Shown: positions 1 to 60,692 of the stretch, one piece after another
How positions within the stretch are numbered: the stretch's first letter is position 1
Layout of the letters: each line of letters starts with the position of its first letter
Source of the DNA: a virus
Length of the DNA stretch: 60,692 bases
Strand: one strand, 5' to 3'
Virus record (IMG/VR): IMGVR_UViG_3300009376_001565
Location: 1 to 60,692 of that record
Translations under genes and position numbers: made by a program
The notes under the pieces: generated by a model
The model's database searches: none
What the model saw: only the letters and a program-made list of their open reading frames with translations
What the model was told of the DNA's origin: nothing

Positions 1-1251
1 ATCCTCCAGGGTATGTCTCATGCAGAAGTCCTGGAAGAGATGGCCCAAGCCGAAGGCTTTGTTTATCTACCGCTAGGTGGAGATACATGCCCCAGAATGG
101 TGATTGAGGCCCAGCTATTGGGATGTCAGCTTCACACAAATGAAAATGTCCAACATCAATCAGAAGTACCATTCTGTGAAAATAACCTGGAAGAAATTCA
201 TGTTTACCTCTATGGCTCAAGGGAGTTATTTTGGAATTGGACATCAACCGATATGGAACATAACCCAAACATCAGCGGTTATACGACGACCTATAATTGT
301 GTTTCCCAGGAATATCCATTTAGAGAAAGTATTGAGAGCATGCTAACGTTTTGTCAGGAAGTTGTAGTAATGGACGGTGGATCAGATGATGGGACTTTTG
401 AAATCTTGACCGAAATGGCCGAACAGCATGATGCCATCAAGGTCTATCAGCATCCGATTGATTTTGATCATAAACGTTTTGCAGTCGAAGATGGTTTACA
501 AAAAGCAAGAGCCAGAGAGAAATGCACTTACGAATTTTGTTGGCAACAAGACAGCGATGAAAGAATTACTGTTACCGCAGCTAATAAGATTAAAGGAATG
601 TGCCAACAATTTCCTCGATTTGTAGATATCGTCGCACTTCCAGTTGTTGAATTTTGGGGTGCAAAAGAAAAGATTAGGATGGATGTAACACCATGGAAGT
701 GGAGGCTCTCGAGAAATCTTCCCCACATAACCCATGGAATTCCAAAAGAGCTCCGCCAGACAGACGAAGATGGTGATGTTTTTTCATTGCCAGGAACTGA
801 TGGATGTGATTATGTTAATGCAAAGACGTTTGAACGATTACCTCATGCATCATTTTATACGCAAGATGCACATACTGCTAGAGTAGCTGCACTCCAGGGG
901 AACGAAGATGCATTTAATAATTATTCCGCATGGTTTGAGAGAGTTGTTAATCTAATGCCGTTTGTTTATCATTATAGTTGGGTCGACATTGCTCGGAAAA
1001 TTCGGACGTATAAGGGTTATTGGCAACAACACTGGGAAAGCCTTTATAACGTAAAGCAGGAAGATACTGCAGAGAATAATATGTTTTTTGATAAGCCGTG
1101 GGTAGACGTTACTGATGAAGAGATTACTTCCCTAGCCTCGAGACTAGAAGAAGAACTCGGCGGCCATGTATTTCACTCTAAGGTAGATTGGAATAATCCT
1201 AACCCCTATCTGGAAATAACAATAAACGAAGATGAAAATAGTAACCAATGA
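1..1251 (+). CDS. Glycosyltransferase, GT4-like C-terminus fused to GT2 domain (5' end outside window)
   Basis: The reading frame is open from base 1, so the gene starts upstream; an in-frame ATG at 13 is probably internal. The first 45 or so visible residues (GDTCPRMVIEAQLLGC) look like the nucleotide-sugar-binding end of a GT4/GT-B enzyme. From about residue 87 (counting from the ATG at 13) a GT2 GT-A domain follows: ISGYTTTYN strand, DGGSDDGTFE at 121-130 and a DSD metal-binding triad at 180-182. The protein therefore appears to be a two-domain glycosyltransferase that moves sugars from nucleotide donors in the cytoplasm; donor and acceptor are unknown. It overlaps the next gene by 20 bases, as expected of one operon. 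The GT2 call is firm; the GT4 call rests on a short fragment. Confidence 0.85.
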   Translation: MLQGMSHAEVLEEMAQAEGFVYLPLGGDTCPRMVIEAQLLGCQLHTNENVQHQSEVPFCENNLEEIHVYLYGSRELFWNWTSTDMEHNPNISGYTTTYNCVSQEYPFRESIESMLTFCQEVVVMDGGSDDGTFEILTEMAEQHDAIKVYQHPIDFDHKRFAVEDGLQKARAREKCTYEFCWQQDSDERITVTAANKIKGMCQQFPRFVDIVALPVVEFWGAKEKIRMDVTPWKWRLSRNLPHITHGIPKELRQTDEDGDVFSLPGTDGCDYVNAKTFERLPHASFYTQDAHTARVAALQGNEDAFNNYSAWFERVVNLMPFVYHYSWVDIARKIRTYKGYWQQHWESLYNVKQEDTAENNMFFDKPWVDVTDEEITSLASRLEEELGGHVFHSKVDWNNPNPYLEITINEDENSNQ

Positions 1252-2089
1252 TTATGGCTGCGGAACATCTTCTTCTATTTTAGATTATGGAATTAACGAT
1301 GTTCTTGTAGTATCAGAAGATAACTGGCAACATTTGTTAGATGCTAATGATGATTTATTTTTTGTCGGCCACGATTTTCTTCTTTACCTTTGGGATACTC
1401 AAGAAAAGGTTCATCTCTGGAAACAGTATCCGCATTCAAAGTTGGTTTGGTGTTTTGAGCCTATTGACGCTTTATTTCAAGGTTGGCGTCAAAAAAGCCA
1501 TTATGCAATAGCACAGGCTATTCAATTTGCAGATGAGATTTTTTCATGCCATGAGCCAGATGCAGACAATTATGGTTTACGGTGGCTTCCGCAGTGGGCT
1601 AGTCCTAAATTTTTCGAACATAAGAACCAAAGAATAACCCAGGATAATAAGATTTTATTTAGCGGTCAGGCAGGTAAGCCGGAATATAAGATAAGAAATG
1701 ATTTGCTAGGTGCGATGCAGTCATCTAACGACTTCAAGGATAGACTGATCATTTCCAATGTAAATCGAGACCTTCCATGGTATGATTATATTACGAACAT
1801 GTTGTCCTATGAGTTCATTTTAAATCCGTACGGTATTTTGAATGCATTCAATACTAGGGCTTATGAGGTCTTGTATTCTGGTCGTGTGCTTTTGCAGCAG
1901 ACTCCCTGCGAATATAAGCGTCATTTTGAATTATTACATGGTCATGATAACGTAATAACCTTTAAGGATTTTGCGGAGCTAGAAGAGAAGCTAAAAACAT
2001 TTGAACCCAAAAATGTTTTGCCTGACATTTTTTATGCAGATAATAACATTTATTCTCGGTTTCAGTCGATCGGGATTGACATAACATAG
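1232..2089 (+). CDS. CgeB-like glycosyltransferase (GT-B, glycosyl transferases group 1 type)
   Basis: The 285-residue protein has no metal-binding DXD motif. It carries the C-terminal signature of CgeB-like GT-B enzymes at about 195-223 (ILNPYGILNAFNTRAYEVLY, then SGRVLLQQT), where a conserved Asn/Arg/Glu stretch contacts the donor nucleotide. The N-terminal half is a degenerate Rossmann-like region with WCFEPIDA near 73-80. It starts inside the previous gene and is followed 8 bases later by the next transferase, so the three should be co-translated. The donor sugar cannot be deduced. The family call is good; the biochemical role is inferred. Confidence 0.72.
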   Translation: MKIVTNDYGCGTSSSILDYGINDVLVVSEDNWQHLLDANDDLFFVGHDFLLYLWDTQEKVHLWKQYPHSKLVWCFEPIDALFQGWRQKSHYAIAQAIQFADEIFSCHEPDADNYGLRWLPQWASPKFFEHKNQRITQDNKILFSGQAGKPEYKIRNDLLGAMQSSNDFKDRLIISNVNRDLPWYDYITNMLSYEFILNPYGILNAFNTRAYEVLYSGRVLLQQTPCEYKRHFELLHGHDNVITFKDFAELEEKLKTFEPKNVLPDIFYADNNIYSRFQSIGIDIT

Positions 2090-2097
2090 GAAATAAA

Positions 2098-3030
2098 ATG
2101 AACCTAACAAAGAAGCAAGTAGAAGAAAACTGGGGAGAGTTAGCTCGTAAACTTCCTTTGGTTTGCGGTCTAAAGACGCTAAATTCTGAATTAACGATTT
2201 ATGCAGTATTACAACAAGCGTGTCATCAATTTGACTATGTTGTTATTACTGATGATGGCTCTACAGACGGAACTTTTGAAATGGTTAAAAAGTGCGTAAG
2301 CGATTTTAATATTAAGAACCTGATGGCTGTTGATGTTTCTGAGTTTGACCCTTGGCCAGATCAAGAGATTGAGAAGAAGGAGGGGGATCACCACATTACT
2401 CGGCCTGCCGGCCAAACCCACGCTAAGGCTCAGTTGAAAAACTATCAGGTAGTACAGCAGGCGGCTCCGGAGAGTATTTATGTTAGCCTTGAAGATGATG
2501 TGGTTTTGTTTGACAACATTAGGAGTAGAATCTATAATAGGATTGTTCAATGGAAGGAACCGTTTACGGATACAGAATTTTTTAATGTTACATCAATTAT
2601 CGATAGAGAACATACAATCGAGGCACTTCATAATTACGAGCCAGGTATTCCAATTCCTGGCATGAACTTTAGACGTCTTCATGATAATGCTGGAGATTAT
2701 ACTTTGGCTGCTTGGTGGACAGGTGGCGAGATTCACGTCGGCCCTGATCCAAATTATCCTTTCGGAGCTTGTTTATATCCGTGGTTAGAAAAAAATCAAT
2801 GTGGAAAGAAAGGCCAATGTAACGATAAGCCGTTTGGGTTTCATTTTATGAGTTATAGAACATCGAAAGATGGATACGAGTATGACGATAGACTAAAGGT
2901 CGGAATAAAAAAATTCGCTGAACTAGACGACCCCGACATTGATCTTGGTGTTCTTGACCGAGTATGGTTTCCCCAAGAGATGTATTTAGATAAATCCGGA
3001 GACAAATGGTATCAAAGGATTAGAAAATGA
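2098..3030 (+). CDS. GT2 family glycosyltransferase
   Basis: This 310-residue GT-A protein shows the GT2 nucleotide-binding loop TDDGSTDGTF at 51-60 and an acidic metal-binding motif LEDDV at 131-135. The long aromatic-rich C-terminal half probably forms the acceptor site. A purine-rich AGGAAA stretch lies just before the ATG. The stop overlaps the next start by 4 bases. It probably transfers one sugar residue to a glycan or protein acceptor in the cytoplasm; specificity is unknown. Confidence 0.85.
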   Translation: MNLTKKQVEENWGELARKLPLVCGLKTLNSELTIYAVLQQACHQFDYVVITDDGSTDGTFEMVKKCVSDFNIKNLMAVDVSEFDPWPDQEIEKKEGDHHITRPAGQTHAKAQLKNYQVVQQAAPESIYVSLEDDVVLFDNIRSRIYNRIVQWKEPFTDTEFFNVTSIIDREHTIEALHNYEPGIPIPGMNFRRLHDNAGDYTLAAWWTGGEIHVGPDPNYPFGACLYPWLEKNQCGKKGQCNDKPFGFHFMSYRTSKDGYEYDDRLKVGIKKFAELDDPDIDLGVLDRVWFPQEMYLDKSGDKWYQRIRK

Positions 3031-3851
3031 AGATCCCAGTTTGCAGTGTTGCAACCCAAAAAACATTAGGTGAATTTCTTCTTTTAAAGTTTTCGTTTGA
3101 ACAGTATCACGAGGCTGAATGGTATGTCTCAACAGATGAATCAACAACTGAAGCTTTAAAAGATTTTGATAATGTCCATACTTTAAATCTCGTAAAGACC
3201 GATGACTGCAGCCACGGCATAGATGACCCAGTTAAAAACAGACTATTTCTCGAATTAATTATGACCAAGTTCGATGCGATGGAGGCTGCTATCAAAGATT
3301 ATGGCGTTGCTTTATTTTTAGATTCCGATATCTTTTTTACGAATCCGCTAGAACAAAGATTTATTAATTTGTTATTTGATGAGTCTATCGATGCTATCTT
3401 AAGTCCGCATATGACAAATAATCTAGCCCTCGAAGCTCAGGTCGGCCATTATAATGTCGGATTCTGGGCTGCTCGGAATAAGGAATATCTGGACCTCCAT
3501 AGAAGTATGTCGTGGCAACATAAAGAGCTCGGGCTGTATTATGAACAACAGCCACTCCAGTTTACTTCGTATCATTTTATGACTGTAAATTCTCCAATTT
3601 ATTATAATATAGGCTGGTGGCGTTTTAATGAAAAACATAATCGAGATAGACTTCAGTGGCTAACAGCCAAAGATGATGTTATTATGTTACGAAATAATCC
3701 TGCGATTTGTTTTCATGCCCATACATTAAAAGATTTGGATTATGAAAATTTTGGGAATTTCTTGGTTGGCCACATTTTTCAAATGATGTCTAATTGCAAC
3801 AACGGAAAGTATAAAGAATTTCTTGACTTTTATGAATCACTAAGGAGCTAA
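3027..3851 (+). CDS. GT-A nucleotide-diphospho-sugar transferase
   Basis: The 274-residue protein has a single GT-A fold signature: a hydrophobic strand leading into LFLDSDIFFTNPL, with the DSD metal-binding triad at 99-101. This resembles GT8/GT77-like transferases. Conserved-looking Trp and His residues towards the C-terminus (FHAHTLKDLD) could form the acceptor and metal site. It overlaps the previous gene by 4 bases and is separated from the next by a single base. No signal peptide or membrane segment is seen. The donor is unknown. Confidence 0.75.
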   Translation: MKIPVCSVATQKTLGEFLLLKFSFEQYHEAEWYVSTDESTTEALKDFDNVHTLNLVKTDDCSHGIDDPVKNRLFLELIMTKFDAMEAAIKDYGVALFLDSDIFFTNPLEQRFINLLFDESIDAILSPHMTNNLALEAQVGHYNVGFWAARNKEYLDLHRSMSWQHKELGLYYEQQPLQFTSYHFMTVNSPIYYNIGWWRFNEKHNRDRLQWLTAKDDVIMLRNNPAICFHAHTLKDLDYENFGNFLVGHIFQMMSNCNNGKYKEFLDFYESLRS

Positions 3852-3852
3852 G

Positions 3853-5349
3853 GTGGAAAATATTTGTTTAGTAACCCCTCCATCGCCTTTTCTATTAGAC
3901 GAACGGGTATTTATGCATATAGGGATTTTAAAGGTGGCTTCCTCTCTGGAGTCTGCAGGCCATCATGTAGATTTTTTAGATTTAAGTGGCATCGAGAATT
4001 TTTTAAAAGTTATTGAAGACTACTGTAAGATTAACCCGATTACCGTTTTTGGAATTACGGCCTCTACTCCGCAGGTTCCATTTGCAGTTCAGATAGCTGC
4101 GGTCATCCGAAAAGTTTCTCCTTCGGCCAAAATAATCTTGGGTGGACCACATGTAACGTTAATGAATACTGCATCTAAGAGAGAGATTAAGAAGGGTCTG
4201 GATAAGAGTGATAGAGCTACAAAAGATGTTGATAAACTTGCTGAGATTTTTGATGTATTAGTTTGTGGTGATGGAGAATTAACAATATTCCAGGCTTTAA
4301 AAATTGAGTCTGGTATTATCGATGCTGATGATAGAAAGTCTCCGTATTTTCTGTCAAATGCTGATTTTTCGACCCTTCCATTTCCGGCTAGACATTTGGT
4401 CGATGTAGATTCTTATCATTATTCTATCGAGGGTCATCGAGCGACAAGCTTGATAGCCCAACTTGGTTGTCCATTTAAGTGTGCTTTTTGTAGCGGCCGT
4501 AATTCTCCATTTCTAAGAAAGATTAGGCAAAGAAGCTCAGATTCAATTATCGATGAATTAAGGCTTCTTCACAAAGAATATGGTTTTACAGGGTTTATGT
4601 TTTATGACGATGAACTCAATGTCAACAAAGGGTTAATAGATCTTCTTAACAAAATAACAGATCTCCAGGATGAAGTTGGAGCAGAGTTCAGGTTGCGTGG
4701 TTTTGTAAAAGCCGAACTGTTCAATGATGCTCAGGCTGAAGCTATGTATAGAGCTGGTTTCCGATGGTTATTAACTGGATTTGAATCTGGCGACGAAAGA
4801 ATCTTAAAAAACATCCAGAAGATGGCTTCTCGAGATGACAATACTCGAGCTGTTGAAACAGCTAAACGTCATAACCTTAAAGTCAAGGCGCTGATGTCTA
4901 TAGGTCATGCTGGAGAAAGTCTGCAATCAATTGAGAATACAAAAAATTGGTTGTTAGAAGTAGAGCCAGAAGAATTTGACTGTACAATCATAACGACTTA
5001 TCCAGGTTCACCTTACTTTGATGATGCGATAATGAAAGATGGAATTTACGTCTATACGTCTAATTTAACAGGTGACAAACTATATCAGTCTAGTATTGAT
5101 TATTTGTCAGAGTTGGATTATTATAAGGGAGATCCTGAAGGCGGGTATATTTCTTATGTTTGGACGGACCATCTACAACCAGATCAGCTTGTGATTGCCC
5201 GCGACGCTTTAGAGAAGGAAGTCCGGGAGAAATTAAAAATTCCATTCAATCCAGCCCGCCCTGGGATAAAATATGAACACTCGATGGGAATGGGTAATGT
5301 TAAGATACCAGATCACATATTAAGGCGCTCAAGGAAAGTACAGCCATGA
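3853..5349 (+). CDS. B12-binding-type radical SAM enzyme
   Basis: The 498-residue protein has the layout of cobalamin-dependent (class B type) radical SAM enzymes. An N-terminal Rossmann-like domain spans about 1-140 (GITASTPQ, IILGGPH) and a radical SAM core follows with the CxxxCxxC iron-sulfur motif at C206, C210 and C213. The N-terminal domain lacks a clear DxHxxG motif, so any cobalamin would be bound without the usual His ligand. The GTG start is supported by an AAGGAG ribosome-binding site five bases upstream. Relatives methylate or rearrange unactivated carbons. Within a glycosyltransferase operon the likely substrate is a sugar, lipid or glycan, but this is inference. Confidence 0.85.
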   Translation: MENICLVTPPSPFLLDERVFMHIGILKVASSLESAGHHVDFLDLSGIENFLKVIEDYCKINPITVFGITASTPQVPFAVQIAAVIRKVSPSAKIILGGPHVTLMNTASKREIKKGLDKSDRATKDVDKLAEIFDVLVCGDGELTIFQALKIESGIIDADDRKSPYFLSNADFSTLPFPARHLVDVDSYHYSIEGHRATSLIAQLGCPFKCAFCSGRNSPFLRKIRQRSSDSIIDELRLLHKEYGFTGFMFYDDELNVNKGLIDLLNKITDLQDEVGAEFRLRGFVKAELFNDAQAEAMYRAGFRWLLTGFESGDERILKNIQKMASRDDNTRAVETAKRHNLKVKALMSIGHAGESLQSIENTKNWLLEVEPEEFDCTIITTYPGSPYFDDAIMKDGIYVYTSNLTGDKLYQSSIDYLSELDYYKGDPEGGYISYVWTDHLQPDQLVIARDALEKEVREKLKIPFNPARPGIKYEHSMGMGNVKIPDHILRRSRKVQP

Positions 5350-6326
5350 AAATAGCTATTTTAAATACATACCTTCTTGAAGGGTCGATCAAAACAGAAT
5401 CAGAATTCGGAGATCCGGATGAAACAACCATTGGTTGTGGTAGCAGCTTAAGAGATAGTCTTAGGGCCTTAGGCCACGAAGTAGATACTTTTGCGTTATA
5501 CGATGGGGAAGACTCTACAGGGATGCATCGATGTATTAACGCTATTAAAAACGGTTATAAGCCGGATTGTGTTTTTCTTATGCATGCAGGCACACTAAGA
5601 CAGAATCTTACAGAATTATGGGATCGCTCTAATTTTGGAGGGATTCCTATTATTGCTGAAGGGGGAGATGAGTGGCAGTGCTTCGGTTGGAATTTCGCCC
5701 ACAATAGAAATTCTGACTTTGTTTTAACACTAGACAACCAATGCGTCGAGTGGTATGATAGGAAAGGCGTAAAGGCCACTTGGTTCCCCGTATGGGCAGA
5801 TGAACGTGTATTTTTTTATGATGGTACTGAAAAGACATTAGGCGTATCAACCACCGCTGTTCCAACCGATGCTCGCAATGCCCGCGGTTTCTTAGCTCTA
5901 AATGACCATATCGCTCATAAATTTGGCGACGATTTTCAGAATCCTATGAGAGAAAGGCAGGGTATGAGTTACATTCCCATGATGGAAAACGGTAATCTTT
6001 TTCGCAAATCAAAAATAGTTTTTCAGTTTTCATCTGCTGGAGAATTTACTAGGCGAATTGTCGAAGCTGCCGCATGCAATGCTTTAGTTATTACTGATGC
6101 TGTTCATCCAATTAGAAACCTAGATTCGCTATTTGTTGAAAACGAAGACATTGTTTACTATAGTAGCCTCGATGAATGTTTGGAAAAAATTGAATTCTAT
6201 CTGAATAATGACCAGGAAAGAATTAGGGTCGCAAACAACATGCATGAAAAAATAATGAAAAACCACACCGGACTCGCGAGAGCCAAGGATTTCATTCGGC
6301 ATATTAACGCTTTCCTTGGTAATTAA
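5346..6326 (+). CDS. CgeB-like glycosyltransferase (GT-B)
   Basis: The 326-residue protein has two Rossmann-like halves. The C-terminal part carries the donor-binding segment FTRRIVEAAACNALVITD, equivalent to the family pattern of a conserved Arg plus EAAACG-like helix. The middle contains WFPVWADERVF and a basic stretch typical of CgeB-like proteins. It overlaps the radical SAM gene by 4 bases (ATGA) and abuts the next gene exactly. It is the second CgeB-like enzyme of the island but is only distantly similar to the protein at 1232-2089. Substrates are unknown. Confidence 0.75.
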   Translation: MKIAILNTYLLEGSIKTESEFGDPDETTIGCGSSLRDSLRALGHEVDTFALYDGEDSTGMHRCINAIKNGYKPDCVFLMHAGTLRQNLTELWDRSNFGGIPIIAEGGDEWQCFGWNFAHNRNSDFVLTLDNQCVEWYDRKGVKATWFPVWADERVFFYDGTEKTLGVSTTAVPTDARNARGFLALNDHIAHKFGDDFQNPMRERQGMSYIPMMENGNLFRKSKIVFQFSSAGEFTRRIVEAAACNALVITDAVHPIRNLDSLFVENEDIVYYSSLDECLEKIEFYLNNDQERIRVANNMHEKIMKNHTGLARAKDFIRHINAFLGN

Positions 6327-7223
6327 ATGACAGATTATCAGCGGTATCTATTTGAGCTTTTTGAACCTTTCTTAATAGAGAGAAACGAGGCGCCTTATCC
6401 TCCGTGCCATGAAGGTGAATATCTAGAAGAGTATTTTGTTCGAAGTTTTCAAGAAAACAACGAATCGACTGACAGGTTTTTCATTCCGGTTCATTGGACT
6501 GCCGTCTTTAATTTTAAAGTCAAAGATGGATTGCATCCGAACTCTGAGAATTGGAAATTAAGGCAACAGCTATTTACTACGCTAAAGAGTCTTGATTCAA
6601 ATAAAAAATACTTTACTGTATCAACTCATGACGACGCTCCTCAAGGGGAATTTCCGTATGATGTAAAGCATTTTTACGCTGGTGGGCGATCTGAAGCAGA
6701 AAATACATTTCCGATTCCTGTTATTTGGTCAGGCTATAAGGATTTCAATGATACGCAAAAAATGATTTTCTGTTCTTTTGTTGGTTCTGTTACACACGAA
6801 ATTAGGCCAAAATTATTAACGGAACTTGATGGTAAAGATGGGTATTTTATTCGGGCATTTCATTGGCAACAAGATGTACCCGAAGATAGAAAAAACTTTT
6901 TCAAGGCAGTTTTAGAACAGTCTAGGTTTACTCTTTGCCCCCGCGGCTATGGCGCAACAAGCTATAGGATGTACGAAGCAATTCAAGTAGGTTCAATCCC
7001 CGTATATGTTTCAGATAAATTTGTTTTTGCATGGGAAGACGAGTTAGACTGGTCCGAATTTTGTGTTATTGTCCCAGAAAACGAGATTTCTGAAATTGAC
7101 AATGTTTTAAAGGGGTTTACAGAGACCCAAATAAGAAAGATGCAGGCTCGTCTGAAGGAAGTTTATCCGTTGTACTTTACTATCCCTGCAGCGTATAATC
7201 AAATAATAAAGAGGTTAAAATGA
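6327..7223 (+). CDS. Exostosin-like glycosyltransferase (GT47 type)
   Basis: The 298-residue protein carries the hallmark exostosin/GT47 segment at 201-230 (FTLCPRGYGATSYRMYEAIQ followed by VGSIPVYVSD), which forms the nucleotide-sugar pocket in this GT-B family. Cellular GT47 enzymes polymerise or extend acidic polysaccharides such as heparan or plant pectins, and are membrane-anchored; here no membrane segment is seen. The start codon directly follows the upstream stop (TAAATG). With the sulfotransferases and nucleotide-sugar dehydrogenase further on, it fits an acidic glycan, although that functional link is inference. Confidence 0.82.
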   Translation: MTDYQRYLFELFEPFLIERNEAPYPPCHEGEYLEEYFVRSFQENNESTDRFFIPVHWTAVFNFKVKDGLHPNSENWKLRQQLFTTLKSLDSNKKYFTVSTHDDAPQGEFPYDVKHFYAGGRSEAENTFPIPVIWSGYKDFNDTQKMIFCSFVGSVTHEIRPKLLTELDGKDGYFIRAFHWQQDVPEDRKNFFKAVLEQSRFTLCPRGYGATSYRMYEAIQVGSIPVYVSDKFVFAWEDELDWSEFCVIVPENEISEIDNVLKGFTETQIRKMQARLKEVYPLYFTIPAAYNQIIKRLK

Positions 7224-8041
7224 AAAAAGTTTTGTTCGTAATGGCTGAATATCCTGATTGGCGTCAGCAGTTTTTTGAAAAATACATGTCGCCAAAAAAT
7301 AAGGCCTATGCAGAAAAACACGGTTTTGAATATATTGAAATGAGAAAACTCCCCCGAGAGCCAGATGGAACATTTTATCGTAGCAATCCAACTTGGCTTA
7401 AACACAAGGTTGTACATGACTGGATTCAGGAGGGCTTTCTTGAAGATGGAGACATCGTTTCTCATATTGATGCAGATATTTGTATTTTTAATGATACAGA
7501 GTCTTTTGAACCTGCCCCGGGGAAATCTTTTGGTTACGCTATAGATTCGTGTAACTCTCATTGCATGGGGGCCTATACTATTAGGGTTAATGATTGGTCT
7601 AGGGAAATGCTTCGTCACATGTTAGATGATGAGTTTTATGGAAGAATGAAGAATGACCACCATTGGAAATCTTTTCGAGAGCAAGCGGCTTGGTATACAA
7701 TGACCGGAACGATTTATCACTCTTGGGTTCCGTTTAGCGATATGCCCAATTATGGATTTCATTCCTCGCCGACACGAGAACTAAAGTATACGTTAGAAGA
7801 ATTAGAAGAAAACGTCCAGGTCTTTCCAACAGAATGGAATGTGACACACATCGCTGGAGAGGGCTTTAATGACTATTTTATGATCCCAACGGTTAGACAA
7901 AAAACTGTTTTTCGCCATTTTGCAGGTGGCCAACGTTGGCAGTCAGAATATTTTACAGGCCAACAGCGTCAACCCAATTTAGATCCGGCTCACCTCGGAA
8001 CACGCGCGCAGGCTGAGGAATACGAAACAAATGAAATCTAA
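7220..8041 (+). CDS. GT-A glycosyltransferase, GT34-like (GMA12/MNN10 type)
   Basis: The 273-residue protein begins with a beta strand (VLFVMAEYPD) and has the metal-binding DAD triad at 84-86 within HIDADICIF. A conserved-looking NTHC-like region downstream (SCNSHCMGAYTIR) and HIAGEG near residue 214 recall the alpha-galactosyl/mannosyltransferase GMA12/MNN10 clan. It overlaps both neighbours (4 and 11 bases). No membrane anchor is visible, unlike the eukaryotic relatives. The family assignment is tentative; a GT-A fold with a DXD motif is clear. Confidence 0.68.
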   Translation: MKKVLFVMAEYPDWRQQFFEKYMSPKNKAYAEKHGFEYIEMRKLPREPDGTFYRSNPTWLKHKVVHDWIQEGFLEDGDIVSHIDADICIFNDTESFEPAPGKSFGYAIDSCNSHCMGAYTIRVNDWSREMLRHMLDDEFYGRMKNDHHWKSFREQAAWYTMTGTIYHSWVPFSDMPNYGFHSSPTRELKYTLEELEENVQVFPTEWNVTHIAGEGFNDYFMIPTVRQKTVFRHFAGGQRWQSEYFTGQQRQPNLDPAHLGTRAQAEEYETNEI

Positions 8042-8948
8042 GTTAAAAGTTAATTTTGAGAATTTCTGGGGAGATTTTCATAAAAAAGACAATTATTTCT
8101 ATAATCTTTTATCTCAAAAGTTTGATGTAGAGATCAGCGATAGTCCTGATCTTTTAATTTTTAGCTATGATTATACAGGTCGGAGAGCAGATAGAAACTA
8201 TGACCCAAGCAAAGTGGTAAAGGTCTTCTTTGGATGTGAGAATGTTCTTCCTGATTTTAATGACTGCCATGCTGCGCTAAGCCAGAAGTATATTGATAGT
8301 GATAATCATTTTCGACTTCCGCTCTGGACACAATACGTCAATTGGTTTGGCACGAGACCGATGGTTTCCAACAGGGATCAATGTTATTTGATTGACCCAA
8401 ATTCCCTGTTAGAGAAAAGATTTGATCCAGATGCATTATTGCGGCAGAAAACTAATTTCTGTAATTTTTTATATACTCAACCCCGAGGTTTGAGAATGAC
8501 TTTCATGGATTATTTTCATGGATACAAAAAGATAGATTCTGCTGGCAAGCTACATAACAACATGGGTGGGATTATTCAGGGCCGAAGTGACCATATCTTT
8601 AAGATTCTTTGGCAAGAGAGCTATAAGTTTACGGCATCCCTTGAAAACGATTTGGATCCTGGATGGACTACAGAGAAGCTCCTTCACCCGATGTCTACCT
8701 TGAGTTTACCAATTTATTGGGGTAACGAAAAGGTTGCTGACGAATTTAATACCGAGAGCTTCATTAACATCCATGATTACGATAGCATGGAACAAGTAGT
8801 CCAAAGAGTAATCGAGATTGATAACAACAATGATCTTTATTTAGAGATAATGTCTAGACCGTGGTTTAAAAATAGTGAATTTCCTGCTCATGTCTCTCCA
8901 CCGGCCGTTTTAGAGTTTTTTGAAAAAACACTGGATAAAGGATGTTAG
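8031..8948 (+). CDS. GT10 family alpha-1,3-fucosyltransferase-like protein
   Basis: The 305-residue protein contains the diagnostic GT10 donor-binding segment at about 198-231: YKFTASLENDLDPGWTTEKL, then the pattern LPIYWGN. In GT10 enzymes the Glu-Asn and the Tyr/Trp-x-Thr-Glu-Lys residues bind GDP-fucose. A GDP-mannose 4,6-dehydratase and a GDP-fucose-synthase-like gene later in the island could supply a GDP-6-deoxyhexose or GDP-3,6-dideoxyhexose donor. The length matches bacterial GT10 catalytic cores. The gene overlaps its neighbours by 11 and 7 bases. The family is confident; whether fucose or colitose is the donor is open. Confidence 0.88.
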   Translation: MKSKLKVNFENFWGDFHKKDNYFYNLLSQKFDVEISDSPDLLIFSYDYTGRRADRNYDPSKVVKVFFGCENVLPDFNDCHAALSQKYIDSDNHFRLPLWTQYVNWFGTRPMVSNRDQCYLIDPNSLLEKRFDPDALLRQKTNFCNFLYTQPRGLRMTFMDYFHGYKKIDSAGKLHNNMGGIIQGRSDHIFKILWQESYKFTASLENDLDPGWTTEKLLHPMSTLSLPIYWGNEKVADEFNTESFINIHDYDSMEQVVQRVIEIDNNNDLYLEIMSRPWFKNSEFPAHVSPPAVLEFFEKTLDKGC

Positions 8949-9664
8949 ATTTATCAAAAATCAAAACCTATGTGCTTCATTATACAAAGCTGACCGGTCG
9001 ACGGGCCTACATGGAAAAACTAGTTTCTGCTCTAAGGCTTGATGCCACATGGATTACAGAGCTAGATCAGGAGGAAATGCATGGAGACATACTCGAACAT
9101 TATCACAAACCGTCTGAAGCTGACTGGAACAATAAGGTAGGTGCTTTATGGGATCTTACCGAACATCCACAACGACCACTAAAACCTGCTGAGATTTCAT
9201 TAACAGCCAAGCATGTTGAAGCCATGAGAAGAATCTCTGAAGATGATAATGATTTCGGCCTTATTTTAGAGGACGATGTACTTTTGGCAATGGATTTCCA
9301 AAATTTACTAAACAAGTATTTTTCTGAAACCCCAGAAGATTGGGATGTAATTTTTATGGGAGACGGATACGGAATTCGTGTTCCACAAAATAAAATTGAG
9401 GAAGGAAAAGTCGTGTATTTAGCCGATCACCCAGCTTCTCGGTGTACTGAGGCTATGCTAGTTAAAAAATCGGCTGCAAAAAAACTATATGATTCTATGC
9501 GTCCATTTACGTTGGTTTGCGACTGGGAATACGGCTGGCAATTTTATCACTTAGACCTTAAGGTCTATTGGTTCGAGCCCGCAATTATTACGCAGGCATC
9601 CCACGCATTAGATTTAGGTACAATTCCTGATATACCAGAGCATTTTAGATCAACGTTAAGATAA
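8942..9664 (+). CDS. GT25 family glycosyltransferase (LPS biosynthesis type)
   Basis: The 240-residue protein has the GT25 layout. It opens with a strand and YVLHYTKLTGRRAYM, continues with SLTAKHVEAMRRI and places the acidic EDDV motif at 110-113, followed by WDVIFMGDG. Typical members add galactose or glucose to lipooligosaccharide, or to collagen in animals. The C-terminal CDWEYGWQFYHLDLKVYW matches the family's acceptor region. The gene overlaps its upstream neighbour by 7 bases and is followed by a 10-base gap holding an AAGGAAA ribosome-binding site. Donor and acceptor are not determinable. Confidence 0.88.
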   Translation: MLDLSKIKTYVLHYTKLTGRRAYMEKLVSALRLDATWITELDQEEMHGDILEHYHKPSEADWNNKVGALWDLTEHPQRPLKPAEISLTAKHVEAMRRISEDDNDFGLILEDDVLLAMDFQNLLNKYFSETPEDWDVIFMGDGYGIRVPQNKIEEGKVVYLADHPASRCTEAMLVKKSAAKKLYDSMRPFTLVCDWEYGWQFYHLDLKVYWFEPAIITQASHALDLGTIPDIPEHFRSTLR

Positions 9665-9674
9665 AGGAAAAAAA

Positions 9675-10667
9675 ATGAAAGTAGCATTCCACTCAAACCA
9701 ATTGTGTATTAGAGGAACAAGTGTTCAAATGTTTGATTATGCAGTTCATAACGAAGAAATTTTGGGTAATGAGTCAATTATAATTTATGATGAGGCCTGG
9801 GGAGAATGGAATCAGCCATTAGGGATTTCCAAATTTAAAGAAAGATTTCCGGTATTTTCATATTGTTCTGGTGACTTACAGACTGCAGCCAACGACCGGG
9901 ATTTTTCTGGGGCAGAACAAATTTTGACCGATCAGAATGTCGATGTAATGTACATGATAAAAGGCGGTGATTGGGATGGAAAAGTCTCCAAGAACGTAAA
10001 GACATGCGTTCACGCAATTGGTTATAAGACTCAGCCCCACGGAGATGTTTATGTTTATGGCGCTCCTTGGTGTGCAGAAAAGAGTGGCGAAGGAAAATTT
10101 GACTGGCTGCCCCCTATGTATTGCGGTCCAACAGAAGCAAAAGAGAATATTCGGGAAAAACTAGGGATCCCGGAAGACGCAGTTGTTTTCGGTCGCCACG
10201 GCGGGAAAGATCAATTTGACATTAGTGTAGCCCATAAGGTAATAGAGCTCATCGTTCAGGCCCGACCCGACATTTATTTTTTGCTATTAAACACGAACAA
10301 GTTTTGCCCCGATCATCCGCAAGTTATCCACTTAGATCCCACTTATGATCTTCAGGAAAAGGCTGATTTTATTATTGCATGTGATGCAATGATCCATGCT
10401 AGACAAATGGGAGAAATCTATAGTTTATCAATGGGCGAATTTCTTTATCATGGGAAACCAATTATTTCTTGGCCAGGCGGCTGGGACGATGGACATATTC
10501 ACATGCTGGCTGAAAAAGGTTTGTGGTATGAAGATGCAAATCAACTATATAAACATTTGTTTACGTTCAACCGAAAAGAACAAGATCCGGAATATTGGAA
10601 GGACATAATCTCAGATTGTACACCTGAAAAAGTTATGCAAAAATTTAAAGAGCTATTTCTTGATTAG
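9675..10667 (+). CDS. GT4-like glycosyltransferase
   Basis: The 330-residue protein has a GT-B arrangement. The N-terminal part is a short, divergent Rossmann domain (VAFHSNQLCIRGTSVQMFDY). The C-terminal nucleotide-binding domain starts near 160 and includes VFGRHGGKDQFD and SLSMGEFLYHGKPIISWPG around 251-268, in the place of the usual EGFGLxxxEAM motif. The catalytic Glu appears as E255. A purine-rich AAGGAAA stretch precedes the ATG. The divergence from canonical GT4 makes the exact family uncertain, but a glycosyltransferase role agrees with fold and context. Confidence 0.7.
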   Translation: MKVAFHSNQLCIRGTSVQMFDYAVHNEEILGNESIIIYDEAWGEWNQPLGISKFKERFPVFSYCSGDLQTAANDRDFSGAEQILTDQNVDVMYMIKGGDWDGKVSKNVKTCVHAIGYKTQPHGDVYVYGAPWCAEKSGEGKFDWLPPMYCGPTEAKENIREKLGIPEDAVVFGRHGGKDQFDISVAHKVIELIVQARPDIYFLLLNTNKFCPDHPQVIHLDPTYDLQEKADFIIACDAMIHARQMGEIYSLSMGEFLYHGKPIISWPGGWDDGHIHMLAEKGLWYEDANQLYKHLFTFNRKEQDPEYWKDIISDCTPEKVMQKFKELFLD

Positions 10668-10675
10668 GAGTCAAA

Positions 10676-11815
10676 ATGAAAATTGTAGCAATGATCCCAG
10701 CCAGATTAGGATCTACAAGGGTTTCTAATAAAAACCTGAGAATGATAGATGGCAAACCTTTAATTGCATTTATTCTAGAGGCCGTTATTGCCTCTGGAAT
10801 GTTTGCCTTAGAAGACATTTACATAAATTCAGAAGCATCGATTTTCGGAACCATTGCAGACTCTTATGGTGTGCAGTTCTATAAAAGGGATGCATGGTTA
10901 TCTTCAGACGAGGCAACTAATGACGATTTTGCTTTAGATTTTATGGATCATATTCATGCGGACATTACGTTTCAATTTTTAGCAACATCCCCGTTTATAA
11001 CACCTGATGATGTCTCTAATTTTGTAAACAGAATGATCGAGTTAGATCTTGATACGTTAATTTCTGTTAAAGCTGAAAAAATAGAGTGCGTCTTTAATGA
11101 TACGCCGATTAATTTTGAACAAAACAAACAGACTCCGCCATCTCAATTATTGACCCCTGTTCACGCATATGCATGCGGAATGATGGGGTGGAGATCTTCT
11201 AAATTTATTGAAAACATGGAGAACTATGGAGCCGCGTATCATGGTGGCGATGGCGAAACTGATTTCTTTGAGTTACATGGATATGCCACAGTCGATATTG
11301 ATACAGAGGATGATTTTATGTTAGCTGAAGCAGTTAATACGTCCATGTCGTTACCGGCCCAAAAACCAACATATTATCGGCCAGATACTGACCCATTCGT
11401 AAATTATGAGGTGCATGTTCCAGAAATCTTGGATAAAGATGGCGTCCAAGGCCGAAATTTTGAGTTAGAAAACCAAACAATTGTAAACGCCGTCGAGATA
11501 ATTTCCAGTACCGATTCAGATTCATGGATTAGGAGAATTGTTAATACTGAGAACAACAGTTGCTGTCTTATTTCCCAACAGCCAGGACAAGGCAATCGAC
11601 GTCATTTCCATCCAAGTTGGAATGAATGGTGGTATATCGTTGATGGAGAATGGGATTTTGAAATTGCGGATCAGCATTTTACGATAAAAAAGGACGACAT
11701 CGTCTTCATTCCAAAGAATACGTGGCATAAAATTACAGCAATAGGAAACAAACCAGCGGTTAGGTTAGCTGTAAGCCGCGAAGACGTAAAGCATGGATAT
11801 GATACAAGAAAATGA
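10676..11815 (+). CDS. CMP-sugar cytidylyltransferase fused to a cupin domain
   Basis: The 379-residue protein has two domains. Residues 1-230 form a CMP-sialate/KDO-synthetase-type cytidylyltransferase: MIPARLGSTRVSNKN at 6-20 is the CTP-binding loop and DIDTEDDFMLAE near 207-218 is the conserved C-terminal acidic segment. Residues about 270-379 form a cupin: H310-x-H312 and E317 make metal motif 1, and H351 in the FIPKNTWHK turn makes motif 2. The enzyme should activate an acidic or modified sugar as CMP-sugar. The cupin could epimerise, isomerise or bind the sugar, or be regulatory. It begins a cassette of sugar-modifying enzymes and overlaps the next gene by 4 bases. Confidence 0.87.
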   Translation: MKIVAMIPARLGSTRVSNKNLRMIDGKPLIAFILEAVIASGMFALEDIYINSEASIFGTIADSYGVQFYKRDAWLSSDEATNDDFALDFMDHIHADITFQFLATSPFITPDDVSNFVNRMIELDLDTLISVKAEKIECVFNDTPINFEQNKQTPPSQLLTPVHAYACGMMGWRSSKFIENMENYGAAYHGGDGETDFFELHGYATVDIDTEDDFMLAEAVNTSMSLPAQKPTYYRPDTDPFVNYEVHVPEILDKDGVQGRNFELENQTIVNAVEIISSTDSDSWIRRIVNTENNSCCLISQQPGQGNRRHFHPSWNEWWYIVDGEWDFEIADQHFTIKKDDIVFIPKNTWHKITAIGNKPAVRLAVSREDVKHGYDTRK

Positions 11816-13017
11816 TAAAAACAGCGGCAATATCCAGTTTTCCGATTAGGATAAACTTTAACAAAAGTCGTGGAAATTTCCTTTATGATGACGAAACAGA
11901 CCGAGAATATTTAGATTTTTTTGGAATGTATTCTTCTCTTCCGCTAGGGTATAACCACCCGCATTTGCTAACAAAAGAATTTCAGCAAGAGATCTTAGAG
12001 GTATCACAATTCAGGGTATGTAACTGTAGGATAGACTCAAAACAAAAAAAAGAGTTTCTAGATAGTTTTGTTGAGTTTGCTGTCCCAAAAGAATTTTCAG
12101 CAATTCATTTTTCTTGTACTGGCGGTCTTGCAGTAGAGCACGCGTGTAAAACTGCAATGTTTCACACAAAAAAGAATAAGTTGATCCTAGGTGAAGACGC
12201 AGAGTATTTGTCTATTGTGAGTTTTAAAAATGGGTTTCATGGAATAACTTCGTTTGGAAATTTCACTACAAGTAAAACGGGTATCCCTGGTGATAGACTT
12301 TCAGGTTTTCCTGATTTATACTGGCCGAGGGTCTCTACGTCGCTAGATTTGAGAGAGCTTTTCAAGGCAGACCAGTGGAATGATATAGCAGGTGTAATCA
12401 TTGAACCTATCCAGTGTACGTTTGGTGACGTACATATTTCTATTGATGAGTTAAACCAAATACGAAACATTACTGAAGAACATGGGGTACCTTTGATTTT
12501 TGACGAGGTCCAAACTGGGTTTTGCGCCACCGGCCATAAGTGGTTTTTTAATAAATTAAGCTGGGTACCAGACATCGTAGTATTCGGAAAGAAGTCCCAG
12601 GTTTGCGGAATAATGGTTAAACGCGGCTTTGATTCTATATTTGAAAATCCGGAAGCAGGTCGTTTATGTATAACGTTCGACGGCGATTTAACCGATATGG
12701 TTAGGTGTAAACACATAATAAAGGCAATTACCGATTTAGGGCTTATTGAAAATGTTAACCAAAGATCTGAGCAGTTTATTTCAGCTTTAGTCAATGAACC
12801 TAAAATAAAAAACCTTCGTTCAGCAGGCGTTATCATAGGTTTTGATCTAAAAAATAAGGAAATTCGGGATACATTTGTTAACAATCTGTATAAAATTGGC
12901 ATGATTGTTAATTCTACTGGAGAGAAATCGGTAAGACTCCGGCCTTCCTTAAGCGTCTCTTCAAGCGAAATTTCCCTCGCAATACGGCTAATAAAGGAGG
13001 CCCTAAATGAAAATTGA
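11812..13017 (+). CDS. Class III PLP aminotransferase, L-lysine 6-aminotransferase-like
   Basis: The 401-residue protein is a fold-type I class III aminotransferase. IFDEVQTGF places the cofactor Asp at D231 and VFGKKSQVCG places the Schiff-base lysine at K260 or the adjacent K261. The FGKK-x-QVCG stretch and IIEPIQCTFGD closely recall lysine epsilon-aminotransferases (Lat) rather than ornithine or glutamate-semialdehyde members. In this context, between a CMP-sugar synthetase and a SIS isomerase, a keto-sugar or keto-cyclitol may be the amino acceptor. The gene overlaps both neighbours (4 and 11 bases). Class assignment is strong; substrate is not known. Confidence 0.85.
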   Translation: MIKTAAISSFPIRINFNKSRGNFLYDDETDREYLDFFGMYSSLPLGYNHPHLLTKEFQQEILEVSQFRVCNCRIDSKQKKEFLDSFVEFAVPKEFSAIHFSCTGGLAVEHACKTAMFHTKKNKLILGEDAEYLSIVSFKNGFHGITSFGNFTTSKTGIPGDRLSGFPDLYWPRVSTSLDLRELFKADQWNDIAGVIIEPIQCTFGDVHISIDELNQIRNITEEHGVPLIFDEVQTGFCATGHKWFFNKLSWVPDIVVFGKKSQVCGIMVKRGFDSIFENPEAGRLCITFDGDLTDMVRCKHIIKAITDLGLIENVNQRSEQFISALVNEPKIKNLRSAGVIIGFDLKNKEIRDTFVNNLYKIGMIVNSTGEKSVRLRPSLSVSSSEISLAIRLIKEALNEN

Positions 13018-13591
13018 TTTTGAAAACATTGAACAACGATGCCGCGATGCAATCGCGTCTAAGGACTACGGTCTATTAAAAGACAAAGTTACTAAAGCAA
13101 AGAAAATTTTTCTTTTAGGCAACGGTGGTCTTCATTATGTTGCCAGCCACATGGCAACAGATTTATCCAGGCTAATCCCAGATAAATCAGTATATTCTTT
13201 TGACAGCGTTGGTTTTATTACTTCAAACGCAAACGATCATGGTTTTGAACACTTGTTTGTTAGGTGGCTAGAGACGATTGCGTTAGTAGAAAATCCGGCC
13301 GATTGCTTAATAATTGGGATGTCTTGCTCTGGAAATTCATCCAATGTTATAAATGCCTTACATTGGGCAGACGATCGTGAAATTGATACTTTCATGGTTT
13401 CTGGACAAAAATCAGAGATCTTAAGGTCTGAAATCGATGAGATGAGCTACGAATGTGAGTACTTTCATACAGTTGAGGTAATGTGTATGATAGTATTCTA
13501 CGACCTAATTCATCAAACCGATAACAAGTGCCCATCGATTAGAGGCGAAAAGAATCGGCTCAAGGGTTCTTCTTTAAGGGGCCTTGAATAG
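13007..13591 (+). CDS. SIS-domain sugar isomerase, GmhA-like
   Basis: The 194-residue protein has a single SIS (sugar isomerase) fold of the phosphoheptose isomerase type: IFLLGNGGLHYVASHMATDL near 35-54 and the phosphate-binding Ser-rich loop GMSCSGNSSNVINAL. GmhA converts sedoheptulose 7-phosphate to heptose 7-phosphate. Its length matches GmhA (about 190). A strong AAAGGAGG site lies in the end of the previous gene, and the ATG overlaps that gene by 11 bases. In this cassette it could act on a C7 or C9 phosphosugar, but the exact substrate is inferred only. Confidence 0.82.
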   Translation: MKIDFENIEQRCRDAIASKDYGLLKDKVTKAKKIFLLGNGGLHYVASHMATDLSRLIPDKSVYSFDSVGFITSNANDHGFEHLFVRWLETIALVENPADCLIIGMSCSGNSSNVINALHWADDREIDTFMVSGQKSEILRSEIDEMSYECEYFHTVEVMCMIVFYDLIHQTDNKCPSIRGEKNRLKGSSLRGLE

Positions 13592-13599
13592 GATTTAAT

Positions 13600-14322
13600 T
13601 TGCAGATAAACTTTAAAAACAAGACTGTTCTTATAACTGGCGGTACTCGTGGTATCGGCCGGTCTTTAGTTGATTTATTCATTTCACTTGATGCGAATGT
13701 TATCTATACTGGTTGTGGAGATTTGCAGCAGCCTCTCTCCCCTGATACGATTTATTATCAGGTAGATTTTTCAGTAAAGAAATCCATTGATAAATTTGTT
13801 AAAAATATTGAAAATAAGGACGTTGATATTTTAATCAACAACGCTGGAATAAACGCCATAAACCCGATAGGCGACTTTAGAGATTCGGATTGGGATGAGA
13901 TCATGGCCGTTAATTTAACAGCTCCTTATAAAATAACAAAAGCCGTATCGGGTTACATGAAGGCTAATGGCGGCGGTAAAATTGTGAACATTTCTTCAAT
14001 CTATGGACTAGTTGGAAAGTCTCATAGGGCAGGATATAGCGCAAGTAAATTTGGGATTAGGGGATTAACAGCTGCCGTTGCTGCAGAATTAGCAGAACAT
14101 AACATCCTGGTTAATACAGTTGCGCCAGGGTTTACATTGACTGATTTGACGACAGAAATCTTAGGCGTCGATGGAATTGAGCGAGTTTCAAGCACAATTC
14201 CGATGGGTCGTTTAGCACAGCCCGAAGAAATCGCTAAAGCCATTATTTTTCTTGTTAGCGACTTAAACACCTACATTTCTGGCCAAACACTTACTGTTGA
14301 TGGCGGTTTTGTCAATGTATAA
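13600..14322 (+). CDS. Short-chain dehydrogenase/reductase (SDR)
   Basis: The 240-residue protein is a classical SDR: cofactor motif TGGTRGIG at 13-20, NNAG at 80-83, catalytic Ser near 133 (ISSIYG) and YSASK at 146-150. The C-terminal ISGQTLTVDGG is the normal family end. The start is a TTG at 13600, chosen because the frame from it yields the complete first beta strand. FabG-like SDRs reduce keto groups; flanked by an isomerase and a cyclase-like protein, it probably acts on a keto-sugar or cyclitol. The stop overlaps the next start by 8 bases. Confidence 0.87.
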   Translation: MQINFKNKTVLITGGTRGIGRSLVDLFISLDANVIYTGCGDLQQPLSPDTIYYQVDFSVKKSIDKFVKNIENKDVDILINNAGINAINPIGDFRDSDWDEIMAVNLTAPYKITKAVSGYMKANGGGKIVNISSIYGLVGKSHRAGYSASKFGIRGLTAAVAAELAEHNILVNTVAPGFTLTDLTTEILGVDGIERVSSTIPMGRLAQPEEIAKAIIFLVSDLNTYISGQTLTVDGGFVNV

Positions 14323-15376
14323 GCCGCTAGAAGTTCAGTCCTATAGAGGAAAATATTCAGTATCTTTTGTTGGTACTGTCACCGGCCTTTCGAAAATTGA
14401 AGGAGACTGTTTTTTGCTTATAGATAAAAACGTAAACAGCCTATACCCAGAATTTTCAAATAGTTTCCAGAACAGGGTCATTGAGATCTATCCAGACGAA
14501 AGAAGCAAGTCGCTTGGCTATTGTGCGGAAATCATCGATCGGCTTATAGAGATGGGTATAAAAAAATCTAGCAAAATAGTTGCAGTTGGGGGAGGGATAA
14601 CGCAAGATATTTCTGGTTTTATTTCTTCTATAATTTACCGCGGTATTGATTGGGTTTTTTTCCCAACAACCTTACTGGCTCAGGCCGATAGCTGCATTGG
14701 TAGTAAAACTTCAATTAATTTTGATGGAGCAAAAAACCTATTAGGCACGTTTTATCCACCGTCTCAGATCTACTGTTGTTTGGAGTTTTTGCATACGTTG
14801 GATGCTGAAGACATTAAGTCTGGGATTGGTGAAATTATTCATTATTATATTCCCGAAAACCTAACTTACGTTGAGGCGTTAATGGCGAATTATAAAAAAA
14901 TCCTCCAGCATCCAACTCGACCACACCTAATACCCCACGTTTATAGAAGCCTTCAGATAAAAAAGAAAATGGTTGAACTTGATGAATTTGATTCCGGCCC
15001 TCGTCGTTTATTCAATTACGGGCATACATTCGGACATGCAATAGAAACAGTTAGCGATTTTAAAATTCCGCATGGACAGGCCGTTACAATGGGAATTGGT
15101 TTAGCAAACTATGTTTCATGGAAAAAAGGATTATTATATCCTCAACAAAAGAACCTAATCCAAAAGCTTATTGAAGAAAACATGCCCGATTTTTTAATCG
15201 ATGAGACAAATGTCGATGATTTTATGACCGCGCTTAAGAAGGATAAAAAGAACGGCCCGGGTAACATTACTTGTATTTTGTTGGACTGTACATTTAGGCT
15301 CCAACAGTTTATAATAGAAGATATAGATGGGCTGCGAACTATAATTCTGGCTTATTTCGATAAGAGGAAAACATGA
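14315..15376 (+). CDS. 3-dehydroquinate-synthase-like sugar phosphate cyclase
   Basis: The protein is 353 residues from the ATG at 14315 (an in-frame TTG at 14297 would add six residues). It belongs to the DHQ synthase/sugar phosphate cyclase family: NAD-binding GGGITQDISGF, the PTTLLAQADSCIGSKTSIN segment, KNLLGTFYPP, and the zinc-binding NYGHTFGHAIE. The E-x-x-K-Y-G segment of AroB (EVIKYG) reads EIIHYY here, so a conserved lysine is His, and the DER of AroB reads DEF. This suggests a substrate other than DAHP, for example another heptulose or nonulose phosphate. It sits between SDR and glycosyltransferase-like genes. Function is inferred from family membership. Confidence 0.83.
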   Translation: MYKPLEVQSYRGKYSVSFVGTVTGLSKIEGDCFLLIDKNVNSLYPEFSNSFQNRVIEIYPDERSKSLGYCAEIIDRLIEMGIKKSSKIVAVGGGITQDISGFISSIIYRGIDWVFFPTTLLAQADSCIGSKTSINFDGAKNLLGTFYPPSQIYCCLEFLHTLDAEDIKSGIGEIIHYYIPENLTYVEALMANYKKILQHPTRPHLIPHVYRSLQIKKKMVELDEFDSGPRRLFNYGHTFGHAIETVSDFKIPHGQAVTMGIGLANYVSWKKGLLYPQQKNLIQKLIEENMPDFLIDETNVDDFMTALKKDKKNGPGNITCILLDCTFRLQQFIIEDIDGLRTIILAYFDKRKT

Positions 15377-16233
15377 GAGCAGCACTTCTTTTCTCCGGTC
15401 AGCCTAGATTCATTAAGGATAGCTGGCCGTTATTTGAACAGAATTTGTTAGATCAAGACGTAGATGTGGACGTTTTTGCTTTTTTCTGGTGGGATAAATC
15501 CAAGATAGGCGAGTATCAAACTGACTTCTCAATTAGAAAAGATGACCCAAGGAAGTGGACGAAATGGGAGGCTGACTCTCTGGAAGTTTTTCTTGATTAT
15601 TACGCCCCGTTAAGAGTGGTTACTGAAAAAGAGTTCGACTATGAATCAATGAACCCAGATGTTTATAATACCCCGTTTGCTAGAGAAACAATCTCTATGT
15701 ATAATTCGTATTATCGAGTTTCCCAAATAAAACAAGAACATGAAAATAAGAATGGTTTTAAATACGACTGGGTTATCAGAACGAGGCCGGATTTTGGGTT
15801 AAATAAGCCCATAAGGTTTCAAGAACTAGATAATTCTAAACTTTATGTTGTAGACGGATCTATTCCGACAATAGACAATAGAGCATTTGATTGTAATTTT
15901 GCTTTTGGTAATAGTGAAAACATGGACACTTATTGTGACTTATTTAACAATCTTGAAGACTATGTTTTAAACAAGTGCGCAGGCCCTGTTGTTGGAGAGC
16001 CTCTGCTATTTCATCACCTTTACAATAATGGATTTGAATCTCCAAGGTTAATCAATACTAGCCTACCTAGTCCCAGTGCAAGAGAAAGCAATAAGAGAAA
16101 TCTTTCTGCTGGGTACCGTTCTCATAAAATCCCGATCATGATCGATCAAGAATTTTTAAAATATGGCGGATCTACCGGTTCAAAAAAGGGGGCAGGCGAC
16201 TGCTGGATTATCCGTATTTCTGATTTGGAGTAA
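15373..16233 (+). CDS. Glycosyltransferase-like protein (DUF7796-type)
   Basis: The 286-residue protein opens with RAALLFSGQPRFIKDSW and has IRTRPDFGLNKPI near 137-149, a signature of small glycosyltransferase-like proteins in surface polysaccharide clusters, where the R-x-D replaces a typical DXD. The rest is aromatic and acidic with no membrane segment. It starts within the stop of the cyclase gene (4-base overlap) and is followed after two bases by the ColD-like gene, so it belongs to the same transcript. The enzymatic activity of this family is not something I can establish from the sequence. Confidence 0.6.
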   Translation: MRAALLFSGQPRFIKDSWPLFEQNLLDQDVDVDVFAFFWWDKSKIGEYQTDFSIRKDDPRKWTKWEADSLEVFLDYYAPLRVVTEKEFDYESMNPDVYNTPFARETISMYNSYYRVSQIKQEHENKNGFKYDWVIRTRPDFGLNKPIRFQELDNSKLYVVDGSIPTIDNRAFDCNFAFGNSENMDTYCDLFNNLEDYVLNKCAGPVVGEPLLFHHLYNNGFESPRLINTSLPSPSARESNKRNLSAGYRSHKIPIMIDQEFLKYGGSTGSKKGAGDCWIIRISDLE

Positions 16234-16235
16234 TA

Positions 16236-17396
16236 ATGATAAGGTTAGTTGAGGATACGATTGACAATAATGACATAGACGACCTCATTAAGTGGTTGCA
16301 AACTTATCCGAGGCTTACTAAAGGTCCGATGACGGTAGAGTTTGAGAAGAAATGGGCTAAATATATGGGGGTTGCGGAATCAGTTTTTGTAAATTCTGGA
16401 TCTTCTGCAAACCTTGTAATGCTCCAAGTTCTACTAGAATCTGGCCGTATTAAAAAGGGCGATGCAGTTGTAGTCCCAGCCCTTGCCTGGGCTACCGATC
16501 TCTCCCCTGTCGTTCAGCTTGGTTTAGAACCTGTTCTGTGTGACTGTAATTTAGAAGATTTGTCGATAGATTTACAGCACTTTGAAAACATTTGCAAAAT
16601 ACACGATGTAGCTGCAATCATGTTTGTTTCCGTATTGGGTCTCGTACCAAACATGGAAACGTTGGGAGACCTGTGCTCTAAGCACAATGTTTATCTACTA
16701 GAGGATACATGCGAATCCTTCGGTTCTAAATTCCAGAATATGAAATTAGGGACATTTGGGATTATGTCAACTTTTTCAACTTATTTTGGGCACCACCTAT
16801 CAACGATTGAAGGAGGCATAATTTGCACAGACGATCCAGAGATTGCCGATTATGCTAGGTGCATTCGTAACCATGGTTGGGATAGAGACTTTACCGATGA
16901 GAAAAAGCTACAGCTCCGTGAAACATGGGGGGTTAGCGAATTCGATTCATTGTATACATTCTATATGCATGGATTTAACGTAAGGTCAACTGATTTACAG
17001 GCCTTCATCGGCCTTGGCCAACTAGATAAAGCGGATGATATTAACGCTCGCCGAGAAGCAAATTTTAGACTGTATCAGGATCAGGTAAAAAATTCGTACT
17101 GGAAGCCACTTTATCGGCCTGGCAGTTATGTCTCTAGTTTTGCTTATCCCGTTATTCATCCGAAAAGAGATGCTATCGTATCCGCGCTTCAATCGGCCGA
17201 CGTTGAGGTAAGGCCGATGATTTGCCGATCTATGGGCGTTCAACCGTTTTATGTAAAGCACTATGGAAAAAGGGTCTTAAAAAATGCTGATGTAGTTGAT
17301 AAATTTGGGCTGTATGTCCCTAATCACCCTAGTATGAAAGAGAGCTCTATTGCTGAAGTGGCTTCAATAATCAACAAAGTAATTGGAGAAAAATAA
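16236..17396 (+). CDS. colD: DegT/DnrJ-family PLP sugar dehydratase, ColD-like (active-site Lys replaced by His)
   Basis: The 386-residue protein is a DegT/DnrJ/EryC1/StrS-fold enzyme: VNSGSSANL for PLP phosphate and LEDTCESFG with the cofactor Asp at 157. The Schiff-base lysine position holds His (STYFGHHLSTIEGG, H186-H187). This is the known hallmark of GDP-4-keto-6-deoxymannose 3-dehydratase ColD, where the His is the catalytic base, and of the related CDP-sugar E1 dehydratase. Other ColD-like stretches are CIRNHGWDRD and GFNVRSTDLQAFIG. It would use GDP-4-keto-6-deoxymannose made by the Gmd at 22170-23204. The next gene, GDP-fucose/colitose-synthase-like, overlaps by one base. The dehydratase call is well supported; colitose as final product is inferred. 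Confidence 0.85.
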   Translation: MIRLVEDTIDNNDIDDLIKWLQTYPRLTKGPMTVEFEKKWAKYMGVAESVFVNSGSSANLVMLQVLLESGRIKKGDAVVVPALAWATDLSPVVQLGLEPVLCDCNLEDLSIDLQHFENICKIHDVAAIMFVSVLGLVPNMETLGDLCSKHNVYLLEDTCESFGSKFQNMKLGTFGIMSTFSTYFGHHLSTIEGGIICTDDPEIADYARCIRNHGWDRDFTDEKKLQLRETWGVSEFDSLYTFYMHGFNVRSTDLQAFIGLGQLDKADDINARREANFRLYQDQVKNSYWKPLYRPGSYVSSFAYPVIHPKRDAIVSALQSADVEVRPMICRSMGVQPFYVKHYGKRVLKNADVVDKFGLYVPNHPSMKESSIAEVASIINKVIGEK

Positions 17397-18322
17397 TGAA
17401 AATACTTGTAACTGGAGGCACAGGGATGGTTGGGCAAGGTTTTACAAGGTTGGAAACCGACCATGAATTAATTTTATATGGATCAAACCAGTATGACTTG
17501 AGGGATGAGGATCAAGTTGATGACATGTTTTATCGTAATCAGGTTGATGCAGTTATCCATTTAGCCGCAAAAGTTGGCGGAGTAAAAGGGAACTCTGATT
17601 ACATAGCAGATTTTTTCCACGACAACATTATAATGAATACAAATTTGCTCAACGCTGCGAAAAACTATAAGATACCGAAAGTCTTGTCTTTATTATCTAC
17701 ATGTGTATACCCCGATGATGTAACGTATCCGTTGACGGAAGACCAGATACACAGTGGTGAACCGCATAAAAGTAACTTTGGTTACGCGTATGCCAAGAGA
17801 ATGTTAGACGTCTATTCTAGGGCGCTTCGGCAGCAATACGCGTGCAATTTTATAACCGCAATCCCAAACAATATTTACGGACCTGGTGATAATTTTCATC
17901 TAGACTATGGCCACGTTATCCCGGCGATTATCAGAAAAGTCTGGGAAGCAAAACATAATGATAGGCCGGCAGTATTATGGGCCACCGGTCGGGCCCTTCG
18001 GGAATTTACTTACTCTGATGATGTTGCTAGAAGCCTTATAGTGTTATTGGAAAGCTATGATTCTGTTAAGCCAATAAACATTGGCAAAACAACAGAATAT
18101 TCTATTAAGCAAATCGCGATGACGGTATGCAGAATATTCGATTATGATTTTGATTTAATAGAATGGGATGACTCCAAACCAGAGGGACAATACAGGAAAC
18201 CAAGCTCAAACAAAGAGTTCTTAAAAAGATATCCAGAATTTGAATATACAGATTTTGAACATGGGCTTCGAAAAACGTGCAAATGGTTTGAAAAGAATTA
18301 CCCCAATGTTAGGGGTTGCTAA
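17396..18322 (+). CDS. fcl: GDP-L-fucose synthase / GDP-colitose synthase-like epimerase-reductase
   Basis: The 308-residue protein is an extended SDR of the GDP-fucose synthase group: GGTGMVG at 7-13, HLAAKVGGVKGN, catalytic S101/C103 in LSTCVYP, and the Y130/K134 pair in YAYAK. The length fits Fcl and ColC, which share this fold and motifs. Fcl epimerises and reduces GDP-4-keto-6-deoxymannose to GDP-L-fucose; ColC does the equivalent to the 3-deoxy intermediate made by ColD. Because a ColD-like gene lies immediately upstream with a one-base overlap, a ColC role is plausible. Sequence inspection alone does not separate the two. Confidence 0.85.
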   Translation: MKILVTGGTGMVGQGFTRLETDHELILYGSNQYDLRDEDQVDDMFYRNQVDAVIHLAAKVGGVKGNSDYIADFFHDNIIMNTNLLNAAKNYKIPKVLSLLSTCVYPDDVTYPLTEDQIHSGEPHKSNFGYAYAKRMLDVYSRALRQQYACNFITAIPNNIYGPGDNFHLDYGHVIPAIIRKVWEAKHNDRPAVLWATGRALREFTYSDDVARSLIVLLESYDSVKPINIGKTTEYSIKQIAMTVCRIFDYDFDLIEWDDSKPEGQYRKPSSNKEFLKRYPEFEYTDFEHGLRKTCKWFEKNYPNVRGC

Positions 18323-18975
18323 TGCCGCTTATCCATAAGCACAAACTAGTTTTTCAACACATACCCAAAACTGCAGGACTATCTATATGTAATTTTTTCG
18401 AAGTAACAGGCGACGGCCACCAACATATTCAATGGTATCACAAGGTCCTAGATCAACAGAATCAGGGCTGGGATGAATGGAGGGCCTTTACTGTTGTTCG
18501 AGACCCAATTGATAGATTTTTATCTGCATGGAAGATGTATAATCGGATTCCAGAAGGTCAAGAAAACAATGATTCTATTTTCCGTCTAAAGAATAAATGC
18601 CCAGAACTATTTAGTCTCTCAATAGACGAGTTTATTAATTATGAAATTTTGCATAAGCTTGGGTGTGATGAAGATGCATTTCATTTCTGGCCTGTTACAA
18701 ACTATTATCAGTCGGGGAATCCAAAGACTTTAGAAAAGACAAATTTGTGCCCTCACTATGTGCTAAAGTTTGAGCAGCTTCATTCTGACATGAGTAGTCT
18801 GTCAAATATAATTGGTTTTGATTACAATAAATTGCCCCATAAAAACTATAGCCCAGCAGAACAATTGAAAATTTCTGCAGAAAGTGAAAAAAAACTAGAG
18901 CATTATTTTGCAGAAGATTACAGTCTTTTAAATAGGTTTATAGATGAAGCTCACGTGGGATTACTGTGCCGATAA
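18322..18975 (+). CDS. Sulfotransferase family protein (carbohydrate type), copy 1
   Basis: The protein is 217 residues from the ATG at 18322, which overlaps the upstream stop as TAATG; an in-frame TTG six bases earlier is less likely. The N-terminal FQHIPKTAGLSI is the 5'-phosphosulfate loop, and VVRDPIDRFLSAW is the 3'-phosphate-binding motif of PAPS sulfotransferases of the heparan 2-O / sulfotransferase_2 type. It should transfer sulfate from PAPS to a sugar hydroxyl. It has no membrane anchor, unlike Golgi relatives. It is followed by a paralogous gene overlapping by 10 bases. Confidence 0.85.
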   Translation: MPLIHKHKLVFQHIPKTAGLSICNFFEVTGDGHQHIQWYHKVLDQQNQGWDEWRAFTVVRDPIDRFLSAWKMYNRIPEGQENNDSIFRLKNKCPELFSLSIDEFINYEILHKLGCDEDAFHFWPVTNYYQSGNPKTLEKTNLCPHYVLKFEQLHSDMSSLSNIIGFDYNKLPHKNYSPAEQLKISAESEKKLEHYFAEDYSLLNRFIDEAHVGLLCR

Positions 18976-19682
18976 TTAACGATCATAATTTTTTCTTCAT
19001 CCATATTGCCAAAACCGGTGGTACCTCGATTTGTGATTACTTTGGGATCGGTAGGAATGGGCACAAAAGTTTTCAGCATTATTTAGTAGACATTACGGAA
19101 GAAGAGTTTCATAAATTCGAATCTATGACGGTAGTTCGAGAGCCGATATCTAGGTTTGTTTCAGCATGGAATATGGTAGCTCACCCTGACGATGCAACGT
19201 GTTTTGAAGAACTACGGACAAAATACTCTCCGCTTTTTGAAGGAAATATAAATGATTTTATTTTATCTGGGGCTTTAATAGATTTAGCGTATGACGATGA
19301 CGCTCCTTGGTTCTGGCATCAAACCCGTCAACTTCTGTTTATGGATGGTGAAAAAAAGATGGTTTTTATACCAAGATATGTTTTACTTTTTGAACAGCTT
19401 CTTCAAGATTTAAGCTCGTTTGCTCAAGCAACTGGATTTGATTTTAGGCCGTCTGATTTTCCTCATTCGATGAAGTCTACCGCGGTAGATAAAAAAGAGC
19501 AAATATCCTCCGACGCGCACGGACGCCTGTTTGCACATTATTATGCCGATTATTTTCTAATAAATAGCGTTCTAGCAACTAAGTTTATTGATCCCAAGTG
19601 CAGGATCTTAAACCCAGCTGTATTTGGCTCTGGAAGAGACTGTGCAGGTTTTATGGAGTTAAACGAAGATGATTTCAAATAG
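18966..19682 (+). CDS. Sulfotransferase family protein (carbohydrate type), copy 2
   Basis: The 238-residue protein starts at GTG 18966 inside the end of copy 1. It has the same two PAPS motifs: FIHIAKTGGTSI (5'-phosphosulfate loop) and VVREPISRFVSAW (3'-phosphate site). Similarity extends through the middle (LLFEQLLQDLSSF against LKFEQLHSDMSSL in copy 1), so the two genes look like an old tandem duplication that has diverged, perhaps for different positions on the glycan. It overlaps the GalE-like gene by 14 bases. Substrate unknown. Confidence 0.83.
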   Translation: MPIINDHNFFFIHIAKTGGTSICDYFGIGRNGHKSFQHYLVDITEEEFHKFESMTVVREPISRFVSAWNMVAHPDDATCFEELRTKYSPLFEGNINDFILSGALIDLAYDDDAPWFWHQTRQLLFMDGEKKMVFIPRYVLLFEQLLQDLSSFAQATGFDFRPSDFPHSMKSTAVDKKEQISSDAHGRLFAHYYADYFLINSVLATKFIDPKCRILNPAVFGSGRDCAGFMELNEDDFK

Positions 19683-20679
19683 AGTATTAGTTACGGGTGT
19701 TGCTGGATTATTAGGAAGTCACTTAGCTGAGTTTTTAGTTAAGAACGGATATAGCGTTATAGGAATCGATAACCTAAGTGGGGGATACATTGAGAACGTG
19801 CCAGCTGGTGTTAAATTTTATCAAACAGATCTGTTGGATGACGTTGACGTTGATTCTATTGTGCGTGATAACAACGTTGACTTTATTTATCATTTTGCAG
19901 CTTACGCTGCCGTAGGATTAAGCCCTTTTATAAGGAGGTTCAATTATCAAAATAACATAATTGCTTCTACAAATCTTATAAATTCGTCGATTAGACATGG
20001 CATAAAAAAGTTTGTCTTCGCTAGTTCTATGGATGTATACGGCGAACAGAATCCTCCATTTCTAGAGAGTTTAACGCCAGCACCAATGGATCCATATGGT
20101 ATTGCCAAATATGCCATAGAGATGGACCTGGCCAATGCCTGGCGCCAGTTTGGCTTGAATTATACAGTTATAAGGCCTCATAATGTAATAGGCCCCAGAC
20201 AAAATATTTGGGATAGATACCGGAATGTTGCTGGAATTTGGATTCGAAAGGCCATGGCTGAGGAGCCATTAACTATTTACGGCGATGGTGAACAACGGCG
20301 GGCTTTTAGCGATGTAAAGTTCTACATGGAGCCCTTTGCGAAGCTTATCTTAAACAATGACGCCGATCAACATATAATAAACATTGGCGCAGATAAAGAT
20401 GTTTCTATTAACGAATTGGCAACAATAGTTCAGGATGTAGCTCATAATAAAACTGGTCTTCGGCCAGCTAGAATTTATTTAGAGCCGAGGGATGAAGTAA
20501 AGTTTATGTGGTGTAATCATGATAAGGCGAAAGATTTGCTAGAATTTGTCGACAAAACTGATCTTTATACGTTAATCGATGAAACATGGGAATGGGCTAA
20601 GATGATTAAACCAAAGCCTGTTAAGACCATGGATTATGAGTTAGAAAAGGGCATGTACGATTATTGGAAGACAGAATGA
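19669..20679 (+). CDS. NAD-dependent epimerase/dehydratase, GalE-like
   Basis: The 336-residue extended SDR has the NAD-binding GVAGLLG at 10-16, ASSMDVYG near 118-125 and the catalytic YGIAK at 143-147. The overall length matches UDP-glucose 4-epimerase and related nucleotide-sugar epimerases. The C-terminal half (NIGADKDVSINELA, DNHDKAKDLLEF-like) is typical of the family. It could make UDP-galactose, UDP-galacturonate or UDP-GalNAc depending on substrate; these cannot be told apart here. It lies between sulfotransferase genes and overlaps both (14 and 4 bases). Confidence 0.85.
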   Translation: MISNRVLVTGVAGLLGSHLAEFLVKNGYSVIGIDNLSGGYIENVPAGVKFYQTDLLDDVDVDSIVRDNNVDFIYHFAAYAAVGLSPFIRRFNYQNNIIASTNLINSSIRHGIKKFVFASSMDVYGEQNPPFLESLTPAPMDPYGIAKYAIEMDLANAWRQFGLNYTVIRPHNVIGPRQNIWDRYRNVAGIWIRKAMAEEPLTIYGDGEQRRAFSDVKFYMEPFAKLILNNDADQHIINIGADKDVSINELATIVQDVAHNKTGLRPARIYLEPRDEVKFMWCNHDKAKDLLEFVDKTDLYTLIDETWEWAKMIKPKPVKTMDYELEKGMYDYWKTE

Positions 20680-21347
20680 CTAAGGCTATTTTTATCTCTA
20701 TTCCAAGAAATGCATCTGGTAGTATCGAAAGAGCATGCGCAAATTTATCGGGCTTTACGTATTTTAATGATGATCCGGAGAAGATGAATCGGGGATTTTT
20801 AGAGCAAAGGTCTTGGTACAGAGCAAAACAGAAGTATTCAGAGTCGTGGAATAATGCTAAAAAGTTTGGGGTCATTCGAAATCCCTGGTCTCGCGTTGTG
20901 TCCATGTATCATCATAAAACCTTGGTAGATCCAGCATGGTCATTTTCAGAATTTATCAATTTAATCCCTGCATTGTGTGCTGCTAGAATTAAGCAAAGCA
21001 GTCCAAAAGCATCTAGGCATCACCCAGATAAATACATTATCCAGCACCATGTTCTACCGCAGGTTTTACATTTCTACGACCTGGATCATAACTGTGTACT
21101 AGATCACGTTTTGACGTTTGAGAATCTTCAAGAAGACTTTGACCAATTTCTTAAAACGCTAGGTATAGAGCCGACTATTTTAAGACACTATAATTTTTCT
21201 GGTCCAGGTGCCCCTCAGGGAAAGTCGACAACTAGAAAATATACTGAATTTTATACCGAACCGTGGATGATCGAAGAGGTCGGCAGGATTTATGTAGAAG
21301 ACATAAGGTTTGGAAATTACAAATTTGGACAGGAGTATGAAAAGTGA
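20676..21347 (+). CDS. Sulfotransferase-like protein, copy 3
   Basis: The protein is 223 residues from the ATG at 20676, which overlaps the previous stop as ATGA; a TTG 12 bases upstream is in frame but not needed. AIFISIPRNASGSI fits a 5'-phosphosulfate loop with Arg-Asn in place of Lys-Thr, and FGVIRNPWSRVVSMY fits the 3'-phosphate site. FENLQEDFDQFLKTLGI resembles the matching region of the other two copies. It is the most divergent of the three, and the Lys-to-Arg change in the sulfate loop makes activity less certain. It probably acts on the same glycan pathway. Confidence 0.75.
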   Translation: MTKAIFISIPRNASGSIERACANLSGFTYFNDDPEKMNRGFLEQRSWYRAKQKYSESWNNAKKFGVIRNPWSRVVSMYHHKTLVDPAWSFSEFINLIPALCAARIKQSSPKASRHHPDKYIIQHHVLPQVLHFYDLDHNCVLDHVLTFENLQEDFDQFLKTLGIEPTILRHYNFSGPGAPQGKSTTRKYTEFYTEPWMIEEVGRIYVEDIRFGNYKFGQEYEK

Positions 21348-22177
21348 AAATTGGAATAATAGGTCAGGGATTTGTTGGGTCTGCCATTAGAGAAGGCCTT
21401 AAGGGCTTCTATGATGTTTTAACTTATGATATTGATGAATCAAAGTGTAACAGCTCTCACATTGATGTATGCAATAAAACCGACATTATTTTTGTGTGTA
21501 TACCAACCCCAATGCGAAAAGGCGGAGAGTGTGATACTAGGCTACTAGAAAGCGTTGTCGAAAAACTTCAAGACGAGTGTGGTAAACTTAACAAAACACC
21601 AATTTTGGTAATAAAGTCGACTGTGCCGCCTGGAACAACTACAAGAATTTATAACAAAGGATATCTTGATGTTTGTTTCAGTCCCGAATTTTTAACCGAA
21701 GCAAACTCTTTTGATGATTTCAAAAATCAAAGCAGAATTATAATAGGTGGCTCAGGGGCCAAAAAAGTAAAGAGAATGTTTCGAAAGCCATTTCCAAGGA
21801 TCCCCATTATTGTTACCAAAGCAGAAACTGCCGAAATGGTAAAATATTTCACGAATTGTTTCCTTGCAACGAAAGTTACGTTTGCTAACCAGATGTACGA
21901 AATTTGCGACGACGCAGGCATTGATTATGATAAGGTCTGCGAATATGCATTGTATGACGAAAGGATTGGTAAAAGTCACTTAGCAGTCCCGGGTCCTGAT
22001 GGCGACAGAGGTTTTGGCGGCCACTGTTTTCCGAAAGATTTAAATGCGATGATTAGATTTGCAGAACAAAATAGTGTGTCTGAATTCTTTTTAAAAGCTG
22101 TAAACATTGCAAATAACGACTATAGGGCAGATAAAGATTGGGAAAAAATGAAAGGAAGGGCAGTATCAGATGACTAA
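21344..22177 (+). CDS. Nucleotide-sugar dehydrogenase (UDP-glucose dehydrogenase family), short form
   Basis: The 277-residue protein starts at GTG 21344 overlapping the previous stop. It has the NAD-binding GQGFVGSAI, the CIPTPMRKGG loop, IKSTVPPGTT, FSPEFLTEAN and the catalytic Cys228 in FGGHCFPKDLNA. Family members oxidise the C6 hydroxyl of UDP-glucose, UDP-sugar or GDP-mannose to a uronate. Typical enzymes have 390-450 residues; this one stops about 50 residues after the active-site Cys and lacks the third, nucleotide-sugar-binding domain. The frame ends cleanly into the gmd gene, so this looks like a genuine short form, not a frameshift. The uronic acid product is inferred. Confidence 0.85.
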   Translation: MKIGIIGQGFVGSAIREGLKGFYDVLTYDIDESKCNSSHIDVCNKTDIIFVCIPTPMRKGGECDTRLLESVVEKLQDECGKLNKTPILVIKSTVPPGTTTRIYNKGYLDVCFSPEFLTEANSFDDFKNQSRIIIGGSGAKKVKRMFRKPFPRIPIIVTKAETAEMVKYFTNCFLATKVTFANQMYEICDDAGIDYDKVCEYALYDERIGKSHLAVPGPDGDRGFGGHCFPKDLNAMIRFAEQNSVSEFFLKAVNIANNDYRADKDWEKMKGRAVSDD

Positions 22178-23204
22178 AAAGACAGCAATAATAACAGGGG
22201 TTACCGGACAAGATGGAAGCTATTTAGCCGAATTGCTTTTGGAAAAAGGCTATAAGGTTGTCGGCATCAAGAGAAGGACAAGTCTAATAAATACCGAAAG
22301 AGTAGATTGGATTTATAACAATCCAGACTTTAAGATGGTCTATGGGTCTATGCACGATTCCACGTGGATGTACCGTGTCCTATCCGAACATAAGCCTGAT
22401 GAGATCTATAATCTGGCTGCGCAAAGCCATGTCAGGGTTAGTTTTGAAGTGCCTGTTGAGACCGTTGATTCAATTGCTATGGGTACGCTAAAGCTATTAG
22501 AAGCTTGGCGAGCAATCTGCCCAGATGCAAAATTTTATCAGGCCTCTTCATCAGAAATGTATGGAGACAATCCAGAGCATCCACAAAACGAAGACACGAA
22601 GCTAATGCCGGCATCCCCGTATGCTTGCGCAAAAGTGTTTGGGCACAACATGGTTCGGCATTATCGTCAGGCTTACGGAATGTTTGCTTGCTGCGGTATT
22701 CTTTTCAATCATGAATCTGAACGAAGGGGAGAAACTTTCGTAACTAGAAAGATAACTTTGGCTGCAGCCAGAATTAAGTGCAAAATACAAGATAAACTTT
22801 ATTTAGGAAATCTAGATGCAAAGAGAGATTGGGGTCATGCCAAAGATTATGTTGAGGCAATGTGGCTAATGCTTCAGCACGACGAGCCCGGTGATTATGT
22901 AGTTGCCACAGGAGAAACCCACACGGTTCGAGAGTTTTTGCAGGAGGTTTTCGATTATGCCAATTTATCTATAGAAAATTATGTTGACATAGATGAAAGG
23001 CTGTTTCGGCCACATGAAGTGCCTTTACTTTTAGGAGATCCGACCAAAGCAGAAACTGTCTTAGGCTGGAAACCTAAATATGATTTTAAGCTCTTGGCTA
23101 AGGCAATGTATAGCGCAGATCTTCGGTTAGTTATGAAACAAGCCAGCGCTGATGGGAAGAACATTCCTATTGAAGCCTATAGCTCCCCTAAACAAAACAA
23201 CTAA
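22170..23204 (+). CDS. gmd: GDP-mannose 4,6-dehydratase
   Basis: The 344-residue extended SDR has all Gmd hallmarks: TGVTGQDGSYLAELLLEKGY from residue 9 with the Gly-rich loop, GIKRR for NADP ribose-phosphate, NLAAQSHV, SSSEMYGD at 126-133 with the catalytic Ser/Glu, YACAK at 151-155 and NHESERRGETFVTRKI for GDP binding. It converts GDP-D-mannose to GDP-4-keto-6-deoxymannose, the precursor for the ColD-like and Fcl-like enzymes upstream. It overlaps the preceding gene by 8 bases and is the last gene before a 37-base gap, so it closes the main glycan operon. Confidence 0.96.
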   Translation: MTKKTAIITGVTGQDGSYLAELLLEKGYKVVGIKRRTSLINTERVDWIYNNPDFKMVYGSMHDSTWMYRVLSEHKPDEIYNLAAQSHVRVSFEVPVETVDSIAMGTLKLLEAWRAICPDAKFYQASSSEMYGDNPEHPQNEDTKLMPASPYACAKVFGHNMVRHYRQAYGMFACCGILFNHESERRGETFVTRKITLAAARIKCKIQDKLYLGNLDAKRDWGHAKDYVEAMWLMLQHDEPGDYVVATGETHTVREFLQEVFDYANLSIENYVDIDERLFRPHEVPLLLGDPTKAETVLGWKPKYDFKLLAKAMYSADLRLVMKQASADGKNIPIEAYSSPKQNN

Positions 23205-23241
23205 TTTTGATACAATTTATGTTATATAGAGGGTAAAGACA
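23205..23241 (+). promoter_or_regulatory. Possible promoter in the gap after gmd
   Basis: This 37-base gap is one of only three noticeable gaps in the window. It is AT-rich, with TTATATAG about 15 bases before the next ATG and GAGGG as ribosome-binding site. A phage late promoter of the T4 TATAAATA class would look similar, but the match is imperfect and no -35 element with normal spacing is evident. It could equally be only a leader with a ribosome-binding site. Confidence 0.22.
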
Positions 23242-24069
23242 ATGTTAAGAGAACACGTTTCATTTTCAGAAATTAAGAATTGGAAAGAGTGCCCATGGCG
23301 TCATAAGCTAATGTATTTAGATGGAATTCAGACATACGAAAATAATCCGTATGCAGAATTTGGTACTGTCATTCATGATGCTATAGAAAACTTTCTAAAG
23401 ACCAAAACAATGGATCATGATTCAGCACTTAGTAAGCTTCACGAAGCTTGGCAAAAATACGGTTTTGATACAGACGAATTTATAGATAAGATGAAGAGAA
23501 GCAGAGCTCAGCATGGGATGTCGTATAGGCACGAGGAATTATCAGGATGGGAGAAAAGTCTTGAAAATATTTTAGCCACAGTTCCAGGTTTTTTAAATGA
23601 AGAATTTGGTGACTGGAAGCTGGTAAATGCCGAAGATCAAATTTATGAACACGTCGATGATTTAAAAATTAATTTTAAAGGGTATATTGATGCTATTATT
23701 GAAACAGAAAAGAAAGGTAAAAAGATTTATTGGGTTATTGATTGGAAAACTTCCGGGCCAAGAGGCTGGGTATCAGATAAAAGAAGGGATTTCTTAACAC
23801 AGGTTCAAGTTGGTTTTTATAAGCAATTCTGGTCTGCTAGGGAAGATGTTCCCCTTAAGGATGTTCGGTGTGCTTACGTTATTCTGAAAAGAAATACTAA
23901 GCCTAAAAAGTGTATAAATTTCCTTCCGATTTCAGTAGGCCCAAAATTTGTCGAACGTTCAGACAAATTATTAAACTCAATGGTGAAGAGCGTAAGATCA
24001 AAACTTTTTTTAAAGAATAGAAACAGTTGTAGGTTTTGCGCATTTTATAATACGGAGCATTGTAGATAA
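23242..24069 (+). CDS. PD-(D/E)XK exonuclease with predicted 4Fe-4S cluster (Cas4/AddB-like)
   Basis: The 275-residue protein has the RecB-type nuclease core: FGTVIHDAIENF (motif I His), KGYIDAII with D150, VIDWKTS with D167 and K169, and a Gln motif (QVQVGFYKQFW). One Cys near the N-terminus (C17 in KECPWR) and three at the C-terminus (C263, C266, C274) match the four-Cys iron-sulfur cluster of Cas4 and AddB nucleases. It probably degrades or trims single-strand DNA ends during phage recombination or host DNA breakdown. It interrupts the glycosyltransferase genes, and the next start overlaps its stop by one base. Confidence 0.87.
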   Translation: MLREHVSFSEIKNWKECPWRHKLMYLDGIQTYENNPYAEFGTVIHDAIENFLKTKTMDHDSALSKLHEAWQKYGFDTDEFIDKMKRSRAQHGMSYRHEELSGWEKSLENILATVPGFLNEEFGDWKLVNAEDQIYEHVDDLKINFKGYIDAIIETEKKGKKIYWVIDWKTSGPRGWVSDKRRDFLTQVQVGFYKQFWSAREDVPLKDVRCAYVILKRNTKPKKCINFLPISVGPKFVERSDKLLNSMVKSVRSKLFLKNRNSCRFCAFYNTEHCR

Positions 24070-25316
24070 TGAGCGGAAAATATAAAGTTTTGGTCCTATC
24101 GGATCATGCGTTAAGTACGTCGGGTGTCGGAACCCAGACTAGACATTTATTGAATGGGCTAGTCGAAAAGGGGTGCTGGTCATTCCGCCAATTCGGCGCC
24201 GCGATGAAGCACGAGAATTACGATGTAGTGCATATTAGTGATGATTTTATTATTAAACCAACAGATGGTTTTGGGACAAAAGAAACTCTGCGATTAGCTC
24301 TTGCTACGGAACAGCCAGATATTTTGTTTATTTTCACAGATCCTAGATTTTTTGTTTGGCTGTTTGAGATGGAAGATGAAATACATCAAGTATGCCCAAT
24401 TGTTTGGTGGCACGTTTGGGATAATACGCCATATCCTGAGTTCAATGATCCATTCTACGAAGCTACGGATCAAATCAATTGTCATAGCCATCATACATAC
24501 ACTCAGCTAAAAGCCAAACATCCTAAAAAGACAAACTTTATACCTCATGCATTACCGGAAAGCCTTTTTTATCCGCTACCCCAGCAGGTTATTGATCATA
24601 ACAAGCCGCAAGTCTTGAATGGAAGAGATGATCATTTTATTATGTTTTGGGTTAATCGGAATGCTCGCCGTAAACGGCCTAACGATTTATTGTATTGTTG
24701 GTCTAAATTTCTTGAGTATTTACAAAAGAACCATGGTCATAAAAAGGCTTCATTACTTATGCATACGGATCCTCTCGACGCGGAGGGTCCGCAACTGTTT
24801 GCCAGTGTAGAACATCTTGGTATTCGAGATCAAGTTGTATTTTCTAACCAACGTGTAGATTTTCCAACTATGAATCTTTTACATAATATAGCTGATGTTA
24901 CAATAAACATCTCTTATGCAGAGGGATTCGGCCTATCTACGCTTGAGGCGATGATGACTGGTACTCCTATAATTGCGCCTTGTACGGGCGGGCAAACAAG
25001 GCAAGTAGTTAATGCGTATACCAAAGAAGAAAACGGAGTTGCTTTACCAATTGAGTACAGGACATTGGTGGGAAGCCAGGGTGTGCCATACATTTGGGAA
25101 GATCACGTCTCCAATGATACCATTATTAACGCCATGATCAAGATGTACGAACTAGGTCCCCAGGGTAGAAAACGGCTTGGAAGACAAGCACTAGAATATG
25201 CGCGATCCGAATTCGGAATGCAAAAAACAATTGAGCTTTGGCACCAAAAAATGGTAGAATGCATTCTTACATGGAAAAACAAAAGAAAAAGTTATGAGCT
25301 ATTGGAGATCAGATGA
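24069..25316 (+). CDS. GT4 family glycosyltransferase
   Basis: The 415-residue protein is a canonical GT-B/GT4 enzyme: N-terminal LVLSDHALSTSGVGTQTRHL acceptor-side Rossmann domain, then FMFWVNRNARRKRPNDL-like phosphate-binding Arg/Lys region (here IMFWVNRNARRKRP) and YAEGFGLSTLEAMMTGTPII with the E-x7-E donor motif. No membrane segment is seen. It is translationally coupled to the nuclease upstream and to a second GT4 gene downstream (4-base overlap). These two enzymes may serve a different target from the main island, for example modified DNA bases or virion proteins, but nothing in the sequence decides that. Confidence 0.9.
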   Translation: MSGKYKVLVLSDHALSTSGVGTQTRHLLNGLVEKGCWSFRQFGAAMKHENYDVVHISDDFIIKPTDGFGTKETLRLALATEQPDILFIFTDPRFFVWLFEMEDEIHQVCPIVWWHVWDNTPYPEFNDPFYEATDQINCHSHHTYTQLKAKHPKKTNFIPHALPESLFYPLPQQVIDHNKPQVLNGRDDHFIMFWVNRNARRKRPNDLLYCWSKFLEYLQKNHGHKKASLLMHTDPLDAEGPQLFASVEHLGIRDQVVFSNQRVDFPTMNLLHNIADVTINISYAEGFGLSTLEAMMTGTPIIAPCTGGQTRQVVNAYTKEENGVALPIEYRTLVGSQGVPYIWEDHVSNDTIINAMIKMYELGPQGRKRLGRQALEYARSEFGMQKTIELWHQKMVECILTWKNKRKSYELLEIR

Positions 25317-26473
25317 CAACAGTTCTTATTAGGGGCCCACTTCTTTCGCATTCCGGCTATGGCGTCCACTCTCGGCAAATATTTAGGTGGGCTATTAGCA
25401 AAGGGTTTCAGGTAAGTTGCCAGATTACGCCATGGGGAATGACATCATGGTATCTAGGAAAGGATCGTTTAAATGGGCTGGTAAAGGAAATAATGGCTAG
25501 AAGTGGTCAGCCAACTATCAAGCCAGATCTTAGCTTTCAGATCCAGCTTCCAGATGAATGGGATCCAAATATAGCTAAAATTAATGTTGGAGTATCTGCT
25601 GTTGTTGAAACAGATCGTTGCAATCCTGCATGGGTTGATGCAGTCAATAAAATGAATGCAGTGATTGTCCCAACGGAGTTTTGCAAAAAGACGCTAGAGA
25701 CTACAGGCTATTGCTCTACTCAAATCTCGGTTATACCAGAATCATTTCCAGATGCACTAATATTAAAAAAAGAATCTAATAAAACGAAATTTTTAAACTT
25801 GAAAACAAAGAAGAATTTTTTATTATTTGGTCAAGTTACACATCCAAACCCAGCAGACGATAGGAAAAATACAGAAAAAAGTATTCAGTGGTTTTGTGAA
25901 ACGTTTAAGGGAAGAAAAGATGTCGGCCTTGTAGTGAAAACCAACATGGGAACAAATTCAACAATAGATAGAAGAATTACTAAAAATAAATTGACAGGAA
26001 TTGTTAATGCTGTTCGACCTGGTAATTTTCCAAAGGTATTTCTTTTACACGGCGATCTTGATGAAAAAAGCCTTTGTCGCTTATATTTAGATAAATCGTT
26101 AGTTGGTTTAATTTCTGCCACACGAGGTGAAGGGTTTGGGCTACCTATGTTAGAGGCTGCGGCTTGTGGATTACCAATTTTAGCCACTAATTGGAGTGGT
26201 CATTTAGATTTCCTTAATAAGGGAAACTGGACTAAAGTAGATTACGAATTAGCGGCAGTTTCCGAGACAAGAGCTGACGGTAGAATCTTCGTCCAGGGAG
26301 CCAAATGGGCAAACCCATCCGAGGAACATTTTAAAAAATGTTTAAAAACCCTTTTGAAGAACGGTCCAGAAAATCGAAAAAATGCCAAAGCCCTGAAAGA
26401 AGTTATTCAAAAAGAATATAGCTACCATGCGATTTCGCAGATCTATGATTCCTTTTTGGAGAACTTATGTTAA
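25313..26473 (+). CDS. GT4 family glycosyltransferase
   Basis: The 386-residue protein is another GT4 enzyme: LLSHSGYGVHSRQIFRWA at the N-terminus, a nucleotide-binding domain with FLLFGQVTHPNPADDRKNT and the E-x7-E segment GEGFGLPMLEAAACGLPIL. Only low similarity to the preceding GT4 protein is visible outside the motifs, so the two are not a recent duplication. It overlaps the preceding gene by 4 bases and the following small membrane protein gene by 7. Substrates are unknown. Confidence 0.9.
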   Translation: MTTVLIRGPLLSHSGYGVHSRQIFRWAISKGFQVSCQITPWGMTSWYLGKDRLNGLVKEIMARSGQPTIKPDLSFQIQLPDEWDPNIAKINVGVSAVVETDRCNPAWVDAVNKMNAVIVPTEFCKKTLETTGYCSTQISVIPESFPDALILKKESNKTKFLNLKTKKNFLLFGQVTHPNPADDRKNTEKSIQWFCETFKGRKDVGLVVKTNMGTNSTIDRRITKNKLTGIVNAVRPGNFPKVFLLHGDLDEKSLCRLYLDKSLVGLISATRGEGFGLPMLEAAACGLPILATNWSGHLDFLNKGNWTKVDYELAAVSETRADGRIFVQGAKWANPSEEHFKKCLKTLLKNGPENRKNAKALKEVIQKEYSYHAISQIYDSFLENLC

Positions 26474-26775
26474 CAGTTTATTTACCCTGGGTTTTGTTTA
26501 GTGTGGTTTCCATCCTGTTGGGTTTTTCAATATATTACAATTATAAATTTGCTAGAACAATCATGCGTGTGGAGGATGCCATCAATCTTTCGTTAGATGA
26601 ATTAGATGACAGATATGCTACTATTTCAGATATTTTAGAGATGCCTGTATTCTATGATTCACCACAGGTTAGACAGGTAATAACTGACATCTCTGCATCT
26701 CGAGACGCCGTGTTGTACGTTGCAAATCAATTAACGAAGGTAGAGATTGATGGCGAAGAAAAAGAGGATACGTAG
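26467..26775 (+). CDS. Small membrane-anchored protein of unknown function
   Basis: The 102-residue protein has one N-terminal hydrophobic segment at about 4-24 (VYLPWVLFSVVSILLGFSIY) followed by a soluble, acidic, probably helical domain (VEDAINLSLDELDDRYATI). No family is recognised. Its last 26 bases overlap the late sigma factor gene in another frame, so the two are likely translated together. It might tether a phage process to the inner membrane, but that is a guess from topology only. Confidence 0.65.
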   Translation: MLTVYLPWVLFSVVSILLGFSIYYNYKFARTIMRVEDAINLSLDELDDRYATISDILEMPVFYDSPQVRQVITDISASRDAVLYVANQLTKVEIDGEEKEDT

Positions 26776-27472
26776 AGGGTCCGGAAAAAACAAGTACTTT
26801 ACAAAAGACACCCAAGCAGCGATTGTAGAGTTTTGTAAATCCGAAGACCAAAAGCATCGCGATAAAGTTTATACAGAGAGAATTATGCCAGCTATTACAA
26901 AGCTGGCTGAAAATCTTATTTTTATCTATGGGTTTCACAAATATGGTGAAGACCCGAATCATCTTAAGCAGGCCTGTGTTGCAGCACTTTATGAAACGCT
27001 TCATAAATTTGATGCATCAAGAGGTACTAATGCGTTTTCGTATTTTAATGTTGTTGCCAAAAACTGGCTAATAATAAATTCTAGAAGAACGAAAAAACGC
27101 AGAGATAGGACCGTGTGCATTCATGATGCAGAATTCTTAAAAACTCGGGATAAAATATGCATTAGCAACCACATGGCTTTACCGTGCCCGTCAGAAGAAT
27201 ATGAAAAGACAGAAAATCTTGTTATTATAAAAGAAATGCTTAAATCTATTCAGGGAGAATTAGAGAATTCTAATGACGTCAAGTGTATGAATGCAATAAT
27301 TACTGTTTTTGAGAACGTTGATAAACTTGATTTTTTAAATAAGCGAGGAATATTCGTATACATTAGGGAAATCAGTGGACTGAATTCAAAACAGTTGTCG
27401 TGTAGCATGACAAACATAAGAAGAAAATACCGGGCCAAAGTAGGCGTCGATAAAGAGTTTAATATTTTTTAG
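26750..27472 (+). CDS. 55: Late-transcription sigma factor, T4 gp55-like
   Basis: The protein is 240 residues from the ATG at 26750; a TTG immediately before it is also in frame. The basic N-terminus is followed by a sigma region 2-like helix pair with KFDASRGTNAFSYFNVVAKN at 86-105, the core-binding and -10-recognition segment shared with T4 gp55. A basic linker RRTKKRRDR follows. The C-terminus ends in DKEFNIF, an acidic-hydrophobic tail like the sliding-clamp-binding tail of gp55. It should direct host RNA polymerase to late phage promoters. It sits just upstream of the baseplate genes it would be expected to activate. Confidence 0.8.
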   Translation: MAKKKRIRRGSGKNKYFTKDTQAAIVEFCKSEDQKHRDKVYTERIMPAITKLAENLIFIYGFHKYGEDPNHLKQACVAALYETLHKFDASRGTNAFSYFNVVAKNWLIINSRRTKKRRDRTVCIHDAEFLKTRDKICISNHMALPCPSEEYEKTENLVIIKEMLKSIQGELENSNDVKCMNAIITVFENVDKLDFLNKRGIFVYIREISGLNSKQLSCSMTNIRRKYRAKVGVDKEFNIF

Positions 27473-27483
27473 GAGGCAGAAAA

Positions 27484-27843
27484 ATGAATAACGATGATTT
27501 TTCAAAAAAGTTTGATGATACCGACAGGAAGATTAGAGACTTCTCTGACTTACTAGATTCCATTGAGTCCACAGCTGATAAAAAGAAGTTGTTATGGAGA
27601 GAAATTTACGAGAATGCTATTACCGATCGGCTGAATGCGTACATGCTCTTCACCGATGCATATACCCAGATGCAAAGCTCTACAGCTGAACATGTTACCC
27701 TAGGCGCCACTATGTCAAAATATTTAGAGAGAATGAACAAAAGCAATGATCAATTATTAAAATTGGCTGATTTAATATCTGATGAAGAGGAGAAATCGGC
27801 AAAGATAGATCCCGAAGAGATCTTCAAAACTATTGGAGATTAA
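27484..27843 (+). CDS. Unknown small helical phage protein
   Basis: The 119-residue, highly charged protein appears all-helical (DRKIRDFSDLLDSIE, then YLERMNKSNDQLLKLADLI). It has a strong ribosome-binding site AGGAGG at 27471-27476, overlapping the sigma factor stop. I do not recognise the family with confidence. Its position between gp55 and the gp5-like hub and its helical nature would suit a small packaging or assembly factor, but there is no motif to prove it. Confidence 0.6.
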   Translation: MNNDDFSKKFDDTDRKIRDFSDLLDSIESTADKKKLLWREIYENAITDRLNAYMLFTDAYTQMQSSTAEHVTLGATMSKYLERMNKSNDQLLKLADLISDEEEKSAKIDPEEIFKTIGD

Positions 27844-27846
27844 GAC

Positions 27847-29664
27847 ATGGGATTTGATGCATCTCGATTTCAAGATGGCGGCGGAGAACAGGCTCGTATC
27901 AATGCGGCGCAGGCCGGGACAACACAACAAAACATTCAGTTTTTTCGTGGTGTCGTCGAAGAAATAATTTTTGACGTTAATACATGGGATTGGGAAGGCC
28001 CTGAAGAAGCCACCGAAGAAGACGCTAATCGTTTTATGGACATTGTTGCGAATCCTGAAGAAAGGTTTGAGTGCCCAGATAATACTCTGTTGGTAAGGAT
28101 CATCACTCAGGGCGAGTATAAGCAGGAAAATAAGCTTAGAATTTGTCATCCAATTTTTCCTTCTCATTTACAAATGCCAATAAAAGTCGGGGAGCAGGTA
28201 TTTTTATTACTTGAAGGAAAGATTGGGTATTGGATCGCCAGAGCTCCGGGTACTGTTGCAACAGACGATGCAAACTATTCGCATTATGATAGGAAGTTTT
28301 TAGAAGTAATTTCTGCAGACTCTGTTATCGACGAAGTCGAGGCTTTAGACAATACTCCTATAGGAAGGTTCAATAATGGTGGTGTGTCTGAAGATCGATT
28401 GACATTTAAAGTCGAGGATGACTATAGTATTATTTGGGAAAAGTCGTCTTCAAACCTGTACAATATATACGAACCAGTACCGAAATACATAAAGCGCCCA
28501 GGTGACCTAATTCTACAGGGGTCCCACAATTCCCTGATTTGTCTAGGTACAAACCGAGGCTGGCCAAAAGAGATGCCCAACGACTGGGAAGGAGACTTTA
28601 TAGGCGACTCGGCCGAAGTCCCGTCGAACTGTTGGTTTGTTAATGACGATTATGCCGAAAACGAGAATCTATCTGGCCGTGGTTCTATTGATATTGTGGT
28701 CGGCCGCGGCAGATATATTCCAGATGCAGAAACCACGGCTGATGGAGAGGGCGATGAGCCTACAAGGACCGCCTGTAGAACGCTGGCTAACGAGAGAGAA
28801 TTTTTAGAAGCTGATCGGGCAGCTGCAGTTAGGACATTAGCCCCTAATTTGGTCGAAGGAGATCCTGATTTTGGTTATGATTCCGCTAGAATTCTTATGA
28901 CTATGAAATCAGATTCAGACATAGACTTTGGGATTGTTGGAAATGATGCAGACAAATTACCGTCTGTAACCGCTTGGTCTGATGGTGTAGGAGCCTCTAA
29001 CGACGGAGACGTTGGGACAGGCCAACAGGATGATGACGAGGACTATACGCCAGATGATGGTGAGTCCGGCGGCCGCGGCGATGGTGCCGTTCCTTTAGAC
29101 GTGTATGATTCGTCCTATACTGTAATCAAGTCCGACGAAATTCGGATTGTGGCTAGACAACAAGACGAAGATGACCCTGTTTATCAGGCGATTGACCATG
29201 TTCCTACAATTAACGGTTCTATTAAAATCATTAAAGAAGGAATCCAGGATGCCGAAGACGGTACGGGCCGAGCAGTTATTATGATGATGCCTGATGGTAC
29301 TATTATGATCGATGGCCCAACCGTTATTATTGGTAGTGGTGGTGCTGACTTAGAAAAAGACAATGGGCTGGGTACACAAATTGTGCTCGGCCGCGGCGCA
29401 ACAGAGCCCATTGTTTTAGGTCAGATCTTAAAGAACATCTTAGATACACATTTAAACGATTTTAAGACACACATAGCGGATCTTCAGGATCATGTTGCGA
29501 ATGTATTTGACACGCATACACATCCAACCGGTGTCGGCCCATCTGGGCCACCATTAGTTCCTGGAGTCTCAACCGATACAGCGTTATCCTCTACAGATTC
29601 GGCTCTTGATGATACAATTGGAGAACTCGTAACAATGTTATCGAAGTATGGGAAGACAAAATAA
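27847..29664 (+). CDS. 5: Baseplate hub/spike protein, gp5-like
   Basis: The 605-residue protein has an N-terminal region with an OB-fold-like stretch (NTLLVRIITQGEYKQENKLR, then FLLLEGKIGYWIARAPG) like the gp5/VgrG hub. An acidic, Gly-rich insertion lies near 385-415. A C-terminal beta-rich part (IVLGRGATEPIVLGQILKN) leads into DTHTHPTGVGPSGPP, typical of phage spike proteins. No lysozyme domain comparable to T4 gp5 is recognisable. Its place just before gp25 and gp6 is the normal position of the hub gene. It should form the central spike of the contractile tail. Confidence 0.72.
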   Translation: MGFDASRFQDGGGEQARINAAQAGTTQQNIQFFRGVVEEIIFDVNTWDWEGPEEATEEDANRFMDIVANPEERFECPDNTLLVRIITQGEYKQENKLRICHPIFPSHLQMPIKVGEQVFLLLEGKIGYWIARAPGTVATDDANYSHYDRKFLEVISADSVIDEVEALDNTPIGRFNNGGVSEDRLTFKVEDDYSIIWEKSSSNLYNIYEPVPKYIKRPGDLILQGSHNSLICLGTNRGWPKEMPNDWEGDFIGDSAEVPSNCWFVNDDYAENENLSGRGSIDIVVGRGRYIPDAETTADGEGDEPTRTACRTLANEREFLEADRAAAVRTLAPNLVEGDPDFGYDSARILMTMKSDSDIDFGIVGNDADKLPSVTAWSDGVGASNDGDVGTGQQDDDEDYTPDDGESGGRGDGAVPLDVYDSSYTVIKSDEIRIVARQQDEDDPVYQAIDHVPTINGSIKIIKEGIQDAEDGTGRAVIMMMPDGTIMIDGPTVIIGSGGADLEKDNGLGTQIVLGRGATEPIVLGQILKNILDTHLNDFKTHIADLQDHVANVFDTHTHPTGVGPSGPPLVPGVSTDTALSSTDSALDDTIGELVTMLSKYGKTK

Positions 29665-30272
29665 TGGGTTTAGACAAAGATAAGTTATACGATGGTTTGG
29701 TTGACGCTTTAAAAAAGGGCGAAGAAACAGAAGATGTTTCCGGTGGTGAAGAGGGCGAAAAAGAAGCGAAGTATTCGGAAGGAGATGTCGCAGGTTTTCT
29801 TGCGAGCGCCATAGTTGATTATGCAAGCGACGCAGAAATTATGCTGAATCCTGGGCCTATGCTTATACCTGCAGCACCATCTCCACTTCCGTCTTCCTCT
29901 CAAGCTGCATCATGTGGTGTCCAAACAGCTGATGTCGGTAAATCTGCGTTAGAGGCAGCTATATCAGGGGGTTTTGCGGCTGGAGATGCCCCGTTGGCAA
30001 TGATGTCCGTAGGCATAGTTGCTTATGTGGCTGCATCTTTTACGTTGTTTACGGCTGATGCTGGCCATCTTGCGACTGGAGCAACTGTAATGGCAGCACC
30101 ACCAGTTTTGTCAGCCGCTTCTAGTGCAGTACAAAACTCTGAAGGATCTCTAGAAGATTGGTGCGACCAAGTAGCCACAGCTATTCATACTGCTTTCTTA
30201 ACGGCAATTTTTACAGGTGCCGGCGTCGGCGCAGACGGAGGCCTAGGTGCTGTTGTTAGTACGCTTTCATAA
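29664..30272 (+). CDS. Unknown Ala/Gly-rich virion-associated protein
   Basis: The 202-residue protein starts on the last base of the hub stop (TAATG). An acidic N-terminus (EETEDVSGGEEGEKEAK) is followed by Pro-rich MLIPAAPSPLPSSS and long Ala/Gly/Ser-rich hydrophobic stretches. No PAAR or other tip-protein motif is seen. The position between the hub and gp25 suggests a baseplate or tail-tip component. Two hydrophobic stretches (near 110-130 and 165-190) could also insert in a membrane. Confidence 0.5.
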   Translation: MGLDKDKLYDGLVDALKKGEETEDVSGGEEGEKEAKYSEGDVAGFLASAIVDYASDAEIMLNPGPMLIPAAPSPLPSSSQAASCGVQTADVGKSALEAAISGGFAAGDAPLAMMSVGIVAYVAASFTLFTADAGHLATGATVMAAPPVLSAASSAVQNSEGSLEDWCDQVATAIHTAFLTAIFTGAGVGADGGLGAVVSTLS

Positions 30273-30330
30273 TGTGGCTGGAATTCGTCTGGATAATCAC
30301 GTGAAATAATACTTATTATGGGAGTGTATT
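30273..30330 (+). promoter_or_regulatory. Possible promoter/leader before the baseplate wedge genes
   Basis: This is the longest gap in the window at 58 bases. It holds an AT-rich stretch (AATAATACTTATTATGGGAG) about 10 bases before the gp25-like start; GGGAG can serve as ribosome-binding site. AATAATACTTATT is imperfectly palindromic. A late promoter is plausible here at the head of the wedge operon, but there is no exact TATAAATA. No terminator hairpin is apparent. Confidence 0.25.
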
Positions 30331-30816
30331 ATGCCATCTAGATCCGATCGGAAAACATACGATTTTAAGAGCGTCGGCGAAATCAATTTCGAAGTCGAGG
30401 CCCGTAGAATTATTAAAGAGCCACAGCCTATCGGCATTGCGACGCCGATGACCCTGGGGGGAGATAAGGCTTTATGGAAAATGCATACAGATTTGCATAG
30501 ATCGATTGCAGACAATCTCCGGAATCTAATTCTTACTAATTGGGGAGAACGTTTAGGTACCTATTACTTTGGTGCCAACATAATGGAACTTGTTTTTGAA
30601 TTGGCTAAAGAAGATATTGCACAAGAAGCAATGAAGCGAATTAAGATGGCTACCAAAAAATTTATGCCATTTGTTTCATTGGCGGGATTTGTACCAGAAA
30701 TTGAGCACTGGAATAATAAAGAGGTTGCCAAGATTGCAGTCGTTATTACTTATACTGTGCCAAAAATTGATAATAAACTGAAAGCGGTTAGAATAATGCT
30801 TTATGTGGGTGGTTAA
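30331..30816 (+). CDS. 25: Baseplate wedge protein, gp25-like (GPW/gp25 family)
   Basis: The 161-residue protein matches the GPW/gp25 family: HRSIADNLRNLILTNWGERL around 52-71 followed by a turn and YYFGANIMELVFEL. Family members nucleate sheath assembly and form the baseplate wedge core with gp6, gp7 and gp53 in contractile tails. Its length suits the family (about 130-160). It is followed after two bases by the gp6-like gene, repeating the gp25-gp6 order of T4. Confidence 0.9.
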   Translation: MPSRSDRKTYDFKSVGEINFEVEARRIIKEPQPIGIATPMTLGGDKALWKMHTDLHRSIADNLRNLILTNWGERLGTYYFGANIMELVFELAKEDIAQEAMKRIKMATKKFMPFVSLAGFVPEIEHWNNKEVAKIAVVITYTVPKIDNKLKAVRIMLYVGG

Positions 30817-30818
30817 GA

Positions 30819-32651
30819 ATGGCGGTTAAGAAAAAAGTAGTTAAAAAGAGAACAAGAAGCTATCTAGCCAAGGATTTTAGTGGGTTTAGATCAGATCTAT
30901 TAAAATATGCAAGAGTCTTTTATCCAGACAACATTCAGGATTTTAGCGAAGCGAGTTTGGGCGGCTTATTTCTAGACATGGCTGCCTATGTAGGCGATAC
31001 TATGTCCTTTTATTTAGATCATCAGTTTCGAGAATTAGATCCTTCTACTGCAGTAGAGATTCCTAACATTGAGCGCCACGCGCAGAACGCAGGAGTAAAA
31101 ATCTCCGGGGCTTCACCAGCCGTAGCATTAGTTGATTTCTATATTAAAGTATTGGCTGTAGACAACGACGGCGTCCTAGAGCCAGAATCTAATGCACTAC
31201 CAGTAATACAGGAAGGTACTGTCGTCTCTTCAACGTCTGGAGTAAAGTTTGTTTTAACAGAAGATCTAGATTTTAGCGTAGAAGATTACTTTGGAAACCT
31301 TGTAGCAAGAACAATTCAGCTAAAAACAACTGGTTCTAAGTCTTATTTCGCCCTTGTATTAACCGGTCTATGTGTATCAGGGGTTATGGAAACGCAGACG
31401 TTTAATATAGCGTCTAGCCATATTCCATTCAGGACTTTGACTCTAAATAAATCTAACGTTAGCACTGTATTACAGGTTATGGATTCTGAAGGGAACGAAT
31501 ATTACGAAGTAGATAATCTATCGCAAGATACTGTTTTCAAACCATTTCCAAATCCTGCGTCAGCTATAGACGGCGTTAAGTCGGTGCTGGGAATCATATC
31601 TGCGCCTTATAGATTTGTTAGTTATACGGATTTAAAGACCAGACAGAGAAAGCTTAAATTCGGAGGAGGAAATGCATCATCGATTGAGGATGATGGAGTG
31701 CCTGATCCTAGCGATCTTTCACTATCGCTGTATGGCAAAAAAACTATGTCAAGGTTTAGTATTGACCCCAATGCGTTATTGGATACAAAAACCTTAGGGA
31801 TAGCACCTGCCGGCACAACTATTTCTGTAGTTTATCGTTACGGCGGTGGAGCCGCGCATAATGTTTCGGCTGGAAGTATTAAAAACCTTAATACACTACG
31901 GATAAAATTCAAAGACGCATGCATTGGTACTACTGCCCTATTAGTAAGGAATTCTATAGAGGTAAAAAATGAACAGCCTGCGTCTGGTGGTGCCGCTCAA
32001 AAATCTGTCGAAGAAATTCGTACACTAATTCCGGCTGCAAAAAACATGCAAGCTCGTATCGTAACAAAAGAAGATTTGATAGCTCGACTATACATGCTGC
32101 CAAATGAATATGGTACAATTTACCGCGCTGGCATAACAGAGAACCCAAACAATCCGTTGGGCTCTATCTTATACATAATTTCTCGGGATAAGAGAGGAAA
32201 ACTAACAACGTCCCCAGACGTATTAAAGCAAAACATCTCTACGTATCTCAATGAATTCAGGATGATTAGTGATGCTATCGATATATTAGATGTCCAGATC
32301 TTAAACTTTAGGGTTGATTGCAGCATTGCTGTTGCGCCGAATGCTAACAAGTATGAGGTTATTAAAATGGTTATCGATAGCCTTAAGGATTTATTTAAGC
32401 TTTCTAAGATGCAAGTAGGTCAACCAATAATTGAGGCTGATGCGATTAACGAAATAATTAATATTCAGGGAGTTCTGTCGCTAGTAGACCTTAGGTTTGT
32501 TAACATGTTTGGCGAAGTTAATGGAAGAACATATTCGGATCAATCAATAAATATGGAAGATGCAAAGTCGAACGGTATCTTTTTCCCGACGGCAGGGGGA
32601 ATTTTTGAATTACGTTTTCCAAACGAAGACATTCGAGTGACGGTAAGATAG
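30819..32651 (+). CDS. 6: Baseplate wedge protein, gp6-like (baseplate J family)
   Basis: The 610-residue protein begins with a Lys/Arg-rich stretch and the conserved YLAKDFSGFRSDLLKYARVF followed by DFSEASLGGLFLDMAAYVGD at about 40-60, hallmark of T4-like gp6. C-terminal sequences (VVTKEDLIARLYMLPNEYG; YLNEFRMISDAIDI) match the gp6/J core that makes the iris-like ring of the baseplate. It probably pairs with the gp25- and gp7-like products. A ten-base gap with AGGAGC precedes the next gene. Confidence 0.93.
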   Translation: MAVKKKVVKKRTRSYLAKDFSGFRSDLLKYARVFYPDNIQDFSEASLGGLFLDMAAYVGDTMSFYLDHQFRELDPSTAVEIPNIERHAQNAGVKISGASPAVALVDFYIKVLAVDNDGVLEPESNALPVIQEGTVVSSTSGVKFVLTEDLDFSVEDYFGNLVARTIQLKTTGSKSYFALVLTGLCVSGVMETQTFNIASSHIPFRTLTLNKSNVSTVLQVMDSEGNEYYEVDNLSQDTVFKPFPNPASAIDGVKSVLGIISAPYRFVSYTDLKTRQRKLKFGGGNASSIEDDGVPDPSDLSLSLYGKKTMSRFSIDPNALLDTKTLGIAPAGTTISVVYRYGGGAAHNVSAGSIKNLNTLRIKFKDACIGTTALLVRNSIEVKNEQPASGGAAQKSVEEIRTLIPAAKNMQARIVTKEDLIARLYMLPNEYGTIYRAGITENPNNPLGSILYIISRDKRGKLTTSPDVLKQNISTYLNEFRMISDAIDILDVQILNFRVDCSIAVAPNANKYEVIKMVIDSLKDLFKLSKMQVGQPIIEADAINEIINIQGVLSLVDLRFVNMFGEVNGRTYSDQSINMEDAKSNGIFFPTAGGIFELRFPNEDIRVTVR

Positions 32652-32661
32652 GAGCAAAACG

Positions 32662-34188
32662 ATGTACATGGTATTTACTGCCAGCAAAGACACTTACATT
32701 ACAAATAAGATAATGAACAATTCGTTCCGCGTTACTGATGCAAACGTCGGCCGAGCTTCTACCATTGATCTGTTTAAGCTTTATGGTGAGTCTGTTATTG
32801 CAGGGACTGAAAACCCTACGGAATTATCTAGAGCCTTAATTTATTTTAATACAACCGATATGTCTGCTAGTCTAAATGGCAAAGTATCGTTTGATGATGT
32901 TAGTTTTTCTTGCAAGCTAAAATTGTTTGATATGCAGGGTACATCAGTCGCTCCCAAGAATTTTAATTTAGCAATTTTTCCATTATCTCAATCTTGGGAT
33001 GAAGGGGCAGGGACCGATATTGGGACATTCAATTATTTGGATAGAGCAAACTGGCTTACATCTAGTATTACCAATAGTGTTAATAACCTGTGGAATTTAG
33101 AAGGTGCTAGATCAGAAGGTCTTCTTGGTTCATCTGATATTGACATTATCACATCTGGTTCTATTTTCGGAGGAGCTGTACAGCAGCTGTATACCACTCA
33201 GCATTTCCTAAAAGGAAACGAAGATCTATTTGTTGATATTACAACCCAGCTTTCTGCGGCAATGTGTGGAGCAATTCCTAGTCATGGTTTTTTGATCGCT
33301 TATTCCGGATCAGAAGAAACAGATACAGCAACTAGGTTCGTCAAAAGATTTACTAGTCGACATACAAGAAATCCTTATATCAGGCCCAGAATCGAGGTAA
33401 CGTACGACGACTCCCAGTTAGATCATCACAGAATTTCAGAGTTTAATCTTACTTCTTCTTTGTTCTTAAAAACTTTTAGTCGCGGTACATCTAGAAATTT
33501 GGTTAGCGGTTCTTCGCTAACAGAGGTTTCTGGTCACAAATGTGTTCTTCTAAAACTACATACAGGCAGTTGGTCGAAAGTAGTGACGGGTTCACAATTT
33601 CAGTCTGCGGGCCTCTTTAAGGCCGGCATTTATACTGCGTCTATTGCTGTTGACAGTTTTGCTAGCGAGAGCTTAACGTCTACGACAACGTTAAGGCAGC
33701 ACATTGTTAAATCTGGCTCTATTACTTTCGGAGAAGAGTGGTTAAGTTTAGATCAGACGATTAGCTATTTTAGCGGAAGCCTGACGGTTGACGATCCATT
33801 TAACACTACCGGAAACCTTAAGCGCAACATAAGGGTGGAGGTAGTAAACTTAAAACCAAAATATGCAAAGTCCGATATTCCGTTAATGCGGTTATTTATT
33901 TATGATCGGACTGTTGAACAAAAGCCAGTCAATGTCCCAGTCAAACTAAAATCTGATGTATTAAGCCAAGTGTATTATAGAGTCAGGGATGCTGATAATG
34001 GGAAAATACTTATTCCTTTTGGCAGATCTAATAATTCAACCAGAGTTTCAATAGACAATGAAGGCATGTTTTTTAACCCTTCGTTTTCTTCTTTGGTGGC
34101 TGGAAGGGCTTATACCGTTGATTTATTGATAATCGATAGAAACGAAGAATCAATTATAGAAACGGGAACCAGGTTTAGGGTTGGGTAA
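32662..34188 (+). CDS. Beta-sandwich baseplate/tail protein (DNRLRE-like)
   Basis: The 508-residue protein starts with FTASKDTYITNKIMNNSF and SRALIYFNTTDMS, a pattern like DNRLRE-type beta-sandwich domains (first strand Asp-Thr-Tyr-Ile followed by alternating strands). LAIFPLSQSWDEGAGTDIGT and IRPRIEVTYDD further support this. It is Ser/Thr-rich and beta-rich throughout. Position between gp6- and gp7-like genes suggests a baseplate peripheral protein. No T4 counterpart is identified. A ribosome-binding site AGGAG lies eight bases upstream of the ATG. Confidence 0.6.
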   Translation: MYMVFTASKDTYITNKIMNNSFRVTDANVGRASTIDLFKLYGESVIAGTENPTELSRALIYFNTTDMSASLNGKVSFDDVSFSCKLKLFDMQGTSVAPKNFNLAIFPLSQSWDEGAGTDIGTFNYLDRANWLTSSITNSVNNLWNLEGARSEGLLGSSDIDIITSGSIFGGAVQQLYTTQHFLKGNEDLFVDITTQLSAAMCGAIPSHGFLIAYSGSEETDTATRFVKRFTSRHTRNPYIRPRIEVTYDDSQLDHHRISEFNLTSSLFLKTFSRGTSRNLVSGSSLTEVSGHKCVLLKLHTGSWSKVVTGSQFQSAGLFKAGIYTASIAVDSFASESLTSTTTLRQHIVKSGSITFGEEWLSLDQTISYFSGSLTVDDPFNTTGNLKRNIRVEVVNLKPKYAKSDIPLMRLFIYDRTVEQKPVNVPVKLKSDVLSQVYYRVRDADNGKILIPFGRSNNSTRVSIDNEGMFFNPSFSSLVAGRAYTVDLLIIDRNEESIIETGTRFRVG

Positions 34189-37100
34189 TGAGTGGACAGA
34201 AGAATTTATCGTTATTTTCACCTACAGTTGTACGCAGACTAAAGGACGCATCGTATACGTTTAGAAACGTAACGAGGAGTCAGCTTACTGAGTCTATGGC
34301 CGAAGCATCTACGGAGATCTGGCGCACAGATCCTCAGGGTGCCGCTTTAAAATCTACCCAACAGGTAGATGTAGATTGGAATGAGTTTGAAAATCACTGC
34401 TTTTTTAATAGCGCTGAATCGAAAGTTAACGTTTCTTTTGATAGGATTATAAATTATTACCCTTTTGATGGTACTAAATTAGAGACCTTAGAGTTTGTCG
34501 ATGGGATGTCGGGATATGAAAAGGCAGTATTTGATAAGCTTCCAAAATTTATCGGGTCTTTAAGTTTTTCAAATGCTACAAACCAACATCTTTATTTCGA
34601 AGACAGAACCGGGTATCTCTTTCCTGAGATTTCTAGAGACACAACTGGAAAAAGGTCTGTCGGCTTAGCAATTGCTACCGGTGGTTCTACAATAGAGTTC
34701 AATTTAAAGATACCAGCGGGAGAATCTTTTGATAACCAGGTCATATTCCAAAAACTAAATACAACACTAAACCACGGAATGTCGATTTTTGCTAGTGCTT
34801 CTACAAATTCTTCAGATACGACAGAGCTAATATTTGCGCTAACATCTGGGAGCGCTTCTCACTTAACTAGCTCGATGCCTATTACTAAAGGCGCTTTTCA
34901 TCATTGTGCGTTTATTTACGATAACGATTCTGATGAAACATTGCGTTTATTTATGGACGGAATACAGGTTGCTGCAGCCCCAAATGAAGATTTTGAAAAA
35001 ATAAATTTTCTTAATGAAAACGTTTATATTGGTAGTGGTTCTTCACAGACCTTTTCTACTACAGAGTTTTTGCCAGTAGAAACATTTTCTGGCTCAATCG
35101 ATGAACTGAGGGTATGGAATTACCCGAGGACGCTTCAGCAATTAGGTACGTTTCGAAAGAGAAATGTATTTGCAGATCCAACACTGGCGCTTTATTATAG
35201 GTTCAATGAACCGACTGGTTCATACACAAGCCAAGCTTTGTGTATTGATCATTCTGGAAATGGTCTTCACGGCCAAATCCAAAATTATTCATCGGTAATG
35301 CGAGTCGATTCTGGACATAGTTCTTCTATTACGTTCGAACGACAAGAGCAAAACCCAGTATTGTTTCCAGATTATCCTGACTTAATTACTTTAAATTCAG
35401 AATTGTTGCTTTCTGCAAGCATGTATGATGTAAATAATCCTAACCTTATAACGAAATTAGTGCCTGCTCATTACTTCTTAGAGGGGCAAGCCGAGGAAGG
35501 CCTAGAAGAAGTTGACGGCCAACTAGGCGATAATTATTCTTATAACTCGGATGAGGTGTTTCCTGGCGGCGGAAGAATCCCTCCATCGCAAGTCCTTTCT
35601 TCTTTCTTGTTTATTTGGGCTTCATTTTTCGACGAGATTAAAATCTACTTAGATTCGTTTAGTAAATTAAATACCGTCGAGCACATGGCGCTAAATACTA
35701 TCCCAACCCAGTTTCTAGAAAATCTGGCAAATAGATACGGCTTTACGCTTCCTAATGCATTTGCGAATGTTCATCCTTCGCAGTATGCTGACTCTGAGGC
35801 TGTTGGTATGTCAGAAGGCATAGGGGCCAATAGCTTAAAAGACGTCCAGCAATTCCTGTGGCGAAGACTATTGGCAGAATTACCAGGTATCAGGAGAGAA
35901 AAAGGGACAATTGCCTCAGTCAAATCTATGATGAGGGCCTTGGGTATAAATCCTGACAATAGTTTTAGAATTAGGGAGTACGGTGGTAGAAGGGCATCTA
36001 GGTTTGAATTGCAGAGAAAAGAGGTTCGTAAGATTATTCGTTATCTCGATTTTTCTAAAGGAACGCCGTTTATGTCTTCGTCCAACCTTACAGCTTGGAG
36101 GCATGCACCAGGACATCCGTTTGGCGGACCTACTCCGCCCGATGTATCATACCAGGGCGGAACTATCTTTTTTACTATTGGTGGTACCCCTCCAACAAAT
36201 ACACTTTTTACTAGCGCGTCTTGGGCATGGGAAGGGCATTATAAGCTAAACAGAAATCTATCTACTGGATCGATTCAAAGCCTGTTTAGGCTAGAGACAT
36301 CTGGCTCTACTAATATCAAACCCGCTATTGCCGTTAATTTATTAGCTATTAGTGGGTCAGAGAGTGCAAATCGGCCTAATTTATTGAAGTTAGCTTTTTC
36401 TGGCTCTGATATTAGTAAACTAGTAATTAGCAGTTCCATCCCAGAATTATTTGATGGAAACTTTTGGCACATTAACGTAAACCATTCGGCCGGAACGTTA
36501 TCGTCATCTTTTAGTGTTCGAGCCAATAAAACCAATGGCCGCTTTGTTATAGCGTCTCATGAATTTTCTGGTTCATATCCTAATGACACGTATGCAAATG
36601 GCTATTTAACAAAAAATGATGGATCCGGTCCAGGGGGCGGCGCTGCTGGTACATACTTTGCTATCGGTACATCAAGCAACTACAGGCCCGAATTATTGAA
36701 TCATGCCGGCAGTGATTTAGATAACGTTGAATTTGAGTGTGGGATTGCTAATCCAAGGTTTTGGACAAAGGCGCTAACCAAGCGAGAAGCTAGAGAGCAT
36801 GCTTTAAATCCGTTTTCTGTTGGAGTCCATAATCCTTTGACGAATTATAACTTTATTCGCACCAACGAAGGAAGAATCGAAGATAAGTCCGATGGGATTG
36901 ATTCTGGAAGTATTCCGTTTGGTGCGTGGGAAAGACTAAGGTTTAGGACCGACTTAAACCAGGAGGTTACTGGGTCGGATTCAAATGGCGTAATTAATAT
37001 AATAGACCAGAGCCAGAACCAAATAGGCGTAACCGGTATTGGCTTTACTGCCGATACAGCGGTAATGTTGCCGGTATTTAAAAGTTATAGTATCTTAGAT

Positions 37101-37655
37101 CCTAGTTTTGACATTCCAACAAACATCAATAAAGTTAGGATCCGATCAGTATTAGATCCGGATTTAGCCGAAGAGCTCAATGCAGAATCTGGTAATATAT
37201 TCGAATTAGACCCTAGGGAAACGGTTGCAGATGACCGTCGCTTCTCCATCGAGGCCTCTCTAGTACAAGCCGTTAATGAAGACATGGTTAACTTATTTTC
37301 CGATGCAGATTTCCTTAGCGATATTCTTGGTGCACCAGAATCTATGTTCGCCATTAATTATCCTAGGTTAGAACGTCTTCAGGACAAGTATTTTCATAGA
37401 TTGACAGATAAAGTGAATCATAAGGAGTTCTTTGAGTTTTTTAAATGGTTTGATGATAATTTTAGTGTCCTTCTTGAAAGGCTAATGCCCAGGACAACAA
37501 ATTTTCTAGGTGTTAACTTTGTAATAGAAAGCCATTTATTGGAGAGGCATAAATTTGAATATAAGCAGGCTGATGTCCACATTGATTTGCGAGATCGGTT
37601 GGCAGCTAGGCTAGAGCCAGAATTAGAAGGTAAAATTAGGACGGAGAATCAGTAA
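34188..37655 (+). CDS. Baseplate wedge protein, gp7-like, with two LamG-like domains
   Basis: The 1155-residue protein has a first concanavalin/LamG-like domain near 140-330 (HHCAFIYDNDSDETLRLFMD then FSGSIDELRVWNYPRT). A central wedge segment near 500-600 (FLENLANRYGFTLPNAF; FLWRRLLAELPGIRREKGTI; SVKSMMRALGI) recalls the gp7-like/wedge pattern 'L-P-x-L-x-R-x-K-G-T' in marine T4-like phages. A second LamG-like domain spans about 640-890. The LamG domains probably bind glycans. It starts on the previous stop (GTAATGA) and ends likewise. The gp7 link is tentative. Confidence 0.65.
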   Translation: MSGQKNLSLFSPTVVRRLKDASYTFRNVTRSQLTESMAEASTEIWRTDPQGAALKSTQQVDVDWNEFENHCFFNSAESKVNVSFDRIINYYPFDGTKLETLEFVDGMSGYEKAVFDKLPKFIGSLSFSNATNQHLYFEDRTGYLFPEISRDTTGKRSVGLAIATGGSTIEFNLKIPAGESFDNQVIFQKLNTTLNHGMSIFASASTNSSDTTELIFALTSGSASHLTSSMPITKGAFHHCAFIYDNDSDETLRLFMDGIQVAAAPNEDFEKINFLNENVYIGSGSSQTFSTTEFLPVETFSGSIDELRVWNYPRTLQQLGTFRKRNVFADPTLALYYRFNEPTGSYTSQALCIDHSGNGLHGQIQNYSSVMRVDSGHSSSITFERQEQNPVLFPDYPDLITLNSELLLSASMYDVNNPNLITKLVPAHYFLEGQAEEGLEEVDGQLGDNYSYNSDEVFPGGGRIPPSQVLSSFLFIWASFFDEIKIYLDSFSKLNTVEHMALNTIPTQFLENLANRYGFTLPNAFANVHPSQYADSEAVGMSEGIGANSLKDVQQFLWRRLLAELPGIRREKGTIASVKSMMRALGINPDNSFRIREYGGRRASRFELQRKEVRKIIRYLDFSKGTPFMSSSNLTAWRHAPGHPFGGPTPPDVSYQGGTIFFTIGGTPPTNTLFTSASWAWEGHYKLNRNLSTGSIQSLFRLETSGSTNIKPAIAVNLLAISGSESANRPNLLKLAFSGSDISKLVISSSIPELFDGNFWHINVNHSAGTLSSSFSVRANKTNGRFVIASHEFSGSYPNDTYANGYLTKNDGSGPGGGAAGTYFAIGTSSNYRPELLNHAGSDLDNVEFECGIANPRFWTKALTKREAREHALNPFSVGVHNPLTNYNFIRTNEGRIEDKSDGIDSGSIPFGAWERLRFRTDLNQEVTGSDSNGVINIIDQSQNQIGVTGIGFTADTAVMLPVFKSYSILDPSFDIPTNINKVRIRSVLDPDLAEELNAESGNIFELDPRETVADDRRFSIEASLVQAVNEDMVNLFSDADFLSDILGAPESMFAINYPRLERLQDKYFHRLTDKVNHKEFFEFFKWFDDNFSVLLERLMPRTTNFLGVNFVIESHLLERHKFEYKQADVHIDLRDRLAARLEPELEGKIRTENQ

Positions 37656-38641
37656 TGGCGTGGAATCAACCAAAACATAGGTTTACGTTTACAGAAAAGA
37701 TTAAGCTTGGCCAAAAAGTAACTAGTAGGTCTAATAAAAGACCAGTGGGCGCACACCTTCAGGGTGTTGAAATAACAGATTTAAACCAGGGTCGATCAGG
37801 TTTACCTGTAATGGGCCGAAACCCTCGTTATGAACTGATTGATGTAAGCATTGGAAATTCTGGATCTTTATCAAACCAGGAGTGGTTTGAGGATATCGAG
37901 ACGCAGTTTGATGCAGGAATAGCCCAGGATGTTTCTGGGTCTGTTGCATTTGTAAAATTCCCTGAAGGTCGAGTTCGCCAAACTATAAGTTTTAAGATTC
38001 ATTCTGCAGATTATGGCTTCGGGAAAGAATATTACGATACTGTCCCTTATTACGATTTAGCGAAGTATGATTCTTCAGCATACATAAATGAATCTGGCCC
38101 AACAGGGATGTTCCCCATTGTTGGTAGTTTTCCATCTTATGATTCCGCGTTACAATTAAATGGAATTATTGAACCACTTGAAATTCGCCGTAGAATCCTT
38201 GGGCAAAGCCTTTTTATTCCTGGCGAACGACAACCTGGAGCGGTATCTGGAGAAGCGCCTACAGATAATCCAGATTTCAGCGTTGATGTAAGGGAATTAG
38301 ATGCACGAGCAGAATTTTTTGAAGATGTTACGACCAAAGGCCTCTCGCCATCTGGCTCTTTTGAAGAAGCATCAGCGACATCAGCTATACAATTTGCCCA
38401 AAGCCTTCTTGAGGCTGAATACGTTTCTGATTATGGTAGAACTGTTTTCTATTTTGTTGAAAGATCGCAGGAGGATCTGATGGATCACGATTCTGGAATG
38501 GAAACTCAATTACTTAGCATGGATCCAACGGTTGACGAAGGGACACTTCCGAATAAGCATGTAGATCAAACGGTCGGCTGGGATTCAAAATCTAGAGATA
38601 GGATAAATTCAATTACGTTTCGTGGGCTGTTAAGGAGATAA
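37655..38641 (+). CDS. Unknown structural protein in baseplate operon
   Basis: The 328-residue protein starts MAWNQPKHRFTFTEKIKLGQ, with a later ELIDVSIGNSGSLSNQEWFE and GSVAFVKFPEGRVRQTIS. It has no recognisable domain. The Lys-rich N-terminus resembles the opening of the next gene (MPRYAKKGAPDFSEKVKTGQ), which may be a shared docking segment. Overlap with the wedge gene by one base and one base to the next gene indicates co-translation. It is presumably a virion protein. Confidence 0.6.
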   Translation: MAWNQPKHRFTFTEKIKLGQKVTSRSNKRPVGAHLQGVEITDLNQGRSGLPVMGRNPRYELIDVSIGNSGSLSNQEWFEDIETQFDAGIAQDVSGSVAFVKFPEGRVRQTISFKIHSADYGFGKEYYDTVPYYDLAKYDSSAYINESGPTGMFPIVGSFPSYDSALQLNGIIEPLEIRRRILGQSLFIPGERQPGAVSGEAPTDNPDFSVDVRELDARAEFFEDVTTKGLSPSGSFEEASATSAIQFAQSLLEAEYVSDYGRTVFYFVERSQEDLMDHDSGMETQLLSMDPTVDEGTLPNKHVDQTVGWDSKSRDRINSITFRGLLRR

Positions 38642-38642
38642 G

Positions 38643-41600
38643 ATGCCAAGGTATGCAAAAAAAGGCGCACCTGATTTCAGTGAAAAGGTTAAAACTGGCC
38701 AGGGTTCTAAATTTGACAGATCTGATGATCTGATTATGCACCTTAGGGCTGATGGTACCACCTGGAAGAATTTAGGTACATCAAGCTATTCTATTAATTC
38801 GTATGGTTCTACTGCGATGTCAGTTCAGAACCCTAGGCATAATTTCCCGGTATTTGCTCATAAATTTAATGGAGTCGATACATTCTTTGGCGTTACTGGT
38901 TCGGCTGGTGTTGGAATTGAGGTATTTCCTGCGGCTGGCAACAATGTAATGATTGCTGGCTGGATAAATTTAGATAGCTTACCGACTGCCGATTCTGGTA
39001 ATGGCGGTTGCGCAGTTATTGAACAGCAGAGTGATGGCAACACTTACTCTTTCAGCGTCTTTATAAATTCCATTGGTCAACTCGGCATCAGACTATTTAA
39101 TGCAGATCAACCGGCGAGTGCCTTTGCTTTTCGAAGCTTTAAGACAAACATGAGGCTAGCCACAGATACCTGGTATCATTTTGGTTTTATTCTGGTATCC
39201 ATGGATTCTGACCCTGATGGCGACGATACGATGACGATGGACTCTAATGATAATCCAAAGTGGCAGATTTTTATAAATGGACAACAGGTGGCCACAACAG
39301 GGGAACATGGCCCTCCCGGAGACGTCTCTGTTAATTTTACAAATTCGGTCATGCACGAGTTTGCTACAGCAAGTATTTTCATCGGGAAAGGTCTTGGTGG
39401 ATATGACAGTGGTGTCCCTAGTATCGACCAGGATACAAGGTTTGGCGGTCACTTAGCAGAGGTTGCAATCTGGCGAAGTCAGACAGGCTTCTATGCAGAA
39501 GATATGCTCAGGGTATACGGAGCAGTAGAAAATCTTTCTTCTGGTTTCATCAACCTTCCAGAAAGGATTATGTTACAAAACCTGGATTCCCGCGGATCAC
39601 GACCCCCAATTGCAAGACCGTTTGATGTCCGCTCAAAGGGAAACAACAAGGTTTTCTTTGATGATTCAAAGGCAACGACTCTTACATCGGTGCTTTCTGC
39701 TGAGTCTTTAACTAAATCAGGCGTCGGTGGTCATGATGGTTATGTAAAACGAATTGTCAGTGCGAGTGGAGAAACACAACATTTTTGGGATGCGGTTACA
39801 AGCTCAGTGGGGTTTCCAACGATGCTTCATCAGAGAGATGCTTTATACAATACGGTTTATGCAGATTATGAAAGCGGAAACCTATTTATAACATCAAGTG
39901 TTCAGCTTGAGCCTAGTACAAACATCTACCAAGAACACTACGTAAGGCAGGATAATTTACAAAACGATGGAGAAATAGTCCCCAGCAGCTCTTATTATCC
40001 GTTCGAAGAAAGTAGGATTTATTTCGATCCAACTGCACCATTCCACATAACCGGAACGCTGGATTCTGTTTTGCAGGGCTTTGACCAGCCTACATTTCGG
40101 AAGACGGCAATTACAATTCACTCTCACATCAATGCGACCCAAATGTTGGGTCACGAAAGTTCGGTCTCAGTAGGGAACGAAGGAAATTATCTTTTTTATC
40201 ATAATTTTTCTAATAGAAGCATGGTGGCCAAAGGTGGTTTCTTCGGCCAGGCCGGTTCGTTTATGACGATACCACACCAAGAAAAGAAGTTTTTTCTATC
40301 CGGCGGTCTCGGCTTCGGTCCCTTCGGAGGCGAGTTTATGCCGATGATGAATCTTCCAGGGAATTCGATAAATGGCGGTCAACAGAACGGTTATTATTAT
40401 AGTAGCGATAGATTAGAGTTTATGTCTGGTTCAGCATCTGAGCTGCATCATCTTGGCAGGCCGATTGATTCTTTCGGTTTTCCAAGTACAGATCTTTATG
40501 AGGCTCACGACGGCCAGTCGGTCGACATGTCGAATTATATTGATGGACCTTTTCTGGTCGAAAAGATTGCTGTTGAATTTGAATATGAACATCTACTTCA
40601 AAAAAAGGTTGCTTTCCACCAAAACCAGGCCCCGTCAGGCTGGACGTCGGCTCGACCAACAAAATTATTGCCTCAAGGTATGGGGACCTCGGATACCTTA
40701 CATTTTTACTTCTCCGGCTTTACGGTATTTTTATTAAATCAATTTGGGAATATAAATGAAACGTCGAACACAAAGGCAATTTGGGGCAAGGTTGGCGCTG
40801 GTAACCTAGAACCAACTTATTATCCAAGGGAAATTACCGGATCGAAGAGGGAGATGATTGGTTACGGTCAGGCCGTATTTATGGAGGCCCAGATCGGAGC
40901 CGGAATTGATGCTAATGACGCATGGCCCATTATGTCAGACGGATATCCATTGAACGAATACAGGTTTTTATCTGGCGGCTTAGCAAGAGAACAAACTATA
41001 GTTCATCCACGAGTAACATCCGGCGGAGGATCCCAGCGCTCGACAGGTACCATGCGTCTGGAATTTACTCCAAAACTTATATTTCCTTCCGCGTTTCGGG
41101 GACAGATCCAGGTCAACGGAAACCCGTCCGGCGATAGCAGGCAGCAGACGACTTCTGTTGGGTGGCAAAGCGTTGGCACAAGACGACATACAGATGTAGA
41201 GGCTCAGTCCCACCGAGCTTATGCTAGTACAATGACTGGTCAGGTCCCAGACTTACAAACGCCAGAAATGACGCAGATGGTTACAAGCCAGGCTTCTTTT
41301 AAAGATACTGCTGATTTCCCAATGCCAGCTATCAATACAGGATCTCTGGATAACTCTTCGCCTTACTTAATTTTCCCGAAAGATAAATTGATAGTAGGAA
41401 TTCAAGCCGATATTCCGACAACTCACGGCACGTCAACGTCTATCGGCAAGTATTCTTCTGATCGCGGTGCAGTTAAGGTTAAGGCAGGCAAATTTAATTT
41501 AACGCTGTACGGCTCTTATATTAGAGACAGTAAGCCTGTTGAGCCATCGTTAAACCAATTGTTAAGTAACGACGTTGTTTATGAATCAATTGGTTCTGAG

Positions 41601-44051
41601 CCCATCTTTGATCAGTTTGATCTTGAAAATATTGCATCTATGTCTGGCAGTATGTATGACGAGGTGGTCACCGGATCTATCAAGGGGCCACTATATCAGG
41701 GCAGCGTAGGCAAACTGGATTGGGCTGCCCCTGTAAAAAGATACGCTCGGGAAAGGTCCATGTACATGGGCGATTATCATACTGAACTGGCTGCTGGGAT
41801 GACCGAACTCACCGAGGGTATCGGCGGAGATGCGACCGGATCAATTCACCATGCGGTATATCGCGATGTTGGTTACTATTGGACTCACAAAGTCCAGCAA
41901 CGAAGGCTCTGGAAATCATCTTACTATCCTCCTATACCGGGGTACTCGTACCATGCTAACAGCGCATACATATACGGTGAAGCTGCAGCTCTTGCTGGTA
42001 GTGGCAGTAATGGCTATACGATTCTTCCCGGCGATTATAATGGCAGCTACACTTTTGCCTCTGATTCTCCACTATATGAACATTATTCTAGTGGCAGTAA
42101 TCACCACGGTTATTTAGGACTGAAGAGTGTACAGCAGGTCGGAGAAAGCGGCAAGCCTCTGCATGGACAGAAGTGGTTCGCTACCGATTATACCGAACAA
42201 GCGAATAAGTGGAGTGGCGGTACGAACAGCTTCTACCAAGGGGCAATCGGTCACTGGTTTGGTACAGACACGGAAATAACTTTCAATATTATATCGATGC
42301 CAGATACGATCAATGCAAACGGAGACCCCAGTACAAATGGAACTAATACGATGGGGGCCTGCAGGATCCCTGTTTCGTCTGGATCAACTACGCCTACTTC
42401 TGGTATAGGTGATTTCATCGGAGTTTACGCTGTTGTCCATGGAGACAGCACTTGTCGGGATCACATCGGGATCCAAAAATCCGGCGAATTTTGGGACGGT
42501 AAATGGTTTCTTATTGGGCAAGTTCCGATGTCTTCACTAAAAAACGGAACTAATTCGGGCGGCACTGAAGTCTTCACTTTGCATAGTTTGACTGCTAGCG
42601 TCAAGGTAAATCCAGCTCCAGGTGAGTCTAGCTTTAACTTTTGCGGACATACGAATTTGTTTAGCTGCACAGGAGAAGGAACAGATTCTATTGCTGTAGC
42701 AGCCGGCAAAACCCATTGGAAGCCCGGGGGTGGCGGCGACGGAAGTCCTTCGATTACAGTCGGACAGCATCAATTGCCGCCGCAGTCTACGTTTTATATT
42801 TTCGTCACTGAGTCCTGTACCGGAACTGGTGGTTACCAGAATGGCACAACAAATAGGGTACTTTATACTAATGTAGAAGTTACATATTCTGGCTCGTCGC
42901 CGACTGAACATACGGGTTATTTGGCTCGAGCAAAATCTGCCAGAGTGTCAGAGGGAGGTAAAGGCGTCGATGTCAGTGCATTTAGAAATGTTAGAATGGC
43001 TGGAGACGTTAGGTATTACGATTCTATTATGCCTAACCTCAAATCCTATGTTTCTAAGATGTCTGGTTTCAATGTTGCAGATGGTGAGGGCACTACGGCA
43101 TTACACCCCGGGGAAGGTATCGAGGGTTTGGATGAGGCATATGCGGCCAGTTTAAAAGATGCGACTTTTAGATATTCCAAACTAATGCCTAATGCGGCGA
43201 TTGGAATATTCAGTACAGAAGAACAGATTACTCCTGCATATTGGCCCGAAGGTCGTGAGTCTATAAACTATTTTTATGCATATCCGACTGGGACAATGCC
43301 CGGTTATACTTTCCTAGAAAAGACAATAAAGCACCCGTGGGTTTATACTGGTAACCCGAGCAGAGTAATTGATGAGCCAATGCTTTTCTTGAATGTTAGT
43401 GCGCAACAGGATTCTCTCACTGCTCAAATTATGTGTAGTAACCAAAGTGCACGAGACCATTTGTTTTCTGTCAGTTGGCACTTTATGAATAATGACCCCA
43501 GGCTTAATGACCACGTGTTTAAGGATTTGTCTAGAGACATGTATCCTTATTATGGCGTTTGGAACGACGACTCAGGTAATCAGTTAGGCCCTCATAAGGA
43601 TCAAAATCTTGTATTACCTAGAAACCCAGTTGAGTATGGTCAGCATGTTGCAGAGTTCAAGGACAGTATATTGACTGGCTCTAATATTGCTGGAGCCAGA
43701 GGGTTTAAGTACGGCGTCCATAATACAAAGCCGAATTATAGGTCTTGCATTTTCAGGCGAGATACATACGGCCAGTTTCGAGATATGCTAGAAATGGGTG
43801 GAAATGCCGCTCTTTGGGTAGGCGATACTACTGTATTTGCTGTAGAAAGTGGTTTTCGAACCCGTGATGGAAACGTTGCCGATCCAGAAGCGACTAGTTG
43901 TTCAAACATGAGTACTTACTCTTCTTCTTCCGCACCGTTCTTTGATCGTGATACAGAATCCGACGATCTTACCGACACGCTTGTGATTAGAAATAGAGGG
44001 ACCTTCGTATCTGAATTCTTTGAGATGGATGTCGACGACTTAGAACCTTAA
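38643..44051 (+). CDS. Giant LamG-containing baseplate/tail protein
   Basis: The 1802-residue protein has an N-terminal Lys-rich stretch, then a concanavalin/LamG-like domain at about 30-290 (VMIAGWINLDSLP, TDTWYHFGFILVSMD, FGGHLAEVAIWRS). The remaining 1500 residues are Gly/Ser/Thr/Tyr-rich with no repeats obvious by eye and no domain I can name. AAGGAG lies just upstream of the ATG. Size and place next to the fibre genes suggest a peripheral baseplate, host-recognition or fibre-attachment protein. It has one clean long reading frame with no sign of frameshift. Confidence 0.65.
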   Translation: MPRYAKKGAPDFSEKVKTGQGSKFDRSDDLIMHLRADGTTWKNLGTSSYSINSYGSTAMSVQNPRHNFPVFAHKFNGVDTFFGVTGSAGVGIEVFPAAGNNVMIAGWINLDSLPTADSGNGGCAVIEQQSDGNTYSFSVFINSIGQLGIRLFNADQPASAFAFRSFKTNMRLATDTWYHFGFILVSMDSDPDGDDTMTMDSNDNPKWQIFINGQQVATTGEHGPPGDVSVNFTNSVMHEFATASIFIGKGLGGYDSGVPSIDQDTRFGGHLAEVAIWRSQTGFYAEDMLRVYGAVENLSSGFINLPERIMLQNLDSRGSRPPIARPFDVRSKGNNKVFFDDSKATTLTSVLSAESLTKSGVGGHDGYVKRIVSASGETQHFWDAVTSSVGFPTMLHQRDALYNTVYADYESGNLFITSSVQLEPSTNIYQEHYVRQDNLQNDGEIVPSSSYYPFEESRIYFDPTAPFHITGTLDSVLQGFDQPTFRKTAITIHSHINATQMLGHESSVSVGNEGNYLFYHNFSNRSMVAKGGFFGQAGSFMTIPHQEKKFFLSGGLGFGPFGGEFMPMMNLPGNSINGGQQNGYYYSSDRLEFMSGSASELHHLGRPIDSFGFPSTDLYEAHDGQSVDMSNYIDGPFLVEKIAVEFEYEHLLQKKVAFHQNQAPSGWTSARPTKLLPQGMGTSDTLHFYFSGFTVFLLNQFGNINETSNTKAIWGKVGAGNLEPTYYPREITGSKREMIGYGQAVFMEAQIGAGIDANDAWPIMSDGYPLNEYRFLSGGLAREQTIVHPRVTSGGGSQRSTGTMRLEFTPKLIFPSAFRGQIQVNGNPSGDSRQQTTSVGWQSVGTRRHTDVEAQSHRAYASTMTGQVPDLQTPEMTQMVTSQASFKDTADFPMPAINTGSLDNSSPYLIFPKDKLIVGIQADIPTTHGTSTSIGKYSSDRGAVKVKAGKFNLTLYGSYIRDSKPVEPSLNQLLSNDVVYESIGSEPIFDQFDLENIASMSGSMYDEVVTGSIKGPLYQGSVGKLDWAAPVKRYARERSMYMGDYHTELAAGMTELTEGIGGDATGSIHHAVYRDVGYYWTHKVQQRRLWKSSYYPPIPGYSYHANSAYIYGEAAALAGSGSNGYTILPGDYNGSYTFASDSPLYEHYSSGSNHHGYLGLKSVQQVGESGKPLHGQKWFATDYTEQANKWSGGTNSFYQGAIGHWFGTDTEITFNIISMPDTINANGDPSTNGTNTMGACRIPVSSGSTTPTSGIGDFIGVYAVVHGDSTCRDHIGIQKSGEFWDGKWFLIGQVPMSSLKNGTNSGGTEVFTLHSLTASVKVNPAPGESSFNFCGHTNLFSCTGEGTDSIAVAAGKTHWKPGGGGDGSPSITVGQHQLPPQSTFYIFVTESCTGTGGYQNGTTNRVLYTNVEVTYSGSSPTEHTGYLARAKSARVSEGGKGVDVSAFRNVRMAGDVRYYDSIMPNLKSYVSKMSGFNVADGEGTTALHPGEGIEGLDEAYAASLKDATFRYSKLMPNAAIGIFSTEEQITPAYWPEGRESINYFYAYPTGTMPGYTFLEKTIKHPWVYTGNPSRVIDEPMLFLNVSAQQDSLTAQIMCSNQSARDHLFSVSWHFMNNDPRLNDHVFKDLSRDMYPYYGVWNDDSGNQLGPHKDQNLVLPRNPVEYGQHVAEFKDSILTGSNIAGARGFKYGVHNTKPNYRSCIFRRDTYGQFRDMLEMGGNAALWVGDTTVFAVESGFRTRDGNVADPEATSCSNMSTYSSSSAPFFDRDTESDDLTDTLVIRNRGTFVSEFFEMDVDDLEP

Positions 44052-44080
44052 ACATAATTATCCTGGAGAGGTTGAGTTGA

Positions 44081-47000
44081 ATGGCTAAAGGATTTACCAA
44101 AAAAGCAATAAACAAACAGGATTTCCTGGTATTAAGAAAGTCTAGAGACGGTTCTGTTACAAATGTTATTGCCCCTAATGGTCTACAGGTAGGCTTAGCT
44201 GACGATAGGTTTGCTGCTGATCTAAAGGTTAAAGGTGTAATCAAAGCAGAGGGCGGAGTTACTGGGTCATTAACAAAGTTGGGTGATGGCTCCGATTATC
44301 TTCGAGCCGCGGCCGGTGGCTCTATTTCTCTTGTAACAGGATCTGACGGCTCTGTTACTATTTCTGCTGCTGGTGCCACAATAGACATCAGTGGTTTATC
44401 AACTACTCTTACTGATGCCGACGACATACACGACGATTTATTGGCTATCTATGATCTTAGTACAGAGACTGTAAAGAAGATAACGGTTGAAAGTATTGTA
44501 GAGTTTGCTGCCAAAGGGACATATTTTGGTACCGATTCTGGGCTTCGGGAATATGCCGGCCAGCTTTATCTAGACATCGGAGCCATCCAAGAAGCAGCAA
44601 TTGATGTAAGCACAGATTACTTTGTGTTTTCAGATGAAGACCAATCCAATGACCCAACTCGGAGAGAGAGTGTAGCCGATCTTGTTTCTGCCATAGCCGG
44701 TACAGCTACCACAACTGGCCTTGCTGCTTCATCTGGCGTGCTTAGCGTTGATATTAATAATCAATCAAACGTTACTGCCGCCACCGGTGATGAAGTTCTC
44801 ATTTTTGATGCAACTGATAATTCTCTAAAGAAAACAACTGTTGGGTCTATTCAGAATGCAGGTCAACAATTAGATATTGCTGGTTTATCTTCGACCTTAA
44901 CAAACTCTACATTGAACGCGTCTGATTTATTTGCAGTCGCAGATGTTTCGGATAGTAATACTGTTAAGAAACTAGATATAGAGGATCTTGCAGAATACAT
45001 GGTAAGTCAAACATCGTGGGGTCTGGCTGAGTCTTCAGGTAGGCTTTATTTTAAACCTAGCGCCCTCGGGACTGCTTCCCCCGATGTCTCGGCCGATTAT
45101 CTTGTTATCCAGGATGCAGATAGCGGTAGTAACCTAGGGAAGAGAACAGCTATATCATCAGTTGTTTCTGCTATGGCTGGATCAGTTACCACATCTGGCC
45201 TTGCTGCCTCGTCTGGCGTCTTAAATATTGACATAACAAACCAAGGAACACTCACTCTCCATGACGATGACGAGCTTCTTGTTTGGGATGACGATGCCTC
45301 TGCACTAAAGAAGACTACCGTATCAGCCCTAAACCAATCTATTCCATTAAATAGTTTGTCTGCTGCAGCTATTAACGTTGCTGCCGACAGTTTTGGGTTT
45401 ATTGACGCAGACGATAGTAATACGTCTAAGAAGGAATCAATAGCAGATCTTATTTCTGCTATAGCCGGGGGAGGTCTGGCTGCAACGTCTGGAGTCCTTA
45501 ATGTCGATTTACAGGAATTCTCTGAAGCCGCTATCGCGGTAGGTACAGATTATATGGTTTTCATCGATGGCGGCGCATCGGGAACTTCTAAAAAAGAGTC
45601 TGTCAGCGACTTTGTTTCTGGTGTTGCGGGCTCTGGTTTATCTGCATCATCAGGCCAGTTATCTTTAGATTTTGGTTCCAGTTCAGGTCAGGCAGCCCAG
45701 GGAAATAGTACTATCGCTGTAGTGGCCGGAGACGGCCTTAAGTCCGGTGGAACAGTTTCTGTTGGCACTGGAGGATCAGTTCAGCTAGACATTAAGGTTG
45801 GAGATTTTGCTGGTTCAGGATTAAAAGTGAGTACCGATGATTTGATGGTAGATGATTCTATTGTCGCTACTGTTTCTGGCTCAACATTTTCTGGAGTAGT
45901 AAATTTTAACAGTGGACTTTCTGGTTCCCTGACTACTTTGGCTGACGGAACTCCGTATCTTATCGGAAGCCCTAATATCCAGTTGACAACAGGGTCTAAC
46001 GGCGCTATAACATTTACAGCCACTGCAGCCGGTGGACTTGATATTGGTACGATTACCGGTGTTACTGCCGGAACAGGCTTATCTGGAGGTGGAACCGATG
46101 GTACCGTAACACTAAACATTGACCATTCAGAATTTTCTGTCTTAAATACGACAGCTGCCGATGATGACTATGTTCTTGTTGTAGACATTACAGATAGTAC
46201 GTTAAAGAAAGTTCTAGTTAGTAATTTACCTGGAGATATTCAAGGCATTACTGCCGGAACAGGCTTATCTGGCGGCGGAACTTCTGGAACTGTAACGCTA
46301 AACGTAGATCTTTCTAGTTTATCATCCGCGACGCCATCTCCAGGGGCAGATAGTTTCATTATGGCAGATGCCGATGATTCTGACGCAACTAAAAAAGGTT
46401 CTATGTCAGATTTTGTTGCCGCAACAGCTGGAAACGGGCTAACTGCAACAAATGGCGTACTTGCAGTTAACGATGCTATCGTTGCCACTATTTCAGGCTC
46501 AGTATTTTCCGGTCATGTTGGCGTTACTGGGTCGATTGAAGCTACGAGTTATGTATCTGGTTCTTTATTCAAGGCACCGGCACTTTCGGGGTCACTTACA
46601 AGACTCCACGACGGAAGCTCTTATCTTGTTGCCGGCACAGGTATTTCTATCGCGACAGGATCATCAGGGCAAGTCACTATTACTGGAAACGTAGGTGACA
46701 TCACTGGTGTTACTGCCGGAACAGGCTTATCTGGCGGCGGATCGTCAGGCGATGTTACGTTAACGATTGATAATTCAGTACTTGCAACACTGTCAGGCTC
46801 TCAGTTTTCCGGTAATGTCGGCATAACAGGCTCATTAGGTATTACGGGTGGCCTCTCTGGCTCGCTTACTCATCTTAGTGATGGTTCTAGTTACCTTGTA
46901 GCTGGAAGCAACGTAACGTTAGTTACGGGGTCTTCGGGGGCTGTAACTATTTCTGCATCTGCATCTGATACAACTTACAGCGCAGGAACTGGCTTAAGTT

Positions 47001-49279
47001 TAAGTGGTACAGAATTTTCCGTTGATAATACCGTAACGGCAACACTCACCGGTTCAACATTTTCTGGTACAATAACAGCTCCGGCGTTATCCGGCTCCTT
47101 AACACAGCTTTCGGATGGCTCAAGTTATCTTGTTGCTGGCACTAATGTCACTATTGCAACAGGTTCTTCAGGCGCAGTAACGATTACCGCCGCGGATACG
47201 GATACAACTTATACATCCTCAGATTTTACTCATGATGACTTAGCCGGATTCGTGGCCAATGAACATATCGATTGGACAGCATCATCTGCTGGAACCATTC
47301 ATGCAACCAATTATACAAATACCACGTATTCTGTCGGCGATGGCGGGCTAACTCAAAATAATTTTACGAACGATTTAAAATCTAAGCTAGATGGTATTGC
47401 TGCTGGTGCATCGGTCTTGGCAGTAACGTCTGGCTCGACTTCGGTACCAGATGTTTCTGCAATTAATTTTGATAACTTTGGATTAGTCCAGGATTTGGGC
47501 TCAAACCAGATTGCTATTACGGGTTCTATTGGCCCTGCAGAAGATGGCTCGTACTCAGCCGGTTTGTTCTCGGACTTTACTCCGAATACAACTGTGGGGA
47601 CTGCTATCGACAGATTTAATGAAGTATTGAAAGGTTTAGCACCAGCCGCTGCACCGAGTTTAGATGATGCAACATGTGTCGATTCTGGGGTATCGGCAAA
47701 ACTATCATTCGGGTCTTCGCAGTCTATTTCGGGCTATACAAATGCCGTCCCATCTGGCCTGACACCGACAGATAATTTATCAGACATAAATATAAATGGG
47801 ACTTACAGCTCCGGAGTAACTAGTAATGATGTAAGGCGAGCTTGTTTTGCTGGTGCAACAGTTATAAATGGTACACTTAACGATGATATATCTGCAGACG
47901 GAGTCAATTATGCCGCGGATTCATTTGGAAATGGCGATCAGGGTACGCTGAAATTATATGTCAACGATAACTCTACAGAGATTCATTCAGTAAACTTAGG
48001 CTCATTCGGTTCAGGAAATTCCTTAAATAGCGACGGCTCTGGTTTTAATCTTTCTGCAGCAACTGTTGGGCATTTTTCAGATAGCAGTAATTTTGATACA
48101 TTTCAACATCGGCAAGGAACGTATATTATTACTGCTGCGAGCCAAAGGAATGGCTGGAACTATGCTAGAGTAACCCATACAGTTGGTAGCTCGACTACAA
48201 CCACGAACTATATCGAGTGGGTAAACGATTCAGACAATAATGCACTAGCTGCTGCTGGTTCTGCAATGGATACTCTGTCAATGACCGGTACAAAAAATCT
48301 CTCCGGGGTTAAGTACAATACCGGCGGAACCGCCCAATATCGAATCCGTATTACAAATGCTTATCGAAATGTATATTCTACTTCAAACATTACGTTTTCA
48401 GAAACCAACTGTTCTATTCCAAACCAGGCCTTTCCATCCATAAATCATGCTGGAGGAGAGGATGAAACAAAGGTTCTTCACCTTACGGGTTCGGTTACAA
48501 TTACAGGAGATCCGATCTTGAACGGTTCAATTTCTGCCAACACTACTGTTCCTCATCCGCTTAAATCAAGTCTTTCAAACGTTGGATCTCAGAGTATCAG
48601 TGGAATTCTTTTGTATGACCTATCGGATACATCATCTATTACATCAGAATCATTTAGGGGCGAGTCTTATAGGCTTGTTTCTGGTAGTTATGCGAATCAA
48701 GCCGCTGTTAGCGCCGGCGGGAATGCTTGGGATTCTACAACGAGTCTAACTACAGTCGACGGGTTGCTATATTATAATTCGCGCCTATACGCACCCGCAC
48801 AAGGGGGAGTGAGTGGAGACTTTAGGAATTCTTCTGATGGTGGCTCAATTTCGAATGGGCCATCGAGTAACGTAAACTATAGCGGGTTAACATCGGGTAC
48901 AAGAACTTTTTATAGGAAGTTCCAAAATAATTCTGGTGGATCAAAAACAAACTTTGATTTAACAATCAATGGTTCCGGAACAATCGTTTCTCACGGAACT
49001 GCTTTTTCCTCATCTAGGATAAAAGTTTTTGTTAAGCTACCAGAAACATCTAGCTCTTTTGCAACAGGGTGGATGGATCTAGCCACGGCATTTGCAACTG
49101 GCCAAGTATCTGATGGTGATGGATGTTTGGCAGGTTCATTAGATTCCAGCCTAAATGCAACTAATGAAATAACGTTTGGAACGCAGTCAATTGGGGACGA
49201 TGAATGGGTGGTCGTAATAATTAAAACTGATGCTAGTTTTAGCGGGTATATTTCTTCCATGAGCGTAAGTTGGAGTTAA
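44081..49279 (+). CDS. Long tail fibre protein 1, repeat shaft
   Basis: The 1732-residue protein begins MAKGFTKKAINKQDFLVLRK, a likely attachment region. Shaft residues about 60-1130 are repeats: units with DSNTSKKESIADLISAIAG, several VTAGTGLSGGG-x-G-x-VTL units, and five copies of SGSLTxLxDGSSYLVAG followed by TGSSGAVTIS. A FVANEHIDWT module occurs once near 1060. Residues about 1148-1732 form a non-repetitive tip shared with the next gene. A ribosome-binding site GGAGAGG precedes the ATG. It should be a trimeric beta-structured fibre for host binding. No S74-type chaperone ending is seen. Confidence 0.8.
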   Translation: MAKGFTKKAINKQDFLVLRKSRDGSVTNVIAPNGLQVGLADDRFAADLKVKGVIKAEGGVTGSLTKLGDGSDYLRAAAGGSISLVTGSDGSVTISAAGATIDISGLSTTLTDADDIHDDLLAIYDLSTETVKKITVESIVEFAAKGTYFGTDSGLREYAGQLYLDIGAIQEAAIDVSTDYFVFSDEDQSNDPTRRESVADLVSAIAGTATTTGLAASSGVLSVDINNQSNVTAATGDEVLIFDATDNSLKKTTVGSIQNAGQQLDIAGLSSTLTNSTLNASDLFAVADVSDSNTVKKLDIEDLAEYMVSQTSWGLAESSGRLYFKPSALGTASPDVSADYLVIQDADSGSNLGKRTAISSVVSAMAGSVTTSGLAASSGVLNIDITNQGTLTLHDDDELLVWDDDASALKKTTVSALNQSIPLNSLSAAAINVAADSFGFIDADDSNTSKKESIADLISAIAGGGLAATSGVLNVDLQEFSEAAIAVGTDYMVFIDGGASGTSKKESVSDFVSGVAGSGLSASSGQLSLDFGSSSGQAAQGNSTIAVVAGDGLKSGGTVSVGTGGSVQLDIKVGDFAGSGLKVSTDDLMVDDSIVATVSGSTFSGVVNFNSGLSGSLTTLADGTPYLIGSPNIQLTTGSNGAITFTATAAGGLDIGTITGVTAGTGLSGGGTDGTVTLNIDHSEFSVLNTTAADDDYVLVVDITDSTLKKVLVSNLPGDIQGITAGTGLSGGGTSGTVTLNVDLSSLSSATPSPGADSFIMADADDSDATKKGSMSDFVAATAGNGLTATNGVLAVNDAIVATISGSVFSGHVGVTGSIEATSYVSGSLFKAPALSGSLTRLHDGSSYLVAGTGISIATGSSGQVTITGNVGDITGVTAGTGLSGGGSSGDVTLTIDNSVLATLSGSQFSGNVGITGSLGITGGLSGSLTHLSDGSSYLVAGSNVTLVTGSSGAVTISASASDTTYSAGTGLSLSGTEFSVDNTVTATLTGSTFSGTITAPALSGSLTQLSDGSSYLVAGTNVTIATGSSGAVTITAADTDTTYTSSDFTHDDLAGFVANEHIDWTASSAGTIHATNYTNTTYSVGDGGLTQNNFTNDLKSKLDGIAAGASVLAVTSGSTSVPDVSAINFDNFGLVQDLGSNQIAITGSIGPAEDGSYSAGLFSDFTPNTTVGTAIDRFNEVLKGLAPAAAPSLDDATCVDSGVSAKLSFGSSQSISGYTNAVPSGLTPTDNLSDININGTYSSGVTSNDVRRACFAGATVINGTLNDDISADGVNYAADSFGNGDQGTLKLYVNDNSTEIHSVNLGSFGSGNSLNSDGSGFNLSAATVGHFSDSSNFDTFQHRQGTYIITAASQRNGWNYARVTHTVGSSTTTTNYIEWVNDSDNNALAAAGSAMDTLSMTGTKNLSGVKYNTGGTAQYRIRITNAYRNVYSTSNITFSETNCSIPNQAFPSINHAGGEDETKVLHLTGSVTITGDPILNGSISANTTVPHPLKSSLSNVGSQSISGILLYDLSDTSSITSESFRGESYRLVSGSYANQAAVSAGGNAWDSTTSLTTVDGLLYYNSRLYAPAQGGVSGDFRNSSDGGSISNGPSSNVNYSGLTSGTRTFYRKFQNNSGGSKTNFDLTINGSGTIVSHGTAFSSSRIKVFVKLPETSSSFATGWMDLATAFATGQVSDGDGCLAGSLDSSLNATNEITFGTQSIGDDEWVVVIIKTDASFSGYISSMSVSWS
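44265..47420 (+). repeat. Protein-coding repeat array in fibre gene 1
   Basis: The array mixes three unit types in frame: the DADDS-x-T-x-KKES-x-x-DL-x-SAIAG type in the first half, the VTAGTGLSGGG type (three clear copies near 46060, 46250 and 46710) and the SGSLT-x-L-x-DGSSYL type (near 44265, 45925, 46590, 46865 and 47095). The DNA is only partly conserved between copies, so the repeats are best seen in the protein. Confidence 0.8.
47521..49276 (+). other. Shared fibre-tip coding region, copy in gene 1
   Basis: Beginning at GPAEDGSYSAGLFSDF, this stretch encodes about 585 non-repetitive residues to the end of fibre 1. It aligns collinearly with the end of fibre 2 (from 59103): matching blocks include GTAIDRFNEVLKGLAP / GTAIDKFNEVLRSLAP, YIEWVNDSDNNALAAAG / YVEWVNDPDSNALAAAG and KVLHLTG. 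The tip probably contacts the host receptor or caps the shaft. Confidence 0.85.
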
Positions 49280-49285
49280 CAGTTA

Positions 49286-52200
49286 ATGTCTTATGATTCA
49301 AAAACAGAAAGGCTTATCTCGATCAAGAAGTTGGCAGGAAAGGCCCATACTTCAAACGACAAGGGTTTATCTAATGAGGCTTTACCTTCTGGCATTACGA
49401 TTACATCGGAAACTGTCTTTGGGGAATCGATTACGGGTTCACCATCTAGTACCGCCCTGTATACGATTACCGGGAAGGTAGAATACGTAAGGTTTCCGGT
49501 TACGTTTATTGCGGGCAGCGATACATCAAGCGGCCGCCACGGATTTGAGCTAAAGTTACCTGCTGATTATGAATCTGCTTCTTCTAATCCAAACGCAGGA
49601 ACATACCCATTTCAAAATAATCAAAGCATTCAGATAACCTCTGGAAGTTTACAGCTTGTCCCAACATCTTTTTCAACCTCCTACGAAGCTAAACCATACT
49701 ATGGCGGAAACACAACAAAAGGTTCTGGGACACAAATACCTGTTCTCGATGCTCGAGATTGGTATATGGATTATTTCAATGGCATCTTTTTTCAGCAAGA
49801 TCCGCCAGGAACAGGAGATCATGCTAACAATCCAGACTATATTGAAGCCTATCTTTACATTGGCGATTTTTTATCGACCGTTGTTGCTAATGTTGATACA
49901 GACACAACCTATACGGCCGGTGACGGACTAGATCTTTCTTCTACAACGTTTGCCTTAGATCTTAAATCTGGCTCTGGCTTGGTAATTGATTCGACAGAAT
50001 TAGGGATTGACGATTCTATTTTGGCAACAATTTCGGGTTCGGTATTTTCAGGGCATGTTGGTGTTACTGGCTCGATTCATTCTACAGCAGAATTGAGTGG
50101 TTCATTAGTGAAAGCACCGGCGCTATCTGGATCATTAACCCACTTAGAAGACGGCTCAAGTTATCTTGTTGCTGGTACTAATGTTACTATAGCTACCGGA
50201 TCTTCCGGCGCGATTACTATCTCTTCTGCCGATACGAATACTGATACAACCTATACAGCTGGCACAGGGCTAGATTTGACAGGTACGCAATTTAGTGTAG
50301 ACTCTAGCGTATTCGCCCTCCGGTCGGGAACTACCTTTACTGGAGATGTAGAGTTTACACAAGATGTAACAATTTCCGGAACTTTAAATGTATACGAAGT
50401 AAAAAGTACACTAGTTTCGTCTAGTATCATTTTCAAAAGTGGTTCTACTAAGTTTGGTAATTCATCAGATGATTTACATCAGTTTACTGGGTCTGCATCG
50501 TTCCTTAGCGGCCTATCTGGTTCCTTAACGCACCTCCCAGACGGAAGCTCTTACCTTGTTGCCGGCTCAAATGTTCAGATCGCAACAGGTTCTTCGGGCG
50601 CAATTACTATTTCCTCGACAGATACGAACACAACATACTCGAGCTCAGATTTTACTCATGACGATCTTGCAGGTTTCGTGGCTAACGAACACATCGATTG
50701 GACAGCATCATCTGCCGGAACAATTCACGCAACTAATTACACAAATACTACATATTCTGTTGGTGACGGAGGGTTGACCCAGAATAATTTTACAAATGAT
50801 CTAAAATCTAAACTAGACGGGATTGCTGCTGGTGCAACGGCCACTGTTGATCTAACTGTTTCTGGTGCGGGGACAGTTCATGCAGATAACTACACTGATA
50901 CAGATACGACATATACTGCAGGAACCGGCCTAGAGTTATCTAGTACTGAATTTTCTGTTAATGATTCAGTTGTCGCTACTCTTTCTGGTTCGGTATTCTC
51001 CGGCCACATTGGTGTCACAGGCTCAATTCACTCTACTGCAGAAGTTAGCGGCTCCTTGTTAAAGGCTTCTGCGCTTTCAGGCTCCTTAACACACCTTACA
51101 GATGGCTCTTCTTACCTCATTGCCGGTACTAACGTCCAGATTACTACGGGATCGTCGGGTGCAATAACGGTTTCTTCGACAGATACCAATACAACATACG
51201 CCTCTTCAGATTTTACTCACGATGACCTGACTGGTTTTGTTGCAAACGAACATATAGATTGGACGCAAGCCTCTGCAGGCACAATCCATACATCTAACTA
51301 CACTGATACAAATACCACGTATACGGCCGGCGACGGTTTAGACCTGGGAGGTACAGAATTTTCTTTAGATCTGAAGTCTGGATCAGGTCTTACCATAGAT
51401 TCTACCGAACTATCTATAGACAATTCTATCCTAGCAACTCTCTCCGGCTCAGTATTCTCCGGCCACGTTGGCGTTACTGGTTCTATCCATTCCACGGCAG
51501 AAGTTAGTGGCTCAATTTTAAAGGCGCCTGTTTTATCTGGTTCTTTAACCCAGCTAGAAGATGGTACATCTTATTTGATAGCAGGTACCAATGTTCAGAT
51601 TGTTACCGGCTCTACTGGCGCGATTACAGTTTCATCGACCGATACAAATACCACATATTCGTCTTCTGATTTCGACCATGATCAGTTAACGAACTTTGTG
51701 GCCAACGAACACATCGATTGGACAGCATCATCTGCTGGAACCATTCATGCAACCAATTATACTAATACAACATATACCGCCGGCGACGGCTTAGACTTAA
51801 GCGGAACAGAATTTGGGCTAGATTTAAAATCTGGGTCCGGTCTTATCATAACCTCTACAGAGTTAGGCATTGACGATGCGATTATAGCAACGTTATCAGG
51901 GTCAGTATTTTCAGGACATGTCGGTGTTACCGGTTCAATCCATGCTACGGCCGAGATTAGTGGTTCTATTCTTAAATCACCAGCTATTTCCGGTTCGTTA
52001 ACTCATCTAGAGGATGGTAGTTCTTATCTTCTTGCTGGTTCAAACGTTACTATCGCGACAGGATCTTCTGGTGCTATTACTATTTCTGCGGCAGCAGATC
52101 AAAATGTGTTCAGTACAATTTCAGTCTCAGGCCAAGATAATGTTGTCGCGGACGCAAGTACCGATACTCTGACTTTGGCAGCCGGATCTAACGTTACGAT

Positions 52201-55200
52201 AACAACCAACGCTGCATCGGATACTATTACAATTGCTTCTACTGACACGAATACAACATATTCAAGCTCAGATTTTACCCATGATGACCTAACTGGATTT
52301 GTAGCTAATGAACACATCGATTGGGCATCTGCTTCTGCGGGTACTATCCACGCCACAAATTACACGAATACGACATATTCGGTAGGAGATGGAGGCTTAA
52401 CTCAAAATAATTTTACGAACGATTTAAAATCTAAGCTAGACGGTATTGCTGCAAGTGCTACAGCTACCGTAGACCTGACCGTTTCGGGTGCTGGAACAGT
52501 TCACGCAGATAACTACACCGATACCAATACAACTTATACGGCAGGATCTGGTCTTGATCTCTCTGGGACAGCATTTAGTGTTGATTCTAGCGTTGTTGCT
52601 TTAAGAACAGGAACAACATTCACTGGCGATGTTGTTGTATCTGGAACGCTAACGGCAACAGAAATAAAGACAACATTCGTTTCTTCGAGTATTATTTACG
52701 AAAGCGGCTCAACCAAATTTGGGGATTCGTCTGGAGATGTCCATCAATTTACTGGGTCTGCACAATTTAAAAACGGTTTATCTGGCTCATTAACTCATCT
52801 ACCTGACGGATCTTCTTATCTAGTAGCCGGATCAAATGTTACTATTGCAACAGGATCAGCAGGGGCAATAACAATTTCTGCACAGATCGATGCTGGCGAA
52901 GGCGATATCACTGCGGTTACTGCTGGAACCGGTTTGTCTGGAGGCGCAACATCTGGTGCTGCAACTTTGGCAATTGACAATGCGATCGTCGCGACGCTGA
53001 CGGGTTCGATATTCTCCGGCCATGTTGGTGTAACTGGTTCAGTACATTCTACAGCAGAACTTAGCGGGTCATTAATTAAGGCGCCTGCTTTATCAGGGTC
53101 ACTAACCCATCTCGAAGACGGTAGTTCATACATGGTTGCCGGCTCGAATATAACCATCGCGACTGGCTCTTCTGGGGCTGTGACGATTTCGTCGACAGAC
53201 ACAAACACGACATACACAAACACAGATTTCGACCATGATCAGTTAACGAACTTCGTAGCCAACGAACATATCGACTGGACTCAGTCTGGTGCTGGAACGA
53301 TTCATGCAACAAATTATACGAATACCAATACGACTTATACGGCGGGGGACGGGTTAGACTTAGGCGGAACAGAATTTTCGTTAGACCTTAAGTCTGGATC
53401 AGGCCTTACAATAACGGCAACAGAGTTGGGGATAGACGATTCTATCCTAGCAACTCTTTCTGGCTCAGTATTTTCCGGTCACGTCGGCGTTACTGGCTCG
53501 ATTCATTCTACAGCAGAAGTTAGTGGTTCAATTCTTCGGGCACCGGTTTTATCAGGGTCACTAACCCATCTCGAAGATGGATCTTCTTATCTAGTAGCCG
53601 GATCAAATGTTACAATAGTCTCAGGTTCATCAGGTGCCGTTACTATTTCTGCTACCGCAGCCGCAGATGTATTTAAGACAATTTCAGTAGCCGGTCAAGA
53701 TAATGTTGTCGCAGATGCCACCACGGACACTTTGACCTTAGCTGCAGGCCCCAATGTAACTATTACGACTAACGCTGCCTCTGACACAATTACTATTGCG
53801 TCTGCAGACACTAATACAACTTACTCATCTTCTGATTTTGACCATGATCAATTAACGAACTTCGTGGCCAACGAACACATTGATTGGACTCAGGCTTCTG
53901 CCGGAACTATACATTCTAGCAACTATACAGATACAAATACCACGTATACCGCAGGGGACGGACTAGGTCTTTCTAGTACTACCTTCAGTTTAGATTTAAA
54001 ATCCAATGCTGGCTTAAAGATTGATTCCGCTGAATTAGCAATTGATAATACGGTTGTTGCTACTCTTTCAGGCTCAGATTTTTCTGGAACCGTAAAGGCG
54101 CCAGCGCTTAGTGGTTCGTTAACGAAACTTGAAGATGGCTCTTCTTATCTCATTGCAGGATCGAATGTAACGATAACAACAGGTTCTAGTGGGGCCGTAA
54201 CTATAACAGCCGCTGGTGATATAGGTGGTTCTGGGGCTGCAAACGGTATTGCTACTTGGTCAGGGGCAAACACCTTAACATCAGATACCGATTTCACTTG
54301 GAACGGCTCTCTCTTAAACGTTCAGGGTGATGCAAACCTAAATGGAACAGTAGTAATAAACCAGAGTGGAGCTGATAAAGATTTTAGAGTAGAGTCGAAC
54401 AATAAAAGCAATGCTTTCGAAGTTGATGGTACCTTAGACATGGTACTTATCCATTCCGGAGATCTCTCAGATCCATCCGGTTATGGCTCATCCCCGGCTG
54501 ATCCTGATCCAAAATCTTTTACAGATACAAATTTCTTTGTGTCTGGCTCTATAGGCTCTCGGGGCTCTACTACAAAAGGCACTTCTGTTTTTGGAGGGGA
54601 CATAGTTGCCTCTGGTTCACTTGTAGTTCATGCAGGGATTTCTGGTTCATTAACCCAACTAGAAGACGGTAGTTCATATCTTATTGCAGGAACAAACGTA
54701 CAGATTGCTACTGGCTCATCAGGCGCAGTTACTATTTCATCAACGGACACAAATACGACGTATACATCTTCAGACTTTACACATGACGATTTGACAGGCT
54801 TCGTAGCCAATGAACATATCGACTGGACTCAGTCTGGCGCTGGAACGATTCATGCAACGAATTATACAGATACAAATACTACATACACTGCTGGAACCGG
54901 TTTAGATCTTTCTGGAACAGAATTTTCTCTGGATCTCCATGCGAACTCCGGTTTAGTTATTGATTCCACCGAATTGTCGATTGATGATTCTGTGATTGCC
55001 ACCCTGTCAGGCTCTGTCTTTTCAGGCCACGTTGGTGTAACCGGCTCAATTCATTCCACGTCGACCGTTAGTGGTTCACTTTTAAAGGCTCCCGCATTGA
55101 CAGGGTCGTTAACCCGCCTTGAAGATGGAACTTCGTATTTGATAGCTGGAAACAATATTCAAGTATCGACAGGTTCAACGGGTGCGATAACAATTTCATC

Positions 55201-58200
55201 TACGGACACAAATACTCAGCTTACGCAAGAACAGGTAGAAGATTTTGCTGGGAGTTTATTAGCCTCAAGCGGAACTAAAACTGGGATTGCGGTTACGTAT
55301 GATGACGCAAATGGAGAGATTGACCTTGTTGTATCAGATCTAAATGTTGCTGGAGATTCTGGTTCAACTGGAATGACACCAGGGGATACCTTGACGGTTA
55401 CTGGCGGCGCCAATGTTACAACGGCAATGTCAGGTGATACCTTAACGATTAGTGCAACAGATACGACTTATAGCTCATCAGATTTTGATCACGATCAGCT
55501 TACTAATTTTGTAGCTAACGAACATATTGACTGGACCCAGGCCTCTGCAGGCACAATCCATGCATCTAACTATACTGACAATAATACGACATACACGGCT
55601 GGTACGGGCCTCGACTTATCTGGAACAACGTTTAGCGTTGATGGAGGGGTCGTTGCATTAAGGACAGGTACAACATTTACGGGCGACGTTATTGTATCTG
55701 GAACTTTGACTGCTGTTGAAATGAAAACCTTGGTAGTATCTTCTAGTATACTATACAAGAGCGGCTCAACTAAATTTGGCGATTCTGACGATGATCATCA
55801 CCATTTCACGGGTTCGGCGCACTTTGTTACTGGGCTCTCTGGATCTTTAACGCATCTTGAAGACGGAAGCTCGTATCTAGTTGGGGGAACTAATGTACAG
55901 ATTGTAACTGGTTCTTCGGGAGCCATCACAATATCATCTACAGATACAAACACAACTTATTCCTCTTCGGACTTTACCCATGATGATCTAACTGGATTTG
56001 TAGCCAATGAACACATTGATTGGACTCAGTCTGGCGCCGGCACAATTCATTCGTCCAACTATACAGATACAAATACCACATACACTGCTGGAACCGGTTT
56101 AGATCTTTCCGGAACTGAATTTTCTCTTGACCTTAAGTCAGGCTCCGGTTTAGTTATTGATTCGACAGAGCTTTCTATAGACGACTCTAAGATAGCTACG
56201 ATTTCGGGTTCTGTGTTTTCCGGCCATGTCGGAGTAACCGGATCGATTCATTCGACAGCTGAGATCAGTGGGTCGCTTCTGATGGCCCCAGCCCTATCTG
56301 GTTCGCTAACTAAGCTCGAAGACGGTAGTTCATACATAGTTGCCGGAACTAACGTTCAAGTCGTGACTGGCTCATCCGGTGCGATTACAATTTCGTCGAC
56401 AGACACAAACACGACATACACAGACACAGATTTTGACCATGACCAATTAACAAACTTCGTGGCCAATGAACACATTGATTGGACTCAGGCTTCTGCTGGT
56501 ACAATCCATGCAACAAATTATACTGATACCAATACTACGTACACTGCTGGTAATGGATTAGATCTTGCAGGTACAGAGTTCTCTTTAGATCTTAAATCGG
56601 GAACAGGCCTGGTTATCGATTCAACAGAACTTTCTATCGATGATTCTGTCTTAGCGACCCTTAGCGGATCGGTATTCTCTGGCCACGTCGGAGTAACTGG
56701 ATCAATTCATTCAACAACTGTAGTCAGCAGCTCAATTCTAAGAGCCCCTGTCTTGTCTGGGTCATTAACTCATCTTGAGGATGGCAGTTCATACATTGTT
56801 GCGGGCAACAACGTTCAGGTAGCCACTGGTTCATCCGGTGCGATTACGATATCGTCTACAGATACAAACACGACCTATGTCTCTTCCGACTTCAACCATG
56901 ACGACTTGACCGGATTCGTCTCGGCCGAACACATTGACTGGACTGCGAACCAAAACCCGTTTGTTATTCATGCCGCCAATTACTCAGATACCAATACAAC
57001 ATATACGGCCGGCGATGGTCTAGACCTTTCCGGAACAACATTCAGCGCCGATTTGAAATCAGCCGGCGGATTAAAGATTGATTCAACCGAACTCATGGTT
57101 GATAATTCTATTGTAGCTACACTAACTGGCTCAGAATTCTCCGGCAATGTCGGCATTGCTGGTACGCTGAAAGTAGATGGCGATGTAACATTTAACGATT
57201 CAGGGGCAGGTAAAGATTTCCGTATTGAAACTGCTAATGAAGATGAAGCATTTTTTATAGACGGATCTGCAGATACTATTTACATTAACAAAGGTAAATC
57301 ACCTGTAACCACAGTAATAAAGAATACAAACGAAGAAGCAATTAGGGTTGGTGCAGCAGGTATCATATTCAATGAATACGGTCATGCCTCCATGGATCTT
57401 CGAGTAGAAAGTGATAGTAATACACACATGCTCTTTGTTGATGCTGGAAACAATAAGGTAGGCATCGGAACAGATACTCCAGAAACAACACTTCATGTTC
57501 AAAACGGTTCTGCTGGTACTATTTCAGCAGTCGACAACGCCGTTTTGATTTTAGAATCTAACGAAAAGCCTAGACTACAATTCCAATCGCCTGGTGCCTA
57601 CGGTGGTACCATCGTATTTGGTTCTCCGACCGATAATGACGAAGGCCAAATCGACTACGATCATGGTTCAGATAGATTTCTGTTTAAAACTGGCGGAAAC
57701 ACCAAGATGACGATTTTGGGTGACAATGTTGGTATCGGAACGACTAGTCCTTCTACCAAACTAGAGGTCGTAGGCACTATAAAAGGTTCAGCTTTCACTG
57801 GTTCACTAACTCATCTATCGGATGGAAGTTCTTACCTCATCGCAGGATCAAATACTCAGATTACAACAGGTTCTAGCGGCGCGATTACGGTTTCATCTAC
57901 GGATACAAACACCCAACTTACGCAAGAGCAGGTAGAAGATTTTGCTGGAGCAATGGTCGCAACTAGTGGTACTAAAACTGGGATAACTGTAACATACCAG
58001 GACAGTACAGGCGATATGGATTTTGTGGTGTCAGATCTAAATGTTTCTGGAGATTCTGGAACGACAGGCATGACGCCTGGAGATACGTTGACTATAGCAG
58101 GCGGCACCAACGTTTCGACAGCGATGTCTGGAGATACATTAACGATCACCGCGACCGATACCAATACAACATATTCTGCCGGTTCGGGTTTAGATTTATC

Positions 58201-60692
58201 GGGAACGACATTTAGTGTAGACGCAGGCGCCGTTGCTATGCGGTCTGGTACAACGTTTACTGGTGATGTTGTTGTATCTGGAACTTTAACGGCCGTTGAA
58301 TTTAAGTCTGTATTGGTTTCTTCTAGCATAGTATATAAGAGCGGCTCAACGAAATTCGGTGATTCGGTAGATGATACTCATTACTTTACCGGCTCAGCAC
58401 ATTTTATTAACGGGTTATCGGGATCACTTACCCACCTCGAGGATGGATCTTCTTATCTCGTAGCAGGATCTAACGTCCAGATTGCGACAGGCTCTTCTGG
58501 TGCAATTACAATTTCTTCGACAGACACAAACACAACCTATACTTCATCAGACTTTACTCATGATGACTTAACTGGGTTCGTTGCAAACGAACACATAGAC
58601 TGGACCCAGGCTTCTGCGGGTACGATCCATTCAACAAACTATACTGATACTAACACAACCTATACAGCCGGTAACGGATTAGATTTAGGCGGAACAGAAT
58701 TCTCCTTAGATCTTAAATCTGGCTCCGGTCTTATTATTGATTCGACGGAGCTTTCGGTTGATGATTCTATTTTGGCAACGTTGTCAGGCTCAGTATTTTC
58801 TGGACACGTTGGAGTAACTGGTTCAATTCATTCAACAACGACAATCAGTGGTTCAACGCTTAGGGCGCCTGTAATTTCTGGCTCCTTAACCCACCTAGAA
58901 GATGGCAGCTCGTATCTTATCGCAGGATCTAACATCCAGATTGCAACAGGTTCAACTGGCGCCGTAACTATCTCAGCCTCTGGCGGCGGAAGTATTACGA
59001 CCCAGCAAGCAGGCGGTTCTTCGTACAATAATTCTTCTACTTTGATTTTTTCGTCAAGTACTGTAGCAGATAATGGCGGCGGTTCAATTACGGTAACGCC
59101 GGTCATCGGCCCGGCAGATGATGGCGACTACTCCACCGGCCTTTTCTCGAATTTTAATTACAATACTTTAGTAGGAACAGCCATTGATAAGTTTAATGAA
59201 GTCCTTAGGTCATTAGCGCCAGACCCTGCTCCTGATTTAGATGATATGGATTGCAACAACTCTGCTGGAACCACTGCGTTCTTATCTTTTGGATCTAGCA
59301 ACGATCAATCCTCTGGATCTCCGGCTTATGCGTCAAGTGGAACTGCTGCCGGGTTTAGTGCAGTTGACGTTAATGGCTCTTACGCGGCTGCCACATCTGG
59401 CAATAACATCAAAAAGGGAATTTATGATGGCACAGAGACTATTACTGGTGATTTAAACGAAGATATAGCCCGGCATCAGCACAATACTGGCGTTACAAAC
59501 TATGTCGCGAATGCTTTTGGTAATGCTGACGAAGGTACCCTAAAGCTTTACGTCAATGGCTCGCTAAAACATAGCATAGTCCTTACCGGTTCCCTTGCCG
59601 GATCTGGTGTACCTGGATCAGGAACAGCACAGCAGCTAAATGCCAACAGTTCTGGGTTTACTCACCTATCTCAGACTGGTAGCGCGGTTCAATCGAATAA
59701 CGTGGCATTTCTTCCCTTTCAGCACCGTACTGGTCGATTCAAAGTTCATCCTGACGATCAAAGGAATGGCTTTAATTATGCACAAGTCGTTCACACGATT
59801 GCTTCTGGAGATATTACAACAAACTATGTCGAATGGGTGAACGATCCAGACTCAAATGCTTTAGCGGCTGCGGGTAATGCAATCACGGATATCGCACTTA
59901 CGGGTGAAATACAAATCTCTGGTGTAAGATATGCAACAGATGCTACTGCAAACTATAAAGTTCGAGTATCTAATGCCTACAAATATGTTTATGATAATAA
60001 TGCCATCACTTTTACGGTTTCAAACTGTGCCGTTTCTAATCAGGCTAAGCCGACAATTAATACAGGCGCTGGAGAAACCCATGATAAAGTACTTCATCTA
60101 ACTGGTGCAATGGATATTTCTCTTTCCGGACAATTCGGGGGCTCTTGTTCTGCATCTGTCAACGTAACTCACCCAATGAAAAGTAATCTTTCATCTGGTG
60201 GTTCTACAACAGCGTCTGGGTTTTTGATTTGGAACGTTTCTAATAATTCAACAGATCAATTTGAGTCCTTTCGAATGGAAAACAAGAGGCTCACTAGCGG
60301 ATCTTATAACGCGATGTCTGATATAACGGGTGGTTCTTACGCTTGGGACAATACTTTACATCTATCTGGCGCTGCAGATCAGACAGACGGCTTAATTTTC
60401 TACAATGACCGTCTTTATTCAGCAACAAACACCTTAAATTCAGGAGACTTTAGGAATACTGCAGATGGAGGATCCCTTGCAAATGGATATTTGTCTAACC
60501 CAAACTATTCTGGCTTGAATTCCGGAACAAAGACCTTCTTCCGTGCATTTAAAAACGAAACAGGCAATTCAGTTAGGGACTTTGACCTAACAATCCATGG
60601 ATCTGGTACCACAATCGTAAATGCAGCTACCGCACTGAATTCAGGGCGCATTAGAGTGTTTGGAAAAATACCTGGAACTACAGGCTGGATGG
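49286..60692 (+). CDS. Giant tail fibre protein 2 (runs off the window end)
   Basis: The frame opens at ATG 49286, six bases after fibre 1, and has no stop through base 60691, giving at least 3802 residues. The first 200 residues are unique (MSYDSKTERLISIKKLAG onward). The shaft of about 3000 residues repeats a module of roughly 150 residues containing FVANEHIDWT, TYTAGDGLDL, GSVFSGHVGVTGSIHST and SGSLTHLEDGSSYLVAG. Inserts with NKVGIGTDTPETTLHV and GSTKFGDS-x-DD also occur. From 59103 the shared tip begins; by collinearity with fibre 1 about 67 residues are missing, so the full length should be near 3870. Its Ser/Thr content makes it a possible glycan acceptor. Confidence 0.88.
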   Translation, partial: MSYDSKTERLISIKKLAGKAHTSNDKGLSNEALPSGITITSETVFGESITGSPSSTALYTITGKVEYVRFPVTFIAGSDTSSGRHGFELKLPADYESASSNPNAGTYPFQNNQSIQITSGSLQLVPTSFSTSYEAKPYYGGNTTKGSGTQIPVLDARDWYMDYFNGIFFQQDPPGTGDHANNPDYIEAYLYIGDFLSTVVANVDTDTTYTAGDGLDLSSTTFALDLKSGSGLVIDSTELGIDDSILATISGSVFSGHVGVTGSIHSTAELSGSLVKAPALSGSLTHLEDGSSYLVAGTNVTIATGSSGAITISSADTNTDTTYTAGTGLDLTGTQFSVDSSVFALRSGTTFTGDVEFTQDVTISGTLNVYEVKSTLVSSSIIFKSGSTKFGNSSDDLHQFTGSASFLSGLSGSLTHLPDGSSYLVAGSNVQIATGSSGAITISSTDTNTTYSSSDFTHDDLAGFVANEHIDWTASSAGTIHATNYTNTTYSVGDGGLTQNNFTNDLKSKLDGIAAGATATVDLTVSGAGTVHADNYTDTDTTYTAGTGLELSSTEFSVNDSVVATLSGSVFSGHIGVTGSIHSTAEVSGSLLKASALSGSLTHLTDGSSYLIAGTNVQITTGSSGAITVSSTDTNTTYASSDFTHDDLTGFVANEHIDWTQASAGTIHTSNYTDTNTTYTAGDGLDLGGTEFSLDLKSGSGLTIDSTELSIDNSILATLSGSVFSGHVGVTGSIHSTAEVSGSILKAPVLSGSLTQLEDGTSYLIAGTNVQIVTGSTGAITVSSTDTNTTYSSSDFDHDQLTNFVANEHIDWTASSAGTIHATNYTNTTYTAGDGLDLSGTEFGLDLKSGSGLIITSTELGIDDAIIATLSGSVFSGHVGVTGSIHATAEISGSILKSPAISGSLTHLEDGSSYLLAGSNVTIATGSSGAITISAAADQNVFSTISVSGQDNVVADASTDTLTLAAGSNVTITTNAASDTITIASTDTNTTYSSSDFTHDDLTGFVANEHIDWASASAGTIHATNYTNTTYSVGDGGLTQNNFTNDLKSKLDGIAASATATVDLTVSGAGTVHADNYTDTNTTYTAGSGLDLSGTAFSVDSSVVALRTGTTFTGDVVVSGTLTATEIKTTFVSSSIIYESGSTKFGDSSGDVHQFTGSAQFKNGLSGSLTHLPDGSSYLVAGSNVTIATGSAGAITISAQIDAGEGDITAVTAGTGLSGGATSGAATLAIDNAIVATLTGSIFSGHVGVTGSVHSTAELSGSLIKAPALSGSLTHLEDGSSYMVAGSNITIATGSSGAVTISSTDTNTTYTNTDFDHDQLTNFVANEHIDWTQSGAGTIHATNYTNTNTTYTAGDGLDLGGTEFSLDLKSGSGLTITATELGIDDSILATLSGSVFSGHVGVTGSIHSTAEVSGSILRAPVLSGSLTHLEDGSSYLVAGSNVTIVSGSSGAVTISATAAADVFKTISVAGQDNVVADATTDTLTLAAGPNVTITTNAASDTITIASADTNTTYSSSDFDHDQLTNFVANEHIDWTQASAGTIHSSNYTDTNTTYTAGDGLGLSSTTFSLDLKSNAGLKIDSAELAIDNTVVATLSGSDFSGTVKAPALSGSLTKLEDGSSYLIAGSNVTITTGSSGAVTITAAGDIGGSGAANGIATWSGANTLTSDTDFTWNGSLLNVQGDANLNGTVVINQSGADKDFRVESNNKSNAFEVDGTLDMVLIHSGDLSDPSGYGSSPADPDPKSFTDTNFFVSGSIGSRGSTTKGTSVFGGDIVASGSLVVHAGISGSLTQLEDGSSYLIAGTNVQIATGSSGAVTISSTDTNTTYTSSDFTHDDLTGFVANEHIDWTQSGAGTIHATNYTDTNTTYTAGTGLDLSGTEFSLDLHANSGLVIDSTELSIDDSVIATLSGSVFSGHVGVTGSIHSTSTVSGSLLKAPALTGSLTRLEDGTSYLIAGNNIQVSTGSTGAITISSTDTNTQLTQEQVEDFAGSLLASSGTKTGIAVTYDDANGEIDLVVSDLNVAGDSGSTGMTPGDTLTVTGGANVTTAMSGDTLTISATDTTYSSSDFDHDQLTNFVANEHIDWTQASAGTIHASNYTDNNTTYTAGTGLDLSGTTFSVDGGVVALRTGTTFTGDVIVSGTLTAVEMKTLVVSSSILYKSGSTKFGDSDDDHHHFTGSAHFVTGLSGSLTHLEDGSSYLVGGTNVQIVTGSSGAITISSTDTNTTYSSSDFTHDDLTGFVANEHIDWTQSGAGTIHSSNYTDTNTTYTAGTGLDLSGTEFSLDLKSGSGLVIDSTELSIDDSKIATISGSVFSGHVGVTGSIHSTAEISGSLLMAPALSGSLTKLEDGSSYIVAGTNVQVVTGSSGAITISSTDTNTTYTDTDFDHDQLTNFVANEHIDWTQASAGTIHATNYTDTNTTYTAGNGLDLAGTEFSLDLKSGTGLVIDSTELSIDDSVLATLSGSVFSGHVGVTGSIHSTTVVSSSILRAPVLSGSLTHLEDGSSYIVAGNNVQVATGSSGAITISSTDTNTTYVSSDFNHDDLTGFVSAEHIDWTANQNPFVIHAANYSDTNTTYTAGDGLDLSGTTFSADLKSAGGLKIDSTELMVDNSIVATLTGSEFSGNVGIAGTLKVDGDVTFNDSGAGKDFRIETANEDEAFFIDGSADTIYINKGKSPVTTVIKNTNEEAIRVGAAGIIFNEYGHASMDLRVESDSNTHMLFVDAGNNKVGIGTDTPETTLHVQNGSAGTISAVDNAVLILESNEKPRLQFQSPGAYGGTIVFGSPTDNDEGQIDYDHGSDRFLFKTGGNTKMTILGDNVGIGTTSPSTKLEVVGTIKGSAFTGSLTHLSDGSSYLIAGSNTQITTGSSGAITVSSTDTNTQLTQEQVEDFAGAMVATSGTKTGITVTYQDSTGDMDFVVSDLNVSGDSGTTGMTPGDTLTIAGGTNVSTAMSGDTLTITATDTNTTYSAGSGLDLSGTTFSVDAGAVAMRSGTTFTGDVVVSGTLTAVEFKSVLVSSSIVYKSGSTKFGDSVDDTHYFTGSAHFINGLSGSLTHLEDGSSYLVAGSNVQIATGSSGAITISSTDTNTTYTSSDFTHDDLTGFVANEHIDWTQASAGTIHSTNYTDTNTTYTAGNGLDLGGTEFSLDLKSGSGLIIDSTELSVDDSILATLSGSVFSGHVGVTGSIHSTTTISGSTLRAPVISGSLTHLEDGSSYLIAGSNIQIATGSTGAVTISASGGGSITTQQAGGSSYNNSSTLIFSSSTVADNGGGSITVTPVIGPADDGDYSTGLFSNFNYNTLVGTAIDKFNEVLRSLAPDPAPDLDDMDCNNSAGTTAFLSFGSSNDQSSGSPAYASSGTAAGFSAVDVNGSYAAATSGNNIKKGIYDGTETITGDLNEDIARHQHNTGVTNYVANAFGNADEGTLKLYVNGSLKHSIVLTGSLAGSGVPGSGTAQQLNANSSGFTHLSQTGSAVQSNNVAFLPFQHRTGRFKVHPDDQRNGFNYAQVVHTIASGDITTNYVEWVNDPDSNALAAAGNAITDIALTGEIQISGVRYATDATANYKVRVSNAYKYVYDNNAITFTVSNCAVSNQAKPTINTGAGETHDKVLHLTGAMDISLSGQFGGSCSASVNVTHPMKSNLSSGGSTTASGFLIWNVSNNSTDQFESFRMENKRLTSGSYNAMSDITGGSYAWDNTLHLSGAADQTDGLIFYNDRLYSATNTLNSGDFRNTADGGSLANGYLSNPNYSGLNSGTKTFFRAFKNETGNSVRDFDLTIHGSGTTIVNAATALNSGRIRVFGKIPGTTGWM
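49960..58985 (+). repeat. Protein-coding repeat array in giant fibre gene 2
   Basis: Counting by eye: 17 copies of the SGSLT-x-L-x-DG-x-SYL-x-AG unit, 12 of the FV-x-x-EHIDW unit, about 10 of GS-V/I-FSGH-V/I-GVTGSIHS, and four of the SGSTKFG-x-S-x-DD unit (near 50430, 52700, 55760 and 58340). The most common module spacing is 450-620 bases. Codons differ widely between copies that encode the same peptide. Confidence 0.85.
57137..57795 (+). other. Non-modular insert with VGIG motifs in fibre 2 shaft
   Basis: Between two standard modules lies a stretch of about 220 residues containing KDFRIETANEDEAFFIDG, NKVGIGTDTPETTLHV (57452-57499) and NVGIGTTSPSTKLEV. VGIGT-x-x-P motifs are common in phage fibres near intramolecular-chaperone tips, yet here the fibre continues for another 970 residues. 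A related KDFRVESNN insert lies near 54370. Confidence 0.7.
59103..60692 (+). other. Shared fibre-tip coding region, copy in gene 2 (truncated by window end)
   Basis: This region encodes the second copy of the non-repetitive tip, starting GPADDGDYSTGLFSNF and reaching GTTGWM at the window edge, which matches SFATGWM of fibre 1. Divergence is moderate over the full length with few gaps, indicating an old duplication or shared ancestry that has been kept as a functional unit. Confidence 0.85.

Follow-up and report, generated by a model that had tools for sequence, protein, structure and literature searches.

What do the five consecutive sugar-enzyme genes of this virus make? The window, by which we mean the whole 60,692-nucleotide stretch analysed (IMG/VR record IMGVR_UViG_3300009376_001565), carries them in a cassette at 10676-15376, and an earlier note on this DNA had read them as a route from sedoheptulose 7-phosphate (S7P) to a C7 cyclitol amine by way of a heptose-phosphate isomerase, a cyclase, a reductase and an aminotransferase. 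Our analysis points elsewhere: the most likely product of the five genes is a sugar resembling sialic acid, activated with CMP.

The cassette is intact and recurs in uncultivated viruses

The five ORFs are intact and all lie on the same strand (Table 1). From gene 1 to gene 5, the junctions are a 4-bp overlap, an 11-bp overlap, an 8-bp gap and, if the last gene starts at TTG, a 26-bp overlap, as expected from the earlier description of consecutive, mostly overlapping genes in this order. The catalytic residues of the CMP-synthetase-cupin, the aminotransferase AT3 and the DHQS-like protein are intact. Moreover, synonymous sites are saturated between phages and pN is 0.12-0.28 for the cassette genes, indicating that these genes are under purifying selection. 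We also weighed whether the DegT and epimerase genes downstream (16236-18322) are members of the cassette, and rejected this. The DegT protein carries His instead of the PLP lysine and its match is to ColD; the downstream set is therefore assigned to GDP-colitose/fucose synthesis.

Table 1. Genes of the cassette, with window coordinates and the basis of each assignment
Gene product	Coordinates	Strand	Features or evidence
CMP-synthetase-cupin	10676..11815	+	cytidylyltransferase (CMP-NeuAc/PseF-type) with C-terminal metal cupin fused
AT3, class III PLP aminotransferase, Lat-like	11812..13017	+	Aminotran_3 and LAT models
SIS-domain sugar-phosphate isomerase, viral subfamily, not GmhA	13007..13591	+	gmhA model, residues, Foldseek
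SDR oxidoreductase	13600..14322	+	PF13561, 168 bits; adjoins the DHQS-like gene on its upstream side
DHQS-like NAD/metal phospholyase, TIGR04425 clade	14297..15376	+	TIGR04425, 387 bits; tree clade

Viral relatives were gathered with a hand-made motif and then with an alignment query. All five genes were found together in 25 other IMG/VR viral contigs, all from uncultivated viruses and in several gene orders, with the order of the window kept in 10 of the 25; thus, the grouping is not due to chance. A search of 50,697 deposited phage records did not find the five-gene set in any of them, in agreement with the earlier remark that no phage pathway of this makeup was known. Similarly, literature searches on the five-gene set, the TIGR04425 name and a phage CMP-sialic pathway, mostly confined to papers free of subscription, returned nothing relevant.

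The synthetase and the aminotransferase indicate a CMP-activated, probably aminated sugar

The CMP-synthetase-cupin matches PF02348 (61 bits) and Cupin_2 (54 bits), and its PF02348 domain carries the KN, QxTSP-like and DxD motifs of CMP-NeuAc/PseF-type enzymes. Its score against the PseF model is 68.2 bits, under the curated cut-off of 205.7, and its matches in the PDB are to PpNeuA and to a CMP-NeuAc synthetase. Across 35 homologs, K19/N20, Q100..TSP and D207/D209 of the synthetase are conserved, as are H310/H312/E317/H351 of the cupin.

AT3 matches Aminotran_3 with 198 bits, and its best NCBIfam model is Lat (L-lysine 6-aminotransferase; 276.2 bits, under the curated cut-off of 520.8). The PLP residues are intact, and K260, D231, E198 and R375/R377 are invariant in 25 homologs. 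In related cassettes, AT3 is exchanged for a DegT aminotransferase that has the PLP lysine. The core of the original proposal, a dedicated cassette for a CMP-activated, probably aminated sugar, is supported.

The SIS protein has the fold of GmhA without its catalytic residues

Annotation of the third gene product as a GmhA-like SIS isomerase stands for the fold, with GmhA structures as the best Foldseek matches (TM up to 0.74), but not for the chemistry. Its score against the gmhA model is 62.3 bits, under the curated cut-off of 209, and GmhA residues E65, Q172 and H180 are replaced by D, E and Y in 36/36 viral SIS homologs; S55 is usually missing in these homologs and is L in the window protein.

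The DHQS-like protein belongs to a distinct clade and retains a carboxylate site

The DHQS-like protein matches DHQ_synthase (PF01761) with 120 bits, and its AlphaFold model (pLDDT 93) has the DHQS fold. It scores 387.1 bits against TIGR04425, 13 under the curated cut-off of 400, and 260.9 bits against aroB, under the curated cut-off of 305; the genomes of loci L093 and L096 have copies that score 458 and 400 bits against TIGR04425 (cut-off 400). In a tree, it falls in a 98-row clade with TIGR04425 homologs (support 100/99), apart from AroB and from S7P cyclases. The SDR gene lies directly upstream of the DHQS-like gene in 141 related loci and overlaps it in 127 of them. No characterised TIGR04425 member, and no biochemistry for any member, was found in the literature searched. 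The EboD cluster (PMC5133447) was left aside as a relative on the basis of its gene partners, which differ.

In H. pylori DHQS, K210 and R224 bind the carboxyl of DAHP (PMC3701698), and the A. nidulans equivalents are K250 and R264. K222/R236 of the window protein correspond to this pair and are conserved in all 158 homologs. We compared these positions with four non-DHQS reference cyclases (three of S7P type and DOIS), whose identities come from annotation alone: the EEVS-type, S. clavuligerus S7P-cyclase and DDGS references have M at 250, A, K or D at 264 and P at 275, where the window protein has K, R and H, and the DOIS reference has G at 264. AroB Lys197 is replaced by His182; the other AroB catalytic positions are kept or conservatively changed.

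A HAD-type phosphatase takes the place of the SDR-cyclase pair in related cassettes

In otherwise similar cassettes, the SDR-cyclase pair is swapped for a HAD-type phosphatase, an assignment that is weak at the profile level (best E 6e-6) and partly motif-based. Among loci ascertained by SIS, DHQS and HAD were mutually exclusive (34 with DHQS only, 11 with HAD only, none with both and 10 with neither; p=3e-6). The HAD gene lies mostly within the same operon as the sister cassette genes, and one contig encodes a SIS-HAD fusion protein (L264:9998-10978). Moreover, the HAD cassettes have the same synthetase families and GT29 as the SDR-cyclase cassettes. From the swap we conclude that forming a carbocycle is not an inherent part of this kind of pathway.

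Sialyltransferase-type and keto-acid enzymes accompany related loci

GT29, a sialyltransferase family, is encoded near 19/27 viral DHQS loci of the AT3 type, compared with 0/36 for the other viral type (p=4e-10), and 20/20 aligned members match PF00777. Similarly, transferases of the GT42/MptE-like kind (MptE-like/CST-I) occur at 10/27 and 0/36 of these loci, respectively. A search of the window itself for a GT29 or MptE-type transferase found none.

Enzymes of 2-keto-3-deoxy acids are frequent in the wider set. The 80 related bacterial loci include an HpaI-type aldolase (36/80), a KdsB-like protein (28/80) and a NanQ-like YhcH (27/80), and about half of the TPP-type phages have a NeuB-like protein and about half HpcH. 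KdsA is carried by the L144/L230, L241 and L140/L141 phages, and L144/L230, L241 and L249 match the KdsA profile. In the window, no NeuB was identified and PF00793 (KdsA-type 2-keto-3-deoxy acid synthase) is absent, the latter being present in 2/29 related contigs; likewise, no KdsA, NeuB or HpcH-type enzyme was found in most AT3-type viral contigs. Thus, in these viruses a keto acid would have to be supplied by the host. Because some relatives carry KdsA, Kdo-8-phosphate was considered as a candidate substrate of the DHQS-like enzyme; its ring geometry does not match that of DAHP.

Alternative readings of the cassette

In the cyclitol reading, a GmhA-like isomerase and an S7P cyclase yield a C7 cyclitol that is then reduced, aminated and CMP-activated. 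On the surface the enzyme classes agree with it, all sugar phosphate cyclases share the DHQS fold and the aminotransferase step is well supported, but we regard this reading as very unlikely. The cyclase keeps the K250/R264 carboxylate pair, unlike the S7P cyclases compared, and lies in a clade away from them; the SIS protein lacks E65, Q172 and H180 of GmhA; the SDR-cyclase pair can be replaced by a HAD phosphatase; and the synthetase, like the sialyltransferase-type enzymes beside related loci, is of the keto-acid-sugar type. We consider it highly improbable that the DHQS-like gene encodes a normal AroB that raises the host's output of aromatic amino acids and lies next to sugar genes by chance: the PF01761 fold, most AroB active-site residues and a 261-bit aroB score are consistent with it, but this score is under the cut-off of 305, the clade is distinct (100/99), Lys197 is His, the SDR partner is constant and the neighbours in many contigs are sugar-cassette genes.

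Alternatively, there could be two products, with the synthetase-cupin, AT3 and SIS protein making one CMP-sugar and the SDR-DHQS pair modifying another sugar. Some contigs indeed have the first three genes without DHQS, and others have SDR-DHQS without the first three; however, 25 contigs have the whole set of five, in several orders, and DHQS is strictly exclusive with a HAD phosphatase that is mostly in the same operon and once fused to SIS, making this reading unlikely. A carbocyclic keto-acid model, in which the DHQS-like enzyme closes the ring to give an aminated, quinate-like carba-ulosonic acid with CMP at a tertiary hydroxyl, is quite doubtful, even with the DHQS fold predicted with high confidence and the checked catalytic and carboxylate-binding residues kept, Lys197 excepted: ordinary sialyltransferase-type transfer requires an anomeric carbon, and the HAD cassettes share synthetase families and GT29. 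The idea that the DHQS-like enzyme truly cyclises a keto-acid sugar phosphate, and that a CMP-activated, aminated and carbocyclic "carba-sialic acid" is thereby produced in phages and in many bacteria, is a long shot; we know of no description of such an activated sugar analogue.

Proposed pathway

We put at about an even chance the reading that the cassette is the phage version of a widespread surface-sugar module making a CMP-activated amino 2-keto-acid sugar of the sialic acid or Kdo kind. Against it count the lack of a KdsA-family enzyme and of a GT29 or MptE-type transferase in the window, and the usual outcome of DHQS chemistry: it forms a carbocycle, which would offer no regular anomeric centre to be activated with CMP. 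The sequences themselves show which genes are present and linked, their enzyme classes, the intact catalytic residues, the swaps and the fusion of SIS with HAD; from these we infer the order of steps and the classes of substrate and product. The SIS protein would isomerise a sugar phosphate, and a 2-keto (probably 3-deoxy) acid phosphate would come from the host or, in some relatives, from phage KdsA or NeuB. The DHQS-like enzyme, with bound NAD and metal, may act on this keto-acid phosphate and expel the phosphate by oxidation, elimination and reduction, while the SDR would set the redox state for the step; the two would stand in for the HAD phosphatase of the sister cassettes. The aminotransferase would then aminate the carbonyl left by this step, the cytidylyltransferase-cupin would attach CMP, and a sialyltransferase-type enzyme would pass the sugar on to a glycan of the phage or the host.

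The DHQS-like protein represents a large clade of enzymes that are easily labelled DHQ synthase and that occur in the surface-sugar loci of phages and of many bacterial phyla. As a compact five-gene version of such a module, the phage cassette makes the DHQS-like reaction directly testable, and the natural swaps (a DegT enzyme in place of AT3, HAD in place of SDR and DHQS) suggest the step that each gene serves. It also hints at a CMP-sugar so far unrecognised, with which virions or the surfaces of hosts may be decorated.

Comparison with known systems

The closest named enzyme group is NCBIfam TIGR04425 (AroB-related putative sugar phosphate phospholyase (cyclizing)), with which the window enzyme shares the clade, conserved active-site residues and an overlapping SDR partner; it differs in scoring below the 400-bit cut-off and in having AT3 and viral-SIS partners, which are mainly viral. 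EEVS and DDGS, which are S7P cyclases, and DOIS have the superfamily fold and the NAD/metal mechanism in common with the DHQS-like enzyme but differ in carboxylate-site residues and clade.

At the level of pathways, the Kdo pathway (KdsD SIS isomerase, KdsA synthase, KdsC HAD phosphatase, KdsB cytidylyltransferase) shares the logic of isomerase, phosphate removal and CMP activation and is resembled most by the HAD-variant cassettes. The window, however, has SDR and phospholyase for the phosphatase, an added aminotransferase and no KdsA, and its synthetase is nearer to CMP-NeuAc/PseF synthetases than to KdsB. The sialic, pseudaminic and legionaminic acid pathways are like the cassette in their CMP-NeuAc/PseF-like synthetase and amination, and GT29, GT42 or MptE-like transferases lie near homologous cassettes, but these pathways have no counterpart of the DHQS-like step. 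Finally, prophage EpaA/EpaB (8-epipseudaminic acid; PMC12053666) are likewise phage-encoded and alter a surface sugar of the CMP-activated kind; they are two enzymes that modify a sugar made by the host, whereas the window cassette would be a five-enzyme synthesis.

Identification of a selected five-gene cassette

The five ORFs described in the earlier note are present in the window, all on the plus strand. Profile searches gave firm domain assignments for four of the five proteins; the exception, SIS, scored under the Pfam gathering score, yet matches the gmhA model.

Genes of the cassette in the window
Gene product	Position	Strand	Type
Cytidylyltransferase-cupin (CTP-cupin)	10676-11815	+	ORF
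Class III aminotransferase (AT3)	11812-13017	+	ORF
SIS	13007-13591	+	ORF
SDR	13600-14322	+	ORF
DHQS-like	14297-15376	+	ORF

The window is a virus record of 60,692 bases in which phage baseplate and sigma-factor genes lie downstream of the cassette. A baseplate protein is 31-34% identical to its Flavobacterium and Microcystis phage matches, and isolates are therefore only remote relatives of this phage. At the contig end (49280-60692), a single frame is open for 3,804 codons and probably encodes a giant tail protein. A B12-binding radical SAM enzyme (3853-5349) is ~80% identical to genes in three other viral loci (L153, L160 and L172), i.e. far above most other shared genes.

As the earlier note held, this CMP-activated sugar cassette is new to described phages. 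It was absent from deposited phages: tblastn queries (DHQS-like, SIS, CTP-cupin and AT3) returned at most AroB-, GmhA- or generic aminotransferase-level matches and otherwise nothing, and blastn of the entire cassette gave zero matches. The CTP-cupin, the DHQS-like protein and the GT29 protein tested each lack a PHROGs family. In scans of IMG/VR ascertained on DHQS, all five genes were detected in 25 viral contigs, a few of which are near-copies; ten have the gene order of the window, 11 the order CTP-SDR-DHQS-AT3-SIS and four other orders. Synonymous sites in the cassette genes are saturated relative to other phages with a pN of 0.12-0.28, and, therefore, these genes are maintained by selection. 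In total, we conclude that the cassette is real, selected and recurrent. A contig binned as Thaumarchaeota (L044) also has a viral-type cassette, clusters with the viral locus L129 and is probably a mis-binned phage.

Across 80 bacterial loci from many phyla, the SDR-DHQS pair is nearly constant while its partners vary, i.e. Gfo/Idh dehydrogenase (65 loci), PGDH-like protein (61), a different SIS (61), HpaI-type aldolase (36), KdsB-like protein (28) and YhcH/NanQ-like protein (27). In a sample of one order, the DHQS-like family was above cut-off in only 3/296 genomes and is, thus, a sporadic accessory trait in that order.

The cyclase and SIS probably differ from their expected functions

The DHQS-like protein has a confident DHQS fold by AlphaFold (pLDDT 93), and its best model is TIGR04425 (387 bits versus a cut-off of 400). 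Together with all viral and bacterial homologs, it forms one clade on a long stem (support 100/99), separate from AroB, DOIS, EEVS and DDGS. Sequences from viral DHQS loci with AT3 (AT3-type) are scattered in this tree, with supported branches forcing at least nine label changes; therefore, such cassettes either acquired the SDR-DHQS pair repeatedly or passed it among themselves.

The earlier note proposed sedoheptulose 7-phosphate (S7P) as substrate. The AroB residues for metal, phosphate and carboxylate (A. nidulans DHQS numbering) are retained across the whole family. The sole striking change is at Lys197: the window protein, 26/27 AT3-type viral sequences and 67/78 bacterial sequences have His at this position. 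K250 and R264 are equivalent to H. pylori K210 and R224, a pair that reportedly binds the carboxyl of DAHP (PMC3701698). By contrast, position 250 is Met and position 264 is A/K/D in the sequences of EEVS, S. clavuligerus S7P-cyclase and DDGS, and DOIS has Gly at 264. Because K250 and R264 are kept here, these residues favour a 2-keto-acid phosphate over S7P, which is probably the wrong substrate, as judged against few reference cyclases assigned by annotation.

The GmhA step of the earlier note is probably also incorrect. Despite the GmhA-like fold of SIS, GmhA residues E65, Q172 and H180 are replaced by D, E and Y in 36/36 viral homologs, and S55 is mostly L; we take all four to be catalytic in GmhA. 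Because of these replacements, we did not assign SIS as a heptose isomerase.

Replacements within the cassette and neighbouring genes

In a survey started from SIS, AT3 is replaced in seven contigs by a DegT aminotransferase that has the PLP lysine, and in other contigs a small HAD-motif protein, encoded mostly within the operon, substitutes for SDR-DHQS. After removal of near-copies, 34 loci had DHQS only, 11 HAD only, none both and ten neither (p=3e-6). The HAD proteins weakly match capsule-biosynthesis phosphatase, BT0820 and GmhB models, and in one contig (L264:9998-10978) the viral SIS domain and a HAD-type phosphatase domain are fused in a single ORF. Most simply, HAD would hydrolyse the same phosphate that SDR-DHQS removes by elimination.

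Of the 27 AT3-type viral DHQS loci, 19 carry a GT29 sialyltransferase-family gene and ten an MptE-like gene; neither gene occurs in any of the 36 loci of the other viral type (p=4e-10 for GT29). Each of the 20 aligned GT29 members matches PF00777, and hits to CST-I were also seen for some MptE-like members; both kinds of enzyme use CMP-sialic-type donors. The aligned phage-encoded GT29 proteins (alignment A2) come from 20 viral loci, including L129 and L124. In the window, which is a fragment, we found neither a recognised CMP-sugar transferase nor a KdsA-family enzyme.

In the other viral type, SDR-DHQS occurs with an acetolactate-synthase-like enzyme and either an HpcH-type aldolase (17/36) or a NeuB-read cluster (18/36), of which one contig (L183) matches the NeuB model while other members were read by eye. 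HpcH-type aldolase and NeuB both make 2-keto-3-deoxy acids. KdsA, NeuB or HpcH-type enzymes are missing from most AT3-type viral contigs. Most of L159-L201 carry this second viral module, which also includes an epimerase; a kinase-like gene (cluster c29) is found mostly alongside its NeuB-like form.

Elsewhere in the window, a ColD-like 3-dehydratase with His at the PLP-lysine position, a GDP-fucose/colitose synthase and a GDP-mannose 4,6-dehydratase (16236-18322 and 22170-23204) likely constitute a complete GDP-colitose or fucose set, and a GT10 fucosyltransferase-like gene lies at 8031-8948. One glycan island contains three Sulfotransfer_2 genes (18316-18975, 18966-19682 and 20664-21347), which suggests that the glycan is sulfated.

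Proposed pathway

We propose that SIS would isomerise a sugar phosphate, that SDR-DHQS would strip the phosphate from a 2-keto-acid phosphate, and that AT3 would add an amine to the carbonyl left by this step; the cytidylyltransferase-cupin would then attach CMP, and a sialyltransferase-type enzyme would transfer the activated sugar. Speculatively, elimination by DHQS chemistry without ring closure could give a terminal methyl ketone, the amination of which could generate the amino-next-to-terminal-methyl pattern of pseudaminic and legionaminic acids.
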